A stretch of DNA of 64,000 bases from Lepraria neglecta (lineage: Eukaryota > Ascomycota > Lecanoromycetes > Lecanorales > Stereocaulaceae): assembly GCA_033220425.1 (NCBI GenBank), contig CM065653.1, forward strand, positions 1,550,001-1,614,000. The letters are read 5' to 3'. A program made the position numbers and the translations under genes. The notes beneath the pieces were generated by a model, which saw nothing but the letters and a program-made list of their open reading frames with translations, was not told the DNA's origin and ran no database searches. Of the stretch, positions 1 through 64,000 are shown in pieces; positions within the stretch are counted from its first letter, which is position 1, and each line of letters starts with the position of its first letter.

Positions 1-537
1 ATGCCGGAAGAGTTTGTCTCTGGCGATAGCTAGATGATCCTTTTTCCACGCTTTGAGGAGCTGGCCGTCCGTAGCTTTGGCGACATTTTCTTCTCCAAGC
101 TCCTTCACAGAGCGTTTAGGTAAGATGACCAGAGTCCAGAATTCCTCAATGAAATCCGCTTAGCTAAGCCACTCATTGTCCTCGCGGGCTTCCTTGATCT
201 GCTTTTGCTCTTCATTTTTCATGGCAGAGTTTCAGTCTGAGTCAATGACTTCTGTTGCCTTTTCCACCACTTTGGAGTTTTTTGTGGCTTTGTCCCCAAT
301 GAAAAGGTGATAATGCTATTGTTCCTTCAATTTTCTGACATCGGAGACTGTGGTCGAGCCTAAAGCAGTATTTGAATCGACCGCACTCCTACCCTTACTG
401 ATTCCCTTCTTAGGTTCCTTAGGCACCGTGATCCCTTCAAGCAACCTCAAATTTTCCTCCGTAAGCGGCTGCGGTGTGCTAGGTTCCTCAGCCTCAGTCT
501 TCGCCTTCTTCTCGCTACGCTCTCCAGTGTCTCTCAT
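1..537 (-). pseudogene. Decayed ORF of unknown family, running off the left edge
   Basis: On the minus strand one frame reads from a Met at 537 to the window edge, about 180 codons, broken only by three in-frame stops. The translation is charged and hydrophilic: it starts with an acidic, Lys/Glu-rich tail and continues through Lys/Glu-rich helical-looking stretches. That the same frame stays open between stops suggests a formerly coding sequence and not chance. I do not recognise the family and no domain is visible. All three stops could come from Gln or Arg codons by C-to-T change, which is inference. It may continue to the left of the window. Confidence 0.4.
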
Positions 538-1713
538 GACAAGTTCAAATTCAGTCTGCCATAACTCTCATTAGCCTATGCTAAAGCCCCACCTCAAAAT
601 GGGTATCCAAAGGGCGCTTACCTCTGACGGTAATTCCGAACATTTCCTCTTCTCACCCATATCGTGTGGATATCGTAGCCTCTTTGTATGAAGCTGAAAT
701 GGCAATGAAGCAATTGAAAAGGGCGGTGAAGGCCGGACGTCGGCGGAGCTGGGAAGGGATTTGATAATATAATTGGCTGCGTTTGTGGTTTGCCTGGAGT
801 GAATTGATTGTTCGCGTTACCCCTCAACGGGTGCTGTTGCGGTGTTCGCAGACAATTGAAGAAGCAAGTAAGAGGGCTACCGAAAATCGGAACAAACGTA
901 TGGTGCGGTTCGAGGCGGTCTGGTGGTGGTACAATTGGTACAATTGGCTGGGGGTTGCCTCGAGTGAAGTGACGGTTCGGGCTCCCCCTCAATGGATGTT
1001 TCCGCTGCTTCGTAAGCTTGCGTAGCTGGTGAAAGTACGCGAGAAGATTATTGAAGATTCAGCAGTATAGACGAATCGAAAAGAGCCGTGGTGGTTGTAC
1101 AATGGGAAAGTTTCGTGCGGAAAGTGAGGAACTCTTGCAGACGCGAATAAACAAAGCGCCAAGATTTCGCGGCTAATGTCCGAGGAGAGGCGGAGTTAAG
1201 GGCTAGGGCTTTGGACTTTGGAGCAGAGGAGGGTTTGAGCTGTCATGCATTAGTAGAGGAGGATGTTAATGTGCAGTATATGAATGATGGGAGGGTGCTT
1301 GTGATGTGCTAGAGCCATGGGGGTTGGCTCTCATGGTTTTTGTTTTCAAGAGGCGATGTTCCTCGATAAATTCACAACATCTACAAGCTATCTGCTACCT
1401 AGTTATCACACATAGGCAATCTCTCCTCCTCTGGTGCTGTATTCCCGAGGGTAGATCCCCAAATTTGTAGAAGCTGTCGAAGTTTGCTTTGAAAACGAGT
1501 ATCCGGGCTATTTGAGTCTCTCTTCTCCCTTTCGATGTCCAATAAGCTCGAAGTAGCTTTCAGGTGCCTCTGAAGCTTGCGAGCTCACGGCCCTTCCTGC
1601 CCATGAATATCTTATAAACCCTGTCCTGCTTCAAGCAAAGCTAAGGCTTGCTGCTTTAATACCTTCCTGGGCATGCATGCAAATGTTGGTTGTGATGCGT
1701 GTCGAAAGGCGCC
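538..1713. other. Gene-poor stretch with a short imperfect direct repeat
   Basis: No recognisable gene is present; the open frames here are short and low-complexity. Two imperfect copies of a roughly 70-bp segment lie at about 777-850 and 947-1016, sharing AATTGGCTG, GAGTGAA and CCCCCTCAA-like blocks and spaced about 170 bp apart. The part nearest 1714 should hold the 3' UTR of PTA1. Confidence 0.4.
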
Positions 1714-4410
1714 TCATCCAGCCGCAGCAACCGGCAAGCCTTCCTGCTTCGTCTCCATCTGATCGCCTCCAGTTGAGGACGAAGTATGCGTTAATGTCGA
1801 CGGCGGAGGACTTTTGATGTCTTCGGGCTTTCCCCCGTTGATACTTGGCGCCGTGCTCGGCTTGACTTCTGATATGAGGACTTGCGGTCGCCATTTAGCA
1901 AGGTGCTTAGCAGCCGGAGCTTTGACGTCGTCATCTACAAGAAGCGATTAGTAAGGTATTAAAAAGCGATTGACTTGAAGGGTTTCCTTACAATTACGCC
2001 ATAGATCCTCGAGTGCATCGATAGCTATGTCTCGAGCCGGCGGTTTCATCATGATCAGATACCTGGCATTGCGTCAGTTTCTCATTCAGATCCATACATT
2101 TATGACGGGAAGACCTACAGCAGTGTGTTCACCGCTAGCTGCACCCTCTCCGGATCCCTCGCGAGCCCTTTCACCCTCACAAGTACCCTCTCATTAACCT
2201 CTGGTATTTCCGACAGGAATCTGATCAACAGCTTGTCCTTCGCATCCAGATATGGTATGATGCCATCCAGGACCCTCAACATCCAATACTCATAATGCTG
2301 CTTCGGCTGTGGTAAGCTCTCGCCCTCTTTTGAATTGTTGGCAGCTTGATTCTGTATCCGGTCACTGAACCACTCCTCGTTCAGCCACGCGATGGCTATC
2401 CCAATCCTAGCTCTGAAATCCTCAATGATATGCTTCCAGAGGTTCTCCCGGATTGCATCGCTGAGGCTGGATCCGGGACCCCCCTTCTTGACGAGAGCTT
2501 TCGAGCCCTCTTCCTCATCACTCTCATCGTCCAATCCGGCTGAAGCCCTTGTCGCCAACCTCGTAATGACCGTAACCCAGGCTTCCTTATCGTAGTTGCT
2601 GCCTGCCAGTCTATTCAAACCAGGTTTCTGCCTCTTCAAAGCCGAAGGCTCTTCTAGACTATTCATCTTGTCGAATACCTTGGTGATAACACCTTTCCCT
2701 ATCTGTTCTGTCTCCTCCGCTGTCAAAGGCGGCGGTTGTGGAAGCTTGAAGGGCCCAAGTGCCAAGTCCGTGGGCATCTGCAGTGAGTCTTCTGGCGGGA
2801 GGGCGTCTGCTTTGTTGATGATCTGTTCTCTGTCTTCGCTTGGCTCAAAGTCCGGTTCGTAGTCCTCCTCATCGTCTCCTAGAGCACCCACTTGAGGCAA
2901 GTTTCGATTTGGGCTGATGAGGGAAAGGTAGCGAGCTCGGACGTGGTTGATTGCTTCGGTTAATGCTTGTTGGTCGACGCGCGCAAGTACTGGTAGTGTT
3001 ATATTGACCATCAATTGCGGTGGTAGGGATGTCACGTCGAAGTTTGCAAGTTCTTGGTCGGTCGTCAGTGTAAAGAGTTGCTTGAAGCTATTGGGTCCGG
3101 GTGGAAGAGCCGGAATGTTGGACGGTCTTCTGGGCGGTAGCTCAGCATCAAGGCGTCTTCGTTTGGTGTTGTCGAGGCCGTCTGTAGGTTCGCTGGGGAA
3201 TACCCGCTTACGACTGCCTTCATCAAAGATGTCCTGACGAAGCTGGGTAAAGCGGTCAACATATGCTTTTATACGGCCTGCGAATGGCCCATTCTCGTTT
3301 CTAGATATCCAATCAGTCATCCTAACACTCCAATACAATTACTAATGTATGCATACCTCCGATACATATTCATGAGCAGCGCCCTCGTAGTCCTCTCCAT
3401 AGACTTGACCTGGACCTTAGCCTTGGGAGTCATGGGCGAGTTGGCTTGCTTGAGTGGATTGAAATTCAAAATCGCAGATATGATCTTATTGGAGATGGAC
3501 TGGCGTGTTCGCAGGAGCATGCCGAGACAGTTTAGGGTGGCGTCGACCAATACAGCATCACTGAGAGTATGGCATTAGGGGATGGCTTTTACGTCTACGC
3601 TTTGGATTTACGTACCTGTGGTCCTCCTGGAAGACGTTGAGAAGTCTGTCGAGTAGCCCCGATGCTTCTGGCTCCAGCTTCGATGGTGGTATCATTGGGT
3701 GGTCTCGAGGGACTATGGCAAGGGAGATTTCGTTCTGCTCAGGTCGCTGTATGTGGGAGTTAGTAGACACCCTCCACCGGATATTTAATTGAGTCTTACG
3801 CACCCTTGGATCTGCAATTACCCCGGGCGTCTGCACCTGGATGATCTTCTGTACGAACTTGATGCAGCATATTCTAACCCCTGCAGGCCCGGTATCCCAT
3901 CTCTTGAGTACATTCTGCTTAATCGAGGCCATCTGGTTCCATATTGGCACGTCATGCGGATTTGCAACACTAATGAGAAAGGAAACGTAAGACAAGCTCT
4001 TTCTGTACAGTCTATCGGACGCGTCTACTCATAGGCACCCTCGGGGCCTGACTACGATATGGATGCAGGAAGTACACGTACATGTAGTGGAACACTAAGC
4101 CGTATATGCTTGCAGCAGTCTGCACAATACTCTTAACCACCGCGGCGTCCTCCCCAGGTATTTCCAGTAGATCTTTCAGCGTGCCTAGCACACCTACCGC
4201 TGAATCCTCTTTCTGTCTTGGTGGGAAAACAGGGCTTGAGAATGTCTCTGAAAGGAATTCTGCGCCCCATCGTCGTAGCTCGAGTCGGGCATTAGCTCCG
4301 ACTATGGGCAGGATTCCTGACACGATCTGAGGGTATAGGCCTGGGTCTTTGAGGACAATTTGACGTGCAGATTCGAGTTGGGTGAGCTGGTCTTGGAGGG
4401 CAACTGCCAT
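1714..4410 (-). CDS. PTA1: Pta1/symplekin, mRNA cleavage and polyadenylation factor subunit
   Basis: This is the scaffold subunit of the nuclear cleavage and polyadenylation factor that couples pre-mRNA 3'-end cleavage to poly(A) addition. The ATG at 4410 opens the typical N-terminal helical-repeat segment with LESARQIVLKDPGLYPQIV. Downstream exons carry the family blocks QMASIKQNVLKRWDTGPAGV, VQTPGVIADPR and RPEQNEISLAIVPRDHP. The large exon (3338-2115 frame) holds the symplekin middle region, and two short 3' exons add LIMMKPPARDIAIDALEDLW and a Ser/Pro/Thr-rich tail ending at a TGA at 1714-1716. I infer six introns of about 50-75 nt, all with GT..AG ends and matching phase, giving about 790 residues. 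No lesion is seen. Identification is firm; the exact 3' exons are hand-made. Confidence 0.9.
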
Positions 4411-4745
4411 GGTGAAAGTGTGGGCAGACGGTGGACGTGTAATGAGGAAGGGTATCGGCTCTACTACAAATGAATTGTCGTCCTGACGCCTGTGTGGAAT
4501 GGAAGCTAGCTAAGGTGACACGGGCAAACCAAGGCAGTGAACGTGTTGATGACAGATAGAGAAGGGCAAGAAGTGAATGGATCGTATCTACGACATTGTG
4601 TGAAGAGGAAAGATTGTCGATGATGTCGAGAGTAGAACAAAGCTCCTGCGTCAACGTCGATCATTTTTCGCGCTAGTGACTATTCTACCCGCGAGAGCCT
4701 CGCGAAATCGTCATTCAACGAGCATTGTCTACACCACCAATCACA
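4411..4745. promoter_or_regulatory. Divergent promoter between PTA1 and COA3
   Basis: A 335-bp intergenic segment separates the two start codons, so both genes must take their 5' UTRs and core promoters from it. No specific operator could be read. The COA3 start sits in a good fungal context (CACAATGGC). Confidence 0.5.
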
Positions 4746-5170
4746 ATGGCTATGTAAGCTCCTCGTATCTTCTGACTACGTGCGCTTGCTAATATCACCA
4801 CCAGAATCCCCCGCTCCACTTACTACGATAAACACTACCGCCAAACCGCCGCCTTAATCCGTGCCCGCCAACCCTACCTCGTCCGCAACATCTTCACTGG
4901 TCTTGGTCTATGTGGTTTTGTCATTGGCGTTTGTGCGTTTTACCCTCTAGATTCCGCATTCACACCTTCAAGGACAAGAGCAGAGCTGATGCAGGCTGTC
5001 CATTTCATGTAGACTCATGGACAATCAACGCCGTAGCACAAGATGATTTCTCCGACGTCCCCATTCCAGATGCTCCAGCGCAAGCTCCGCACACGCCGCA
5101 TACGGGGGTTGAGAAGGCGGGGAGCGAGGCGGAGTTGAATCAGCGGAGGGACGAGACGCTGAAGCGGTGA
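4746..5170 (+). CDS. COA3: Cytochrome c oxidase assembly factor Coa3
   Basis: A 97-residue mitochondrial inner-membrane protein needed to couple Cox1 synthesis to complex IV assembly. Three exons join at 4746-4753, 4805-4932 and 5013-5170, with a total length divisible by three. The N-terminus has the family block IPRSTYYDKHYRQTAALIRA followed by QPYLVRNIFTG, one transmembrane helix (GLGLCGFVIGVYSW), then the hallmark VAQDDFSDVPIPDAP. The second intron ends at TAG just before ACTCATGG, which restores the frame into that motif. The C-terminal tail is polar. It is divergent from PTA1. No defect is seen. Confidence 0.9.
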
Positions 5171-5620
5171 TGCGGTATGGGGAGGATTGGAAGAAAAGGA
5201 GATATGGTGTTGAAGCAATGATACCTATGCATTGTCCTGGCGTTTGAGGTGTGTCAATCTTGAAGAGCTTGAGATAAGCGATGAGTACATGTTTTCCACT
5301 CTGGCCAGCTACAGCCATACACATTGGATCGACAGGGAGAATGGCGTCCAGTTACAGTGGAGAGGCAGCGCGAAAGACCAATTGCAGTCCCAGATCCCAA
5401 CTGAGATGAGGATTTGTACAACATTATATTATCCAGACTTGCTATATACAACGTGTTGTACACCAGCATACTAGTACAAGGATATCTTCCCCCACAGCCA
5501 AAACCAGATCCAATCTCTTGATACAAAAGCTCTCCTCCAAAAAATACAAAGCGTATGGTCTCATGATAATTCAAAGCTCGCCCTCCGATTTTATGCAAAC
5601 ATCCCACTCGACTCTGTTCT

Positions 5621-6306
5621 CTAGTAAACAGCCACCACTGCAATCATCATAGCGACCAACCTCCCTTGCACAACCAAAACATTTGCTCCACTCGATGGCG
5701 CCGGTGGAGCAGTCGTTGCCCCAGTCGCGCTCCTAGTCGACGAAGAGGACGAACTGGAAGTAGTAGATCCAGTCATGGTCGAGCTCTTTGAGCTGGCAGA
5801 TTTAGAGCTCGCTGTGGAAGCGGTGGACCCCGATGCAGTGGAGGCGGAGGTGATAGATACGCTCGCGCTGCTCGTGATAGATTCAACCGTGTTGGTGCTC
5901 TCGACAACGAATTGAGGCGTGTAATTCGTATCGTTTGTCTTGTCATCAGAGATTTCGATCGTGTAGTCGGAGTTGCGGGTGGTGTCTGAAGGGAGTGTGA
6001 ATGTGTAGCTGCCGCTGTTATCGATGCCGGCTAGAATACATGAATCAGTCGCGCGCAATGGGAAATCGAGCATGAAGGAGGATACTTACATGCGATTACC
6101 ATGTCCGTTTTTAGATCGCTGCTTGCGCCACTGCGCAGCGTCAGGGTAATTGGCCCTGGGGTGGTCGGCTTCCAGGTCAGAGTGGCGGGTTTGCCGGCTG
6201 TGACCATAAAGGGCCCGTTGACGTTGGGAGGGTTCTGATCGGAGCTTCCTTGCGCGGCGACTGCTGCGATTAGGCAGGCCAGGGCAGAGAAGGGTGCGAG
6301 ACGCAT
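5621..6306 (-). CDS. Ser/Thr-rich GPI-anchored extracellular protein, Kre9/Knh1-like N-terminal domain
   Basis: About 208 residues. Residues 1-18 are a signal peptide (MRLAPFSALACLIAAVAAQG). Residues about 28-110 form a single Kre9/Knh1-type beta domain with the typical opening PFMVTAGKPATLTW, the LTLRSG strand and the IDNSGSYTFTLP strand. A Ser/Thr-rich, probably O-mannosylated stalk follows. The C-terminus SSGANVLVVQGRLVAMMIAV looks like a GPI attachment signal. One intron interrupts the gene after MVIA (GTAAGT..CTAG). Family members are cell-wall or plasma-membrane surface proteins of unknown biochemical role. The gene looks intact. Confidence 0.8.
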
Positions 6307-7229
6307 GGTGGCTGTATTAGATATTGTTATAGGAGCGGGTGGCGAAGGAACGCGACTTGTGGATTGAAATGGCAGCTAGTTACTCAATGAAACATATAAG
6401 ATAGAAGCCGGAGCAATTATATACGTGTAGGAAATGATAAGTATACAGAAGGAATGACGATGAAGCGAGAAAGGAAATTGTGGGGACCATGGTGTCTTAT
6501 AATTATCGTCAGGGCTGAGATGCGCCGCGGGCTGTTCCTTCTAGGGTTGAAATCCCGGCTCGAAGGACCAGATCCAGCGTCAGCCCCCTGCCAAGCTTGC
6601 CAAGGGTCCAAATCCTTCAGCTCTGCCGGTACTTTCCGTTTAGGCGAAAGGCTGAACATGTTGCTTCGTACAATGCGTATATTTAGTTAATTTAAGGAGC
6701 GATGGACTTATGTTCATGCCTCAAGAATAGGGATGTTCCGCAGCTCTTCCAGGCAGCTGAAATTTTAATCTCAATGCCTTCCAGGCTTCATGGCGACGAG
6801 AATCGTCATGTCGCTAGATACTGCCCCAATCATCTTCCATCAGCACCGCACCCGAATCAGCGGAGGTTGGTATGGGAACTCTTTCCGAAGAAGATGCCCA
6901 TATACTCAACCTGCTCGCTTGCCTCAAAGGCGACAAGGCTCTCATCCTCCCTTGTCGAAAGGACCAGTTGCCCAAAGAACTGTCGTTTGTAGCTCCATCC
7001 TCAATTACGTACCCCCACACTTACCTACCAGTCCAAGCCAACGGTTTTCTTGTCATAGATGTCCTCCATGAAGGTGACCCGCGAATTCACTTGACTACGG
7101 AAGTCCGTTCCCACGCCTGCAATGTAGTCCTCTAAGGCTTCGTTCCACGAGGTTCCAGGCTTGTCGAGGTCTTGGACAGATTCAGATATGTCATGATCTT
7201 AACCAGGTTCAGAAACATCGAGCACTTTC
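6307..7229. other. Gene-poor stretch with possible coding relics
   Basis: No intact gene. On the minus strand around 7240-6830 there are runs of protein-like sequence (for example WNEALEDYIAGVGTDF and RQFFGQLVLSTREDESL) interrupted by stops. These could be the far 3' part of the Clr5-type relic next door or another decayed gene. I cannot assign a family. Confidence 0.3.
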
Positions 7230-8470
7230 TCAGCGGCAAACCTGTCCATTCTTCGAAATACGTTTGCCGTTTGCATGCCAAGTCCACGGGCTACACAATT
7301 CTCCGCTAGGTCTATCAACGCTTCTCCTGATGTGATCAAATTCGCATGAGCTCAAACAAGTTCTCAGATCTGTAAGCTTAGGGGACCATTGTTTCAGAAG
7401 AGGGATCAGATTTTCGGTTAGGCTCTTACTCTGCCTGAATCTTGCCATCATCTCGTACATAAAGCACGCTCTCAAAGCTACCTGCTCGATTTTCACTGAA
7501 GGCATGGCCTTTGCCGACCACAATGAATGCATTTCTGCTAGCAAGCAATTCAGGGGCTTTTCGATAGCCCCTAGTTTGTAACGCCCTCGAGTGCGCTCGG
7601 TTTGGATGATGTACACATCCCTGATCCACGATTCGATGTCGATGTACCCTTCGTCAATTAGGGGGGAAGGAATGAATCTTGTTGGAAAGCCGTGAGCGTT
7701 ACTAATGCCCCGTACAATTGACATGAGAAGGTTGTCTATCCAAAGTCGTTCGGGGTCGAGAATGAATGGTCCGTGGAGGTCAAACTAGGGCTTGCACATC
7801 GGCCTACCATTCACCACCATATATGCGAAAAACGGGAGAGCTGGGTTGTGATCGGCGACCGATGATGCTGAACAATCCAAAGACACGGGCGAGGCGATAG
7901 AGCTGTCAACGAGGGCTGACGGTGTGTAACAGCTCAGGCCCGTAGGCGTAGTTGCGAAGTTTGGTAAGCGCCAAAATAGATCATTTTCTCTCCAGACATC
8001 ACGTACAACAGTCACACAACTCAGCTTGATCATCTGCCTTTCTCCTCTTCCGGAACCGGTCAATCTTCGAGTCGTCGACCTCCATACCTCGTAATCTGAA
8101 GGCGATCTCCTTTTCTAAATATTCTCGTTTTCGTTTCTTCCTGATCATGGCTTTGTATTCCGAAACCCTGATGCGTTTGTGGTCGAGCTTCCATTCCTTG
8201 AGCTTCTTCTTGTACTGATTTTGCCTGCATGAAACTCATCAAACCCGGTTTCGGCTATCCACAACGATCAAAGCACTTAGTGGCTTACGTCGCTTTGAAG
8301 TGATGTTCATCCTCCATGATTTTCATCACGTCCTTTAATCGCTTTGACACATATAGGCCGGCAATGGTAGCCTTGCGGCTGTCCTAATCTTCGGGGCATT
8401 GTGGTTGAAAGGGTCTGTTTGGCTGCTGTACATCCATATCGCGAAGATCGAATTCGGCAAGGTAGTGAAA
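7230..8470 (-). pseudogene. Broken Clr5-domain gene
   Basis: On the minus strand near 8390-8290 the frame reads PED, a stop, then DSRKATIAGLYVSKRLKDVM and KIMEDEHHFKAT. After a short intron it continues with QNQYKKKLKEWKLDHKRI and a basic segment. This is the fungal Clr5 domain (PF14420), a short helical DNA-binding-like module at the N-terminus of many Pezizomycotina proteins. The stop at 8384-8386 sits where the family has Trp. Further 3', protein-like sequence continues in shifted frames with several stops, then a clean stretch (7724-7230) containing IDIESWIRDVYIIQTERTRG and LLAEMHSLWSAKAMPS, which looks like the downstream part of the same protein. I see at least one nonsense change and two frame changes, so it is probably dead. 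Confidence 0.6.
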
Positions 8471-8499
8471 ATGGGTGCATATGGGTTTCAAACATCAAT

Positions 8500-9360
8500 C
8501 AATGAATGAACACCCCAATGGAGAATGTTTCAGAGCCGTGCGCTTCCTTTGCCCACGAGGTCAGACCAAGGTAGGCTTTGCTCAGTAAAGAAGGAAACAA
8601 TGTGGAAGGAAGTTCGAGGAGGAAAGCGAGGGTTGAAGTAGAAAAACGAGGGTTTGGCAAAATCAGGCAGACGGCTCCCGCGCCGAGTTGGGTCAGCCAC
8701 GCTATCTGGCGCCACTGGTAGAAAACAAGTTCCTCGCATGAAGGATCGACTCTACATTTCCCTAAGGCTCGCGAAGAATCCGGCCGCGTCCACCAAACTC
8801 ATTAGCCAGTCAGATGGCAGCAAGACAGGTTCCATGCATAAGAGTTGCTTTTCTGGAACGCTGCCCTGCCATGGGCTCCAGGGAATGTTTTGCTACATCC
8901 ATCATTGGCGGCGGGTTAGCACAAGTTCCGTGCACAGATCGCGCACGCAATGGGATGCGGTCCCGCAATCAGTCAATGGCTGAACGCTTACAGCATCGAC
9001 TATGGCCACCTGAGGAATAGACCGCTGGGTTTGGAAGGGAATAATTTGGAGATCGGACAGCTCTTATGCCTAGCTTGCCTTGAATTATTCCGCTTGGAGT
9101 CGTTTGCGCAAGTTCCTGTCAGCTTTTTTTTTTTTGGGGGGTTTTTTTTGGCAAATAGTCAATATGGGACGAGGCGTATACGATACCACAGGCGTACCCA
9201 AGCCCAGAGGATGCCCCTCAATTATAAAAGCCAGCGTGCCTGACTTCGAAAAAGGCATTTTCTTTTCATAGAAATAATCCCCTCAAGTAGAGTCACTTGG
9301 TTCCAGACCCCATGTACGTATCCTTTGGATATCCTTTCTCGAGCCCAAACCTCCTCGACA
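8500..9360. other. Intergenic, no gene seen
   Basis: Only short, composition-driven open frames are present. A T/G homopolymer tract lies at about 9123-9149. The 3' part should contain the promoter of the small gene starting at 9361. Confidence 0.4.
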
Positions 9361-9867
9361 ATGAATCAAGCTTACGGACTGGTTAGAAAATCCCGCGCTG
9401 GTGCCACAGACCAACAGGCAACCACGACGTCGAGCAAGGAAGATAAGAAAGAGGTAATTCATCCACGGCCGTCGGCTGATAATTTGTATACTGATGACAT
9501 GCCTGAATTATAGGAGATGATGGCACTAAAGGCAGAGCCAAAAATGCAGAAATATGACCATAGCACCAGTGGAAAGGAGCTCAGGCAATCCGACAAGGCC
9601 TCACGCAGTTCTGCTTTGTCGAAGAGCACTCGCTTCGCCTCTGTCTCGTCCAGCTCTGCAAGCGGGCTCGAAAATTCGCCTCCTCCGAACAGTCCGCAGG
9701 GACCATCATATGCAATCCAGCGATGGCTGGGTCAGGTCCCAGAAGAAGAGCCGTGGAGGCCTGACATGGAATTGCAAAGCCATGGTCTCGGCAAGAAACA
9801 GGTAGCAGGATCATTGAACAACAACAATGGAGACAAGGACAAGAACGACGCTGGGTCTAAGCGCTAG
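9361..9867 (+). CDS. Small Ser-rich hypothetical protein
   Basis: Two exons (9361-9453 and 9514-9867) joined across a 60-nt intron with GTAATT..TTATAG ends keep the frame and give 148 residues. The protein is hydrophilic and Ser/Lys-rich, with a Ser run (ASVSSSSASGLENS), one short structured-looking block (YAIQRWLGQVPEEEPWRPDM) and a basic C-terminus. There is no signal peptide or membrane helix. I do not recognise it. The clean splice and full-length frame support a real gene, but this is modest evidence. Confidence 0.5.
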
Positions 9868-10181
9868 GGTGCTGGACGGATCTCGAAGTCATGTTATAAG
9901 GTTGAATGTCACAATTTCCATAACGACGGCAAGCATCAATGTGCCGAGAGGATTTCTTTTCAAGATATATGATATTTGGTAATATGTTCACTCTTTAGAT
10001 GGCAGAAGGAATTTGCGATCCAGTTCAATACATTCATAATTCATAGCAAGGACATGTCTGAACCGTGAAGAAATACGTGACGAATATAACCAGCCTGCCA
10101 GAATCCAAAAGCACTCATTCAACTGTGGAAGGACGAGAGTAACAACACCAAGAATTCAGGGGCAAGAAAACACCTTACAGA
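9868..10181. other. Convergent 3' intergenic spacer
   Basis: A short A/T-leaning spacer between the 3' ends of the small plus-strand gene and the minus-strand ankyrin gene. It holds no open frame of note and presumably carries both 3' UTRs. Confidence 0.5.
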
Positions 10182-13100
10182 TCAAAGTGAGTCCGGAGGA
10201 AGCCACGTCCATCCTCCAGGTGTCAGTACCCATCTCTCAAGCTCATGCCCGCTTGGTGGATACTCTTCAGCCCCATACGCAACAAGAAGCCTTATCATCT
10301 CCTCTCTAACACTACTAGCAACCTTAGACTTCCTTGCAGCATTCAGAGCACAACCGAACCTTCCACCTTTCGTATTGGGGTTGGCGCCGTTCTCCAGAAG
10401 GACATTAGCGAGCTCAGTGCGCCCATAGAAAGCAGCAGCCTGTATAGCCGATCCAAATTCGCCGCCCTGGATGTTGAGATTGGCTCTTTTCTCGAGCAAA
10501 AGTTTGAAGATCAGCATATTTCCGCTGCATGCGGCTGCCTGGACGAATGAGCCGTAGCGGCTGCCTTGAGCGTTGATTGCGACGTTCTTGCTCATCATGG
10601 AATTGAAGAGCTTAACTTTGCCGCGGCCTATGGTTTCCTGAACAGCACTGCCGCTGCGGGCGTTGACGTCCACATCAGGTTGTTCAAGTAGTAATAGTGC
10701 TATATCCTCGTGGCCCTGGCACACTGCTGTGTGGAGAGCTGTCGCCTGGTCATTGTCTTGCAGGTATGCCTTGGCATGATAATCTAAGAGTAGTCGAACA
10801 TTTGTAATATTCCCGTTCTGCGAGGCTCTATGGAGTGGTGTTCGGTTGTCGTCTCCTTGGGCATCAACATTTGCACCTCTCTCTAGAAGCAATCGATGCA
10901 CCGTGACATCATCGTCAGAAGCGGGACCATGTAAAGCGGTGTTTCCGTAAGCGTCGCTAGCGCCGACAGGTGCACCAGCATCTAGAAGCAGCTTGACCAC
11001 GTTTTTGTAACCAAGACCAGCGGCGCGGAATAAGGGCTGAGCACCAAACTTGTCTTGAGCTGATACATTTACACCTCTCTTCAATAACAGCTCTGTTATA
11101 TGGTCATGCCCGTTCAAGGCGGCATGGTGTAAGGCCGTCCAACCATCGGCATCAGAATAATCGGGATCAGCCCCGCGATCTAGTAGGGTTTGTGCCAGCG
11201 AAGCGTGGCCATGTTGCGCAGCCTCATGGAGAGGTGTTCGCTTCTGTTGATCCTGGACGAAGATATCGGCATCAGAGTTCACCAACAGCGTGGCCAGCTT
11301 GGGATATCCTTGTCGACATGCAGTTTGAAGAGGACTACCGTAAGTTTCCATGAGTGCATTTACGTCCGCAGAGCGATGGATGAGAATCGTGACGATTTCG
11401 AGGTGACCCTCGACAGCTGCGGCGTGAAGGGCTGTCCCATAATCACCACTTCTTGCATTGCAATCAGCCCCTTGCTCTAGCAATAGATTCACCATGTCTT
11501 TGTTCCCACGGAAGGCGGCGATTTGTAGAGGATGGCCGTAGGTCCCTCCCTCAGCTGTGACATCAGCTCCGGCATCTACTAACATCTTGACCATTTTGAA
11601 AGAGCCCCTTTCAACTGCTGCATGCAAAGGACTCCCTGTTGCTCCACCTATAACATTCACATTGGCGCCAGAAGCAAGGAGTCGATCGACCACATCATCG
11701 GAGCCTGAATATGCACCAGCTTGGAGGCAGCTGTCGAACCTTCCACCGCGGAGGTTCGGGTCTGCATTGAGACGGAGAAACTTCTTCACAGCCTCGACAT
11801 TACCACCTTGGGCCGCGGCTTGAAGAGGAGTCCCAAACCTTGGGTGCACTGTTCTCAATTTTGAACTCTCACCATCATCAAGTAGACGCTGAATCGCGGT
11901 TGTGTCTCCTCGGAAAGATGCTGTCCAGATGTCGCCCTTCGCCAGCTGACTTGTGGTGTCTTTTCTATTCCGAAGTCCTACAGGGATTGTCTCTCTAGCA
12001 TATGGACTAGTAGATGTCTCTGGATAGGTGCTTTGGATGGCCTTATGATCGTCCGGTCGAAGCTTTTCGAGGACCTTTTCACTGAGATCCGGGTGGTTTG
12101 ATTTACCCAGATCAAAAGCAGGATGCGGCAACTTCCTGAGCCATCGCGAAAGGACTGTTCTCCATCGAAAGATTGAAATGGTGAGAACAAGAACGACAAG
12201 GAGTATAACAGCCACTCCGAGTCCAGTGTTGAGTCCATTGTTCCCGCCGGGCTCTTCAGGGACTTTCGTTAAGTGCGTAGGTGGCATGTCATCTCCACCA
12301 AGGCTTGCATTGACAGCTGGAGACTTTGAAGTAGAATGGTCGAAGTCGAGTTGTCTTCTGTAGGCGCCAGATGGGAGATCCCTCGACGTATGTGGAGGAG
12401 GCTTGTCAAAAGAGTGTAAAGCCTCCTCACACCGAGTACTCGTAATGTTTTCCTTCTAGAATTGCAAAGACTCATTAGCATTCGACGGTCAATGCTGATG
12501 GACGGCTATCATGAGGTAGAAAAATAAGGTACCGCATAAGCAGCACATCCTTTGATGTACTCATGATAAGCAGTCCATTTGGCTAATTCCAGTAGCTGCT
12601 TCTGATCATCCAGGCTAGCCTTCTCTGCGGCGAGAGACTCTCGCTCAGTCTGCAGGAGTTGGATTTCAGTGAGCAGGGACTCTTTACTGATATCCAAAGT
12701 GATGTTGGCAGCTTTGACCCCTTCAACGGCCTTCTGCAGCAGTGCCTTCTGCATTTCTGTAATGTTCACTTCTTGCTGGAACGATTGCCAATCGACACTT
12801 GTAGGTTGGTTGCTTGTCAGTACTGTGATGATCTGCAGGGCTAAGAGCACAACGTTGATTGTAAAGACAAAAAGCACTTGGGCAAAGGTCAGCTTTTTAT
12901 TAAGCACTTTTTTCCAGCCAGACTGGACAGCTTCGCGGAGTTGAGAGGTCACTGTAGAAGATCGACGGCCATTTGCCTCCACTTCTGCATCGCCTGAGGT
13001 CGGGCCTTCTTCCCCGCCCGATAATGCTGGCGATCCCGAGATGGTCGTAGATGAGAGGTCAACGTCGTCCAATCGGTCGTCGCCTTTGAGATGTGGCGAT

Positions 13101-13234
13101 TGTGGCGGTGTTAGCGTAGTGAGGCTGGTGTCGCCGCTTCCCGTGCTAAAGCCGCCAGAACTCGAGGCCGTCTCGGTCGAGCTGTCACTACTTGATAGTT
13201 CTCGCAATGCGATTAGAGGACTGGGAGAAGACAT
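10182..13234 (-). CDS. Two-pass membrane protein with coiled coil and about 15 C-terminal ankyrin repeats
   Basis: Two exons (13234-12533 and 12455-10182) joined across a 77-nt intron keep the frame and give 991 residues. Residues 1-110 are Ser/Thr-rich and disordered. A transmembrane helix lies at about 117-139 (FAQVLFVFTINVVLLALQII). A helical coiled coil follows (LLTEIQLLQTERESLAAEKA). A second transmembrane helix lies at about 312-330 (GLGVAVILLVVLVLTISIF). From about residue 420 to the end there are some 15 ankyrin repeats with TALHHAALNGHDHITELLLK-type cores, several of a divergent GG-F/YG-S type. Helices on either side of the coiled coil suggest that loop is on one side of the membrane and the ankyrins on the other. 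I know no named family with this order. The gene appears intact. Confidence 0.75.
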
Positions 13235-14106
13235 AACAAGGCCAGATCAAACTTCAACGGACTAGAAGATAGAACAGGACTAATTGGAAGCGCAGCCATG
13301 ACGGGCGACTCTGCTGGCTTTTATGGACTCCTTTACACAAGGCTGTGGGAGTCATTGCTCCCCTGCACACCCTCGTGGAGGCTTGTCTGGGGGCAGGAAC
13401 AGCTCAGTCATGACAATTTGAGCTGAGGCAGGCTTCAAAGAACGAGTCTTATTCGCCCAATATCTGAACGAGCACCTGTTGTGGATGCAGGCACGGCGAC
13501 TATAGCCTCAAAGCAGCCCTTATCGTGTCAAGCAAGCCGCCTGTCAGGCCGATAACGCTAAGTCCACCGCTGCGCCTTCCCGGACTCGCATAAAGGGGGG
13601 TGGAAGAACGTTGTCACTGGCCCAGTACAGTCCGCAGGATCGTGTGATTTCGCCTAACAGTTCTGTCGTGTAAATGGCAGAAGGCGAAGGATAAGGAGAT
13701 GGCTTCCTGAATGCGATCGAGATGCTCCATGTCGGGAAGTGCCGTGCTCTGTAACGAGGTTGCTGTCGGAAGTACTCGCTGCATCCACTGTGGTGTTCTG
13801 CATAACATTAAAAACTCAGAAAGCATTAAGGCGCGTAGAATCAATATTTCAGCTCCAACTTTGGACACCACTTCAATCTCCCGATGTGGAACACACTGAC
13901 GGAGATGGATACAATGACGCGTCCAAAATTGCGTCGTCAGCTTGCCGAAATGATGAGCTGCTTGCATCACAAGCTCCATCTGGATGGAGCCATAATATAG
14001 AGACCAGGAAGAAACCAGGAATTGGACGATAATCCACATATTAATGAAGCTGATGAAGGAAGGCGGCCTTATGGGAGGGCAACGTTTCTTGGCTCGCTTG
14101 GCCAGT
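13235..14106. other. Intergenic; a possible decayed ORF of 142 codons on minus
   Basis: The first part should be the promoter of the ankyrin gene. A 141-residue minus-strand frame (14039-13614) has no recognisable domain or signal peptide and could be chance. Nothing else is seen. Confidence 0.3.
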
Positions 14107-14123
14107 TTAGGGTTAGGGTTAGG
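14107..14123 (+). repeat. Interstitial telomere-like repeat
   Basis: Almost three units of TTAGGG, the usual filamentous-ascomycete telomere repeat, lie just left of the first inverted-repeat element. A small hairpin (GGGTTAG..CTAACCC) follows at once. Further TTAGGG-like and CTAGGG variants occur inside the neighbouring elements. Confidence 0.7.
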
Positions 14124-14145
14124 CGGCAGCTACGCGCTAACCCAA

Positions 14146-14833
14146 AGGCAAGTGATCAATGCACCACTATTTGATGCCCGCACACCCCCAACTTTATGCA
14201 TGCACACCCCCCTAAATTAGGCGTAGCGCTGCCAAGACTACCCCCGGAGCACCCCCCTAACGACAAGCTCCGGGGGTCACTCCGGGGCACGGGCGCACAA
14301 ATATGAAGGGCCAAAAGGTCAACATTTGCTAAGAACCAAGTACTTAATCTGCCTAAGGAACTATCTGGAGCCAGTATGTACACGTACTCCAAGCCCTCTA
14401 GTACCTCTGTCTTCCCTAGAACGGTCATAGTATAGCCAGGCTTTGTAGACGTATAATGGAGATCCTCTCTTTTTAGTACGCTTTTTGATGACAGCGTAGC
14501 CGTGGCGCTGGGCGTGGCGTTGGATCTGGAGGACCATAAGCTCCAGTGTAGGAGCTCTAAGGTCCTCTAGCGGAGGCGCAAGACTTATAGCTGCATATGT
14601 GGTTCATGGTGGGTTCATGGTGTTTTGAATATTTGAATATACGTCCACCGGGGGTGATTGCGCTAGCCGAATTAGGGTTTAGGGCTAGGGGTTTGGCCCC
14701 CGGAGCTGCCCCCGGAGCTTGCAGTTAGGGGAGTGCTCTGGGGGTAGTCTTGGCAGCGCTAAGCCTACTTTGTGGGGGGGGTGCATGCATAAAGTTGGGG
14801 GTGTGCGGGCATCAAATAGGGGATCACTTGCCT
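14146..14833. mobile_element. Non-autonomous MULE-like DNA element with about 110-bp terminal inverted repeats
   Basis: The two ends are inverted copies: AGGCAAGTGATC at the left and GATCACTTGCCT at the right, with homology continuing inward for about 110 bp through TTTGATGCCCGCAC, CCCCAACTTTATGCATGCA and GCGCTGCCAAGACTACCCCC. The interior on the minus strand (about 14600-14370) encodes a broken stretch including QRHGYAVIKKRTKK and LYVYKAWLYYDRS. This resembles the FAR1-like N-terminal DNA-binding region of fungal Mutator-like transposases. No transposase catalytic region remains. A target-site duplication is not clear. The right flank AAATAAAA is also the target site of the next element. Confidence 0.65.
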
Positions 14834-14859
14834 AAATAAAAGGGTCTGACTACATTAAC

Positions 14860-14961
14860 TGGTTCCAGGTTGATACTTAATGGTATTCGCTGCCAAAGAA
14901 GAACGCAAAACAGCAACATTAGGAATCGAACCTAATACCATTAAGTATCAACCTGGAACCA
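14860..14961. mobile_element. Nested 102-bp palindromic insert with 28-bp perfect inverted repeats
   Basis: The segment starts TGGTTCCAGGTTGATACTTA and ends with its exact inverse, giving 28-bp perfect arms (14860-14887 and 14934-14961) around a 46-bp loop. It interrupts the left arm of the larger element, since the right arm runs uninterrupted across the matching place. It is flanked by TTAAC on both sides (14855-14859 and 14962-14966). This looks like a miniature inverted-repeat element that inserted after the outer one. The perfect arms suggest a recent event. Confidence 0.7.
14919..14935 (-). other. tRNA T-arm-like hairpin with a B-box match
   Basis: Read on the minus strand, TTAGGTTCGATTCCTAA has a perfect 5-bp stem around a TTCGATT loop and contains GGTTCGATTCC, the polymerase III B-box consensus. 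No A box, acceptor stem or anticodon arm could be placed, so this is not called a tRNA. It could be a remnant of a tRNA-derived sequence or a coincidence of the palindrome. Confidence 0.35.
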
Positions 14962-15877
14962 TTAACCCCCCTTTTCGCTATGTTAACCCCCCCAAAATGC
15001 GGTTAGCAACCCTAGCCCTAACCGCCCTACCGCATCCTGGAAGGGGCCATATGCTGACTAAGCCACTGCACGACAGACTTCGGTTTGCGTTGGGAAAGGT
15101 ATATAATTTTCCTAGCAAATTACTACGTCTGACGTATGCGGCGCCCTCTATCACAAATAACCCCGACTTTTCTTTTTATCCCAAGCTTATTTGTTTTGCT
15201 TCGGTAGGTGGTGACCGCATAGCCCTGTGGGCCCACATGTTGCTTGATCAGGAGATAGAGCTCGTCCCAAGTGCCTGCTCGTAGGCCGTCAGTGTTGCAA
15301 TGTGGCAATAGGCTGGGAAGGATGTCTAGCTAATGGGGGCCCCCAAGGCCCCATATATGGCCAAAACAGACAAAGAACGGCTAGCAACAGGCTTCTGGAA
15401 TCGCATAGAAAGCAATCAAGCAACGGATTGCAACAGTCAGGCGGTGGTTGCAGCTGCATAGGGGGTAAGGTGGTGGATGAGGTGGACGAGAAGGTCGATG
15501 TTTTAGTGGTGGACGGTGCAGTGGCTTAGACATATAGCCCCCGGAGCATCCCCCGGAGCAGTTGCCCCAGGGGCCCCTTCCAGGGTACGGTAGGGCGGTT
15601 AGGGCTAGGGTTGTTAACCGCTTTGGGGGGTTAACGTAGCGAAAGGGGGGTAGTCAGACCCAAATAAAAAATTTCTTGGAAGGAGCTCTGCATGTATAAC
15701 GTTCTTGCCAATGTCTCGCTCGAAAGTCACAGCAAGTACAAAGCTCATCAGGTCATGTTCGATACCAATGAGACACAGACCTCTGTAGCTACAATAATGA
15801 GCAGCGCAGAAGGACATTCTTAGCCCGTATCGAGAATCTGGTACCTTTGATCTAGGATCTCTCAAAATTGAACCACA

Positions 15878-17220
15878 ATGAGCACTGCGCCATTCAGCTT
15901 CGGCTTTCAGAACAAAGACATCGACGAAGCTGCAGGAGAGGTTGACCGGGATGTTCCTATGGATTATATTCAGCCAAATGTTCAGCCAGACGTCCAGGGA
16001 ATCCCGACGGCCACAGACTCGGAGCCTAGGTGGCACACCATCCATGCAATGGTGAGAAGCTTGCTTGTGAATACACTTCCTCCCTCAGCCTAGGCTATTA
16101 GCCTTGACTGTCTCGTTCTTTTTGCTTACTCTACCCCGAAATATCCAGCTTAAGGCACTACCATCTCGAATTTCGTACTCTTCAGTTCGGATCCCAAGCC
16201 GTGACGGCGGCCTAGTTTCGCACTCCCCAGTTCAAGTTCCCGGTAGTGACGGAATACTATTCTACCTACCTCGCCGCGAGCATTTCGACATCAAGTTTCA
16301 ACAGATGACTGAAGAGCGTGATTTCTTGGACGCTCCAGTAGAAAGACCAGCGGGTCTCTCGACTAGTGATATAACGCCAAACTCTTATGAAGGAGGTTTC
16401 AAGACCTGGGAGTGCTCTGTGGACCTCGCGACCTATGTTGCTGCCAGCCTCATGGAACGCAACACGATTGAGGGCGAGCACCATATAATAGAGGTACTGC
16501 GCACCAAACCTTGTCATCGGTCAAAGCTTACCAATTATTGTACTACAGGTGGGCGCAGGCTCGGCGCTCCCAACATTGGCATGGTTGTACTACCTTCTCA
16601 AGCACTCACCGCCTATATGGACTGTAATCCATCTGTCACTTGCAGACTTCAACCAATCAGTATTGGAGCTTTCCACTGCACCAAACCTACTTCTCACGTG
16701 GTACTTTGCTCGCGCCGAGGTGGCTCCCCCGCTGGAAGGTGATCTCGACATAACCCCAGCCCTTCTGAACCGCTTTATCAGTGATCTGTCAGCATACCGA
16801 ATCAACATTTCATTCCTCTCAGGAAGCTGGGGTTCAGCATTCAGTGATTGCCTCAAGTATTTCAATGGCACTCAGCTTCGGCCAGGAATGAAAACTGAAT
16901 TCCTGGCTAGTGAGACTATCTACTCGCCTGCTTCAATTCATACTTTTACAGAAGTGCTCGTGAAAGCATTAGAAAATGCCGACAAGAATGGTGGATGTGC
17001 AAAAGCGTTCGTCGCCGCCAAGCGAATATATTTCGGCGTGGGTGGTGGTGTGGATGAGTTCGTCGAGGGTGTGCAAGAATTCGGTTGTTCAGTAGGAGAG
17101 GTGTGGAAGAGAGAGCCTCCTGGTGTTGCAATGGTGATCCTAGACGTCGTCAGGAAGGAAAGCTTGGAGACTTTGATTATGGGTGGTATGTCTGGCACGC
17201 CGCGTCGCTGCTGCGATTAG
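15878..17220 (+). CDS. HPM1: Protein-histidine N-methyltransferase, Hpm1/METTL18 family
   Basis: Three exons (15878-16051, 16149-16493, 16549-17220) join in frame to 396 residues. The family methylates a histidine of ribosomal protein uL3 in yeast and animals; activity here is inferred. The central region has FKTWECSVDLATYVAASLME. The S-adenosylmethionine-binding motif I reads IIEVGAGSALPTLAWLYYLL, and the second intron ends just before its GTG GGC. Next come LADFNQSVLELSTAPNLLL and the SGSWGSAF segment, then a C-terminal methyltransferase region with KRIYFGVGGGVDEFVEGVQE. The N-terminal FSFGF matches the usual N-terminus of fungal members. Both introns have clean ends. The gene is intact and lies just right of the inverted-repeat elements. 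Confidence 0.85.
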
Positions 17221-18005
17221 AAACGCTGAAGGAGACGACTAATTGGGCTCGCGTAGGTCAAAACAATTCGGATAATAGCCTCCCAACTTTTCGTCGTGGC
17301 TGCTCGAACCACAAGGATTAGCAGGGAATATATGGCTACTGACTAGTAATTTAAAGTTTGCACGGCTCTCAGACCCAAAACTTTTGACCTTTTGCTGCTC
17401 ACTATCAAGCATATTGGATATGAAGTTGGGGAGATATCCGGATTGTTTTGCGAACCGCGAGTGTGGTTGGGATTATTTTAATATCGGGCTCGCAGCTTTT
17501 CAACTCTTGCCATTCTTAGGGACTCCCCCTTTCCTCACCATCCACTGCGATCGCTTCTTGTCCTCGATACTAACATTTTGGGAAGCTTGCATATTTCAAA
17601 GCAAGCATTTTCACGCTGCCTGAGAGCTACAAATTGCCTTTTCCTGCGGCCTGAAACCTCCGTGTTACTCACCACCTAGGCTCTAACCCTAGTTGAATAT
17701 CCTTTTCCAAGGCTGCTGGCCCTCGCTAAAGCCAAAATTTACACCTTCTCTCGTATTCTCAACACAAGTCCGGCTCCCGCCCACAACAAACTGATACACA
17801 AACATGGCATCAAACCCAAACCCAACACCAATCCAAATCACCCCACCCACGATGCATTGTGGGAGCGTTGCTCGAAAAGATGTGTGTAAAAGGGACAAGA
17901 ATGCCACGCAGTCAACTCGTCCTCTGCTCAAAGTCCCTCAGCAACCGCGATATAGACCCAACGAAAACTTCCCCTTCATCAATCTCCTAAGTCCGTCTCA
18001 TCGAT
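17221..18005. other. Intergenic, no gene seen
   Basis: Only short open frames are present. The 3' part should hold the promoter of the first secreted-protein paralogue. Confidence 0.4.
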
Positions 18006-18748
18006 ATGCATTCTCTCTTCACACTTTTGTTCTCCAGTCTTGTCCTCCCATTCTCCTGTGCTGCCACTAAAACGCCTTTCGACGACAACGTACGTTCCCT
18101 TCCCCACATCTAACATTCTGCACCACCCTGACCCAGACCCAGTTCGACAACTATAAAGCTGTCCCAGACGAGTCTCGGTTGACACCCTTGAGCATCTACA
18201 ACAATATTTCTTTCGGTAACCTCCTAGCAAGCCAGCCCGGCATTGACAATAAAACCTTCAATGGCGTGATGCCTCGTTGTAAATTTAACCTCATCTGTTG
18301 TGAGTGAAGACCGAAGCTAAGCATATATACAGCCAAAAACTAATCAATGCGTCGGACCCTCCAGTCCCGGGACTTTGACAGCTGTCTATACTGGCTCCCT
18401 TATCAAAACTTTCGCTCTCGAAAGCTGGTACTATGGGTGTAATGAAAATATCCAACAAGTACGGAACCCCACTCCGGTCGCGCTTATCATGAGAACTAAT
18501 CTGGGGGACTAGGGTGCCGTCTCCTTCGCCGCCGCTTGCAATGTCACTGTCACTGCCTACAAAGTTGGCTCTATCAAGCCAGTGACCCAGGGTTTTCAGT
18601 TCATGCCCGCTGAAGCAGTGGATGTGATGAATCCGCCAACTTTTGGAGTCTTTGAGGCGGCGTTTCAAGGGTTGGAAAATGCTACTATTAGTTTTGCGCC
18701 GGGGACGGTTAATCTTGTGTTTGATGATTTGGTAGGGTATACGCTGTC
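18006..18748 (+). CDS. Small secreted protein, tandem paralogue 1
   Basis: The ATG at 18006 opens a signal peptide (LFTLLFSSLVLPFSCAAT). Exons then carry TKTPFDDN, PLSIYNNISFGNLLASQPGI, KTFNGVMPR, FALESWYYGCNENIQQ, AACNVTVTAYKVGSIKPV and MNPPTFGVFEAAFQGLENAT, ending ..FDDLVGYTLS. Mature size is about 160 residues, with several N-glycosylation sites and two cysteines. The second splice site decides its status. The site homologous to paralogue 2 leads to an early stop, whereas an alternative AAG acceptor 10 nt upstream keeps the frame with a 43-nt intron. The gene could therefore be intact or frameshifted. The function of this ascomycete family is unknown to me. Confidence 0.6.
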
Positions 18749-19629
18749 GTGAGGGGAGAAGTTGGAGTGCGGGAAGGGTATCCCCTGCATGGCTGACCAA
18801 ACACCTCGTCTCAATGCTTGGCAAGGAACATCAAAATTGCCTAACTTCAACGTCGTATAACTTTACGGCTATATAATAAATTTTCAATCGTTTTAATTCT
18901 GAAAGTTCATAAACATCTAAGGAATAGTATCTATAAGTTTGAAAGGATGTCGCAAGATGCGTGTTGAGTTTTCCTGTTATAAAAGTTGCGACTGTGAGGC
19001 GCCAAGACTCAGCCCCTGAAACGAGGTGCTTAGCCATGCAGGGGATAACTTTCACTATCCACAATCATCATCGGTCTTTCGTAGTATACTATACCTATTC
19101 GAGTTTTCATAAATCTCCGAGTACCGCCCCACCACACCCTTTGGATTTACGATGCAACCACACGGAATCTGGATATCTCTAGCTGTTTCCGAGGATTGGG
19201 AATGCGATTTTTACATAGTAAAGATCAATGAGATCTTTCAAATCCCAATATATGCGATCGGTCCTCATCTTATCCCAATGTATGCGCCAATGACCTAGAT
19301 GATGACTATGTGGCTGACCTAATTACGTTCATGGTATGCACCTCCCATTGACGGATTGTGAAGGATTAACGAGGTATCCTAAAGGTCATCTATTCGCAAC
19401 CTATTATTCGGAAACATCCTGTTTCTGTCTTCTGATCCCGCACACAGACAGCTCTTCTCATGCGAAAGCTGGCTCCAATGCTCCGCTGAATATTACTATA
19501 AGAGGGCCATGGAGCGTGCGATCTCTCCAGACTGCCTTTCTCGTCGTGCAAATTTGGACATTCAGTGACCTGCAACTCGAATTCAACATCCGACTTCGCT
19601 TTCCAACATTAACTGCTCATATCTGCCAG
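18749..19629. other. Spacer between secreted-protein paralogues
   Basis: No gene. It includes a stray copy of the ACCTATTCGAGTTTTCATAA-type motif (about 19093) that recurs many times further right. Confidence 0.4.
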
Positions 19630-20409
19630 ATGCAGTCCTCGTTCACTATCGCTATCTATAGCTTGGCCCTCTTCAGTCCTGCCGCTGCCACAAAGACACC
19701 ATTCGACGATAATGTAACTTCAACTCAATGTCTCGCATGCCATGCTGTGTACTACATTAACAAAATCCTAGTTCAACATCTTATTCGTCATTTCCGACGA
19801 TGACTCCGGTCGGCATCTACAACAATATCTCATTTGGCGGCTTCGATGCTAGCCAACCCGGTGTCGCCAACGAAACTTTCAATGGCGTGATGCCCCACTG
19901 TAAGACTTTCCCTATCATCCTCGCTCTTATTCACACCTTAAGCTGCAATATCGACTGAAATTTCGACCCAGCGAAACCGAACCAAGCAATTGCCACGTCG
20001 AGCCCAGTAATACTCACAGCTACATCTCCCAGCAAGTCTTTCGCGATTACTAGCTGGTACTACAGCTGCAATGCGCAACTCAAGCGGGTCTGTGGCCACC
20101 AACCCAGCACACTTCCATTATCCAGCATATTTCTAACAACAAAGCATTGCAGGCGCCGTCTCTACTGCCGCCGCTTGCAACATCACAGCCACAGGCTATA
20201 AAGCAGACTTTACTAAGCCCGTTGCAACCCAGGTCTTCGTGTTCGCGCCTGCGGAAGAGGTGGATCTGATGAATCCGCCTACGTTTGGGGCTTTTGAGAC
20301 GGCTTTTCAGAATTTGCAGAATGTCACTATTGCATTTATGCCAGTGGGTTTGGATACTACTGCTGTCAACCTTGTTATTGATGATTTGGTGGGGCATACG
20401 CTGTCATGA
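19630..20409 (+). pseudogene. Small secreted protein, tandem paralogue 2, probably broken
   Basis: The same exon plan as paralogue 1: signal peptide (FTIAIYSLALFSPAAAT), TKTPFDDN, YNNISFGGFDASQPGV, ETFNGVMPH, ITSWYYSCNAQLKR, CNITATGYKADFTKPVATQ and MNPPTFGAFETAFQNLQNVT. The exon after intron 1 does not keep the frame into the YNNISFGG block. The last intron boundary also does not give the frame needed downstream with the visible acceptor. I therefore count one or two frameshifts. It lies 1.6 kb downstream of paralogue 1 in the same orientation and is clearly a tandem copy. Confidence 0.55.
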
Positions 20410-22598
20410 GTTGGGACAGGGAGAAGCTGGTGGAGTATAGAAATAGGCGAGACCGGATACTATTCACGAATGTCAACAGAGCTCTCCTATTTCATGATGG
20501 CACCATACCTATTCAAGTTTTCAACAGTATAGGCGTCGGATATCTTGAAAATAGGATTTGATAATTTGAATGGTCAAGTCGTTGGTGTTTCCGGGAACTT
20601 GCATGTCTAAGGTTGTGGAAATTTACCTCAATCGGCCGGCCATGATTATTCTGCTGTAGACAAACATCCGGAGCATTACTACCGCATCATACCTATTTGA
20701 GTTTTGATCAGTATAGTTGTCGAATGTCTTAGAAATATTGACTACGAAGCTGTTATTAGGGCAACCTCCTGTCTCAGGCTGTAAAAGTGTACCTCAGCCG
20801 GGCAGCTATCGCTGACCTCCCGTGGACACACATCTGAAACATCGTCATCGCACCATACCTATTTGAAGTTCTTTATCTATGATTGTTGGATGTTTGTTGA
20901 TGGTGCCTGCTGGTTTATTCAAAATCATGATGCGCGCGCACTGCATAACAATATTAGAGATAGAACTATATGAGGTATCTGCCACTCGTAGCATCAAAGT
21001 GAGAGGAGACTTCATCAACCATGCAACCACTGTCATGTTAGTGCCCCCAAGCTACTAAGAGGTGGTTGAAGGGAGAAGTTATCGTATCAAAAGAATACAT
21101 GAAATCGACCATACGCAGTTACCAACAGCCCTTTTACTCAAACGCAACCATACTACTTCGAGTTTTATCATGTCTGAGTGTTGGATCTCTTGAGACTAAA
21201 CTCCAATTGGTCAAACGCTGATGTTCTGGATATAGCTCTGAGGCATCAGAGTCTGTGAACGTTTACTCCAGCCGGGCAGCTGTCATTGACACCTGTTTGA
21301 GGTTTCTTTACTTGGACTGTTGAACCTCTTCCGTGGACAGGGGGCTATCCTTGCATATTCTTATGAGACTGTACCTGTTTGAGTTTCTTGAGTTTGGTTG
21401 TTGAAGGTCTGTGATGATTCCTGCTCATTTGTTGAACATCATGATGAGCACCCGCGATGACAATGTTAGGGATAGAGCTATGCGACGTATCTGCGTCTAT
21501 CCCATGGATGGATGGTGGACCTTTGCGCTCATGGTGTTTTGACCCTCTTATCAACCTCACTACCCCATAGACTTGTCTGGAGGCGGAATGAAACTGTAGT
21601 GGGCGCTGTCATATCAGCATCCACAAATTCTTAAGAGGTGGCCTCAAACTATGTTCCCTCGTGAGTACTCATTCAGCATGGTAATTTTTCCTCCGCGGCC
21701 TATAGGGTTCTTTAGCCTCTTAGCTTGCTCTTTTAGATCAAAATCACGACATCAATGGCGTCGCATGTTTCGATCATGAAGGGTACAGCGTTTGAGTATT
21801 TCTAGTAGCTTCCGAGTATGGCCGTCCTGTTGTTGCATTTCCCCGGGGGGACTGGAGAGAAACAGACCACTTTGATCGACTTTACATGATTTCCTCGAAA
21901 ACTCGGATTTGCACGTGGTACTATTCATGCAATTGTTTGACTTCATGGTGATGCACTACACGAAATCCCGCACCTCCATTAGAACAATTCGTGTCGGACG
22001 AACGTAAAGCCACATTCCGAGACATATCGGTAGAAAAGGCGAATTTAAACACCATGTTGACGCCTTAGTACAGGGCCCAGACGGCAGGACGGCCCAATCC
22101 TAAGTCGAGGGACGGCTCGGGTGGTGCCTTACCGGAGATTTCGGGAAACCTAGTCCCACCCATGGCAGCCTTGGATGATGCGATTGGCTGGAGCGTGCCC
22201 GCATGAAGCTTTACTAATTCAATGACCTAGGTCCAGCCGCGCTGTCATGACCTTGTGTGGCTCTTGCAGCAGATAAGACACGAATCATTCTCCAGGCCCT
22301 CGGCCGGGTAGAGAGCGCCCTCTTCGTCAGTCATCCTACCGTCTGGTGGGGAAATGCAGGTTGCGAATACCTCCTGAGCTTGTCCCTAATTCTTCTACTT
22401 CGGGAAGGTGACTTGTAGCGTAGCTTTCTAGAACCCCATTACCCAGCGTGTGTAAGTAACCAGCAAGAAGTCTTCCTTTTTCTCCTCCTTACTTGTGCAT
22501 AAAACCTTAAAGACTTTTCACAAAAGCTCCTTCCCCCAAAATAAATCATCATCATCATACACATACCTACGTACAGGCCCCGAAGCACGATCACCACA
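20410..22598. repeat. Degenerate tandem array between secreted-protein paralogues 2 and 3
   Basis: From about 20500 to 21420 a motif close to CCATACCTATTTGAGTTTT recurs at about 20505, 20697, 20855, 21148, 21288 and 21368. Each copy is followed by a GTTG-A-GTCTT-like block, and several are preceded by CAGCCGGGCAGCT(A/G)TC. The unit is about 160-290 bp and copies are diverged. A larger duplication also shows: the segments at about 20890-21080 and 21405-21650 share TCATGATG, ACAATRTTAG, GATAGA and TAAGAGGTGG in the same order. No protein-coding capacity is seen. From 21700 to 22598 there is plain intergenic sequence. Confidence 0.55.
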
Positions 22599-23344
22599 AT
22601 GAAGTCCTACGTGACACCCATGGCTCTAGCCATCGCACTCCTCTCCAGCTTCACCACCGCAACCAAAAGCACCCCCTTCAATGCAACCGTTCGTCCCTAC
22701 CCAAGCATCAACCTCCAACATCCATGCTAAACGTCCTCCAGTTCGATACCATGCCCACCATCCCAGACGAAGGTCGCCTCTCCCCCGTAGGCATCTACAT
22801 GGGCGTCGACTACGTCGCTTCGTCGTCAACCAGCCCGGTCTTGCAAAAACTACCTTCCATGGCGTGATGCCCGAGTCCAGTCCGTCTCCTCGCACTAAAA
22901 CCCTCATGACTCCCATCAAATATCCGATTCCCGTCTCTAGAGCCTATTCACTAATTCTCCCACTCCACAGAACCAAACCAAGGCCTCATAAACGGCAACT
23001 TCGGCAACGTCACCGTCTCATACACCGGCTCGACCGCCAAATACCTCGCTCTCATAAGCTATTACTACGGCTGCTCGCTCCGGACCGAAGAAGCTGCTTC
23101 TTCCACTGCTATTGCGTGCAATATCACTGTGCAGGGGTTTAAAGCGGGAGATAGTACTACTATACCGGTCATGACGTAGAAGTTCGAGTTTATGCCGGCG
23201 GGAGCGATTGATTTGCAGAATCCGATGACTTTTGGGGATTTTAGGACGGGGTTTACGGGGTTGGAGAGTGCGGTGTTTAGTGTGGTGCCAGTGGATGTTA
23301 CGGCGGCTTTTATTGATACTGTTGTTGGGAATACGTCGTCATGA
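22599..23344 (+). pseudogene. Small secreted protein, tandem paralogue 3, broken
   Basis: The ATG at 22599 opens a signal peptide (MALAIALLSSFTTATKS), then STPFNAT, an intron, FDTMPTIPDEGRLSPVGIYM, VNQPGLAKTTFHGVMPE, VTVSYTGS, LALISYYYGC and CNITVQGFKAGDS, ending near MNP-like QNPMTFGDFRTGFTGLESA. A frame change lies between the YM and NQPG blocks. A TAG stands where the paralogues have Gln just before the FEFMPA block. The intron before the Cys-containing segment of the other copies is absent here. Two lesions make it a probable pseudogene, unless they are assembly errors. Confidence 0.55.
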
Positions 23345-24370
23345 GGTAGGAGGGGTAAGAGGTGGTGTTGCGCAGAGTGGCGTGGCGGATTTTTGTAAAT
23401 GTTAATTTGAGGGTTTTAGGCCTGTGCTGGATATTTTATCAATTGAGTTAGTGGCAAAGTGGTGTAGAGGCCAGCAGTCCACCATGCAGTATGAAAATTG
23501 ACGGGCTTACAAACAAAGTAATGCCATGGGGTCTTTTATATGTACGATTGATATAGGCTTTGACCCTACATCAAAAGAGAAGTCGTTGGTCGGAGGATGG
23601 TATTCCCACGGAAGATGCATTACTGACTGCTCGTAATCACGTAGTGAATAATTTCTTTGGACGGAGGCCTCACGTTCGATACACATATTGGCCATTGCTA
23701 GGGAAACATTTGCTTATTCTCGGCGCACGATAGGTGCCAGACACTTGCTCGTTCACCCCGCGCGCAATCCTCGATTTCTAGTCTATTACCCTCCGAACCT
23801 TGGGACAATATAGCCGCAATTGAGGGCGAATTTTGACATACGGGGCTTGGATACACATGCACATGTCTTTTCTCCAAACGTCTGAGGAGTGTCGAATAGC
23901 TATTTGTGCCTTTGGACACCCGAAGAATGGTAAGTATCTTACTCACTCAGCTCGCTGACTCATATTCTTTTTCACCTCTGCAGGTCATGCCTGCAAGGCC
24001 TCCCCTCTCCTCTCGTCTCAACATGGCAGGTTCGAGACAAGATACATGGAAGAGAAAAAAGCAGAGAGAGCAAAGGTCTCCTGCAATATTAGGTGCGAAT
24101 TGCCTCTTCCAGGCTAGCTCCGGGTAGTCCCTATCGCTGAGCCCGGCCTGATAAGAGAACCGCGGAAACACATATTTCAAAGACTCTGGACTTTCCCATG
24201 GTGCCATAATAGCAGGCTGTTGATTGGTCTTTCAGGAACTAGAAAGCTACAAGCTCAAGGCGGCTCTACACGATGTCTTCTATACGCCAAAACCTCCTTC
24301 GTCCTGAACCCTCCTTTACGCCTACCTCTCCAAGCACATCTATCACAAGGTGGGCTAAGCCATTTACATA
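23345..24370. other. Intergenic, no gene seen
   Basis: Short chance open frames only. The right part should be the promoter of the SDR gene. Confidence 0.4.
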
Positions 24371-25455
24371 ATGCCAGATCCAATTGACGACTCCTCACAT
24401 TTCTCCCCGTACCGTTCAGATGGCAAGCTGTACGGGTTTGTGTGTGTCGTGACGGGAACAACGCAGCCAATTGGCCAAGCTATCGTCAAGGAACTTGCTG
24501 GTGAGAAGCACCATGACCGTCACTCGAGCCATGATGGCTAACACAATCCCCCTAAAGCCCATGGAGCAGCCTGCGTCTACGCCTGCACTCGAACCACCAG
24601 CGAGGATACTTCCTCCTTAGCTTCCTCCCTCGCCGAAACCCACCCTAACACCAAAATCATACCCTACCCCCTAATGGCCGCAGACGAGCAATCGACCCTC
24701 TCCCTCGTCGACGATGTCCTCAACGCCTGGGGCCGCCTGGACGTCTGGGTCTGCTCTGCCGGGCTCCTTGGACCACCATCCATCGAAATGACCACGCCAT
24801 CCGATCTACAGAAATGCTTCGAAGCAAATAGTCTGGCGCCGTTCTTTGCGTTGAAATATGCTCCGGCTGCTATGGGGAAGTTGGCTAGTAAAGGTAATTA
24901 TCCCAATGCGGCGCCGAAGGATCAGAAGTATGGGAGTATTGTTGTTGTTAGTTCTGTTGCTAGTACGTATGGGGGGTGCTGGGGTCCGTGCTATACGATG
25001 AGTTCGCATGCTGCGTTGGGGGTTGTGCAAGCTGGTGTGGCCGTTTTGAAGGGTTCGGGCGTGAGGATTAATTGTATCTCTCCTGGGCAGATTGATGTGG
25101 GGATTGATTTGAAGGGGTTTGACATGAGGGGGATGAAATCGCAGTTACCGCCTGCGAGCTTGCAGTCTGCTGAGGTAAGCTGAGCCCGGATGCCTAGAAA
25201 CGAGACGAGGGCTGACACTGGCCGCCAGTCGCAGAAGGAGCACATCGGCCTCGAGCGTGCTGGGATGCCGACAGAGGTCGCTCGTGTCGCTGGGTTCCTG
25301 GCAAGTGGCTTCAGCAGCTACATCACAGGGTCGAACATGGTCGTTGACGGTGGTGCCTCGTAAGTCTTCTAATTCCCACGATTTTGCACCTAGCGCTTAA
25401 GTGCTAATGCAAACGTCCATGCAGCGTTATGATGCCATTGACCGTCCCAATATGA
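24371..25455 (+). CDS. Short-chain dehydrogenase/reductase lacking the catalytic Lys
   Basis: Four exons, starting at the ATG at 24371 and ending with the TGA at 25453-25455, give about 290 residues. The fold is a classical SDR: N-terminal VCVVTGTTQPIGQAIVKELA, the NAG-equivalent WVCSAGLLGP, the Ser-containing SIVVVSSVAS, the active-site Tyr segment, then NCISPGQIDV and a C-terminal ITGSNMVVDGGAS. The Tyr segment reads GPCYTMSSHAALG, so the YxxxK Lys is Ser. The cofactor Gly motif is also unusual (TGTTQPIG). Oxidoreductase activity by the normal mechanism is therefore doubtful. Codon use shifts from C-ending in the first half to G/T-ending in the second. The substrate is unknown. All introns fit and no stop interrupts it. 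Confidence 0.75.
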
Positions 25456-26578
25456 GAAGATACGGTTGTATTGTCAATATGTTGTCAATATCAAATTACA
25501 TCTAGCATCAGATACTACCTGATTTGTACATACAAATGTGCTACAAAAGCCATACGTGCCATGAGATTCAATTGACATGATTCGCGAATCAACAATGACG
25601 CCCTGCGCTCCATCCCTCCTCACCATTCAACCAATCCAAGCGCAACCAAACAGAACCATCTCGCGCTAACCATGATCATCGCAATCACCAGATTGAAAAC
25701 CGCCAAGAGACATATACCTTCAGTCTCCAGCCCGCAGAATGTGTCAAAATCAGACCCGCACTTTTCAAACCCCACTCTCCCATCCTCCCAACGTCCTCAA
25801 AAAAACTTTCGAGGATGGATTCCTAGAAAAGAAGCAAAACATCATCTTTATACTACAACGCCAAGACTGAAAGCGTCTTTTGACGGCGCTGTACTGCTTC
25901 AAAGTCAATTTTGACGTTTCCAATGCTCAACAGCTGAAGCGAAGAAACCTCGTAGTGGACTGGGATTTATGAGGCACTAACCTGTTTGAGGTTTCTGAAC
26001 TTTGGCTTTTGAACGTCGAGGGTGTTTCGCCAAGCTCCCTGGAAATGGAGTATCTAAGGTGGCGAAATTTTTGAAGCTATACAGAAATCTGCGACGTTCG
26101 AAGGTGAAGATGGGGAAACCTCGAATGGGTTTAGTGTTGCTGTATTTGTGTTTGTGGTTGTGGTCATGGCTATCGTGTATGAGGTATGAGGGTTTGTGGT
26201 GAGTCTTTGGTGGGAGGCGTTCATCATCAGTCTGTGATGATGGCCGGACTTGCCCTGATAGCGCCTGCGGTACAACCCTTGAGCGCTACCCGTCCTCGAA
26301 AGTGTTCAGCCATTGGTTTTTAACATAAATTTGTCTGAGTCCTACACTCGCCAGCTACCCATCTTTAGGCGTTTGACGGGTTCACAGGGAAAAGGGGGGA
26401 AGAGGAAGCCGTAGCCTCAATGATTCGATTTTTGAGTAGAGACCTCTGCCGGTGCCATTTCAGTCGCATGCATTTGTTCCCTAAGTCAGTCCGTATATCT
26501 CTTATCTCGCATAGAATCATTTCAAATACATCCCGCATAAATTTACTCTAACACCTCTCGCACAAACACGAGCCGCAC
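25456..26578. other. Intergenic, no gene seen
   Basis: Short open frames without recognisable features. One more copy of the CTGTTTGAGGTTTCTGAACT-type motif of the 20.5-21.4 kb array lies at about 25983. Confidence 0.4.
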
Positions 26579-28272
26579 TCAAGCCCCAGTCTTCGGCGCC
26601 CACTCATCAAAAAAAGCCCCCAAAACATCCTGAATCTCCCCCATCAACCTCTTCCTCCCCCTCACCACATCCCCGCACCGCTCATTCGATAAATCCCGCT
26701 CATACTTCTTCGCCAAATTATCACTCACAATATGCAAATACCCGTCCCCCCTTCCTCCGCCGCCTTCGCCATCTGGCCGATCTCTGGGTCTACGAGATCG
26801 TACTCCTTTTCTGCGGAGGCGAGCCATTCTTTTGTTTCGTCAAGCACGGAAGGCATTGAGTAGTGGATGCCGACGCGGGAGCTGGGGGCGTGGTGGAGGT
26901 AGGGGGTTAGTGGATTGGACCAGGTTACTGTGAGGGAGCGGGAGCTGATGAGGGATTGGCCGCCTGTTGCGAGGGTTTGATTGGGGATGTGCTCGGGGCG
27001 GAGGGTGCCGAGTTTGCCGAGGTAGAAGATGCATTTTGCGTGGTTTAGGCGTTGGAGTTCGCGGACCACTGGTGGGAGATTGAAGTCAGCGTCGCGTCTT
27101 TGAAAAGGACAGAGTGGAGGCTTGAAAATTGTAATGGTCGGATAAGGCAAAAGAATCAATTGGTTTCGAATCATGTCGAAAGACATCGCAGGACAACGCT
27201 GACTGGGGAGGATAACTTAGAACATTGTCTTACCATTTCCACCGATGTCACCCCAGTAACAAATCCGGCAACCTAGGAATGCGATGCGGTAGCCTCGCTT
27301 GCTGAGCATCTTCTTCCAGGAGAAGAGTTGGTTAATGTCATCGTCTTCCCACTCGCCTTCGGATGCCCAGCGATCAAGGCCATGCACATAGTCGAGAATG
27401 ACAATGTCGACTACACTCATCTTGGCAAGATTGGAGTGTATGAGAGGCGAAAAGTATGGCATAGAGGGTAAGGTGTATTGCACGACGTTCGGGTCTCGGC
27501 CTTGTAGAGACAGGTAGGTGGCGATTATAGCGGCGTAGTGCTGTACGTAGTCGTCGCCAGGGAAGACATTCAATTGGAGCGTGTTCGAGTCGAGGATTGA
27601 AGTCGTTGGACGCTGCCAGTTGAAAGGCTTGTCGGTCTTCTCGATGGGTGAGGGGACGTGGGCTACGGACGGGTCACGCTCGTGCAGACCTTTGACGATG
27701 ATGCGGGACCAGATCTCGTTGTGAATATCTGGGTGGATTTTCATGAGGAGGTAGTCCGTTAGGGAGGCGCCCATTGTGTGGGTGTCTACGGACGCGATGT
27801 TCGGTGCGCGGACCGATGCTATTGAGGACATGATGCTGGAAGGTTGAGCATGCTGGAGGTTGAAGGTGTCCTCGGAGGCGGCGGTGGGTGTCTGGAACAT
27901 GGCGGTTCTGCTGGAACGCCTTCTGCTAAATGGTTGACCATGATCGGAGGGATTGGTGAACTTGGACACGACGTGTGAGGTTTCGTCAATTGTACTAGAG
28001 CTTGAACGTAATTTGCTATGTGATTGAGGACGGTCACAGGGGTTTGTATCCTCAAGGGCGTGTGTGGGTGTGTGGGTAATGGTGTTTGTGCTTGATCGCC
28101 TTCTGCTATATGATGGACGATGATAGAGGGTGTTAGTGTCCACGGATACGATGGGTGGGGTTTGGATCACGGTGGTTGTGGTTGAAGACGTGATGCTTGA
28201 GGGTCGAGAATCCTCGAAGATGTCGGTGTCCATGGGCGCGATAGTTGGTTGCTGGATCATGGTGGCTGCCAT
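26579..28272 (-). pseudogene. Uncharacterised protein with five N-terminal 30-residue repeats; frameshifted near the 3' end
   Basis: Exon 1 (28272-27234) and exon 2 (27068 onward) join in frame. Residues 1 to about 160 are five imperfect 30-residue repeats, each with a TP..(S/A)xxDTN-like start and a SRRRSS or SITSS-like end. The globular part follows, with MGASLTDYLLMKIHPDIHNE, FPGDDYVQHYAAIIATYLSL, VVDIVILDYVHGLD, YRIAFLGCRICYWGDIGGN and IFYLGKLGTLRPEHIPNQTL. The last block faintly recalls phosphorylase-type Gly motifs, but I would not assign a function. At the run of six C at 26746-26751 the frame ends early. The next frame continues with coding-like YLHIVSDNLAKKYERDLSNE to 26579. This is one homopolymer frameshift, real or a sequencing error; if an error, the gene is intact. 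Confidence 0.55.
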
Positions 28273-28413
28273 AATGCTTGAGGATTGAGAATGAATGCTT
28301 CAGGCTGATCAGTTTTAAGGCGAATTCCTGGTTTGAAAGAAGTAGATGTCTCTGGAGAAGATCAATAGTCCTGAAGAGTGCCATTTATATCAGAGTTGTT
28401 ATCGCCTGTGCCA

Positions 28414-28920
28414 CTACGGCCGATTCCAACGAAGGAGAGTAGATCTCAGATGCTGATATTTGTTCACTTTCCGGATTTTGTCAACACCCTCGTCATAGAT
28501 CTCGCTTTCCCCGCGGCAGGCCCTCTTCTGGTAGTACTCGTCAACCATCGCTTGGCATAGAACCACAAGGCTGGACCCTATCAGACGGGTGAATTCCATA
28601 TCTCTGATCTGAACTTGTAGAACGGAAGAGATGAGACTCCCTCCCCAATCCCCAAGTCACGAATCAGGCGCCTCATCAGTTGAAGGCAAAATGCTCCTCG
28701 CCAGTATCGCCACTGTATGTGAATCTCAAACGGAAAATGCGCTATCGAAATTAACGTGTGCATTCATGCTTACTTCCATAGCCAAAATTGCCGGTACGCT
28801 AGCTTCAGGCATATGAACAGAAGCGGGATCGGAGAGCCGAATGGGCACAACAGGGTCATGGATAACGCAAAGACCATGGAGATAATTTCTATGAGTCGGA
28901 AGAAGTATTTGAAACAGGTT
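28414..28920 (-). pseudogene. Decayed ORF of unknown family
   Basis: One minus-strand frame stays open from 28920 to the TAG at 28414-28416 except for two TGA codons (28726-28728 and 28657-28659). It reads like a soluble protein: VIHDPVVPIRLSDPASVHMP, AILAMEVSMNAHVNFDSAF, AILARSILPSTDEAPDS, then MEFTRLIGSSLVVLCQAMVD and EYYQKRACRGESEIYDEGVD. Both stops could be CGA (Arg) codons changed C to T. A third TGA precedes the stretch. The family is not recognised. An alternative reading with small introns exists but is less convincing. Confidence 0.4.
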
Positions 28921-29593
28921 TCAAAACTTTACAGATGGACCATGATGGACTCACCAATTGCAACGCCAGAGGACCAGAGGCCTAGGAGCTCGGAGAATGC
29001 TCCGCAACGTACATTGGCCGATAGCAATTACGTTGAAGGCCACCAGCTTACCACGGCACTAGAAAATCCCCTTCCACGGGTTGTCGCGTCTGAGAGAACG
29101 CCATCAGCATCGGTAGCCTTCTCTTACGCACTTAGGGTGTGCGGAAATCGTGCTTTGCATATGTATATTAGGTAGATATCTGTGTCACAAAGTGAGTCAT
29201 TTATAGTTCCGGGGCAGCGGCGTGGGGATCATCGTTGCCTTCAAGGTCACATCGTCATCAATGCTGCATCTCACTCCAAGATGGCAATGTGGCATCCATG
29301 GCTATCTCATTCGAGGGTGTTTGTGCTTCCTCTAGGGAGGATTTGCATCGCCTCTTGAGAGGCGGGAGCTTAATGACATTGATGTCGTGCCACACGCTGG
29401 CGTTGACCAAAATTGAAACAGCAATTAGCTACGCTTAACAGCAACACGTTATCTTTAGCTTAGAGAAGTGACTAGGATCGACATGATACTACTGCAGTAC
29501 TCGCTCTGACTTCCACCATCTCATTTGGGAGTCTCTGTACCTAGCCCTACTTTCCTTGCTCACATTCTACCTATTGTTGTAGCATCTTCCACC
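28921..29593. other. Intergenic, no gene seen
   Basis: The left part may belong to the relic just before it. The right part should hold the promoter of the gene at 29594. Confidence 0.35.
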
Positions 29594-31441
29594 ATGGCTA
29601 CCATAATCATAAAGCTAGTCAGGTCTGGCATCGGCCTGGCCGCGGAGGCCAGAGCAGCGAAGAAGGCCTCGAAGAACTCAGCCAAGACCACCATAACCAG
29701 GGTAACAACAAGTGACGCCTTAGCGAATGCTCCAACCAATGGAGATCTTGTTCAGCTACCTGAAAACCAGGCGAATGAGCTAATAGCCAAGGGCCAAGCC
29801 GTGCCGATTGACCAAAATGAGTACGCCCAAGACACCAAGAAACCTCCTCCAAGATATACCAGCGAAGAAGAAAATGATGAGGCTGACTGGGCTCTGGATG
29901 ATGCCGCCGAAGAGCAAGTTGGCGGCAGTACTCCCAGCGCCGACGATGAGCGCACCTTAGGAAAAGTACCAACAGGAGAAAAGGAGCGCCAACACTATGT
30001 CGACAAGATTTGTAAATAGATTCATCGATCAGCACCCTTCCGGCCTGCACCCAAGGCGGGTCAATTACCATGTCCGGTCATTCTGCCTCAACGGAGGCCC
30101 AAGGACAAGACTCGTGGATTCGTACGCGCGTACGCGCCTGTACTTGCCGAATGTGGTATCGATCAAGCAACGTTCCTACAGTTTATTAAAACAATCGACA
30201 AAGCAAGCGAGGTGAGTGCCAGCCGAAATTCGTGACCAAGCTTGATAGATCGAATCTAACCAGTATACTGGTACCAGGCTTCCCCGGTGATTAGTTATAT
30301 CCAGCTGGGAGCGATGATAGCTGGCTTTGTTCCTAGTCCCGCTGCTATGATCACCTCGGCCGTGGTAGGCGTGGTAGCTCAAATTGCTAAGAACGTACAG
30401 TCGAACAAAAGGTGGCCTCCTTGAAACATTGACTCCGCCTCGTATCTAATCTAGTACGATGGGTAGGGATAATTCTTTCATAGATCAAATGAACGAGAAG
30501 TATTTCATGCCACGAGGCCTAATTTGCTTGATCATGAAATACTCCCCAGGAGAACGGGCTTCACAGGAGACCGTGGACATGTCCCAAACCATAACAAAGT
30601 CTCTTACTTCAAGTGAGTTCGCAATGAAAAGGCAGTTCAACAGCATGAAAAGCTCAAGCGGTAAAACGCACGGCGAGCTAGAGATGCTAGAAGCAGCACC
30701 GCTGATCTTCCCCAATCTCGATGCCTTAGCAGCAGCGGAAGGCAGCGACAGCAAAAAGAAAAGCGGACTCAAGAAGACGGGGGTGTTTCTAGGAGACTAC
30801 TTTGACCGCCGTGCTCAGGCTAGCTATGTAAGTCTTCGTTATATGGCACCCAACAACGAGCTCCGACTCAATTACAACAGATTGGCGAGAACCCCGACAC
30901 CAAACTCGCAGCCGCAAACCCAGTGCAACCGAAATTTGCCTCGGCGTACGGTGACCCTACTTCCTCAACGTACAGCGGCTCGATCGTCTCATTCCTTACA
31001 GGCGGCAAAATCGACGCTGCGAATCGGGAAGGACGCATCAAAGGAGGCTTCGGGAAGGGGCCGCTGGGTTTGATAGGAGAGGGATTAGCTGTCGTTGATC
31101 ATATACGAGGTAAAAAGGCGGGGGATTCTAATAGAACCCAGGGAGAAGAGATGGGGAGAGGAATGGGAGGACTCGGAGGAGGACTAGGCAGGGGAAGGGG
31201 TGGAGGACTGGAATGGGACGGGGAGGGCCAGGTATGAGTCAACAGCAGAACCAGGGTCTACCGGGCCTTGTGAAGAGAGTGCTCAAGAAGGTCAGTGCGT
31301 CATATGATTCACCTTCCAACACGTTATCCATAAATTTCGCTAACGTGGCTGCTACTGACAGGATGTGCTGTACCTCATGATCGCTAACATGCCAATAGAG
31401 GAGGAAATATATGTAGCGCGGGCTGCAATGGCGGCTCGTTA
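29594..31441 (+). pseudogene. Pezizomycotina-type uncharacterised multi-exon gene, broken
   Basis: This matches a common, unnamed ascomycete family. The N-terminus ATIIIKLVRSGIGLAAEA is followed by a charged linker, then AGQLPCPVILPQRRPKDKTR, GFVRAYAPVLAECGIDQATF and, after an intron, YIQLGAMIAGFVPSPAAMIT. Another intron leads to NSFIDQMNEKYFMPRGLICL and MSQTI. Then come a Ser/Lys-rich region, NPDTKLAAANPVQPKFASAY, a Gly-rich tail and the C-terminal DVLYLMIANMPIEEE. The Ala/Gly/Val-rich middle helix may insert in a membrane. Two lesions are visible: an in-frame TAG at 30017-30019 between the linker and AGQLPCP, and a frame change in the Gly-rich tail. All introns otherwise fit. Function is unknown. 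Confidence 0.6.
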
Positions 31442-32325
31442 AATATGGACTGATGTAAATGCTACGTGTGTGATTCATACAGCATTTTGAAGTATCAGCG
31501 ATATTTATACATGAATGCTAACTTTAGAGGTATTATGATTTTGCTCCTTTGAATCTTGGATCGAAACCCTACGATGTACGATCGAAGCTGACAACAATAT
31601 TTTAACTTCGTTGGTTAGGAGAAACGCAATCTTGGTGAACGTCTATTGGCTGAGTGGTGGTAGCTGGAACTGAAACGATGCAATTACAAGGCTGGGCGCC
31701 TGAAGAGCCCGCTGGGTCTCACTGCCGTCCGCTTGCCTACTTGATACGCCAAAAGCTTGCGGACCATCTCAATGACAATCCTAGTATTAACGCCTTTTAC
31801 CATTGTGCTATTGACTTGAATGCTGAAATTGTTTCTTTCTTTGAAAGTTGAAAGAATGATTCGAAACGGGGAATCAATATCGACCCAGCGCTAATGGTAA
31901 AGCTCAGCCCCTCCCGTGGCGGGATCCTTGCATATGCATGCTGCTTACCATGGCCCCACCACCCCGCCCCGCCCACTACCATGAACACCAACTTCCGCCA
32001 TATATTCCAGGCAGCAGTAGTTCTAATTAGCTCGTGCTGACTGCTTGTTGTGGTTAGGCGATACTGGATTGGTTATGCAGGTACTTCTTAGCTGTATCTC
32101 GCGATCCTGTAGAACCACAGTATTGGTGTGAACCTAACGCATACCCCACTCTTTCCCGATCCTCTCTCGAATTGAAAGCTGGTCTCTCAATCATGTGATT
32201 CCACCGACCTACTACTACCTTTTATACATGATCTACCAATTTCCAATCGGCGGATCCTCGACGCTAAAGCCACAACGAGAACGAACACTTTCCTAGGCGA
32301 CTAAACAGACTAATTTCAATACTTC
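31442..32325. other. Intergenic, no gene seen
   Basis: Short open frames only, none with a recognisable domain. Confidence 0.4.
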
Positions 32326-32598
32326 ATGATGCGTCGGTTTTACTCAATCGCTTTGCTTGTCATCGTTATGCATGTCATTCTCGTAACTTTACACCTCTTG
32401 GTTTGGCTTCGTGGACAAGCTGCGGAGAATCATGATGCGTCTTTGATTGGCCAACCTGGAGCGCCATACCTAAGCCCAGCCGAGGCGGCCTATCAGAGGT
32501 CGTTGGTTCTGAATAAGCAGGACGGGTCGGAATTTGATGATGGTTCAAGCTATGGGTCGCATCACAAAGAAATGTTCACGTCTAGCAGTCCACCATGA
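32326..32598 (+). CDS. Small single-pass membrane protein, hypothetical
   Basis: A 90-residue frame with a strongly hydrophobic helix right after the start (YSIALLVIVMHVILVTLHLL, residues about 6-26) and a polar tail with a YLSPAEAAYQRSLVLNKQDG stretch. It could be a type II membrane protein or carry an uncleaved signal anchor. No homologue is recognised and no introns are needed. The clean hydrophobic/polar division supports a real product, but the frame is short. Confidence 0.4.
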   Translation: MMRRFYSIALLVIVMHVILVTLHLLVWLRGQAAENHDASLIGQPGAPYLSPAEAAYQRSLVLNKQDGSEFDDGSSYGSHHKEMFTSSSPP

Positions 32599-32936
32599 GT
32601 TATACTGCCGAGATACGCCCACGGAATGGGATCAGTCACCGAGATCCGGACTCAAGTCGCCGGGTGTGTTCAAGAAAGGTGGAGAACTTCTTTAAGCGAT
32701 GGCAGTGGACAGATGTTCTGGGATCGAACCGGAGAGAGGAAGGCTTCATGTCACTGCGAAGGCGATGGAGACCCTTCACGAGGAATTTCAACACATTTGC
32801 AGTGAATGCAGAGCCCAAGGGCAGATCATTACCTAGCAAAGATGTGGAAGATTCCCTCGCTTTCTTGATCTTACGACAAACGCCATTAAGGCCTTGAGGA
32901 AGGACAGATTTCCATTACATTAGAGCAATCTTCATC

Positions 32937-33310
32937 ATGGCATCAACTCCAGCCTCATCAACCTTACTACAAGATCTCCCAGCAAACTTCCTCTCCTTCC
33001 AATCCTTCCAATTCCACACGCCCGGATTCGCCGGCAACGCAGTCCCCCGAGAGGGCAACGCCTTCACAGAACAAGGCGTAATTCTTACAAACGAGCAACT
33101 CATCGCTCTCGCTCTGAACTACGCAGCTGGAGATCATGGACGAGGAAAATTCTATTAGCTGTCCTCTGAGATAGTAGCAGGACCAGGATTGTGCTATTGA
33201 GAGTATATTAGAAAGAAAAAGAGAAATAGGCCTACTGGCAGCTCTCGGAGGTCAAGCAGTTGCAGAAGTGCGAAGGCAGGTTCTTCTTCTGATGCTGTTT
33301 GGCGGATTTC
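32937..33310 (+). pseudogene. Unnamed family, copy A, broken
   Basis: The frame from the ATG at 32937 reads LLQDLPANFLSFQSFQFHTP, GFAGN and ILTNEQLIALALNYAAGDHG, then RGKFY and a TAG where the sister copy at 35.6 kb has Trp. About 70 bp further, in another frame, AYWQLSEVKQLQKCEGRFFF matches the sister copy's EYWQFSHFERLRRCGG. The two copies align over some 80 residues, so both derive from one family I cannot name. Copy A has at least one nonsense and one frame change. Confidence 0.5.
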
Positions 33311-33525
33311 GAAGCTGACTTATTGTGTATTGGGTGCATAGGAGGAGGATAAGTTTTATGAGCTGGATAATGAGAGGACTGATAGGAATTTTTACCTTCT
33401 TATTAAGTTTTTCGCGCTGTCTGTTGGCGCTGAGAAATTGGAGTGGGGTGAGGGTGATGAGTCTAAGGTAGTTCTCATACATCAGGGAGAGCAATTTTAC
33501 ATAATGCTCAAAGCGGAGTGGACTT
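33311..33525. other. Short spacer, no gene seen
   Basis: It possibly contains more of copy A in decayed form. Nothing definite. Confidence 0.3.
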
Positions 33526-35040
33526 TTAATGAAGGCGGTGAGTAGCTATGCCATTGTCTCCGTCGTATGTTCTGTATTTAATTAATAAATAGACACATAT
33601 CATGCGGACTTGGAGCCTCCTATATATTCCAGTGTAGGCCCTCAGTTCCCTCGACTGAGTCCCGCTTAGTCTATTCGCCGTCCAAGCATCGACTGCACGG
33701 TTCCATCCCTCTCTAGCCTCTGCGACTACTTTAGAAGCAACCTTGACGAAGTCGAATACTGGCTTTAGGTCGAATAATGCTTGCATTAGAACTTGAGTGA
33801 CGATGTTACTCGGATCGCCATCCGAGCTACTTGAATTCGTCAGTACAACGATAGCGCTCTCAGTCTCTGGAAATCCCCAATAGGCGCTTGTGAAACTCCC
33901 CAGATCACCTTTGTGACCGATCATTCTTCTTGGCGGCGAATTAGCGCCTAGAGTGTACGATTTCATGACACTGGAAGGATTGGTGATGGTATTGATTTCG
34001 CATGTTGGGAGGTGGAATGAGTAGAGTCTTAGGCCTAAGCCTGTTTTGGGTCTGTAGCCAAGGGAATCTGCGGTTGTTGAATGACGCGCCTAGCTTCTAG
34101 CAAAGTGTTTCTTGCCAACTGTCCCGGCAAATCCGGCAAGCCTGAAGAGGTGGCTCCCGAGCTCTCCTCCACGGCCGGAAGTGCATCTTTAGATGCTTCG
34201 ATCAATGCTTTACACCAAATTGTCAGGTCCTTCACGCAAGATCTCACACTCCCAGAAGCGTTAAATGCGTCTCCTCCTTTTAGTGTCGGTAAGTTCTGTT
34301 CGACTGCAGTTCCATCGCTCAGGGTCGTGTAAGCGTGCGCGTAATTGTTGTCAGTGTATGGTTGGCTGGTATAGATCTGATTCATCCCCAAGACTTCTGA
34401 GAATTCATGTACAGACTGAGTCCATGACTTGTTGCTGACTTTGTCGACAAGACATGCCGCAAGCCCATAAGGCCAATTGTTGTATTACCACTCAGAGCCG
34501 AGCTCTGAAACGCTTGGCAGGTTGCTGCATATATGCGTGACGCCCTTGCGCTGGGGAAGAACGGAGCCATGTCTGCCTATGACCGTATATAGTAAAGGTG
34601 CGAGTCCGGTTGAGTGGGACAGCATGTCAAGCAGCGTGGCCTTTTCGTCAACGATTGGACTGTGAGGCGTTTGGAACTCCGGCAGGTACGTGGATATGGG
34701 AGTTGTCCAATCAAGTTTACCACTGTGCACCAGCAGGCTTACGAAAGTGGCTTTGAAGGCTTTCGTGCAAGATCCGAGGCTATAGATGGTCTCTTCATTG
34801 GGTGCCCGAGCCGTGCTCTTGTCTGCGTAGCCGAAACCTTTGAAAAATATGGTGTCACCATGGTGAAGAGCACCGACGGAGAAAGAAGGGCTACGGAACA
34901 CTCCGCGGATCATGTCGATATCGGGGATTGCTGCATCCAACCTACATTAATTGGTCAGCCAGAGAGCCTAAAATAGATTTGAGTAGTGTGTCACATTACC
35001 TTTCGATGACATGGTCATGCGTATCCATTGCACGGTCCAT
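33526..35040 (-). pseudogene. Broken beta-lactamase-fold serine hydrolase, copy 1
   Basis: Exon 1 (ATG at 35040) joins exon 2 across a 60-nt intron and reads HVIERLDAAIPDIDMIRGVF, then SVGALHHGDTIFFKGFGYAD. The nucleophile motif is present as SCTK (SxxK) in YSLGSCTKAFKATFVSLLVH. KATLLDMLSHSTGLAPL follows, then YNN of the YxN motif in EW-stop-YNNWPYGL. The stop is a TAA where relatives have Gln. Later the frame shifts between PLATDPK and the continuing GLRLYSFHLPTC, MIGHKGDLGSFTSAYWGFPE. This is the class C beta-lactamase/penicillin-binding-like family (PF00144), whose fungal members are esterases or peptidases of mostly unknown substrate. One nonsense and one frameshift are seen. Confidence 0.65.
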
Positions 35041-35616
35041 CAGCTCCAGATTTCCTCGTGGCGTTCAAAGTCCTTGGATTGACTAGTCACTCTCTTAATG
35101 ATCAGGTCAGCCCAAGGTCAATGTTTGAAATCTTCAAATCTGTGATGAGTTGGTCCGAGCTAAAGTAATGTGGACCTTTGTCAAACAGGAAGTGGCCGTG
35201 GAGCGCACCTCGCTATCATTCACTTACTATGCAGCAGGCTTGCGTGTCATCCTCAGAATATTTTGGTGTGACTTGCGCTCAGTCCTGATTTCGGGTGAGA
35301 CTTATGCTACCACAGGCATAAGGTAGCCTGCCAAGGTAACATGGTCCGCCAGGGTAGTCAAACCCCATGCCGCTTGTGTCCCATCAAAGGATCCGAAGCG
35401 ATGTCCTTGCTTTCGCCCCCGTGATTGTGTTATGATTATTCTCCCCCGTTTCCGCGCTCTCAATCGACGGTTCATCTTTCGTGGTATCCGAAGCTCTGTG
35501 AATCCTACGTCAAACTTCAACGAAGTTGCCTCTTCATTTTTACATACTGAGCACCCCTCGACCATTAGAGGAGTTAACCAATTAGAATCCTTACGTTGTG
35601 ATATTTCTTATCACCA

Positions 35617-36433
35617 TGGCGCCACCTCCAATCCCAGGACATTGGCTGGACGACCTCCTAAGGATTTCAGCTTCAATACGTCAGGTTTCATTGGCAAGAA
35701 ACTCGACATCCAACTCAGAAATTACACAGGCCCGCATTTCAAACTCACCAACGAGCAGCTTATTACCCTCACTCTCAACGATACAGCTACAGAACAACGA
35801 CGTGGTAATGTGTATTGGTTGAAGATTGAAGGCGATCCCGCGTTGTTTCATATGGATCATACTTGGGATGATACGGAGGCCAATGAGTACTGGCAATTCT
35901 CACATTTCGAGCGGTTGAGGCGCTGCGGGGGTAAGTATTACTGCTTTCAATTGTCTTGATCCGAAGGTTTATGCGTCTTCTGCAGTACGATTTGATAGGT
36001 CTGGCCGCATTGATCGGTTTGGCCCCCTCCTCGACGTACTTTTAGTGAAGATTGTCGTATTGCCAAATGGACTCCGACATATTACAATGGAGAGAAGGTT
36101 ATCGTGAAGAGGGAATGTTCCAGGTGTTTTTCATACATCAAGAGGGGAAGGTCTATCTGACTTGCAAAGACGAGTGGGATGATCACGCTATTGGACGAAT
36201 CCCAAGCGTACAGGCTTTGTCACAAAGGCCTATCGAACCCCTGCAACACTGAATACACCAGCAAGTGTGGATTTGATAGCGAGGGCGCCAAAACCCCTCT
36301 TGCAAGCAACGAGGTGTCTAATAATGTAGAGATTCTGCGGAAATTGGATTTCGCTCTGGAGAAGATCGTGCGTTTGACTAGAATGAGACCTGAGGGTGAG
36401 AGACTTAAGAATGGGACATGTTTGGTTCAATGA
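35617..36433 (+). pseudogene. Unnamed family, copy B, broken
   Basis: Coding-like sequence starts near an ATG in strong context (CACCATGGCG, 35617), but the conserved part is in another frame: TLAGRPPKDFSFNTSGFIGK, TGPHFKLTNEQLITLTLND, RRGNVYWLKIEGDPALFHMD, EANEYWQFSHFERLRRCGG. An intron (GTAAGT..CTGCAG) leads to RFDRSGRIDRFGP. Later, in shifted frames, TFSEDCRIAKWTPTYYNGEK and KVYLTCKDEWDDHAIGRIPS appear. Copy A at 33 kb is homologous. At least two frame changes suggest a pseudogene. Function is unknown. Confidence 0.45.
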
Positions 36434-36515
36434 ATCGTGCTATCCATATTGGACAAATCTGATGTTTCACTTACGAGCTCCTCGATAGATAATCGATAAC
36501 CATGCCTCCCGCCAT

Positions 36516-37798
36516 TCAATCTGCATTCGTGATTACCAACGCTCTGACCTCGATACTCTGACGTGGCGGAACGTTAGGTGGAATAACCGTATGATAAAAT
36601 GCAGTATGCGGGCAGCCTACATCTTGGTTAGCCGACATCCAACATTGGTATCAGACATAGGCACAGACAACTAGCAGCAACCTCAGCGTTTGAGTCAAAG
36701 ATCTTAATGATGGTAACCTCGTCATTTTGCTGACCGTTCAGATAATACCATTTGGCATTTGGATTATACAGCGGCAGCAGCGTCTCCCCAAGGCGGGTTT
36801 TCTGAATGTTATCGCAGATAACGAGGTCTGAGCGCCGGATGGTGCTCCCATCACACAAAGCTAGAGGGCAGTCTTCTACGCGGTGGGCGTATGGTCGCCA
36901 TATACTGTTGGCTAACAATCAGCAGAAATACTGATGGTGGCAAGCCAGATTGTCATTACTTGAATATTCTCACCCGCCCCTGAAGGTAGTGATCTGCGTC
37001 ATCTCCCATCTTCTCGTATACGTATTGTACCGCCGTTGCAGGGCTTTGGTCAAGATGGACATTGTGGGCTGGCACGAGAGGTACGAGAGGGTCGTTGAGG
37101 TTGGCGAGATTGTGTCTTTCGACATTGAGTCGGAGCTTTGAAGGACTACAGTGTCAGGGTAGTCTGTAAAGCGAGAGCTTTGTAATGCGGTATCCATACT
37201 CGCCAATTAAAGAAAACAACTTTGTCAACTCCTTCTACCTGCAGACTGTGAGTTAGGTTGCCCTCTAGAGAATATTTTGAGCCAAAAGACAAGCTCTCGG
37301 AGCAGTGACTCCGTGGCAAAATGGCATTAAGGCGCAGAGTCTGAGTTACAAATCAAGTCTCAGAAGGATAGACTTTATCACAAATGGGCGATCAAGAAGG
37401 AGGTTCGAATAAAATGAATATCCTGGGAGCGGTGAACAGACGGTATAGGAGGTAATGACTCCGAACAGTGCACATACTTGTTCTTTGAGCAGCCGTTCAA
37501 TTTCAGGCTTGTAAACATTCTCCACGTCGTCATTGCTCTGATAATCGATGGACGGGAATTGATGTTTAATGATCTGAAACCCGTTCTGATCGAGGGAGAA
37601 AGTCGACTCTCTGCCTCTAACATCCTCTATCAACTCCTCCGGTCCCTCACCCATCTGAATGTTCGAGCGTGCAAGACCATCGAGCTCAGGAATGTTCTCG
37701 CTGACAATCTGATAAGGCTTTTCTTGCTCGAATTTGTCGTCCCACTGCAGGTACATGAGCTTTCTGCGTTCGTGCTTGGGCTCCATTGTGAGGACCAC
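36516..37798 (-). CDS. AsaB/CmcJ-type Fe(II)/2-oxoglutarate oxygenase, copy 1
   Basis: The family includes AsaB, CmcJ-like and NvfI-like oxygenases of fungal secondary metabolism, plus many orphans. Exon 1 starts at 37798 (or at MEPK, 37786) and carries EDVRGRESTFSLDQNGFQII. The next exons give VEGVDKVVFFNWR, then LRLNVERHNLANLNDPLVPL, VPAHNVHLDQSPATAVQYVY with the iron-binding HxD, then NIWRPYAHRVEDCPLALCDG. The last carries AKWYYLNGQQNDEVTIIKIF, and after a final intron CPHTAFYHTVIPPNVPPRQS. The stop is at 36516-36518. Five introns are inferred; one acceptor (CAAAG before CTCCGA) was chosen because it alone keeps the frame. It looks intact. Substrate is unknown, and no synthase is visible nearby. 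Confidence 0.75.
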
Positions 37799-38758
37799 GC
37801 AAAGTTACCAGCGTTGATTCTGGCTTAGAAGGCCATTTAAACACGACTAGGTGCAGCATTGGCAGTGGCGAAAGTTGGAAACGGCAGCTGATTTCGGTGA
37901 AATTGCGCTCTGAACATTTATTACACCTTCACTCTTGTTATGTGCTTATCGTGAATCCATACCGCATTCGATCGTTGAGGCTCCGCAAGGCTGGACCCTA
38001 ATTGGACCATTGCCACTTCGATCGCTGCAGGTGCGGGGTATGAGATGCCATCATGTAGTCAGGTGGCTCAACAAAATCTTGGGAAACACCTTTTGCAAGT
38101 CTCTGCTCTTTCACGACACAATTCAAAGCGCGAAATCTGCGAAACCGAGCTCCTTTACGAGAACGAATCCACCCTAGACATAAACCTTGAGCTTATCGGA
38201 CCCCTCGGACCGCCCCCACCCACCACAGAACACTCCTTCCGCGACCATGCAAGACCTAATCGCCGAGCAAGGCTTGACCGAGCCCAAGCAAACCCCTACG
38301 AAGAAGCCACAAGCTAGCTGGGCGCAGCAAGTGGCAGATGCCACTGCTCAAGACAAGCGAGAGCAGCCATGGAAGGCAGCGCTGGGAAAGACACATGATC
38401 GGGGTGCGGAGGGTGAGGATTGGATCAATCTCCAACTGCCCAACCACGTGCAATGCGGTAGCATGGCAGCGTGAGACATCTAGATGTTTCGAGCAAGGAG
38501 GGCGCAGGTTGATCAATGGAAGCATCGAAATAGCATGCATATTTGGAAGGATGGATGAGGCTGTGTTCCGTTTGATCTGCAGGGATGATTCTGGGGTTGT
38601 ACATGCGAGAGGGTTATGTGCTTGTGCAAATGTTGCCGAGTCGGTTTATTGGCCTTGTATATAGGCTAGGCAGGTCGGGCATAGCGGGTTGTTGGCAGTT
38701 AGTTACATATCATCACTCATTGCCATCCTTGAATATTACTTGTTGCGAAGATAAAGCA
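37799..38758. other. Spacer between the two oxygenases
   Basis: This holds the promoter of copy 1 and the 3' end of copy 2. A plus-strand 95-residue frame (38187-38474, with KPQASWAQQVADATAQDKRE) has no recognised family and may be chance. Confidence 0.35.
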
Positions 38759-39864
38759 CTACGACTCAGCATTCCCTTCATATGTGAACACTAATGCCCT
38801 CACCTCAATGCTTTCTCGTGGGTTTGAGTCCTCGGGAACAACATTATGTGTAAAGGAGGTGTGCAGACAGTCTAGGCCGAGTCAGAATGCCCGTGGTTGG
38901 GGATGAACAGGGACACTCACATTTGGCTTCAACTTCTGGATCACTGTCGAACATCTTTAGTAGTGTGACTTCGTCTTTCCGCTGTCGATTTAGATAATGC
39001 CAGCGGTATCTGTGACTGGGTTTTGCATAGAAGTTCGAGCCGTTGTAGTGCTTCCTTACATGGTCTGCCTCAACGAGATCCGAAGGCTCAATGGTTCGCG
39101 CGTCACAGAAGGTCAGTGGTTGATCTTCAACAACATCAATGATAGGCCGCCAGATGCTAATATTTGTTACTCCAGGCTGCAGCAGGAACGGACAGGCGAT
39201 GCTAACTTTATGATACGCACTCGACCCTGAAGCAGAAAATCTGTCTGTTCGGGAAGATGCAACCGCATCCGACCCAGAACGGCTGAAGGGGTCTGGTCTG
39301 TGAGATTGACCTCAGCCTTGTCCTGTAGCTCGTCTCACAGGGGGACCTACCAATGTGGACATGCTTTGCAGGTAGTAGGTATTGCATTTTGTCATTGGCG
39401 TCGATCGCCGTCTTTCCCGTAAGCTCTACGTTCTTTCTGATCTGTTCTCCTTCAGCACATATTCGATCATGGTTGCAATGCCATTGGCATACACGCCAAT
39501 CAAAAAAGTACACCTGATCAATGCCCTCGACCTCACGCCTTAAGAGCTCTTCTATTTCCGGTAAGTAGACATTTTCCACCTCATCGCGTACGCCGAAGTC
39601 GTGGACACGCGTGGGGTAAATTCTGAACGTGAAACCTTGCTTGTTTAGGGAGTATTGTGACTCTGTTCCTCGTACGTCGTGAATGGTCTCCACCTCACCT
39701 TCCTTGAATACTAAATTTGTCGTTCTTTGATCAGGCAGATGTCCGCCGCCAACAACAGAGAACAGCTGGAATGGCTTTTCTGTTCCATAGAGCTTTTGCC
39801 ACTCCAGGTAGTTGAGCACTGCTTGCTCGTCGTGAGGCTGACACATTGTGGATTGAATACCCAA
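38759..39864 (-). CDS. AsaB/CmcJ-type Fe(II)/2-oxoglutarate oxygenase, copy 2
   Basis: A second member, head-to-tail with copy 1. It starts at 39864 (or at MCQPHDE, 39846) with NYLEWQKLYGTEKPFQLFSV and IHDVRGTESQYSLNKQGFTF, then EEVEGIDQ-like REVEGIDQVYFFDWR. Introns lead to IRKNVELTGKTAIDANDKMQ, LLPAKHVHIDQTPSAVLGRM with the HxD motif, RIINIWRPIIDVVEDQPLTF, RWHYLNRQRKDEVTLLKMFD and finally CLHTSFTHNVVPEDSNPRES. The TAG is at 38759-38761. All five introns fit in phase. The two copies share exon positions and motif order but are clearly diverged, so the duplication is not recent. It looks intact. Confidence 0.75.
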
Positions 39865-40451
39865 TCAGATTGCATGGGGCAAAGCCAGTCTCAGCCGAAA
39901 ACTGGTGCACACTCAGTCTGCCGGCCACTGTTGGCCCTAGTAAATCCTTTGAAAGAACATGCAATCCGTGCCTTACACAGAGTTTGTGGCGCGAGTAGTC
40001 GGTTGCTTACTTTCAATATTGGAAGCAAGTCTCTCGGTAGATATTCACGAGTAGAGCCTAGTGGCCTGTGCAGGGTGGGAAATGATCAACATTTTGCTTT
40101 GTGGTGGTGTCTTATTTGCTGGTTGGTTGCATTAGATAGTGGGGTTCCAGATTGCCCTGCTGACCAGATCTGCAGCGAATCGCACGACTATTGGACGGGC
40201 TCGTTATAGGTTAAAAAGCCATTATGCAGCGTGCTGAGTGTTATTGGCAGTGATAGTCACGAGTGGATAGCGAATAGTGCGACTGTCCTCCTGTCCTCCT
40301 GTCCAGAATCAAAATTTTGATCCCAGTATTAATGTGCTAGTGCCGTAATATTTTCCGAGCGGATTTTACAGGGATCGAGGTTGCAAAGCACTCGTAGTAT
40401 GAATACATCAACGAGTCTGGCAGTGGAGCAGAAGCCTAGATTCAAATATCC
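39865..40451. other. Intergenic, no gene seen
   Basis: This holds the promoter of oxygenase copy 2 and the 3' UTR of the DUF7580 gene. No recognisable coding sequence. Confidence 0.45.
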
Positions 40452-42345
40452 TCAGTCTGCGGTAGATACCGTATAGAAAGGCTTCATGGCCTCCTCCAAA
40501 GGGAGGACCACATGCTCCAATACTTTGCGCTGGAACTGTGGAACCTTCAAATCAGCATCTGAGCATTCTGCCCCAAAGTCACAAAAGAGGCAGCCCACAA
40601 CTGCACGCTGGTACTGCTTTCCCATCTCCAGCTGTATCTGCTTGTGTAGCCGCAACGCCGTGAAATGTCTTGTCATAGCTGCTGTCCGTGCCAAATCACC
40701 CGGTTCTACGAGATCTTCAATCGGCTTGTTGTAAGCAATCTCAATCAGTACGACACCAAGCGTAAAGAGAGTCTCGTTCCGCGCAAAACCCTGTACTTGA
40801 GCAGCAGTCGTTGAGGAAGATACCGAAGACGTACGGCTTTTACTAGACGAGAACCGTCTAGAAATGTAGGGCTGAACGGGGCTTGTGGGACTTTGCGCTG
40901 TATCGCCCTCAGCTTCAGGGAGGTATTGAATATCTTGCTTGTCCCATCCCTCTAGCCATGGAGTAGAATGAAGCTGTAGTACTGTTGAACCCAGGGTAGA
41001 AGCTAGCTGGTGTTTGACACCCTGCGAGAAGGACTGTCTCTTCCATGCCCGTCCTGTCCTCGAACGACGACGGGAGGGCGACAGAGGCTCGCCAACATGG
41101 ATAGAGGCCATAGGCGGTTCGACATCGCTCCTTGGATTGACGCTGAAGAGACCATACCTAGTCTCCTTTGCATCAGAGAGGTATCCTAGACATTTCCCGT
41201 CATCCGGACGAGTTGTCTGTATGTTCTTGATCCAACGACATAGGTCTTTGATTTCCGTGTTATGATTTCCTACTATTTCCCTTCTGTTTCCTTGCTTGTG
41301 TGATGACGATGAGGAGGAGGAGGAGGGGGCTTGCGAGTTGGAAAGCTCAAAGCTGACACTCTTGTTTTCGGGGGCACGTGTTGTGGAGGCTTTCGATTGC
41401 CTAGACGATGGCTGTCAGCATTGGAGAGGTCAATAGCGTGGCAAATATATACTGCGATGGCTGTAGTGTGGGACCTGCACTCCCTCCAAGGCCCTTTGGT
41501 GCTTCAGGTACCGTTTGATTCTCGTCCTCTAGGCGTGCAAGCTCAGCTTCGCGCCAGTCTAGCGGCTGCCCACCCTTGTTTTCGTCCGCGGCAAATGAGA
41601 ACAAGAATTTGAAACGAAATTCGTCGTCGCTCGCTTTGCCAGCTTTTGCTTGAGGAGACCTCCGGGCCTCGAGTCGCAAATTGGCCAGATGCGGGGTCTT
41701 GCAGTCGCAGTGCCACCCACGAGAAAGCGCTTCATGGAGGTTCAGAGCGCATTCTCGTACTTTGCCGAATGCCTCCATCCCACCTTTGAATTGGCGTGTA
41801 GGCGCCAGTCTCAAGCTCTGTGCTTGCAAGGTCTCCAACTCAGCAATTCTCGCACTCAACCTGTTGAGTCCTGCTTCACCGCGTGCTCTCGAAAGGAATT
41901 GCTTGATTGGCTTTAACAGGTGGCGACGCTTGAGATCCTTTGCATCGGTTTACTTTAATGGTCTTCGTTCTCTTCGATGGGAAGATTGACTCACATCGGA
42001 ATTCAGGATCTTTTCCAGCTCAAGCATCATGCCCCGGACATCTTCTAGAATCTCGGTGAAGGACTGATATGACTCTCCAAGATGTTCCTCGAGCTTGGTT
42101 GCTATATGGACGTCTCTCCATGCTTCCCCATCTGGATGGTCAAGCAGCTCTTTCAGTTGCGCGTCCGACACCAGTGAGGAGAGCAGCTCCTCGATAGTGT
42201 TGAGAAATATGTTCCGCTGAGTCTTGAAGCTTCTCTCAAGCTGTCGTACCTCTCTCATGGCCAGGCTTGCTTTGTATTGCTCGATGCTGGCTGTGACAAT
42301 CGGCACGATGCCTAGTATGATTCCTAGAATCTCAAAACCTATCAT
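40452..42345 (-). CDS. DUF7580-family protein, HeLo-like N-terminal helix bundle
   Basis: About 600 residues in three exons. The start at 42345 gives MIGFEILGIILGIVPIVTAS and QYKASLAMREVRQLERSFKT, the N-terminal hydrophobic helix and helical bundle typical of DUF7580 proteins, which resemble HeLo-type domains. The C-terminal DUF7580 part has LHSTPWLEGWDKQDIQYLPE, a Ser-rich loop, NETLFTLGVVLIEIAYNKPI and RAVVGCLFCDFGAECSDADL, recalling a degenerate kinase-like C-lobe. The second intron was placed as GTATAT..GTCTAG because this restores the frame into SKASTTRAPENKS. Such proteins occur near fungal NLRs and are suspected in allorecognition or immunity; that role is inferred. The gene is divergent from the NLR, 421 bp away, and appears intact. 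Confidence 0.75.
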
Positions 42346-42766
42346 TGCGATTGTTTGACCGAGATTAGTTCTATGAGCAGGAGTGAATAAATGCCTTTGT
42401 CGATGAAACAAATGGCTGGCGATAGTAGCCTTCTCTATTTCGTATCGCTCACTACCGCAATTACTAATAGATACACCACCCACACTTATTCTTCCTTATC
42501 TCGGGGACGGCAAGGCAAAAACAAGGCAACTGCTTTAAACGCCCTATCGAGGAGTGTGGCTTGCAGCAAGTGAGGGGGCAATCGCGGATCTACATTACAC
42601 ATTTGTCTCCCACTCTTGCGCATCGTGTCTCAGCCTCATTGATCCCACCTTTCCAAGGGACATGATTCCGTCCACTAGGCGCGAACCTTGCCAGACCTTG
42701 CCCATACCTCTCGTACCATTCTTTAACGTTGTTATACACAATACGCCGAAGCTCTGTGGACACCGA
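42346..42766. promoter_or_regulatory. Divergent promoter between the DUF7580 gene and the NLR
   Basis: A 421-bp segment serves both start codons, so the two genes are likely co-expressed. No defined operator was recognised. Open frames extend into it, but none carries a recognisable domain. Confidence 0.5.
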
Positions 42767-45700
42767 ATGGCATTTGTCAAGCTCGATGGCTCCATTGCGG
42801 GGCTCTTTCGAGACTGTCAAGGGACGCTGGATACACTATGTGATAATCTGTCGGAACTTCCTGAAGATGCCCCAGATGAGCCAGAGTATCAAAGATGTAA
42901 CGATGAAGCGGGTCGACTGAGAATGTGGGACGCCGAGACTGGTGCCAAAGAGGGCCAGTTGGATTATGCACTCCGGAGATCGTCCAGGCTTCGTGATGGA
43001 GTTCTAGAGCTTTTGCAGGATTTGAGGGATTTGAGTGCTCAAGGTCAGTAACATGTTCCCTGTAAAGAGGTTTCGACTTAACGCAGATCTAGCTGTTTCG
43101 ATCTTTTCGGGAGCCGATGCAAAAGCTATCGATGAGAATGCAGGGCCAAAGATTGCTGGCCTGGCCTCAGAGCGTGACTCTTCAGCTTCCTCAGAACCGG
43201 ACAGTTTTCTCTCCATGAGCAGCACAGATTTGTCGTCTCCGCTCCATCAAACGATCACAGAGATGCGCGAGATCGTGACATGTCTCTTGCGACAGACGCC
43301 TTCTTTGCGAGATCCATCATCTCAGGACACAAGGAGGCAGGCCAGCTACGAAGGCGCTGATTCTTTCGACCAGTCTCACGTCAGGAGTAAATTTCCAAAC
43401 GCCAATCCCGAGCTATTGAATCGTCTGGGGACTGCAAATTGGAAACGCAGACAACAGCTCATGGTCCTCCGGGAAGCGAATGAGGATGATGTGTTGGCGA
43501 GTGATCGCAACGACGGCGAGAACAGTCCAAATGAAAAGCAAGAGATGGACTACACTTCCGAAGCCGATGTTTCGATGTATAGCACTAGTTATGGCACGGG
43601 TCTGGGGAGCCAAACGACTGGCGAATGGACATCTTCCTCAGACAAGAATTCTAAGATTGGAACGGCTTTGACTTCTCTGACCGACAACCCAGGACAAAAG
43701 TTACAGAACTTCAACAGACCTGTTATGGCAGCCCAGGTCCATCGTCTAAAGTTGCCACGTCCTCCAGAACCCAATTCATCTTTCGAGGGGCGCCAATTCA
43801 AATGTCCATACTGCTTCCATGGATTAGTGGAAGTCTATTCCTCTTTATCTTGGAAGTAAGCTATTCACTTGTGTCTCAATACCACGAACCTTGCTAATAA
43901 TTGGTCATCTAGAGAGCATGTAATGAGAGACCTCGAACCTTACATGTGTACTTTTGGTGGCTGCATACGACCTGGCAAGACGTACGGTATGAGGGGAGAC
44001 TGGATACAGCACGAAATCGATGTACATCAAAAGAAGAAGACATGGGCCTGCAGACCCTGTGCAACAGAATTTGCAACAAGGAAAATGTTCGATGATCACA
44101 TGCGGAAGCTCCACTCTGGACTTGTCACCGAACACCAGCTGGAGGCATTTGCTGAAATGTGTGAACAAGCCTCAGGCAAACTGGAAAGTAGAAATCGATG
44201 TCCACTTTGCTTCGAAGAGTGCCGCAGCGATAGGAAATTGCGCAAACACTTGGCTGACCATCTAGAACAAATTGCTCTCTTCGCTGCGCTTCCAGCTAGA
44301 CCACGGCTTGACAGCGATGATGAGCTTGACCTTATGGAAGACTCCGGATCAGATGGAGAGACTCGAGCTGAAAGTGTTATGCTCGACGTGCCGGAAGACC
44401 TGAGAACTCAAGACGAAACACGGCGCGCCACAGTGACAAGATTCCTCGGGGAACAGGCTGAATCCAACTCAATCGAGAATATTCAAGCTCCACAGGAAGT
44501 CCCTCCTTCGCTAGAGGGCCTGTCCATTTCCAAAGACGCCTCCGTACAGTTCCCTGTCATGACTATCGGGCATCCGCCTAACGAATCCTTCTATGGACGT
44601 GACTATGCCATATCCGAAATACACCGGCGCCTGTCTGTTCCAGGCGATATATGCATAATCTACGGAGTCGGGGGTGTAGGCAAAACTCTGACGGCTGTCG
44701 AGTATGCAAATCGCTACACGGAAGCATACGATTGCATATTCTGGCTTCAAGCTGATACTGCTCCGGGTTTAGCGGAGTCTTACGGCGAGATTGCCCATGC
44801 CCTTCGACTTGTACAGGGAAATGAAGACCAAGGTCAAATCATCGAACTTAGTCGAGACTGGATGGAGAATACCAGTAAGTCAAGTGTCTTGAAAAGCCAA
44901 TTCATATCTTTCTAATCTTTCGCAGCACGGCGATGGCTGCTCATTTTCGATAATGTCGAAGATTGGGACTTCGTACTTCAATATCTCCCTTGCGACTTCT
45001 ACCAAAGCAACGGTTCTGCTATAGTCACTACTCAGGACTCTAGTCTAGTCACGAAGGTTAAGCACAATTACGAGTTGGAGACTTTTGGAGAGGAGGATGG
45101 GTCTACAATGCTACTTCAATATCTGGAACGACCAGATCCTAAAAAGGACCCTGAGCGCGAATTGGCTCAGCAAATCTCAGGACTTGTTGGAGGCTTGCCG
45201 GTAGCTATATCTCACGTGGCAGGCTATGTCTCATATTCGCAATGCTCGTTGTCGGAGCTACTCGAGATATTCAAGCAAAGACGTCGGCATACTGGAGCTG
45301 CGACCACCGAGGACGACGATCTCCCTGCTTCTTTCCGACAGGCATCCTTCAGTTACGATGAGACATTAGCCATGGTCTGGAACGTCACTTTGCGAGAACT
45401 AGGGACTGACGCTCGAGATTTGACCTACATCCTAGCCTACCTTAATTGTGAAGCTGTACCCGAATCTATGCTATGCGCTGTCCACCCAGAGGCCTTCCTC
45501 GAATTTCTTGACTCGAGGGAAAGAATTCGGTGCGTCCAAAACCGATCTTGACATCTCAAAGTAACCTCCTAGCTGACTACTCGCAGATACGAACGAATGA
45601 AGGGGCCTCTTCTGAAACGCCGGCTGATTCAAGCTAAAGAGATTGAAGGCGAGCCGTGCCTTTACTTGCATCGATCGTTACAGCGCAGCATCAGAGATAC

Positions 45701-47027
45701 CACCGCCAAAAGTGCCGCGCAAAGGCAAGTAGTCTTTGAGCAGGCTCTCAATATCGTGCGCAAAGTCTTTCCCCTCTCCTCGCCTATCCAGGTACCTGAA
45801 CCATCAAGTTGGCGCGAGCATCAAAAGTTATTACCCCATGTGATGAGCTTGCAAAGTGCCTTCGTGGAAGCGAAAGGTGGTATTCGGGGCGGAAGGAAAT
45901 TTGCCTCACTACTCTCGGATGCTGGAATCAACCAGTGGGCACGCGGCTTCACTCGAGATGGCTTACTGCTACTGGAGACCGCTGAACAGGTCTTGGACGA
46001 GATTTCCTCTGATGCCTCAAGATCTTTCGACGACTCTGACATTATGCGTGCTGACATCAACGCGATTATAGCCTTAATGCATGACAACACGGGCATATCT
46101 ACGCGAGCTGAAGGTCTCAAGAAACGCAAAATAGCCCTTGATATTCGGAAGAAGCGAACGGAGAGTCTGACACAGGTCTCCCGGAACGAAGAGATTCTCC
46201 TCTACAATGCTTGGCTAGACTATTCGATTTCATTGCTCCAATATAACAGGTACCAGGAGGCAGAGCCAATCTTGAGCAGTTGTCTAGAGAAGTATCGCCA
46301 ATGGGACACGCCCGAGGAGATACCCTTCGAGTACGCGAAGTTCGACCATAAGATGGCCTTTGTCAGAATGTACCAAGGACGATACGATGAAGCTCTCAAA
46401 TTAGGTCAGCTGGGTGTCTATCATATGGACAAGACAGGGAATGAAGAACTCATGTTGCGATTCAAGTTTGACTTGGCTTGCACACACTTGCAAAGCGGGG
46501 ACGCCGATAAAGCACTTGAGATGCATAAGGAAGTCTTGGAGAAACGCATCATTGTGTGCGGCAAGGTCAACGAGAATACCCTTCAGAGCTACTACGCAGT
46601 TGGTGCTCTACATGAGCTCCGGGGCGAGTTCGCGGAAGCCGAGTAAGTCTAGTTCCAACACATCTGTCCTCATCTTCCAGCCACAGAGACGCCTCAATTC
46701 GTGCTATTGATTGATCACTAATTCCTCTCAACCCACAGAACCTGTTTCCGCCACGCCCTAGACCAACGCCGTGTAGCATACTGGTCGATTGAAGCCATCG
46801 CGCGTACCCAATACCATTTTTCCCTTGTTCTCCGCGCCCAGAAGAAAGAGCTAGAAAGAGCTACGAAGAATTACGAAGAAGCCAAAGCCACACTTTCCAG
46901 ACTGCTTCCCCTAGACCTGCCAGATAAATTAAAGGATGTAAAAGATGACGGTGTGTTGTTTGATCACTTGCTGACGGTTTACGGCGCAAGATTCACTGGG
47001 ACAGAATTGTTAAAATTCATAAGATAG
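42767..47027 (+). CDS. Fungal NLR/STAND protein: C2H2 zinc fingers, NB-ARC, TPR
   Basis: Six exons (42767-43043, 43087-43855, 43913-44874, 44926-45529, 45587-46642, 46739-47027) sum to 1318 residues plus stop. The N-terminal about 90 residues are helical (FVKLDGSIAGLFRDCQGTLD). A Ser-rich linker leads to about four C2H2-like fingers (residues 328-460): CPYC, CTFGGC..HEIDVH, CRPC..HMRKLH and CPLC..HLADH, ending LEQIALFAALP. The NB-ARC domain has FYGRDYAISEIHRRL, Walker A GVGGVGKT (about residue 600), Walker B RRWLLIFDNVED and a GLPVAISHVAGYV motif. From about 870 to the end are TPR-like helical repeats (YQEAEPILSSCLEKYRQ, GRYDEALKLGQLGVYHM, GEFAEAETCFRHALDQR). By architecture it is a signal-transduction ATPase of fungal non-self recognition. 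No lesion is seen. Confidence 0.85.
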
Positions 47028-47602
47028 CACGTGTTGGTTTTGGAGCTAAGAATATCATTCTTGTCTTAATATTATACTTTCCATGGCTTATTACCAGGAC
47101 TTCACATTCTTCTTAGTTGCATTTACAGGCGTAGGTGAATATAAGGTAGCTTGTGAGGCCGCTTGGGAGGCCAATTTTCGGGGCAAATTATTCTTGGACC
47201 ACCAAATAGCAAATATTTACTTTTGCTTATAACTTTTGTAATTCCAATCAGATTAATAGAATTCGAGCTGCGTTAGAGTCGCAAAAGTAACTTCTATAAT
47301 TAATACTTTTAGAAATTTACTTGTCTATTATCTTCAAGCCTTTATGTGTACCTTAGTGGAATTATGAGGTTTTTGGGATTACGGAAAAGTTCCAACTTAT
47401 CTAAGTTCTGGGCACCCGCCGATCATCATTGGTGAGTCTACAAAGACGCTGGCCTTAAGGCTTACTAATTGACCTGGTCCTGGGTGGCTCCCCCTGTTGG
47501 CGACAACTGTCGTCGTATGCTTCGAGCATGCAATCTATCATATATACTGTTTGCTGCCCTCCAGGGCTTGCTTATCGAGCTTGATTTGGCAAAGTTCATC
47601 AC
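47028..47602. other. A/T-rich intergenic, no gene seen
   Basis: The segment is rich in A/T (about 47200-47350) and probably holds the NLR terminator. Nothing else recognised. Confidence 0.45.
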
Positions 47603-48864
47603 TATGAGAAGCCTGCTTGATCGTCTGCAGGGCTTGAGTCCGGTCATCGCCGAGATATGTCGCATCTCAGGTACGCCCGGTCCATTGGTGTTCTTCACCA
47701 TAGCGAAATAATCTACACTCATAACCATGGATATCGGAATGTTGAAGCTCGAATCCCGCCTGATGAGGAAACAATTTATCACATCGCTTCACTTAGCAAT
47801 TCTTTTACTGCTGCGGCAATAGGCATCTTGGTAGAAGAAGGCAAGATGAAATGGAACACTCCAATTCGCCAGATCCTACCCGATTTTAAGCATGTGAATG
47901 AGACTATCAACCATAAAGCAACCATAATAGACTTCATGAGCCATAGAACTGGTCTAGCGCCGAAGAACAGGCTATGGGCGCACGAATTTGCTGGTGTGAA
48001 TTTGCGCGCAAGGAAACGCTAAAGATGACATCGTATCTGGAGACTGTGTTTGTCTTTCGAACGCGCTGGCTCTACAATAATTGGGGGTTTTGCTGTTGCT
48101 GATCAAATCATACAACGGCTGAGTGGCCAGAGCTGGGACACGTTTCTCCAGGACCGAACCTTGACACCTCTCGGGCTGACTCGCACAACGAGCGATCATT
48201 CGCAGAAGACTCATAATGTTGCACAGGCCTACATGGCGCTATCCAATGGGACACGTTTTCGTCTACCGCGGCCTGGTGTCGAAGATGGTGTGATCATGGA
48301 AGGCGGTCCGCGATCTCATTATATACGTTCAGAAAATGATGGAAGCAGAGGATGACCAAAAGTCCAGAAAGGCGACCGCAACCGAAGGTTCGCCCTTGAA
48401 GCAGGTTCCGACTTTACTTCAAGGTCATATCGACCTATCGCCAACGCCGCTAGAGCTAGAGAGATCGTATGCTGGATCCTATTCTAACGTGATCAAGAAC
48501 TGGCATATGGAGTTCTTCGTGCAGGACAATGACTTGTCATCAAGACAACTTTTCACAGTCGTATAGGTTCGAACATTACCACTACGAAACCTTCTCCTGG
48601 TTGCTTACCCGCGATGAAACCGCTCATCGGGGCCTCTTCCCGATGACTGTGACTGATTACTATCTGCTCGCCTTCGGAAAGAGCGAAGACGGGCAGATTA
48701 ACCACGTTGTCTGGAAGCATGATGCGAGCGTTCGTGAATGCGAGATCTTTACACGACTTTCTGGGTTGGCTCCTGGCAAGGAGCGGCGGCCAGCGGCAGA
48801 CAGAATCTGCTTGGGGCTAAGGGCTAAAGCCGCAAAATTGGTTAAATGCAGACGCTTCGGATAA
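47603..48864 (+). pseudogene. Broken beta-lactamase-fold serine hydrolase, copy 2
   Basis: A relative of the hydrolase at 33.5-35.0 kb. In successive frames it reads LLDRLQGLSPVIAEICRISG, SIGVLHHSEIIYTHNHGYRN, IPPDEETIYHIASLSNSFTA, HKATIIDFMSHRTGLAPKNR, RWLYNNWGFAVADQIIQRLS, FLQDRTLTPLGLTRTTSDHS and, near the end, FEHYHYETFSWLLTRDETAH. The SxxK nucleophile motif reads SLSN here, so the Lys general base is Asn, while YNN is kept. At least three frame changes separate the blocks. It is dead on two counts. It is not a recent copy of the first, since the shared blocks are well diverged. Confidence 0.65.
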
Positions 48865-51799
48865 CAATCTCGAGAGTATTTCGGCTTGTCCTTTAGTGGA
48901 AATCTGGCGGCTGCCTCTGATATAGCCGTCTATGTAAATAACAATATCAAGCACGTACACTAATATTCGCAATCATTAGGCGGCATAGCCATCCCATCGT
49001 AGCATTTTTAAATGGTTCATAGGGTTTGATACAAATGAATTGAAACAATAATAGCTCTACGCAATCGTTGAAGTAGAAATCGCGCCATATTCGATGAAAA
49101 CGTTACTCGCTCATTCATTACATGACCTCAAAGACGATCTGAAACCGCTTAGAAGTTCTTCAAATAATTAATAATAACCTTCATGTACACTATCTCTCCT
49201 TCATCAGATCGTTAACAGGTATGTTTCGAGCAAGTCTCTCTCCTCGAACAACTTCGGTATAACTAGGCTACACTGACACACAACTAAACAGATTTTCAGC
49301 AGACCACACAAACCTTACCATAACACCACAGACGGCGGGGCTGTAGAATCGTTAGCTCCAAGAGACAAAACACTTGAAGAAGTTTTTTGATCTGGCTAGT
49401 ACCGAAGCCCTCCTTTAACTACAAATATTGGGGTCAAGATAAGAGGCCATCATTGCAAGTAAATTGTCGTAACAGAGCACGCTAACACATACACAAATAC
49501 TCAAACATGAAGGGCAATAAGGTAGACTGCACAGTCGTCCGCCTGTCAAATGACGTAGAGCGAAGCTGAGGCTTCGATGCACATCTCGCATTCTCTTACG
49601 CTGATTGGCCACAACAACAAACCAGGCAAATCTGCTTTGACCCTTAGACCTTCCTTATGCAAAAGCCGCGGGATAGTACCATGGTCGTAAGCTTTGCTGC
49701 AGAGTGCAGACGAGCCTGTACTGGGGGTTTCAAGGCTGTCAAAAAAGTAGGCTTGCGCTTGATAGCGCCATTTACACAGCCCCGCTGTTGGGAGACGTTC
49801 TGGAGGCCGCCGAGGGTGGGAGCTGGATTGCCATTGGTACCATAGGGTACTTATCGAGATGCATATTACGCAAAACCAGGCTCGGAAAACGTCGCCCTAG
49901 ATCTACAAGTCATGATTGGCTCAATAGATGTGTGATAAGACATGGGATAAGAAGGCCTTCGTTCCCACTCTCGCTACCTCAGAACCGGAATCATTGCCAT
50001 AACATCCAAGCAAGCAGATTTTGTTACGCGAGACACCATACAGAGTGAGTCAACGATTGATCTGGCTCCGTTAGCAATACTTACATCGCCTAGGCTGAAA
50101 TATGATTGATCCCTCCTTAGATACCGTTCAAGTATAAATCTCAATAAAAGTCCTCCTCAACGCTGGGCTGATCGATAAAACCAGTCTTACACCGGCAAAC
50201 CGTCATACACGCCTGTGAAATACGAGAACAAAGTCACCGCCATTTCTTCGTCAGTGTTTAAAGACACCCGTGAGCCGCCCGGGAAAGAGTATGTAGCGAC
50301 CGAGGAACAACCCCGAACGAGCGAAGAGCACCCATGGATATTTGACGCTAAGAACAAGACGAAGCCTTTCGGAAGCCCATGTACGAAGTGAGGTAATGAT
50401 CTAGGCTCCTGGCTTCCTGTGGCTGTATTGTCACGATTTAGATGGTCGGTTGTGGTGGCCGCAGTTCTGCACCGTTGGCAGAAAAGAGAATCGTGTATTT
50501 GACAAAATCGCACTCTCAAAAAATCCTTCGCTAGAGATGAAACACATATAGTAGTATGCACAAAATGAATTGATTCGCCTCATAACATAGCTTATTACTT
50601 TACCTTTGAGGATTCAGTGCCAGGTCAACCTTACTCAATCGGTACGTCTAACAGTCCTCGTCTTTCTCCCTCCCTCGCTGAACTGCGTGGTTCGTTCTCC
50701 AATCTTCTGATGATTATCATCGTATATGTCTTCTTTAAAAACGGCGTTTGTGTCTAGAGTATACTCGTATAGATCGAGGTGTACTCCATCCTAGATCACA
50801 CTGTCGGAATTCCATCCTAGCCAATATTTATGGGCTGCCGCAGTCGTATTTCCAATATTTGAGCAAGGCTGTAACCCAGTCAATGAAGCGGTAACTTACG
50901 GGTTACCATCGCACTTTTCAGTAGCTTCTATCCTCCCATTGATATTCGTTCCTGCGGAAGTAGGGGTCGCAAACCTCCCTTTGACAGCGACGGAAGGTAG
51001 TTCACCTAGCAGCAACCGGAATTCAAGGGAAATTGTCCTTGATATCTGCTAAGCGCTCACGCAATATCAATATAACCTGAAGTATTTGAACACGATATAG
51101 AGCGGCAAATGGCCGCATTCAAGGGACTCTACCCAGAAAATCTTGCCAAGTCTCGCTCGAGGCGATGGAAACTAAGAGCAATTCAAACGTTTTCGAAAGC
51201 AGCGAATGCCCAATTCAAGGGGAAGTAACCCGAGGAATTTACAGATTTGGGCTCAAGTCTACAGCATAGGAAGCAGATCTGAGCTCGAAGGGGAGGACAT
51301 TCGAGTAATTCGCGCATGGTATGAAGCAGCTGCTGGTTGAGTTGAATGGGTCTAGTACCAAACTTTCGCAAATAGTTGCATGGTCTTGTTCGTTATTAGG
51401 ACAAAAGTGTCATTCTGCAAGTAGATACACTCACTGTTGAGCCTGCCAAATGACACGAGTAGATCTTTTCGAGAGCCTTGTCTACGTCATCTCTTCTACT
51501 GATTTTGTGCAACAAGTCTGGAACAAACATGAAAGAAAAAAGATTGAACAATGCATATATGATTTCTACGGGTTGATTAATAGCTTATGTTGCAATGACA
51601 AGACTGTAGGCAGTGCCAGCCTGTCTTACACTAGCCTTCCTTGTATTCTTATGGATTCATCACGTCGATGACAGCTGCACATTCCTATGCATATTCGCTA
51701 ATGTGCCCAAGGCATTTGCCGAATGGTGTTGATGTGAATGGTCCAATCCCCTATTGTGACCGAGGCACAAAGACTAGCAACGACGGCAACTATGACGGG
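48865..51799. other. Long gene-poor stretch
   Basis: Nearly 3 kb without a recognisable gene on either strand. Open frames are short and none shows a domain, signal peptide or conserved motif. Parts are A/T-rich (about 48950-49200 and 50550-50900), as in eroded accessory DNA. No repeats with clear ends were seen. Confidence 0.45.
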
Positions 51800-52584
51800 T
51801 CATTTCCTCATCACTCCATTTTCTGATATCGACAATGGAGTATTTCCCCTCTCAAGCATCCCCCACTTGTGAAGTCGTGCGTTGTCCCATATACCGTATT
51901 GCTCACGGAGATGATAATAAGTGAATTCCACCTCCTCAAGCTCCCAGTTGGTCAGATGTTCGACAAATATGTAATCGGGTGAATCTTTGTAATTTGCAGG
52001 GATAGTGCCTCTCACTCTAAAATTGAAAGGCTCCCTGAAGCCGCCAAAACCCGCAGCGGATACGTTGACGTTCTGTCCGGGTAGGAGGGTCCTCTTTATG
52101 AATAGGGCAAAGAGTGTGTACCGGGCTCTCGATGCCGTGAAGTAATGAACGCGTTTTCAAAGTATTCGATATCTTGGGTAACCAACGCAATATCTTGAAG
52201 TGCGGATAACGGATCAGGTAGATCATCAATCAGTAGCAGGGTATCCTCATCCTCCAGATGCATATCCAGTTATTGATTGAAGTCCTCGATTCCAGTAAGA
52301 CCAGGACGATTGCGAATGCTGATGACAGTACAGACCAGCTTTTGTATCTGCAATGACCCACATTGACGGATGGTGCTGGCAAGTACCTCCTTGTAAGTAG
52401 CCCGATACAGGTCTTTAGATGATGGATGTGCTGTGATTAAATTATGCAATGTTACTAGGTCTGGCACGTTTGTTAAGATAATGATGAGGATTTCGTTAGG
52501 GACTTGAGAAAGGCGGTCAGCGGTAGATATTGGTTGAGGCATGTTGGCTTCCATGGTTTGAGATGGTAGAATACCGAAAGACAC
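51800..52584 (-). pseudogene. Broken F-box protein
   Basis: The ORF starting at 52584 has, after MPQPISTADRLSQ, an F-box: VPNEILIIILTNVPDLVTLH, NLITAHPSSKDLYRATYKEV. This is the typical fungal F-box opening. It continues past a stop as HLEDEDTLLLIDDLPDPLSA and ALVTQDIEYFENAFIT. In another frame TERQRIRCGFWRLQGAFQF follows, then HLTNWELEEVEFTYYHLREQ and YGIWDN. These blocks match the order in fungal F-box proteins that act as SCF ubiquitin-ligase adaptors. At least one stop and one or two frame changes, plus a missing C-terminus, mark it as a pseudogene. Confidence 0.6.
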
Positions 52585-52901
52585 AAATGTTGCAGATGCA
52601 TTTTGATTATGTAGATTGTAGAGGGGTACGATGTTGCAGGTGTAGGTTTCGTTTTAGAAAATTTTCCATCGAGAAGTTACACGAAAAGTAGACAAGCGGC
52701 TTGGCGCCCTGGATTTGTGCCCGAGGAACATCGAGACTAATCGGTAGTATGTAAGGAATTGAAAGTTGTTCCATTGAATCGGTCCTGTGATCTATAAACA
52801 TGCTAGTAAATGCATTGACTGATACCTCATGTCCCATAAGCTCATTGCCCACTCACACTAATTACAAGGCCAATCGACTGGCTTTCCGCCCACGTCCCAC
52901 T

Positions 52902-53839
52902 CTAAGTACTGATTGGCGCAGTCTGAGCTTCTGGTCCTGCCATGCCTCCCTTCCCCTTTGGCGCTGCTTGGTACTCTGAGAAGAATTCTGGATCTGTCTC
53001 TAACTCTTCCTTGACGATATCGAGCCCGCCAACAAGTTCACCTTTGAGGTATAGCTGTGGGAATGTTGGCCAATCAGACTGGTTAATGATCAGCGTATGC
53101 CTCCAATGATAATTTTTTCGGAACTTACCCAATCCTTCAACCCCTGCCTAACCTCTTCATCTGCAAGTATGTTAAAGAACCCATATTTCACCCCCTTCTC
53201 CCTCAACAACCCAACCAACTGCCGGCTAAACCCACACTGCGGCGTACTAGGCGTCCCCTTCATGAATAGCATCACAGGCGCCGCCTTAACCAGCTCTCCC
53301 AACCTCTTATCCAGCTCTTCTTTCTGCCCCTCGGTGGAGCTCATCTCCGGCGCCGTTTTTGCATCCCCACTACCGGGAGCATAACTACTCAAATCCCTCG
53401 ACTTCTCCGTCTGCTTCCCGCCATCCTCCTCTCCATTCTCCCTCGGCGTTGCATCCAACGCCGGCGGCAACCCAAGCTTCCCCGTATTTCCTCCCTTCCC
53501 CGCATGTCGCTCCACCGCATCTCTGATCTTCGATGCATCGGAGCCGGAAACACTTTCGAGAACTTTTCCGTCGCGTTGGAGAATGAGGAAGGGCACGGCT
53601 GTTACGTCGTAGGATTCTGAGATGTCGGGGAGGTTTTCGGCGTCGAGAGTTAGGAAGGAGATGACGGGGGGTGTTTGCGGTGGGTAGGAGGAGGCGAGGG
53701 CTTCGAGTATTAGGCGCATTTGTTTGCAGGGGGCTGCCCAGGGGGTGTGGAATGAGATGACTGCGAGGGTAGTGGGGGGAAGTGAGGAGATGTGGGTTTG
53801 GAAGGTTGAGTCATCGGGGATTTCTGTTATGGTTGACAT
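52902..53839 (-). CDS. GRX4: Monothiol glutaredoxin Grx3/4 type (thioredoxin-glutaredoxin fusion)
   Basis: A cytosolic/nuclear CGFS-type glutaredoxin that binds [2Fe-2S] clusters and delivers iron signals to iron-responsive factors. Exons 53839-53129 and 53078-52902 across a 50-nt intron give 295 residues. Residues about 1-110 are a thioredoxin-like domain in which the active site is WAAPCKQM, a single-Cys variant typical of Grx3/4. A low-complexity Glu/Lys/Ser linker follows. The glutaredoxin domain has [20 protein letters not shown] with the CGFS motif, then [21 protein letters not shown] start at 53839 gives [14 protein letters not shown]; the open frame extends upstream to 54115, but that extension looks non-coding. 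The gene is intact, an island between broken genes. Confidence 0.9.
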
Positions 53840-54451
53840 GGTCGTGGGTGTTATGCTGTGTAGAGATAGGTTGGAGGTAGAAAAGTTGAAGGTAGAGGGG
53901 TGGAAGTCACGAGAGTTGTACGAGGCAAACTCTGCTGATTGATCAGGCTTCTTGTGGCTGGTACTGATGATCTGTGTACGTGCTGTTGCGGGCAGCGCTC
54001 TTATGAGATAGTACAAGGCGATGTGGTAGTTTTGAAGGGGATTTTCTGTTCGTGAAGTCAAGGCATACGAGTGAATGAGAAAAAATATCAACATTTCGAG
54101 CACCGATGACGCCACATTCTATCAAAAATACATAATTCTATAATACTAGCGGCTAAATTAGCGGTATCAAATCTGTCAATCATGCAAACGGGAATTATTT
54201 GCTACAACTCTTGGCTGTTACTCAAACGTGAGGCTGCCAACATGTACCCCTCAGTTTGGTTGACGGCGAAGGTAGGTGAGGAAATACAAGAAGCAGGTCG
54301 AGTCACTTCACCTTATTTCAAGCCTACCAATTCCTGTCGTTGTTCAATTCTCAGCCTGTGCAATGCATACTTCCCTTAGTCCAAACCATCTTCTTCATCG
54401 AACGGGATTGGTCCAACGGCTAAAAGTCCCAGATACCATTGTTTCCTTAAT
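53840..54451. other. Divergent spacer, no gene seen
   Basis: It lies between the GRX4 start and the alpha/beta-hydrolase relic, so it holds the GRX4 promoter. No motif could be read with confidence. Confidence 0.4.
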
Positions 54452-55520
54452 ATGCTTAGAGAAACCATGATGACATCTCTCTTCTCCCTGCACTGGAGAC
54501 AAACCTCCCCACCCCCAGTCCATCCCTTTCCTCCAAGCATCGAAAGATCTTATGTCACAACTCCTGCCGGCACGCTCGAGCTTCTTGTCACACACCAAAC
54601 TAGTCCCAGCTACAACGTATCACGTCTACCACTCTTCTTCCTCCATGGAGGCTTTGGCTGCGGTACAGTCTGGCTACCCTTGGATGACCAACTTCCAAGA
54701 ACGCGGCTTCCGATGCTATGCACTGAGCCTCCGAGGCCACGGCCAGAGCTGGCAGCCCGGCTATTGGAGAATGACCTGGGGTACCACCATTGATGACCTA
54801 GCGGATGACGTACGGTGTGCTTGGGACGAAGTCCTCAAATTGGAAGAAAGGCGGAATGCAAACTTGCAGACAGGTAGATCGGTGCAAATCCTACCCATAT
54901 TTATAGGCCACAGCTCTGGTGGAGGCCTAGCACAATACATGCTGGAAAAAAGCCTCATTCGGACCAGCGCTCTTGTCCTCTGCGCTGCAATTGCTGGATC
55001 TGGTTCTATGGGCGTCTATTGGAATTGGTTCAAAGACGATCCTTGGTTCCTGCCGCGCAGCTACGCTCATCTCATGCATCCGAAGTCTCTGCTTTCATCC
55101 ACCCGATTGGTCCATCGTGCTTTCTTCTCCCCAGCGTATCTGGAAGCAGACGTGCGGGAATTTGAACGCTGGATGCCGCCGTGGGAGTCTATGTGGTGGC
55201 CGTTATGCATGATGCAATCCTTTTTATCATTTCCTCGCATTGTCCAGAACGTTACGGGCTGGAACTGAGGCGACCGTATTTGCGTGGTAGCAGGCACCGA
55301 AGACAAGCTCATGGGCGTGGCACTGATGGAGAACCTCTCTGGCTGTTTTCGGGAAGCGGTACAAGAGTATGCTGCTGATAAGAAGACTGACATTCCAGAG
55401 GACGTCGAAGAGGGAGTGAGGTTTATAACGATCAAAGGTGCAGGCCATCACCTGCAAAATGATTTGGTATGGGAGGAAGGTGCTAGACAAGTACTAGGCT
55501 TTCTTGAAGCGCTTTATTGA
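54452..55520 (+). pseudogene. Broken alpha/beta hydrolase
   Basis: The first frame has a typical opening, YVTTPAGTLELLVTH and the oxyanion-hole strand LPLFFLHGGFGCGTVWLP. The second frame carries on with PWMTNFQERGFRCYALSLRG, HGQSW, DDLADDVRCAWDEV and the nucleophile elbow FIGHSSGGGLAQYML. In the same frame after a TGA (55266-55268) come RICVVAGTEDKLMGVALMEN, with the acidic residue, and ITIKGAGHHLQNDLVWEEGA, with the catalytic His. All three triad positions are still present. One frameshift, near 54670, and one nonsense codon disrupt it. Substrate is unknown. Confidence 0.65.
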
Positions 55521-56340
55521 GTGGACAATGGCCGTATAACCCATATTCTCACTGTTTGCGACTACTTCAAAGTCCATGCTCATTGTGCGGGTGCCGTTTT
55601 CCTTTTGGTGGTCTTTGATGTGGCGCGCTATACGTAATCGAGGCTTTCTTGCACTCTGAGTGTTAAGCGTCGGGGTTTGGATTCTGCTCCGTATTTGCAG
55701 GAACTAAAGAAGGTTCTATTCAAAGAGAGCGGCAAAAATTGCATTCAGTACTCCAGCGGAGTAGAAAGTCAGCAAATCTCCGCCAAAGGGGAGCTACATG
55801 CTCATCATGGATTATTCTACTCAAGCAGAATATTATGACTTTTTTGCTGATCTCCGAAATGGTACACCTGGACACATTGCTCTACTGAAGGACGCAAATC
55901 TTTTATTTCTGCAAGAGCATAATCAAAGCCACGATTCCAACAGCAGAACACAGCCTGAGAAGCAAATAGCATATGTATAACAATCGAGCAATGATGATTT
56001 AAGCAAGGAATATCCACTCGGTCAATAAAATAAGATCAGATACCTCGGAAGCTGGACATCGGTCAGGCGCAATAAGCTTGTATAACCCACCCTTGCTTCG
56101 AGTGGCAAGCAAGATCGACATTACGTACCTTGGAAGAGCCTACCTCGACATCGGTGCTCATTGCTGCTAATGGTCAAACAATCTCCTGGCCTTATACTCG
56201 AATTTTCACCTTCCAGCGTTCCGCAAAACACAATTGGAAAGCTGCGTCTCTAGACTAGAGATTGATTGAGGGTTCGGCTTTTCCTGTCGCCATACTTGTC
56301 TCTCCTGATCTCTGGGAGACAATTCTTGCTTGTCTCCAAC
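55521..56340. other. Intergenic, no gene seen
   Basis: Only short open frames. The right end should be the former promoter of the P450. Confidence 0.4.
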
Positions 56341-57395
56341 AATGACGCACATCTCTGCCTCGACCCTATGGACAGTGTTACTCCTGTTTGCTGTGTATTC
56401 CTATCAGAAGTGGACCGCATATACTACATTCCGGGCCGCACCGAGGAAACATGCTGTCGGAGGCCTCAAAATACCCGCATCGTGATCCAGTCAGGGGCTA
56501 TGATCTATATTGCGAGCGTACGAAGGCTACATAGCACGGACAATTGATGAAGCTCTACGAAAAGCATTGTGAATTGTATGGTATGACATCTGAACAGCAG
56601 TTTTTTAACACTAAATCCATCAACACGAAGCAATATCCAGCAAGCCGCCGCGCTCTCGTTCCAGGACTGGGGCAAGGCGTCCCCCAGGAGCAAATCTTCT
56701 AATCCTTTCGTTGGAAGGGGCATTTTCTCTAAAGATGGCGCGTGCTGGAAAAACTATAGGGATCTTGATCAATGCTACTTTCTCCAGGTCAAACATCTCG
56801 GACACACCTTCTTTTGGGGTCTTTGTTGATCGGCTCTTTGAGCTGATTCCACGTAATGGGCGTATAATCGACATCCAGCGTCTTCTACATAAGCTTGTAT
56901 GGAGCAACCTATTCCCGCACCATTACCCGTCAAGCTGACGGATTTCAGTTTCTCGACGTATCGACTGATTTCTTATTTGGAACATCAATGGACTTGCTAC
57001 TACCAGATATCCCAATCGACTCTATCGAATTTATGAAGGCGTTCAATAAGTCATTGGTAGGAGTAGGCCGCCGCAGACGAGCTGGTATGTTCGTCTTTCT
57101 ATACAAACACGACTCGTCATGGAAAGTAGCCTATGAGAATGCCCACAAGTTTATCGATAGTCACGTCGAGCGAGCACTAGAGGACACAGCCAGACTCGGA
57201 TCAAGATCTTCCGCCAGATCGGTACATCCTCCTCCACGAAATGGCAAAGAAGATTCGAGACCCCATCGAACTTCGATATCAAATATTGCAGGTCTTCTTA
57301 CAAGCCCGTGACACCACATCGATCCTCGTTGGAAACACCCTATTCCATCTAGCGAGAAATCCCCAAGTATGGACCGAATTGCGTCGCTCTGCTCA
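56341..57395 (+). pseudogene. 3'-truncated cytochrome P450, CYP52-like
   Basis: It begins with an N-terminal anchor (STLWTVLLLFAVYSYQKW). In mixed frames it runs through a GLGPRRKIF-like block, DGFQFLDVSTDFLFGTSMDL, FNKSLVGVGRRRRAGMFVFL and LHEMAKKIRDPIELRYQILQ. It reaches the I-helix VFLQARDTTSILVGNTLFHL with ARDTT in place of the usual AGxDTT form, then ARNPQVWTELRR, where similarity stops. The ExxR helix and the heme-binding Cys loop, about the last 200 residues, are missing. Several stops and frame changes occur upstream. CYP52-type enzymes are omega-hydroxylases of fatty acids and alkanes. The 3' end abuts a truncated MFS gene in the opposite orientation. Confidence 0.65.
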
Positions 57396-59031
57396 CCTCT
57401 CAAAAAGCGGCGGTCCAGCAAGCGGCAGCGCACTCGCCAGCACATTCCCACAGACCGTAAGCGCCGCCATAGCAGATGCGCTGTAAACACCAAAAGCATC
57501 CACCAGGTAACTATTCGTTGCTAATTCGACAGCTACGTAAGCAAAGCCGACGAGGGAGGTGGCGAGGATGGGGACGATCATGGGGTGTGGTATTGGGAGG
57601 ACCAGCCGAAGGAGATGATGCCGATGGGGATGAAGATTATGCCGAGGAGCATGGGTGGGAGACGGTATTCCGGTTTTGGATCACCGGCTTGGTTGGGGGA
57701 GGAGGCGGATTTTAGTTTGAGGTACCAGTCTAGGAAGGCGCCGCAGAGGAGGACGGAGAGGATCATGTCGATGCCTATGGTCTCGCCAGCATCCTACACC
57801 ACTGGATTTCGGGGCTGTGCCATTTGTAGAAACAACACAGGCATGTATGCACCTAGTCCAAGATACATCAAACCCACATCCGACTCTGAGAAATGATACC
57901 CATCCTGAAAAACACTCGGCAGCGTCGTGATTATCACATAAGTATACCCCAACTGAAAAGCTCCAATCAGGACACAAAGTCCAATAACCGGGCTGACAAA
58001 CAGCAATTTCGCAGGCCTCAGCATGGCTTCGCCTAAAATCCTCTTCGCAGATACGTCCCTATGGTATCTTGACCGCAGCAGCTCATTCCCGATCTCCTTC
58101 CTCAGCTTCCTCGCCTTGCGCTCCAGAACAGTGATCTTGTAAGACTCGCGGTAGAGCAGGAGGAAACCTAGTTCGAAAGCGCCACAGATGATGGTTACGA
58201 GCCAAAACGCCATCTCCACCCTTTTGCCTGCGAGATGAATCCACCCACAATCGGTCCGAGTATCGGGGCTACAAACGGTGTCATGCCCATGACAGCCAAA
58301 GCGCTGCCTCTCTCCTCCTGCTTGAACATGTCACCCACAATACACGGATTCAGCGTCGTGCTCGCCACACTGGCTCCAAAGAAAATCGAAAAGCTATCAA
58401 CATGGAAATACTCTGACTCTCTGCAGCGATCGCGGAGAAAATTACGAAGGAAATGTTTGCACCATTATACACAGGAAGTCTGCCATAGATTTCTGATAAT
58501 GGTCCCACGAGGAGGGGGCTGACCATTTCGCCGCATTCCCAGATCGAGACTAGGATTGTTAATTCGAGTTTGCTGTTTGAGTGGAATTCGGATGGGATGT
58601 CAGGGTTTGCGGGGGCGCACGTTAGGATTGCGAGATTGCTGTGTACACCGAAAGTCAGACCACGAGACAGGGTCAAAGAGAGAGCACGATTGGTGGGCAC
58701 ATCGCGCTGGGCGAGGCTCCTTACATGATACAACTTATAAAAGAAATCAGAACTACCAGACCCAATTTGTATGCCGGTGACCAATTGATTGGATTTTGGG
58801 GATCGTCTGGGCCGTCGGAGTCAACGACATTGCTGCTGCCGTCAATAGAGTCGTCTTCGCAAGATGCCCTTGTTTCCAAATTTGGATCTTCTCAAGCTCG
58901 CCATTGGGTTGTTTCTCGACATCGGACGTCGAAGTAGACACGTGCTCATTATTCGTCAAATTTTCTTCAGCGAAAGCTGACTTCGCGAGCCCCGTCATAC
59001 CAGCACCAGGCAGTTCTTCCGCAATACCCAT
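57393..59031 (-). pseudogene. Broken and C-terminally truncated MFS transporter
   Basis: The protein is a DHA1-type major facilitator (drug:H+ antiporter-like). From the ATG at 59031 it has a hydrophilic N-terminus, then DPQNPINWSPAYKLGLVVLI. An intron follows, then NSKLELTILVSIWECGEMVS, PLLVGPLSEIYGRLPVYNG and FGASVASTTLNPCIVGDMFK, with GSALAVMGMTPFVAPILGP. The second half has FWLVTIICGAFELGFLLLYR, SPVIGLCVLIGAFQLGYTYV and the last visible helices SYLVDAFGVYSASAMAALTV and GPPLFER. The typical C-terminal 30-40 residues are missing. I count at least three frame changes and one in-frame stop. It faces the truncated P450 tail-to-tail with almost no spacer. Confidence 0.7.
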
Positions 59032-59793
59032 GGCAGAATCAGGTGGGAAGCCTTTCCCTGCGTGTTTCGAGAAATGTTTTCAAAAAAAAAAAAGATCTGA
59101 AGGGGGACCGTTATAACTTTCTTGGCGCCAGCTGCTCCACAAGTCGAAGGGAAAACAAAGCGAGGCTACCGGATTAATTGAGACATTGACGATATTAAAC
59201 GACGACGAAGGAGCGAAGCTTGAAAAGAGAAAATCGAAGACGGAAAACTTAAACTACTGTAAAATCGGAGATACGTGGGCGCCAGATGGAGAAGCTCGGC
59301 ATGGTGTATCGGGTAGCGGATGTCTGTCCCTAGATGCAGACTTACACAATTGCATCGCGCTGATCCAGATGAGATCTAGATCAGATTTTGAATAGTGCAT
59401 GGGAAATCGGTGATTCTGATAGGACGATTAGAGGGTGACAGTGCCTTGATTCGTCATGTCGTGCTGTCCACGGGCCATAGTGAGTGATTCGAAAAGGACT
59501 ATGGTGAGTGACTTTTCCTTTAGGGCTGGTTTCGGCGCTGGCGGCACGGAAGCAGCTGCCATTTGGGGGCTGAAGCTTGCCTTAGAGCCGTGGAGCAATG
59601 CCTTAGCGGTGCCTCGGCGGCCCCTGAAGCCCTTCTCGTGCGTTGACCATGGATCGATCTAGACTTTAATCGATGGTGAGGGAGACGCCTACTTTGGATT
59701 CAGTTTGCCCTTCTGGCTTGTGGGTACAACCGTATTGATTGATTTAATGTTGTCAAAGCAGAAGACAGCATAGATACAATACCAGCGCGTCAA
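59032..59793. other. Intergenic, no gene seen
   Basis: Contains the former MFS promoter region, a poly-A tract at about 59081-59092, and the 3' flank of MMS19. No gene is recognisable. Confidence 0.45.
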
Positions 59794-62700
59794 TCAATCG
59801 CTCTGAGGCTCATCCATGTTAAACCAAGCAGCCCTACACTCCACCGCCTCCTTCCTAATATGCCTCCTCGGATCATCTAGCACACCCAACAATCCCCTGG
59901 TCACAGAATTCCTGTATGGCAGCAAGGTACTATCTTTGACCCTCCCGGGGAAAATGTGCAAGCATCTCAGCGCATTATGCCGTACGCTTGCCGTGTTCAC
60001 CTTGGGATTTGAAGCGGATTTGAGAAGTCGGGTGACGAAACTGCCCATGTGTCCTTCGACGGCTTTGGGGCTTTCTTGACTTATGATTGTGAGACTTTGG
60101 ATTGTGGCAGCTTTGACATCGGAGTCTTCGAGATCTAGACTTTGTAGGAGGAGTGGGAGGATGGTGTCGATTTCAGACATGATCACTTCTGTGGGCATGT
60201 GCTTGAGGATACCAGATAGTGCGATGAGGTAGTTGGGTTTGATTGCTGTGTCGGCCTTTCGGAAGTCTTGCGCAATGGTAGGCACACAGGTGTTGAAAGC
60301 CTTTTGTTTTGCAAGTAGTCGGATGCTGGCACCGTTCTCTTTGGATAGGATCTCATCTGGCGCAAGGAGCAAACCAAAGCCACGAGCACTAGCGAGGCCG
60401 CATTCAGGATTTGACAGTAGAGACAGGAGGCGCTCAAGAACTTCATCGGCATGCGCGAGACGGAGGACAAGTCCTTTAGCTTCCCAGAATACGACACGCA
60501 CTGCATTTTCGGACAGGGTGGTTGTTTCTAACAATCCGGACACGAGATTTCGCAGGTAATCTGTGATGTCTCTCGTCTCCTGAGAGGGCAGGAACTTGTT
60601 GGTCAATAGCCCAATCTGCCGCAGGATGGCCTGCCGTATTGCTGGCACATCTTCGGCTAGGGCAAGTCTGACCAATTCTGCAAGTAGTCTTTGTATCGAA
60701 CCGTTGTCAATGTCTGTGTACTGCAGGGCAACCTGATTCTTGTCAGCAAGTAGGAATGTCTACCCAAAAGGCCCATCTTACCAATCGCCCAACACCAGCC
60801 ATCAAAGCGGTAGATAAGATCATAGTCGACCTCTGCGATTTTGGCGTATCTTTTCTAAATGGCACAGGTGTGAAAGCACCTCCCTCCGCAAAGAGAGAGT
60901 AGACCTGAACGGCTACGGACCTTTGCTTGTGTCCATCGAGTGCACGGACGATCATGGTTGACAATCGTCCAAGCATCTCCAGAGTCGCATCTTCATTCAG
61001 TGCTGTAGTAGGGGCTTGGCCTGTAGAGGCCAGCACCACTCGATTTGTTAAGCCAACCACAATCTTTTCATGATAGCTGCCCAGATTAGGATCTTGAGGA
61101 AGGTCTCGCTGGCCGAGTACGTAGTGTAAGGTTGAAAGAATCGCTCGTGGGTAGGCTGATGATCCATCATTCTGTAGGACCACATCAAGTCTGTTCAGCA
61201 ATCGACGAATGAGTGTGTCTGAGACGAATTTCTCTACGCTGAGCTGTGCCAGGCCCTCCAATGTGATCAGATAGTCTTGACTTTCGGAGAGACTAGAGTC
61301 AGGTAACTTGGACATAAAGGCCGGAAAAGTGATGTCCATGATTAGGTTTGGCTTGATCCTAGATAGCTCAACTAAAGCCCGAATTGCTTCCTTCTTCAGG
61401 TCGTCTTTCCCACTTGGATCCTTGACGAGGACGATCTCGTCGAAATATTGGACAGCCATGCCAATCTCGTTATCCTGGAGGTACTTTCGAAGCAAGCACA
61501 ATCGGAGCACAGCCTTTAGTGCCACAACGCGGAAGGACACTTCATCTGCTGCGGTACTCATAAGAGCTTGGCTGGTCAGTTCAAATAACCGGTCCTTAAA
61601 GGGCTCCAAAGGGTTCTCTATAGTGCTCGTCGGTGCTAGTATGCTAGGCGTGCCATATACAGCAATAGCAGAGTCCATTATTTGTACCAAGACTTCCAAC
61701 AGCACCCTCTGCTTGCCAATGCTATCGGCATCTTGGTATAGTGTATTCAAACGAGGAACGACCGTTTTCACAATTAGATAAAATGCGACAGGAGATGCTA
61801 TCCCAAGTGCACTGAGGATCTGGCCTGCGGGCTTTGCTTGTTTCTGCTGGGGCTCATGCAGCTGCTCATTGCATTCTTTCGTTATTGGCCGTAGATACCT
61901 CGCAAGCGGAGTTTTTGGATCGGTGGAGTCTAGCCCTCGACTCAGCCGTATTGCGATAGCTTGCAATGATACAAGTGCTTCTTCTGCTAGATCTTCTTCC
62001 TGTACATTAAGAATTTCGAACTTCAGAGAGTCCCATAGAGTGACCGAGTAATTCGAGACTGTTGTGACACTATATGATGATGCGCAAGCGGTGATGGTCT
62101 GCAAGACATCTTTCTACATCGTGTTAGATGGAGCTTATGTAAAGTGCATAGGCAGTCTCACCTTGACATTTGGTGACGTAGAATCAAGCTTGTCTATTAA
62201 TTGGGGGAACGCATAGGGCGCAAAATATGATGATGATGCAACACAATCTCTGAGCCTGCTCTTTAGATCTTGGGCAGTAATTCCATATGGATCATCGGGA
62301 GGCGGTCGAAAGGTGATGGGGAAATAACAGAAGACGGAGTCGAACAGGGTCTACAAATCGTGAGCAAATCTCTAGGCCCAAGAAGAGAGTCGAACCTCTG
62401 CATGGCCTGATATATCCCATTCCATCATGACTACCTTGAGTATTGAGAAGATGACCATCAAGTTCCTCGGGTCTTTCTCGCCAATGACAAGATCCGTAAT
62501 ACCGACAACAGACTCATTTCCGAGCTCCTTGAGGGCGTTGCGGTGCTTCGACATTAGGTCGTTCAGCAGTTCAAGTATCTGAAGCCTTTGTGGTTGGGGG
62601 CGTATTTGTAGGTCCTGGAAATGCTCGAGCATTCTGGCTAATAGTCAGCCCCAGGTTCCACGCCAACTAGACACCCGATGCAAGCCATTTATGGGAGAAG

Positions 62701-63196
62701 GAGTATTCCAGCTCGCATCCCAGGTATGCTAACTTCTACCAGCGCAGCTCTGTGGCCAAGGTCCCAGCAGATGATACACTTACTCACGCTCTGAACGTCG
62801 TTACTGCCATCTCTTTGCTAAATCTCCCCAGTCCTTGTAGTTTCCTGAGACCTCCTACTGCACCTCCATCTTCAATCCGGGCACATAAGAATTCGCAGAG
62901 CGTTTGAATCTGCTGTCTGGATAAGAAAGTTAGTGACAAATGGCCGATGATTTCGGAGAGGTAGCCGATCGTTTTGGCGCGGACTGTAGCATCTTCTTCG
63001 TTGATGTACTCGCCCAGAGACCGGACGACTTCAATTAAGGTTGTTTCTTTCGACTCCAGCCCTGAGTACAAGTCAGCCTGGGAGTTTGGAATAAGGACAA
63101 GACGCATAGCATACTCTTTGCTGTCTCCTTCGCAATATCTGAAGCCTTTGCTTTGTCAGGGCCGACTGTGAGCAAGTATTGCTGAACATCTGACAT
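59794..63196 (-). CDS. MMS19: MMS19/Met18, cytosolic iron-sulfur assembly targeting factor
   Basis: A HEAT-repeat protein of the cytosolic Fe-S targeting complex that hands clusters to DNA polymerases, helicases and the TFIIH helicase XPD; loss affects repair and transcription. Six exons give about 1,030 residues. Exon 1 starts MSDVQQYLLTVGPDKAKASD. The N-terminal domain has YINEEDATVRAKTIGYLSEI and, in the third and fourth exons, VVGITDLVIGEKDPRNLMVI and LFDSVFCYFPITFRPPPDDP with YGITAQDLKSRLRDC, a family hallmark. Long HEAT-repeat exons follow (62104-60743 and 60675-59794), with the C-terminal segment LCHIF-like RCLHIFPGRVKDSTLLPYRN, ending LDDPRRHIRKEAVECRAAWF. All introns fit and no lesion is seen. 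It shares a 183-bp divergent promoter with MTD1. Confidence 0.9.
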
Positions 63197-63379
63197 CGTC
63201 AGTCCTTGTAAGCTTGTCGCAGACCGAATTGTAGAGAAGAGTGTTTAAAAAAGTTCTCCGATTCAAAACGTCACTTGTGTATGATCGACAGCTAGCGGTA
63301 TCTTATCGGCATCTTTTCGCTTCAACTTTCCTATCTCGATTTTTTGTCGAATTTCTTTTCTCATATATATCGAACGACC
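63197..63379. promoter_or_regulatory. Divergent promoter between MMS19 and MTD1
   Basis: Only 183 bp separate the two start codons, so the 5' UTRs are short and the core promoter is shared. The MTD1 side carries a pyrimidine-rich TTTTCTCATATATATCG tract just before the start. Confidence 0.55.
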
Positions 63380-64000
63380 ATGGTTGGACATACGAATGGT
63401 GCGGCCTCATGCAAAGTGGTTCTAGCTGGCACCGTGGCCAAGGACCTCCTGGCTGAGGTATCACAAGGGTTTTCGAAGGTTGGAAAGGCTCCACTGCTTA
63501 TTGGCTTCCTTGCAAATAAAGATCCAGCTGCTCGCAAATATGCCGAATGGACTGATCGTACCTGTCAAGAAAAGTGAGATTGTTCGTATACTTTTGCTTA
63601 TTGTTTGCTCTTTTGGGAGTCATTCTGACGTCTGCCGGTCAGCGGTTTCAAGTTTGAATTACGAGAAGTTGACCGCGAAGAGCTGGAGTCTAGCATTCTT
63701 GCAGCAAATGAGGATCCTGATATAGACGGCATCATTGTGTACTACCCAATATTTGGCAATCGTCAAGACCAATATCTACAGCAGTGCACGGATGTCAGCA
63801 AAGATGTGGAAGGTCTTAGTCATCGTTACATTTTCAAGTTGTACCACAATGAGCGCTTCCTTGACGAACAGATGACACAGAAAAGTCTACTGCCATGTAC
63901 CCCACTTGCACTTCTGAAAATCCTGGATTATCTGAGAGTCTACAACAGCATTCTACCGTACGGAAACAGACTTTTCGGCAGGTCGATCACTGTTTTCAAC
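63380..64000 (+). CDS. MTD1: NAD-dependent methylenetetrahydrofolate dehydrogenase Mtd1 (5' part)
   Basis: A cytosolic one-carbon enzyme oxidising 5,10-methylene- to 5,10-methenyl-tetrahydrofolate with NAD. The ATG at 63380 opens MVGHTNGAASCKVVLAGTVA and LLIGFLANKDPAARKYAEWT. The intron (GTGAGA..GGTCAG) joins to GFKFELREVDREELESSILA. IDGIIVYYPIFGNRQDQYLQ is the substrate-binding segment with the YYP and NRQDQYLQ hallmarks, followed by CTDVSKDVEGLSHRYIFKLY. The frame continues as LLPCTPLALLKILDYL and GNRLFGRSITVFN off the right edge, where the NAD-binding domain would begin. No defect is seen in the visible 180 residues. Confidence 0.9.

What the first reader, a model, noticed from the sequence alone, without database searches (positions are those of the whole stretch)
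40452..47027. Divergent DUF7580 / C2H2-NB-ARC-TPR pair as a possible fungal non-self recognition module
Two intact genes share a 421-bp promoter in a neighbourhood where most accessory genes are broken. One encodes a DUF7580 protein with a hydrophobic, HeLo-like N-terminal helix bundle. The other encodes a NLR with zinc fingers, a good NB-ARC (GVGGVGKT, LLIFDN) and TPRs. Seen: architecture, integrity, orientation. Known: fungal NLRs and HeLo-domain proteins act in allorecognition and immunity. Inferred: the two act together, the NLR as sensor and the DUF7580 protein as executor or regulator.
Basis: partly seen in the sequence, partly recalled or inferred. Interest (0 to 1): 0.7.

Follow-up and report, generated by a model that had tools for sequence, protein, structure and literature searches.

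The report
Paired fungal pseudokinase and zinc-finger genes
In this fungal genome a gene for a helical-plus-dead-kinase protein sits back to back with a gene for a zinc-finger, receptor-like protein, and about ten such pairs are scattered over its chromosomes with swapped receptor ends, which looks like an undescribed kind of two-gene sensing (perhaps self-defence) unit.

Summary
A 594-aa DUF7580 gene (minus strand, 3 exons) and a 1318-aa zinc-finger/NB-ARC/TPR gene (plus strand, 6 exons) are open and diverge from a 421-bp gap. In this genome the conserved unit is not 'DUF7580 + NLR'. It is a DUF7580 protein with its own N-terminal helical domain (D) beside a protein with a conserved N-terminal segment and C2H2 fingers (Z). 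Ten of 13 Z-type loci lie within 5 kb of a DUF7580 gene (chance about 1e-21), nine divergently. The D N-terminal domain alone finds 8 loci, all in such pairs. Seven DUF7580 genes with a classical HeLo domain, and one unclassified, have no Z neighbour. Z C-termini are swapped: NB-ARC/TPR (window only), TPR, ankyrin, more fingers, or a second DUF7580. DUF7580 matches the kinase C-lobe but lacks the catalytic Asp, so D resembles MLKL: helical domain plus pseudokinase. Both N-termini are weakly, but above shuffled controls, related to HeLo. AlphaFold was uninformative. Immune or cell-death function is inferred, not shown. No other fungal genome could be searched. Likely a new variant of the known fungal two-gene sensor/executor clusters.

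The parts
40452..42345 (-). D gene: DUF7580 protein, 594 aa; exons 42345-41995, 41937-41453, 41400-40452
41719..42345 (-). D N-terminal helical domain (aa 1 to about 190) with hydrophobic start; HeLo-like by profile (moderate evidence); found in this genome only in divergent pairs
40479..41766 (-). DUF7580 domain (aa 175-586): degenerate kinase C-lobe, no HRD aspartate, no DFG
42346..42766 (.). 421-bp gap between the two start codons (presumed shared promoter)
42767..47027 (+). Z gene: zinc-finger NB-ARC TPR protein, 1318 aa; exons 42767-43043, 43087-43855, 43913-44874, 44926-45529, 45587-46642, 46739-47027
42767..43043 (+). Z N-terminal segment (aa 1-92), shared by the Z family; the family profile is related to the N-terminal half of HeLo
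43776..44297 (+). Z zinc-finger region (about aa 325-477), shared by the Z family; interrupted by intron 43856-43912
44607..45359 (+). NB-ARC domain (aa 581-814); interrupted by intron 44875-44925
46206..46769 (+). TPR region (about aa 1078-1233), no tandem array of near-identical copies

Best explanation
[not shown]
Against: No function, expression or polymorphism data; one genome. Pfam HeLo matches 0 of 8 D proteins. The D-HeLo alignment falls to Prob 6.7 without the C7 row. The window's own D and Z do not match the HeLo profile one by one. AlphaFold models have pLDDT 43 and 33. The paired-type DUF7580 profile alone matches no kinase in PDB. The window TPRs form no near-identical array. D and Z N-terminal profiles do not match each other. 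No shared 6-8-base promoter word above shuffles. Gene losses give little guidance on which partner is harmful (see full report).
Confidence: 0.43

Rival explanations
1. [not shown]
For: C2H2-like fingers in 8 of 8 aligned Z proteins; the C6:3.43M Z ends in classical C2H2 fingers (zf-C2H2 33.9 bits, cut-off 25.2); the C6:3.36M Z has further, weaker finger matches.
Against: Other Z proteins end in ankyrin, TPR or NB-ARC/TPR, two of them with near-identical repeats typical of recognition; D has a hydrophobic start and some HeLo-like register.
Confidence: 0.23
2. Selfish poison/antidote pair: D is a poison, Z its antidote, spread by drive rather than kept for defence.
For: Compact divergent layout in many copies; no D-type N-terminus found without Z (0 of 8); a Z with both family segments and no DUF7580 match nearby at C4:0.706M.
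Against: Only that one clean Z-alone locus: at C6:1.96M and C8:1.86M, where D is damaged, Z too lacks a detectable N-terminal segment. Most pairs are old (19-28% identity in D) with both members open in seven; recognition-type C-termini are not needed in an antidote.
Confidence: 0.1
3. Hitch-hiking: an ancestral neighbour pair was copied as a block several times and the two genes have nothing to do with each other.
For: The pairs plausibly descend from one ancestral pair (correlated identities).
Against: Order, orientation and short gap kept in eight pairs at deep divergence over several chromosomes; the N-terminal domain of D found nowhere else.
Confidence: 0.09
4. One reading: a dedicated NLR sensor with a DUF7580 executor, specific to this NLR.
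For: The window pair itself; known NLR/HeLo two-gene clusters (PMC12881547, passages and sections 18 and 20).
Against: 1 of 19 DUF7580 genes has an NB-ARC match within 5 kb and none a NACHT match, with 0.4 expected by chance for the two together; no other Z-type locus has an NB-ARC match within 5 kb (1 of 13).
Confidence: 0.1

Closest known systems
HET-S/NWD2 and HELLP/PNT1 two-gene clusters (Podospora)
   Same: Adjacent genes for a HeLo or HeLo-like membrane protein and an NLR; PNT1 is named for a PP-NB-ARC-TPR layout (PMC12881547 passages).
   Different: Here the helical protein carries a pseudokinase lobe, the partner has fingers, and the other partners have no NB-ARC match nearby. Amyloid motifs were not tested.
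MLKL and fungal HELL-kinase/pseudokinase proteins
   Same: N-terminal helical domain plus pseudokinase. PMC12881547 (section 20) says some HELL domains are part of proteins with a kinase/pseudokinase domain; this genome has 7 genes with a HeLo match and DUF7580.
   Different: The D subfamily has a diverged N-terminus that Pfam does not call HeLo, and a constant divergent partner.
Fungal gasdermin/protease two-gene clusters (HET-Q1/HET-Q2)
   Same: Compact executor plus repeat-bearing controller (PMC12881547 section 20); the C1 copy has DUF7580 in one frame with a subtilase (Peptidase_S8) beside a Z-ankyrin gene.
   Different: No gasdermin or protease match in the two window proteins.
Fungal NLRs with zinc fingers (Sordariales survey, PMC12258605)
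   Same: Zinc fingers in 57 of 4613 NLRs; [quoted passage not shown]
   Different: The passages I saw do not describe a DUF7580 partner ('DUF' occurs 0 times in its main text); its 13 head-to-head pairs are NLR-NLR.

Membership tests
Fungal NLR (window Z protein) | NB-ARC or NACHT domain | tested here: met
   NB-ARC E 1.4e-13, 51.1 bits, cut-off 23.5
Fungal NLR (window Z protein) | C-terminal superstructure-forming repeats | tested here: met
   TPR_12 E 6.2e-15
Fungal NLR (window Z protein) | A canonical N-terminal effector domain (HeLo-like, Goodbye, SesB and so on) | tested here: inconclusive
   No Pfam effector domain at E 1; the family profile aligns to HeLo 7-95, Prob 64
HeLo family PF14479 (D protein) | Pfam match above cut-off | tested here: not met
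   0 of 8 D proteins at E 10
HeLo-like superfamily (D protein) | Colinear profile match over the helical bundle | tested here: inconclusive
   Prob 37 over 40 columns with all 8 rows; 67.6 over 153 columns without the window row; 49.8 over 165 without C6a and C6b; 6.7 over 39 without C7; above 150 shuffles with all rows
HeLo-like superfamily (D protein) | Four-helix bundle fold | tested here: inconclusive
   All-helical AlphaFold model but mean pLDDT 42.7, single sequence with an intron read through
MLKL-like architecture (D protein) | Pseudokinase domain lacking catalytic residues | tested here: met
   Chain of profile matches: D to HeLo-type DUF7580 (E 1e-18), HeLo-type DUF7580 to kinases (best E 2.4e-8); HRD Asp absent in 8 of 8 D and 6 of 6 HeLo-type rows by my reading. 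Only the C-lobe is matched, and D alone matches no kinase.
MLKL-like architecture (D protein) | Membrane targeting after phosphorylation by an upstream kinase | not testable with these tools
   needs experiment
HET-S/NWD2-type amyloid cluster | Matching amyloid motifs in executor and receptor | not tested
   no amyloid predictor run; D and Z N-terminal profiles do not match
Fungal gasdermin/protease cluster | Gasdermin and protease domains in the pair | tested here: not met
   no such Pfam match at E 1 in the two window proteins; a fungal gasdermin too diverged for Pfam would be missed
D/Z pair family defined here | D N-terminal domain, Z N-terminal segment plus fingers, divergent adjacency | tested here: met
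   leave-one-out E 4.1e-36 (D), 5.6e-11 (Z N-terminus), 8.3e-38 (Z fingers), database size set to 14000

The most novel reading that the evidence does not exclude
Probability: 0.3. Interest if true: 0.85.

Novelty: new variant of a known kind. Interest (0 to 1): 0.7.

Why it matters
PMC12881547 (section 20) calls the nature of the stimuli that activate fungal death-pathway sensors a major open question. A gene-pair family that joins an MLKL-like layout to exchangeable recognition ends gives a handle: each executor's partner is known from position alone, so binding, control and death can be tested pair by pair. It also gives DUF7580, a family with no named function, a fold assignment (kinase C-lobe) and a genomic context. 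The term DUF7580 occurred in 0 of the 5.39 million papers held.

Tried and rejected
AlphaFold of the D N-terminus and of the DUF7580 exon, one sequence each, gave pLDDT 43 and 33; no fold search was made on such models. A shared 6-8-base promoter word in the eight gaps: none above shuffles. DUF7580 beside NLRs as the conserved unit: rejected. HeLo-type DUF7580 genes as pair members: rejected, 0 of 8 loci (7 with a HeLo match, 1 unclassified) have a Z match within 20 kb. Homology of D and Z N-termini to each other: none. Kinase match from the D profile alone: none. RIP as cause of broken neighbours: no signature. Loss asymmetry (D never alone, Z sometimes alone) as proof that D is the harmful partner: set aside, since at two of the three loci with a damaged or missing D the Z gene also lacks a detectable N-terminal segment; after this check I lowered the best explanation from 0.45 to 0.43 and the poison/antidote rival from 0.13 to 0.1, and raised the regulator and hitch-hiking rivals by 0.01 each. 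Literature: the ten searches listed no paper whose title or start of abstract describes a DUF7580/zinc-finger pair; five papers were opened, in part (PMC9815663, PMC12258605, PMC12881547, PMC10197012, PMC4986451), and the others seen in listings only. Recalled, from no call: HRD, DFG and Walker motifs, the C6:3.43M fingers as Crz1-like, acuF-like as a name for this finger type (used only as a search word).

Full report
What is there. The window is G000:C8:1550001-1614000 of an unnamed 42-Mb genome in 11 contigs. The minus-strand gene 42345..40452 has three exons and encodes 594 aa; the only Pfam match above its cut-off is DUF7580, E 1.5e-23. The plus-strand gene 42767..47027 has six exons and encodes 1318 aa with weak C2H2 matches, NB-ARC (E 1.4e-13), a weak DUF7779 match and TPRs. 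A small gene finder written here, with codon bias from the same sequences, found the same seven introns, plus one extra at the NLR end and an overrun of the DUF stop. The gap between start codons is 421 bp.

The pair recurs. Family searches of this genome gave 20 DUF7580 matches in 19 genes, 30 NB-ARC matches and 55 NACHT matches. The first 517 aa of the window NLR found paralogues of its zinc-finger part at eleven other loci, and a second paralogue as query added one more, C3:0.491M. Ten of these 13 Z-type loci, the window included, have a DUF7580 gene within 5 kb; the chance per locus is 0.0045, P about 1e-21, or 1e-19 without the window. Orientation is divergent in nine (window, C2:3.49M, C5:2.18M, C6:1.96M, C6:3.36M, C6:3.43M, C7:4.16M, C8:1.86M, C8:4.24M) and tandem in one (C1:5.22M). 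The three without a DUF7580 neighbour are C8:1.731M, C4:0.706M and C3:0.491M; C4:0.706M has both family segments, C8:1.731M only the finger segment, and C3 was not examined further. An eleventh pair, C7:3.817M, has a divergent partner with the Z N-terminal segment (E 1.9e-7 for one sequence, 1.5e-4 in the six-frame set) and no finger match.

Two kinds of DUF7580 gene. Seven DUF7580 genes have a HeLo match (PF14479) upstream in the same gene region; one (C1:4.849M) could not be classified. None of these eight has a Z match within 20 kb. Of the other eleven, eight have a different N-terminus, beginning about M-x-G-x-E-x-A-G-L-x-L-A-x-x-P-L; a profile of these eight also finds it at C8:1.858M (E 1.2e-13) and not at C6:1.963M, where DUF7580 is degenerate; the C1 copy has a subtilase match (Peptidase_S8) behind DUF7580. 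The first 232 aa of one D protein as query found eight loci at E 0.1, its own included, all divergent pairs. In the eight pairs with both start codons placed the codons are about 224-421 bp apart (one search cut the shortest at 221). At C8:1.855M the D gene is split: a patatin-like and ankyrin-like frame lies between its N-terminal exon and the rest (read from the translation, no Pfam search).

DUF7580 is a kinase C-lobe. In six HeLo-type genes (HeLo and DUF7580 in one frame in five, in two frames at C3) the DUF7580 stretch overlaps a Pkinase match, E 2.8e-6 to 0.011, all below Pfam's cut-off, and in four a PK_Tyr_Ser-Thr match, one above cut-off. A profile of these six matches 266 distinct PDB sequences at E 0.01 or better; the 60 shown are kinases, best 2.4e-8, including MLKL (4m68) at 7.6e-6. 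The paired-type profile aligns with that profile over 235 columns at E 1e-18, though it finds no kinase on its own. At the position of the catalytic HRD aspartate the six HeLo-type rows read G, A, G, N, N, G, and none of the eight D rows has an aspartate there by my reading; DFG is absent. This fits a pseudokinase.

Are the N-termini HeLo-like? Pfam says no for all eight D proteins; one of eight Z proteins has a weak HeLo match, E 0.072. I built a HeLo profile from nine stop-free HeLo matches of this genome. The Z N-terminal profile aligned to HeLo positions 7-95 (Prob 64, E 6.4e-5) and the D profile to 140-180 (Prob 37, E 3.6e-4); member by member, six of eight Z and one of eight D scored E 0.03 or better and the window's two did not. 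In 150 column or block shuffles of the HeLo alignment the best scores were 19.3 (Z) and 27.7 (D), against 34.8 and 33.5 observed. Without the window row the D profile aligned over 153 columns in register (4-184 to 3-184, Prob 67.6), without C6a and C6b over 165 (Prob 49.8), and without C7 it fell to Prob 6.7. I take a distant HeLo relation as likely for both and unproven for either. AlphaFold, restricted to single window sequences, gave an all-helical but low-confidence model.

Evolution. The D and Z members of seven pairs share correlated identities (r 0.92, 4 of 5040 permutations as high; with C6a or C6b dropped r 0.66 with 32 of 720, or 0.71 with 2 of 720). Apart from C6a/C6b (48 and 47%), pairs are 19-28% (D) and 21-33% (Z) identical to one another. 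The trees agree on C6a+C6b and on C2+C8b (the latter not strongly supported) and differ elsewhere; the Z tree joins W with C5, flagged as a possible long-branch artefact. The simplest reading is an old pair copied as a unit. Flanking frames look different between loci, which I did not test.

Mechanism. Shown: linkage, layout, modular Z, pseudokinase D. Inferred: D is an executor controlled by Z. Losses say little: no D-type N-terminus was found without Z (0 of 8), and C4:0.706M has a Z with no DUF7580 match, but at the two loci with a damaged D (C6:1.96M, C8:1.86M) Z also lacks a detectable N-terminal segment. Two HeLo-related N-termini suggest contact by helical domains; amyloid motifs were not tested. 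PMC12881547 (passages, sections 18 and 20; [quoted passage not shown] The D/Z pair fits that kind and differs in its parts. Non-self recognition is the best guess for its purpose; regulation of gene expression and a selfish poison/antidote remain open.

Limits. One genome; no expression or population data; no other fungal genome available to the tools; gene models without transcripts, two D rows spliced by hand. Searches of this genome score only the best candidates, so family counts are lower bounds.

Noticed in passing
C1:5218758-5220768 (L013) and C1:5214296-5217465 (L039): A DUF7580 gene with a subtilase (Peptidase_S8) match lies in tandem with a Z gene carrying 11.5 near-identical ankyrin repeats; it may link this family to the protease controllers of fungal gasdermins.
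   Followed up: partly
C8:1854446-1858843 (L020, L065, L035): A DUF7580 gene is split: a patatin-like and ankyrin-like frame lies between its N-terminal exon and its body.
   Followed up: partly
C2:3483808-3488595 (L060, L033): The Z partner of the C2 pair carries a second DUF7580-like stretch at its own C-terminus after a repetitive charged region, beside a separate D gene.
   Followed up: partly
C5:2173792-2174627 (L032): A TPR array of 6.6 copies at 92% nucleotide match follows the zinc fingers, with no NB-ARC match nearby.
   Followed up: yes
C6:1962430-1963823 (L036, L061): A D/Z pair with a degenerate DUF7580 gene (three TGA in the match) beside a Z-ankyrin gene that has no detectable Z N-terminus.
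   Followed up: partly
window 47621-48864: Beta-lactamase-like gene (PF00144, E 1.8e-19 for one frame) in several short frames just downstream of the NLR.
   Followed up: partly
window 10182-12455: Long ankyrin-repeat open frame (757 aa, minus strand), another possible recognition gene in the same window.
   Followed up: no
C7:23756-25086 and C9:20735-21951 (matches only, not read): HeLo and NACHT matches 857 bases apart (start to start) about 20-25 kb from the start of both contigs, suggesting a duplicated contig-end segment with a HeLo-NACHT gene; stops lie inside three of the four matches.
   Followed up: no
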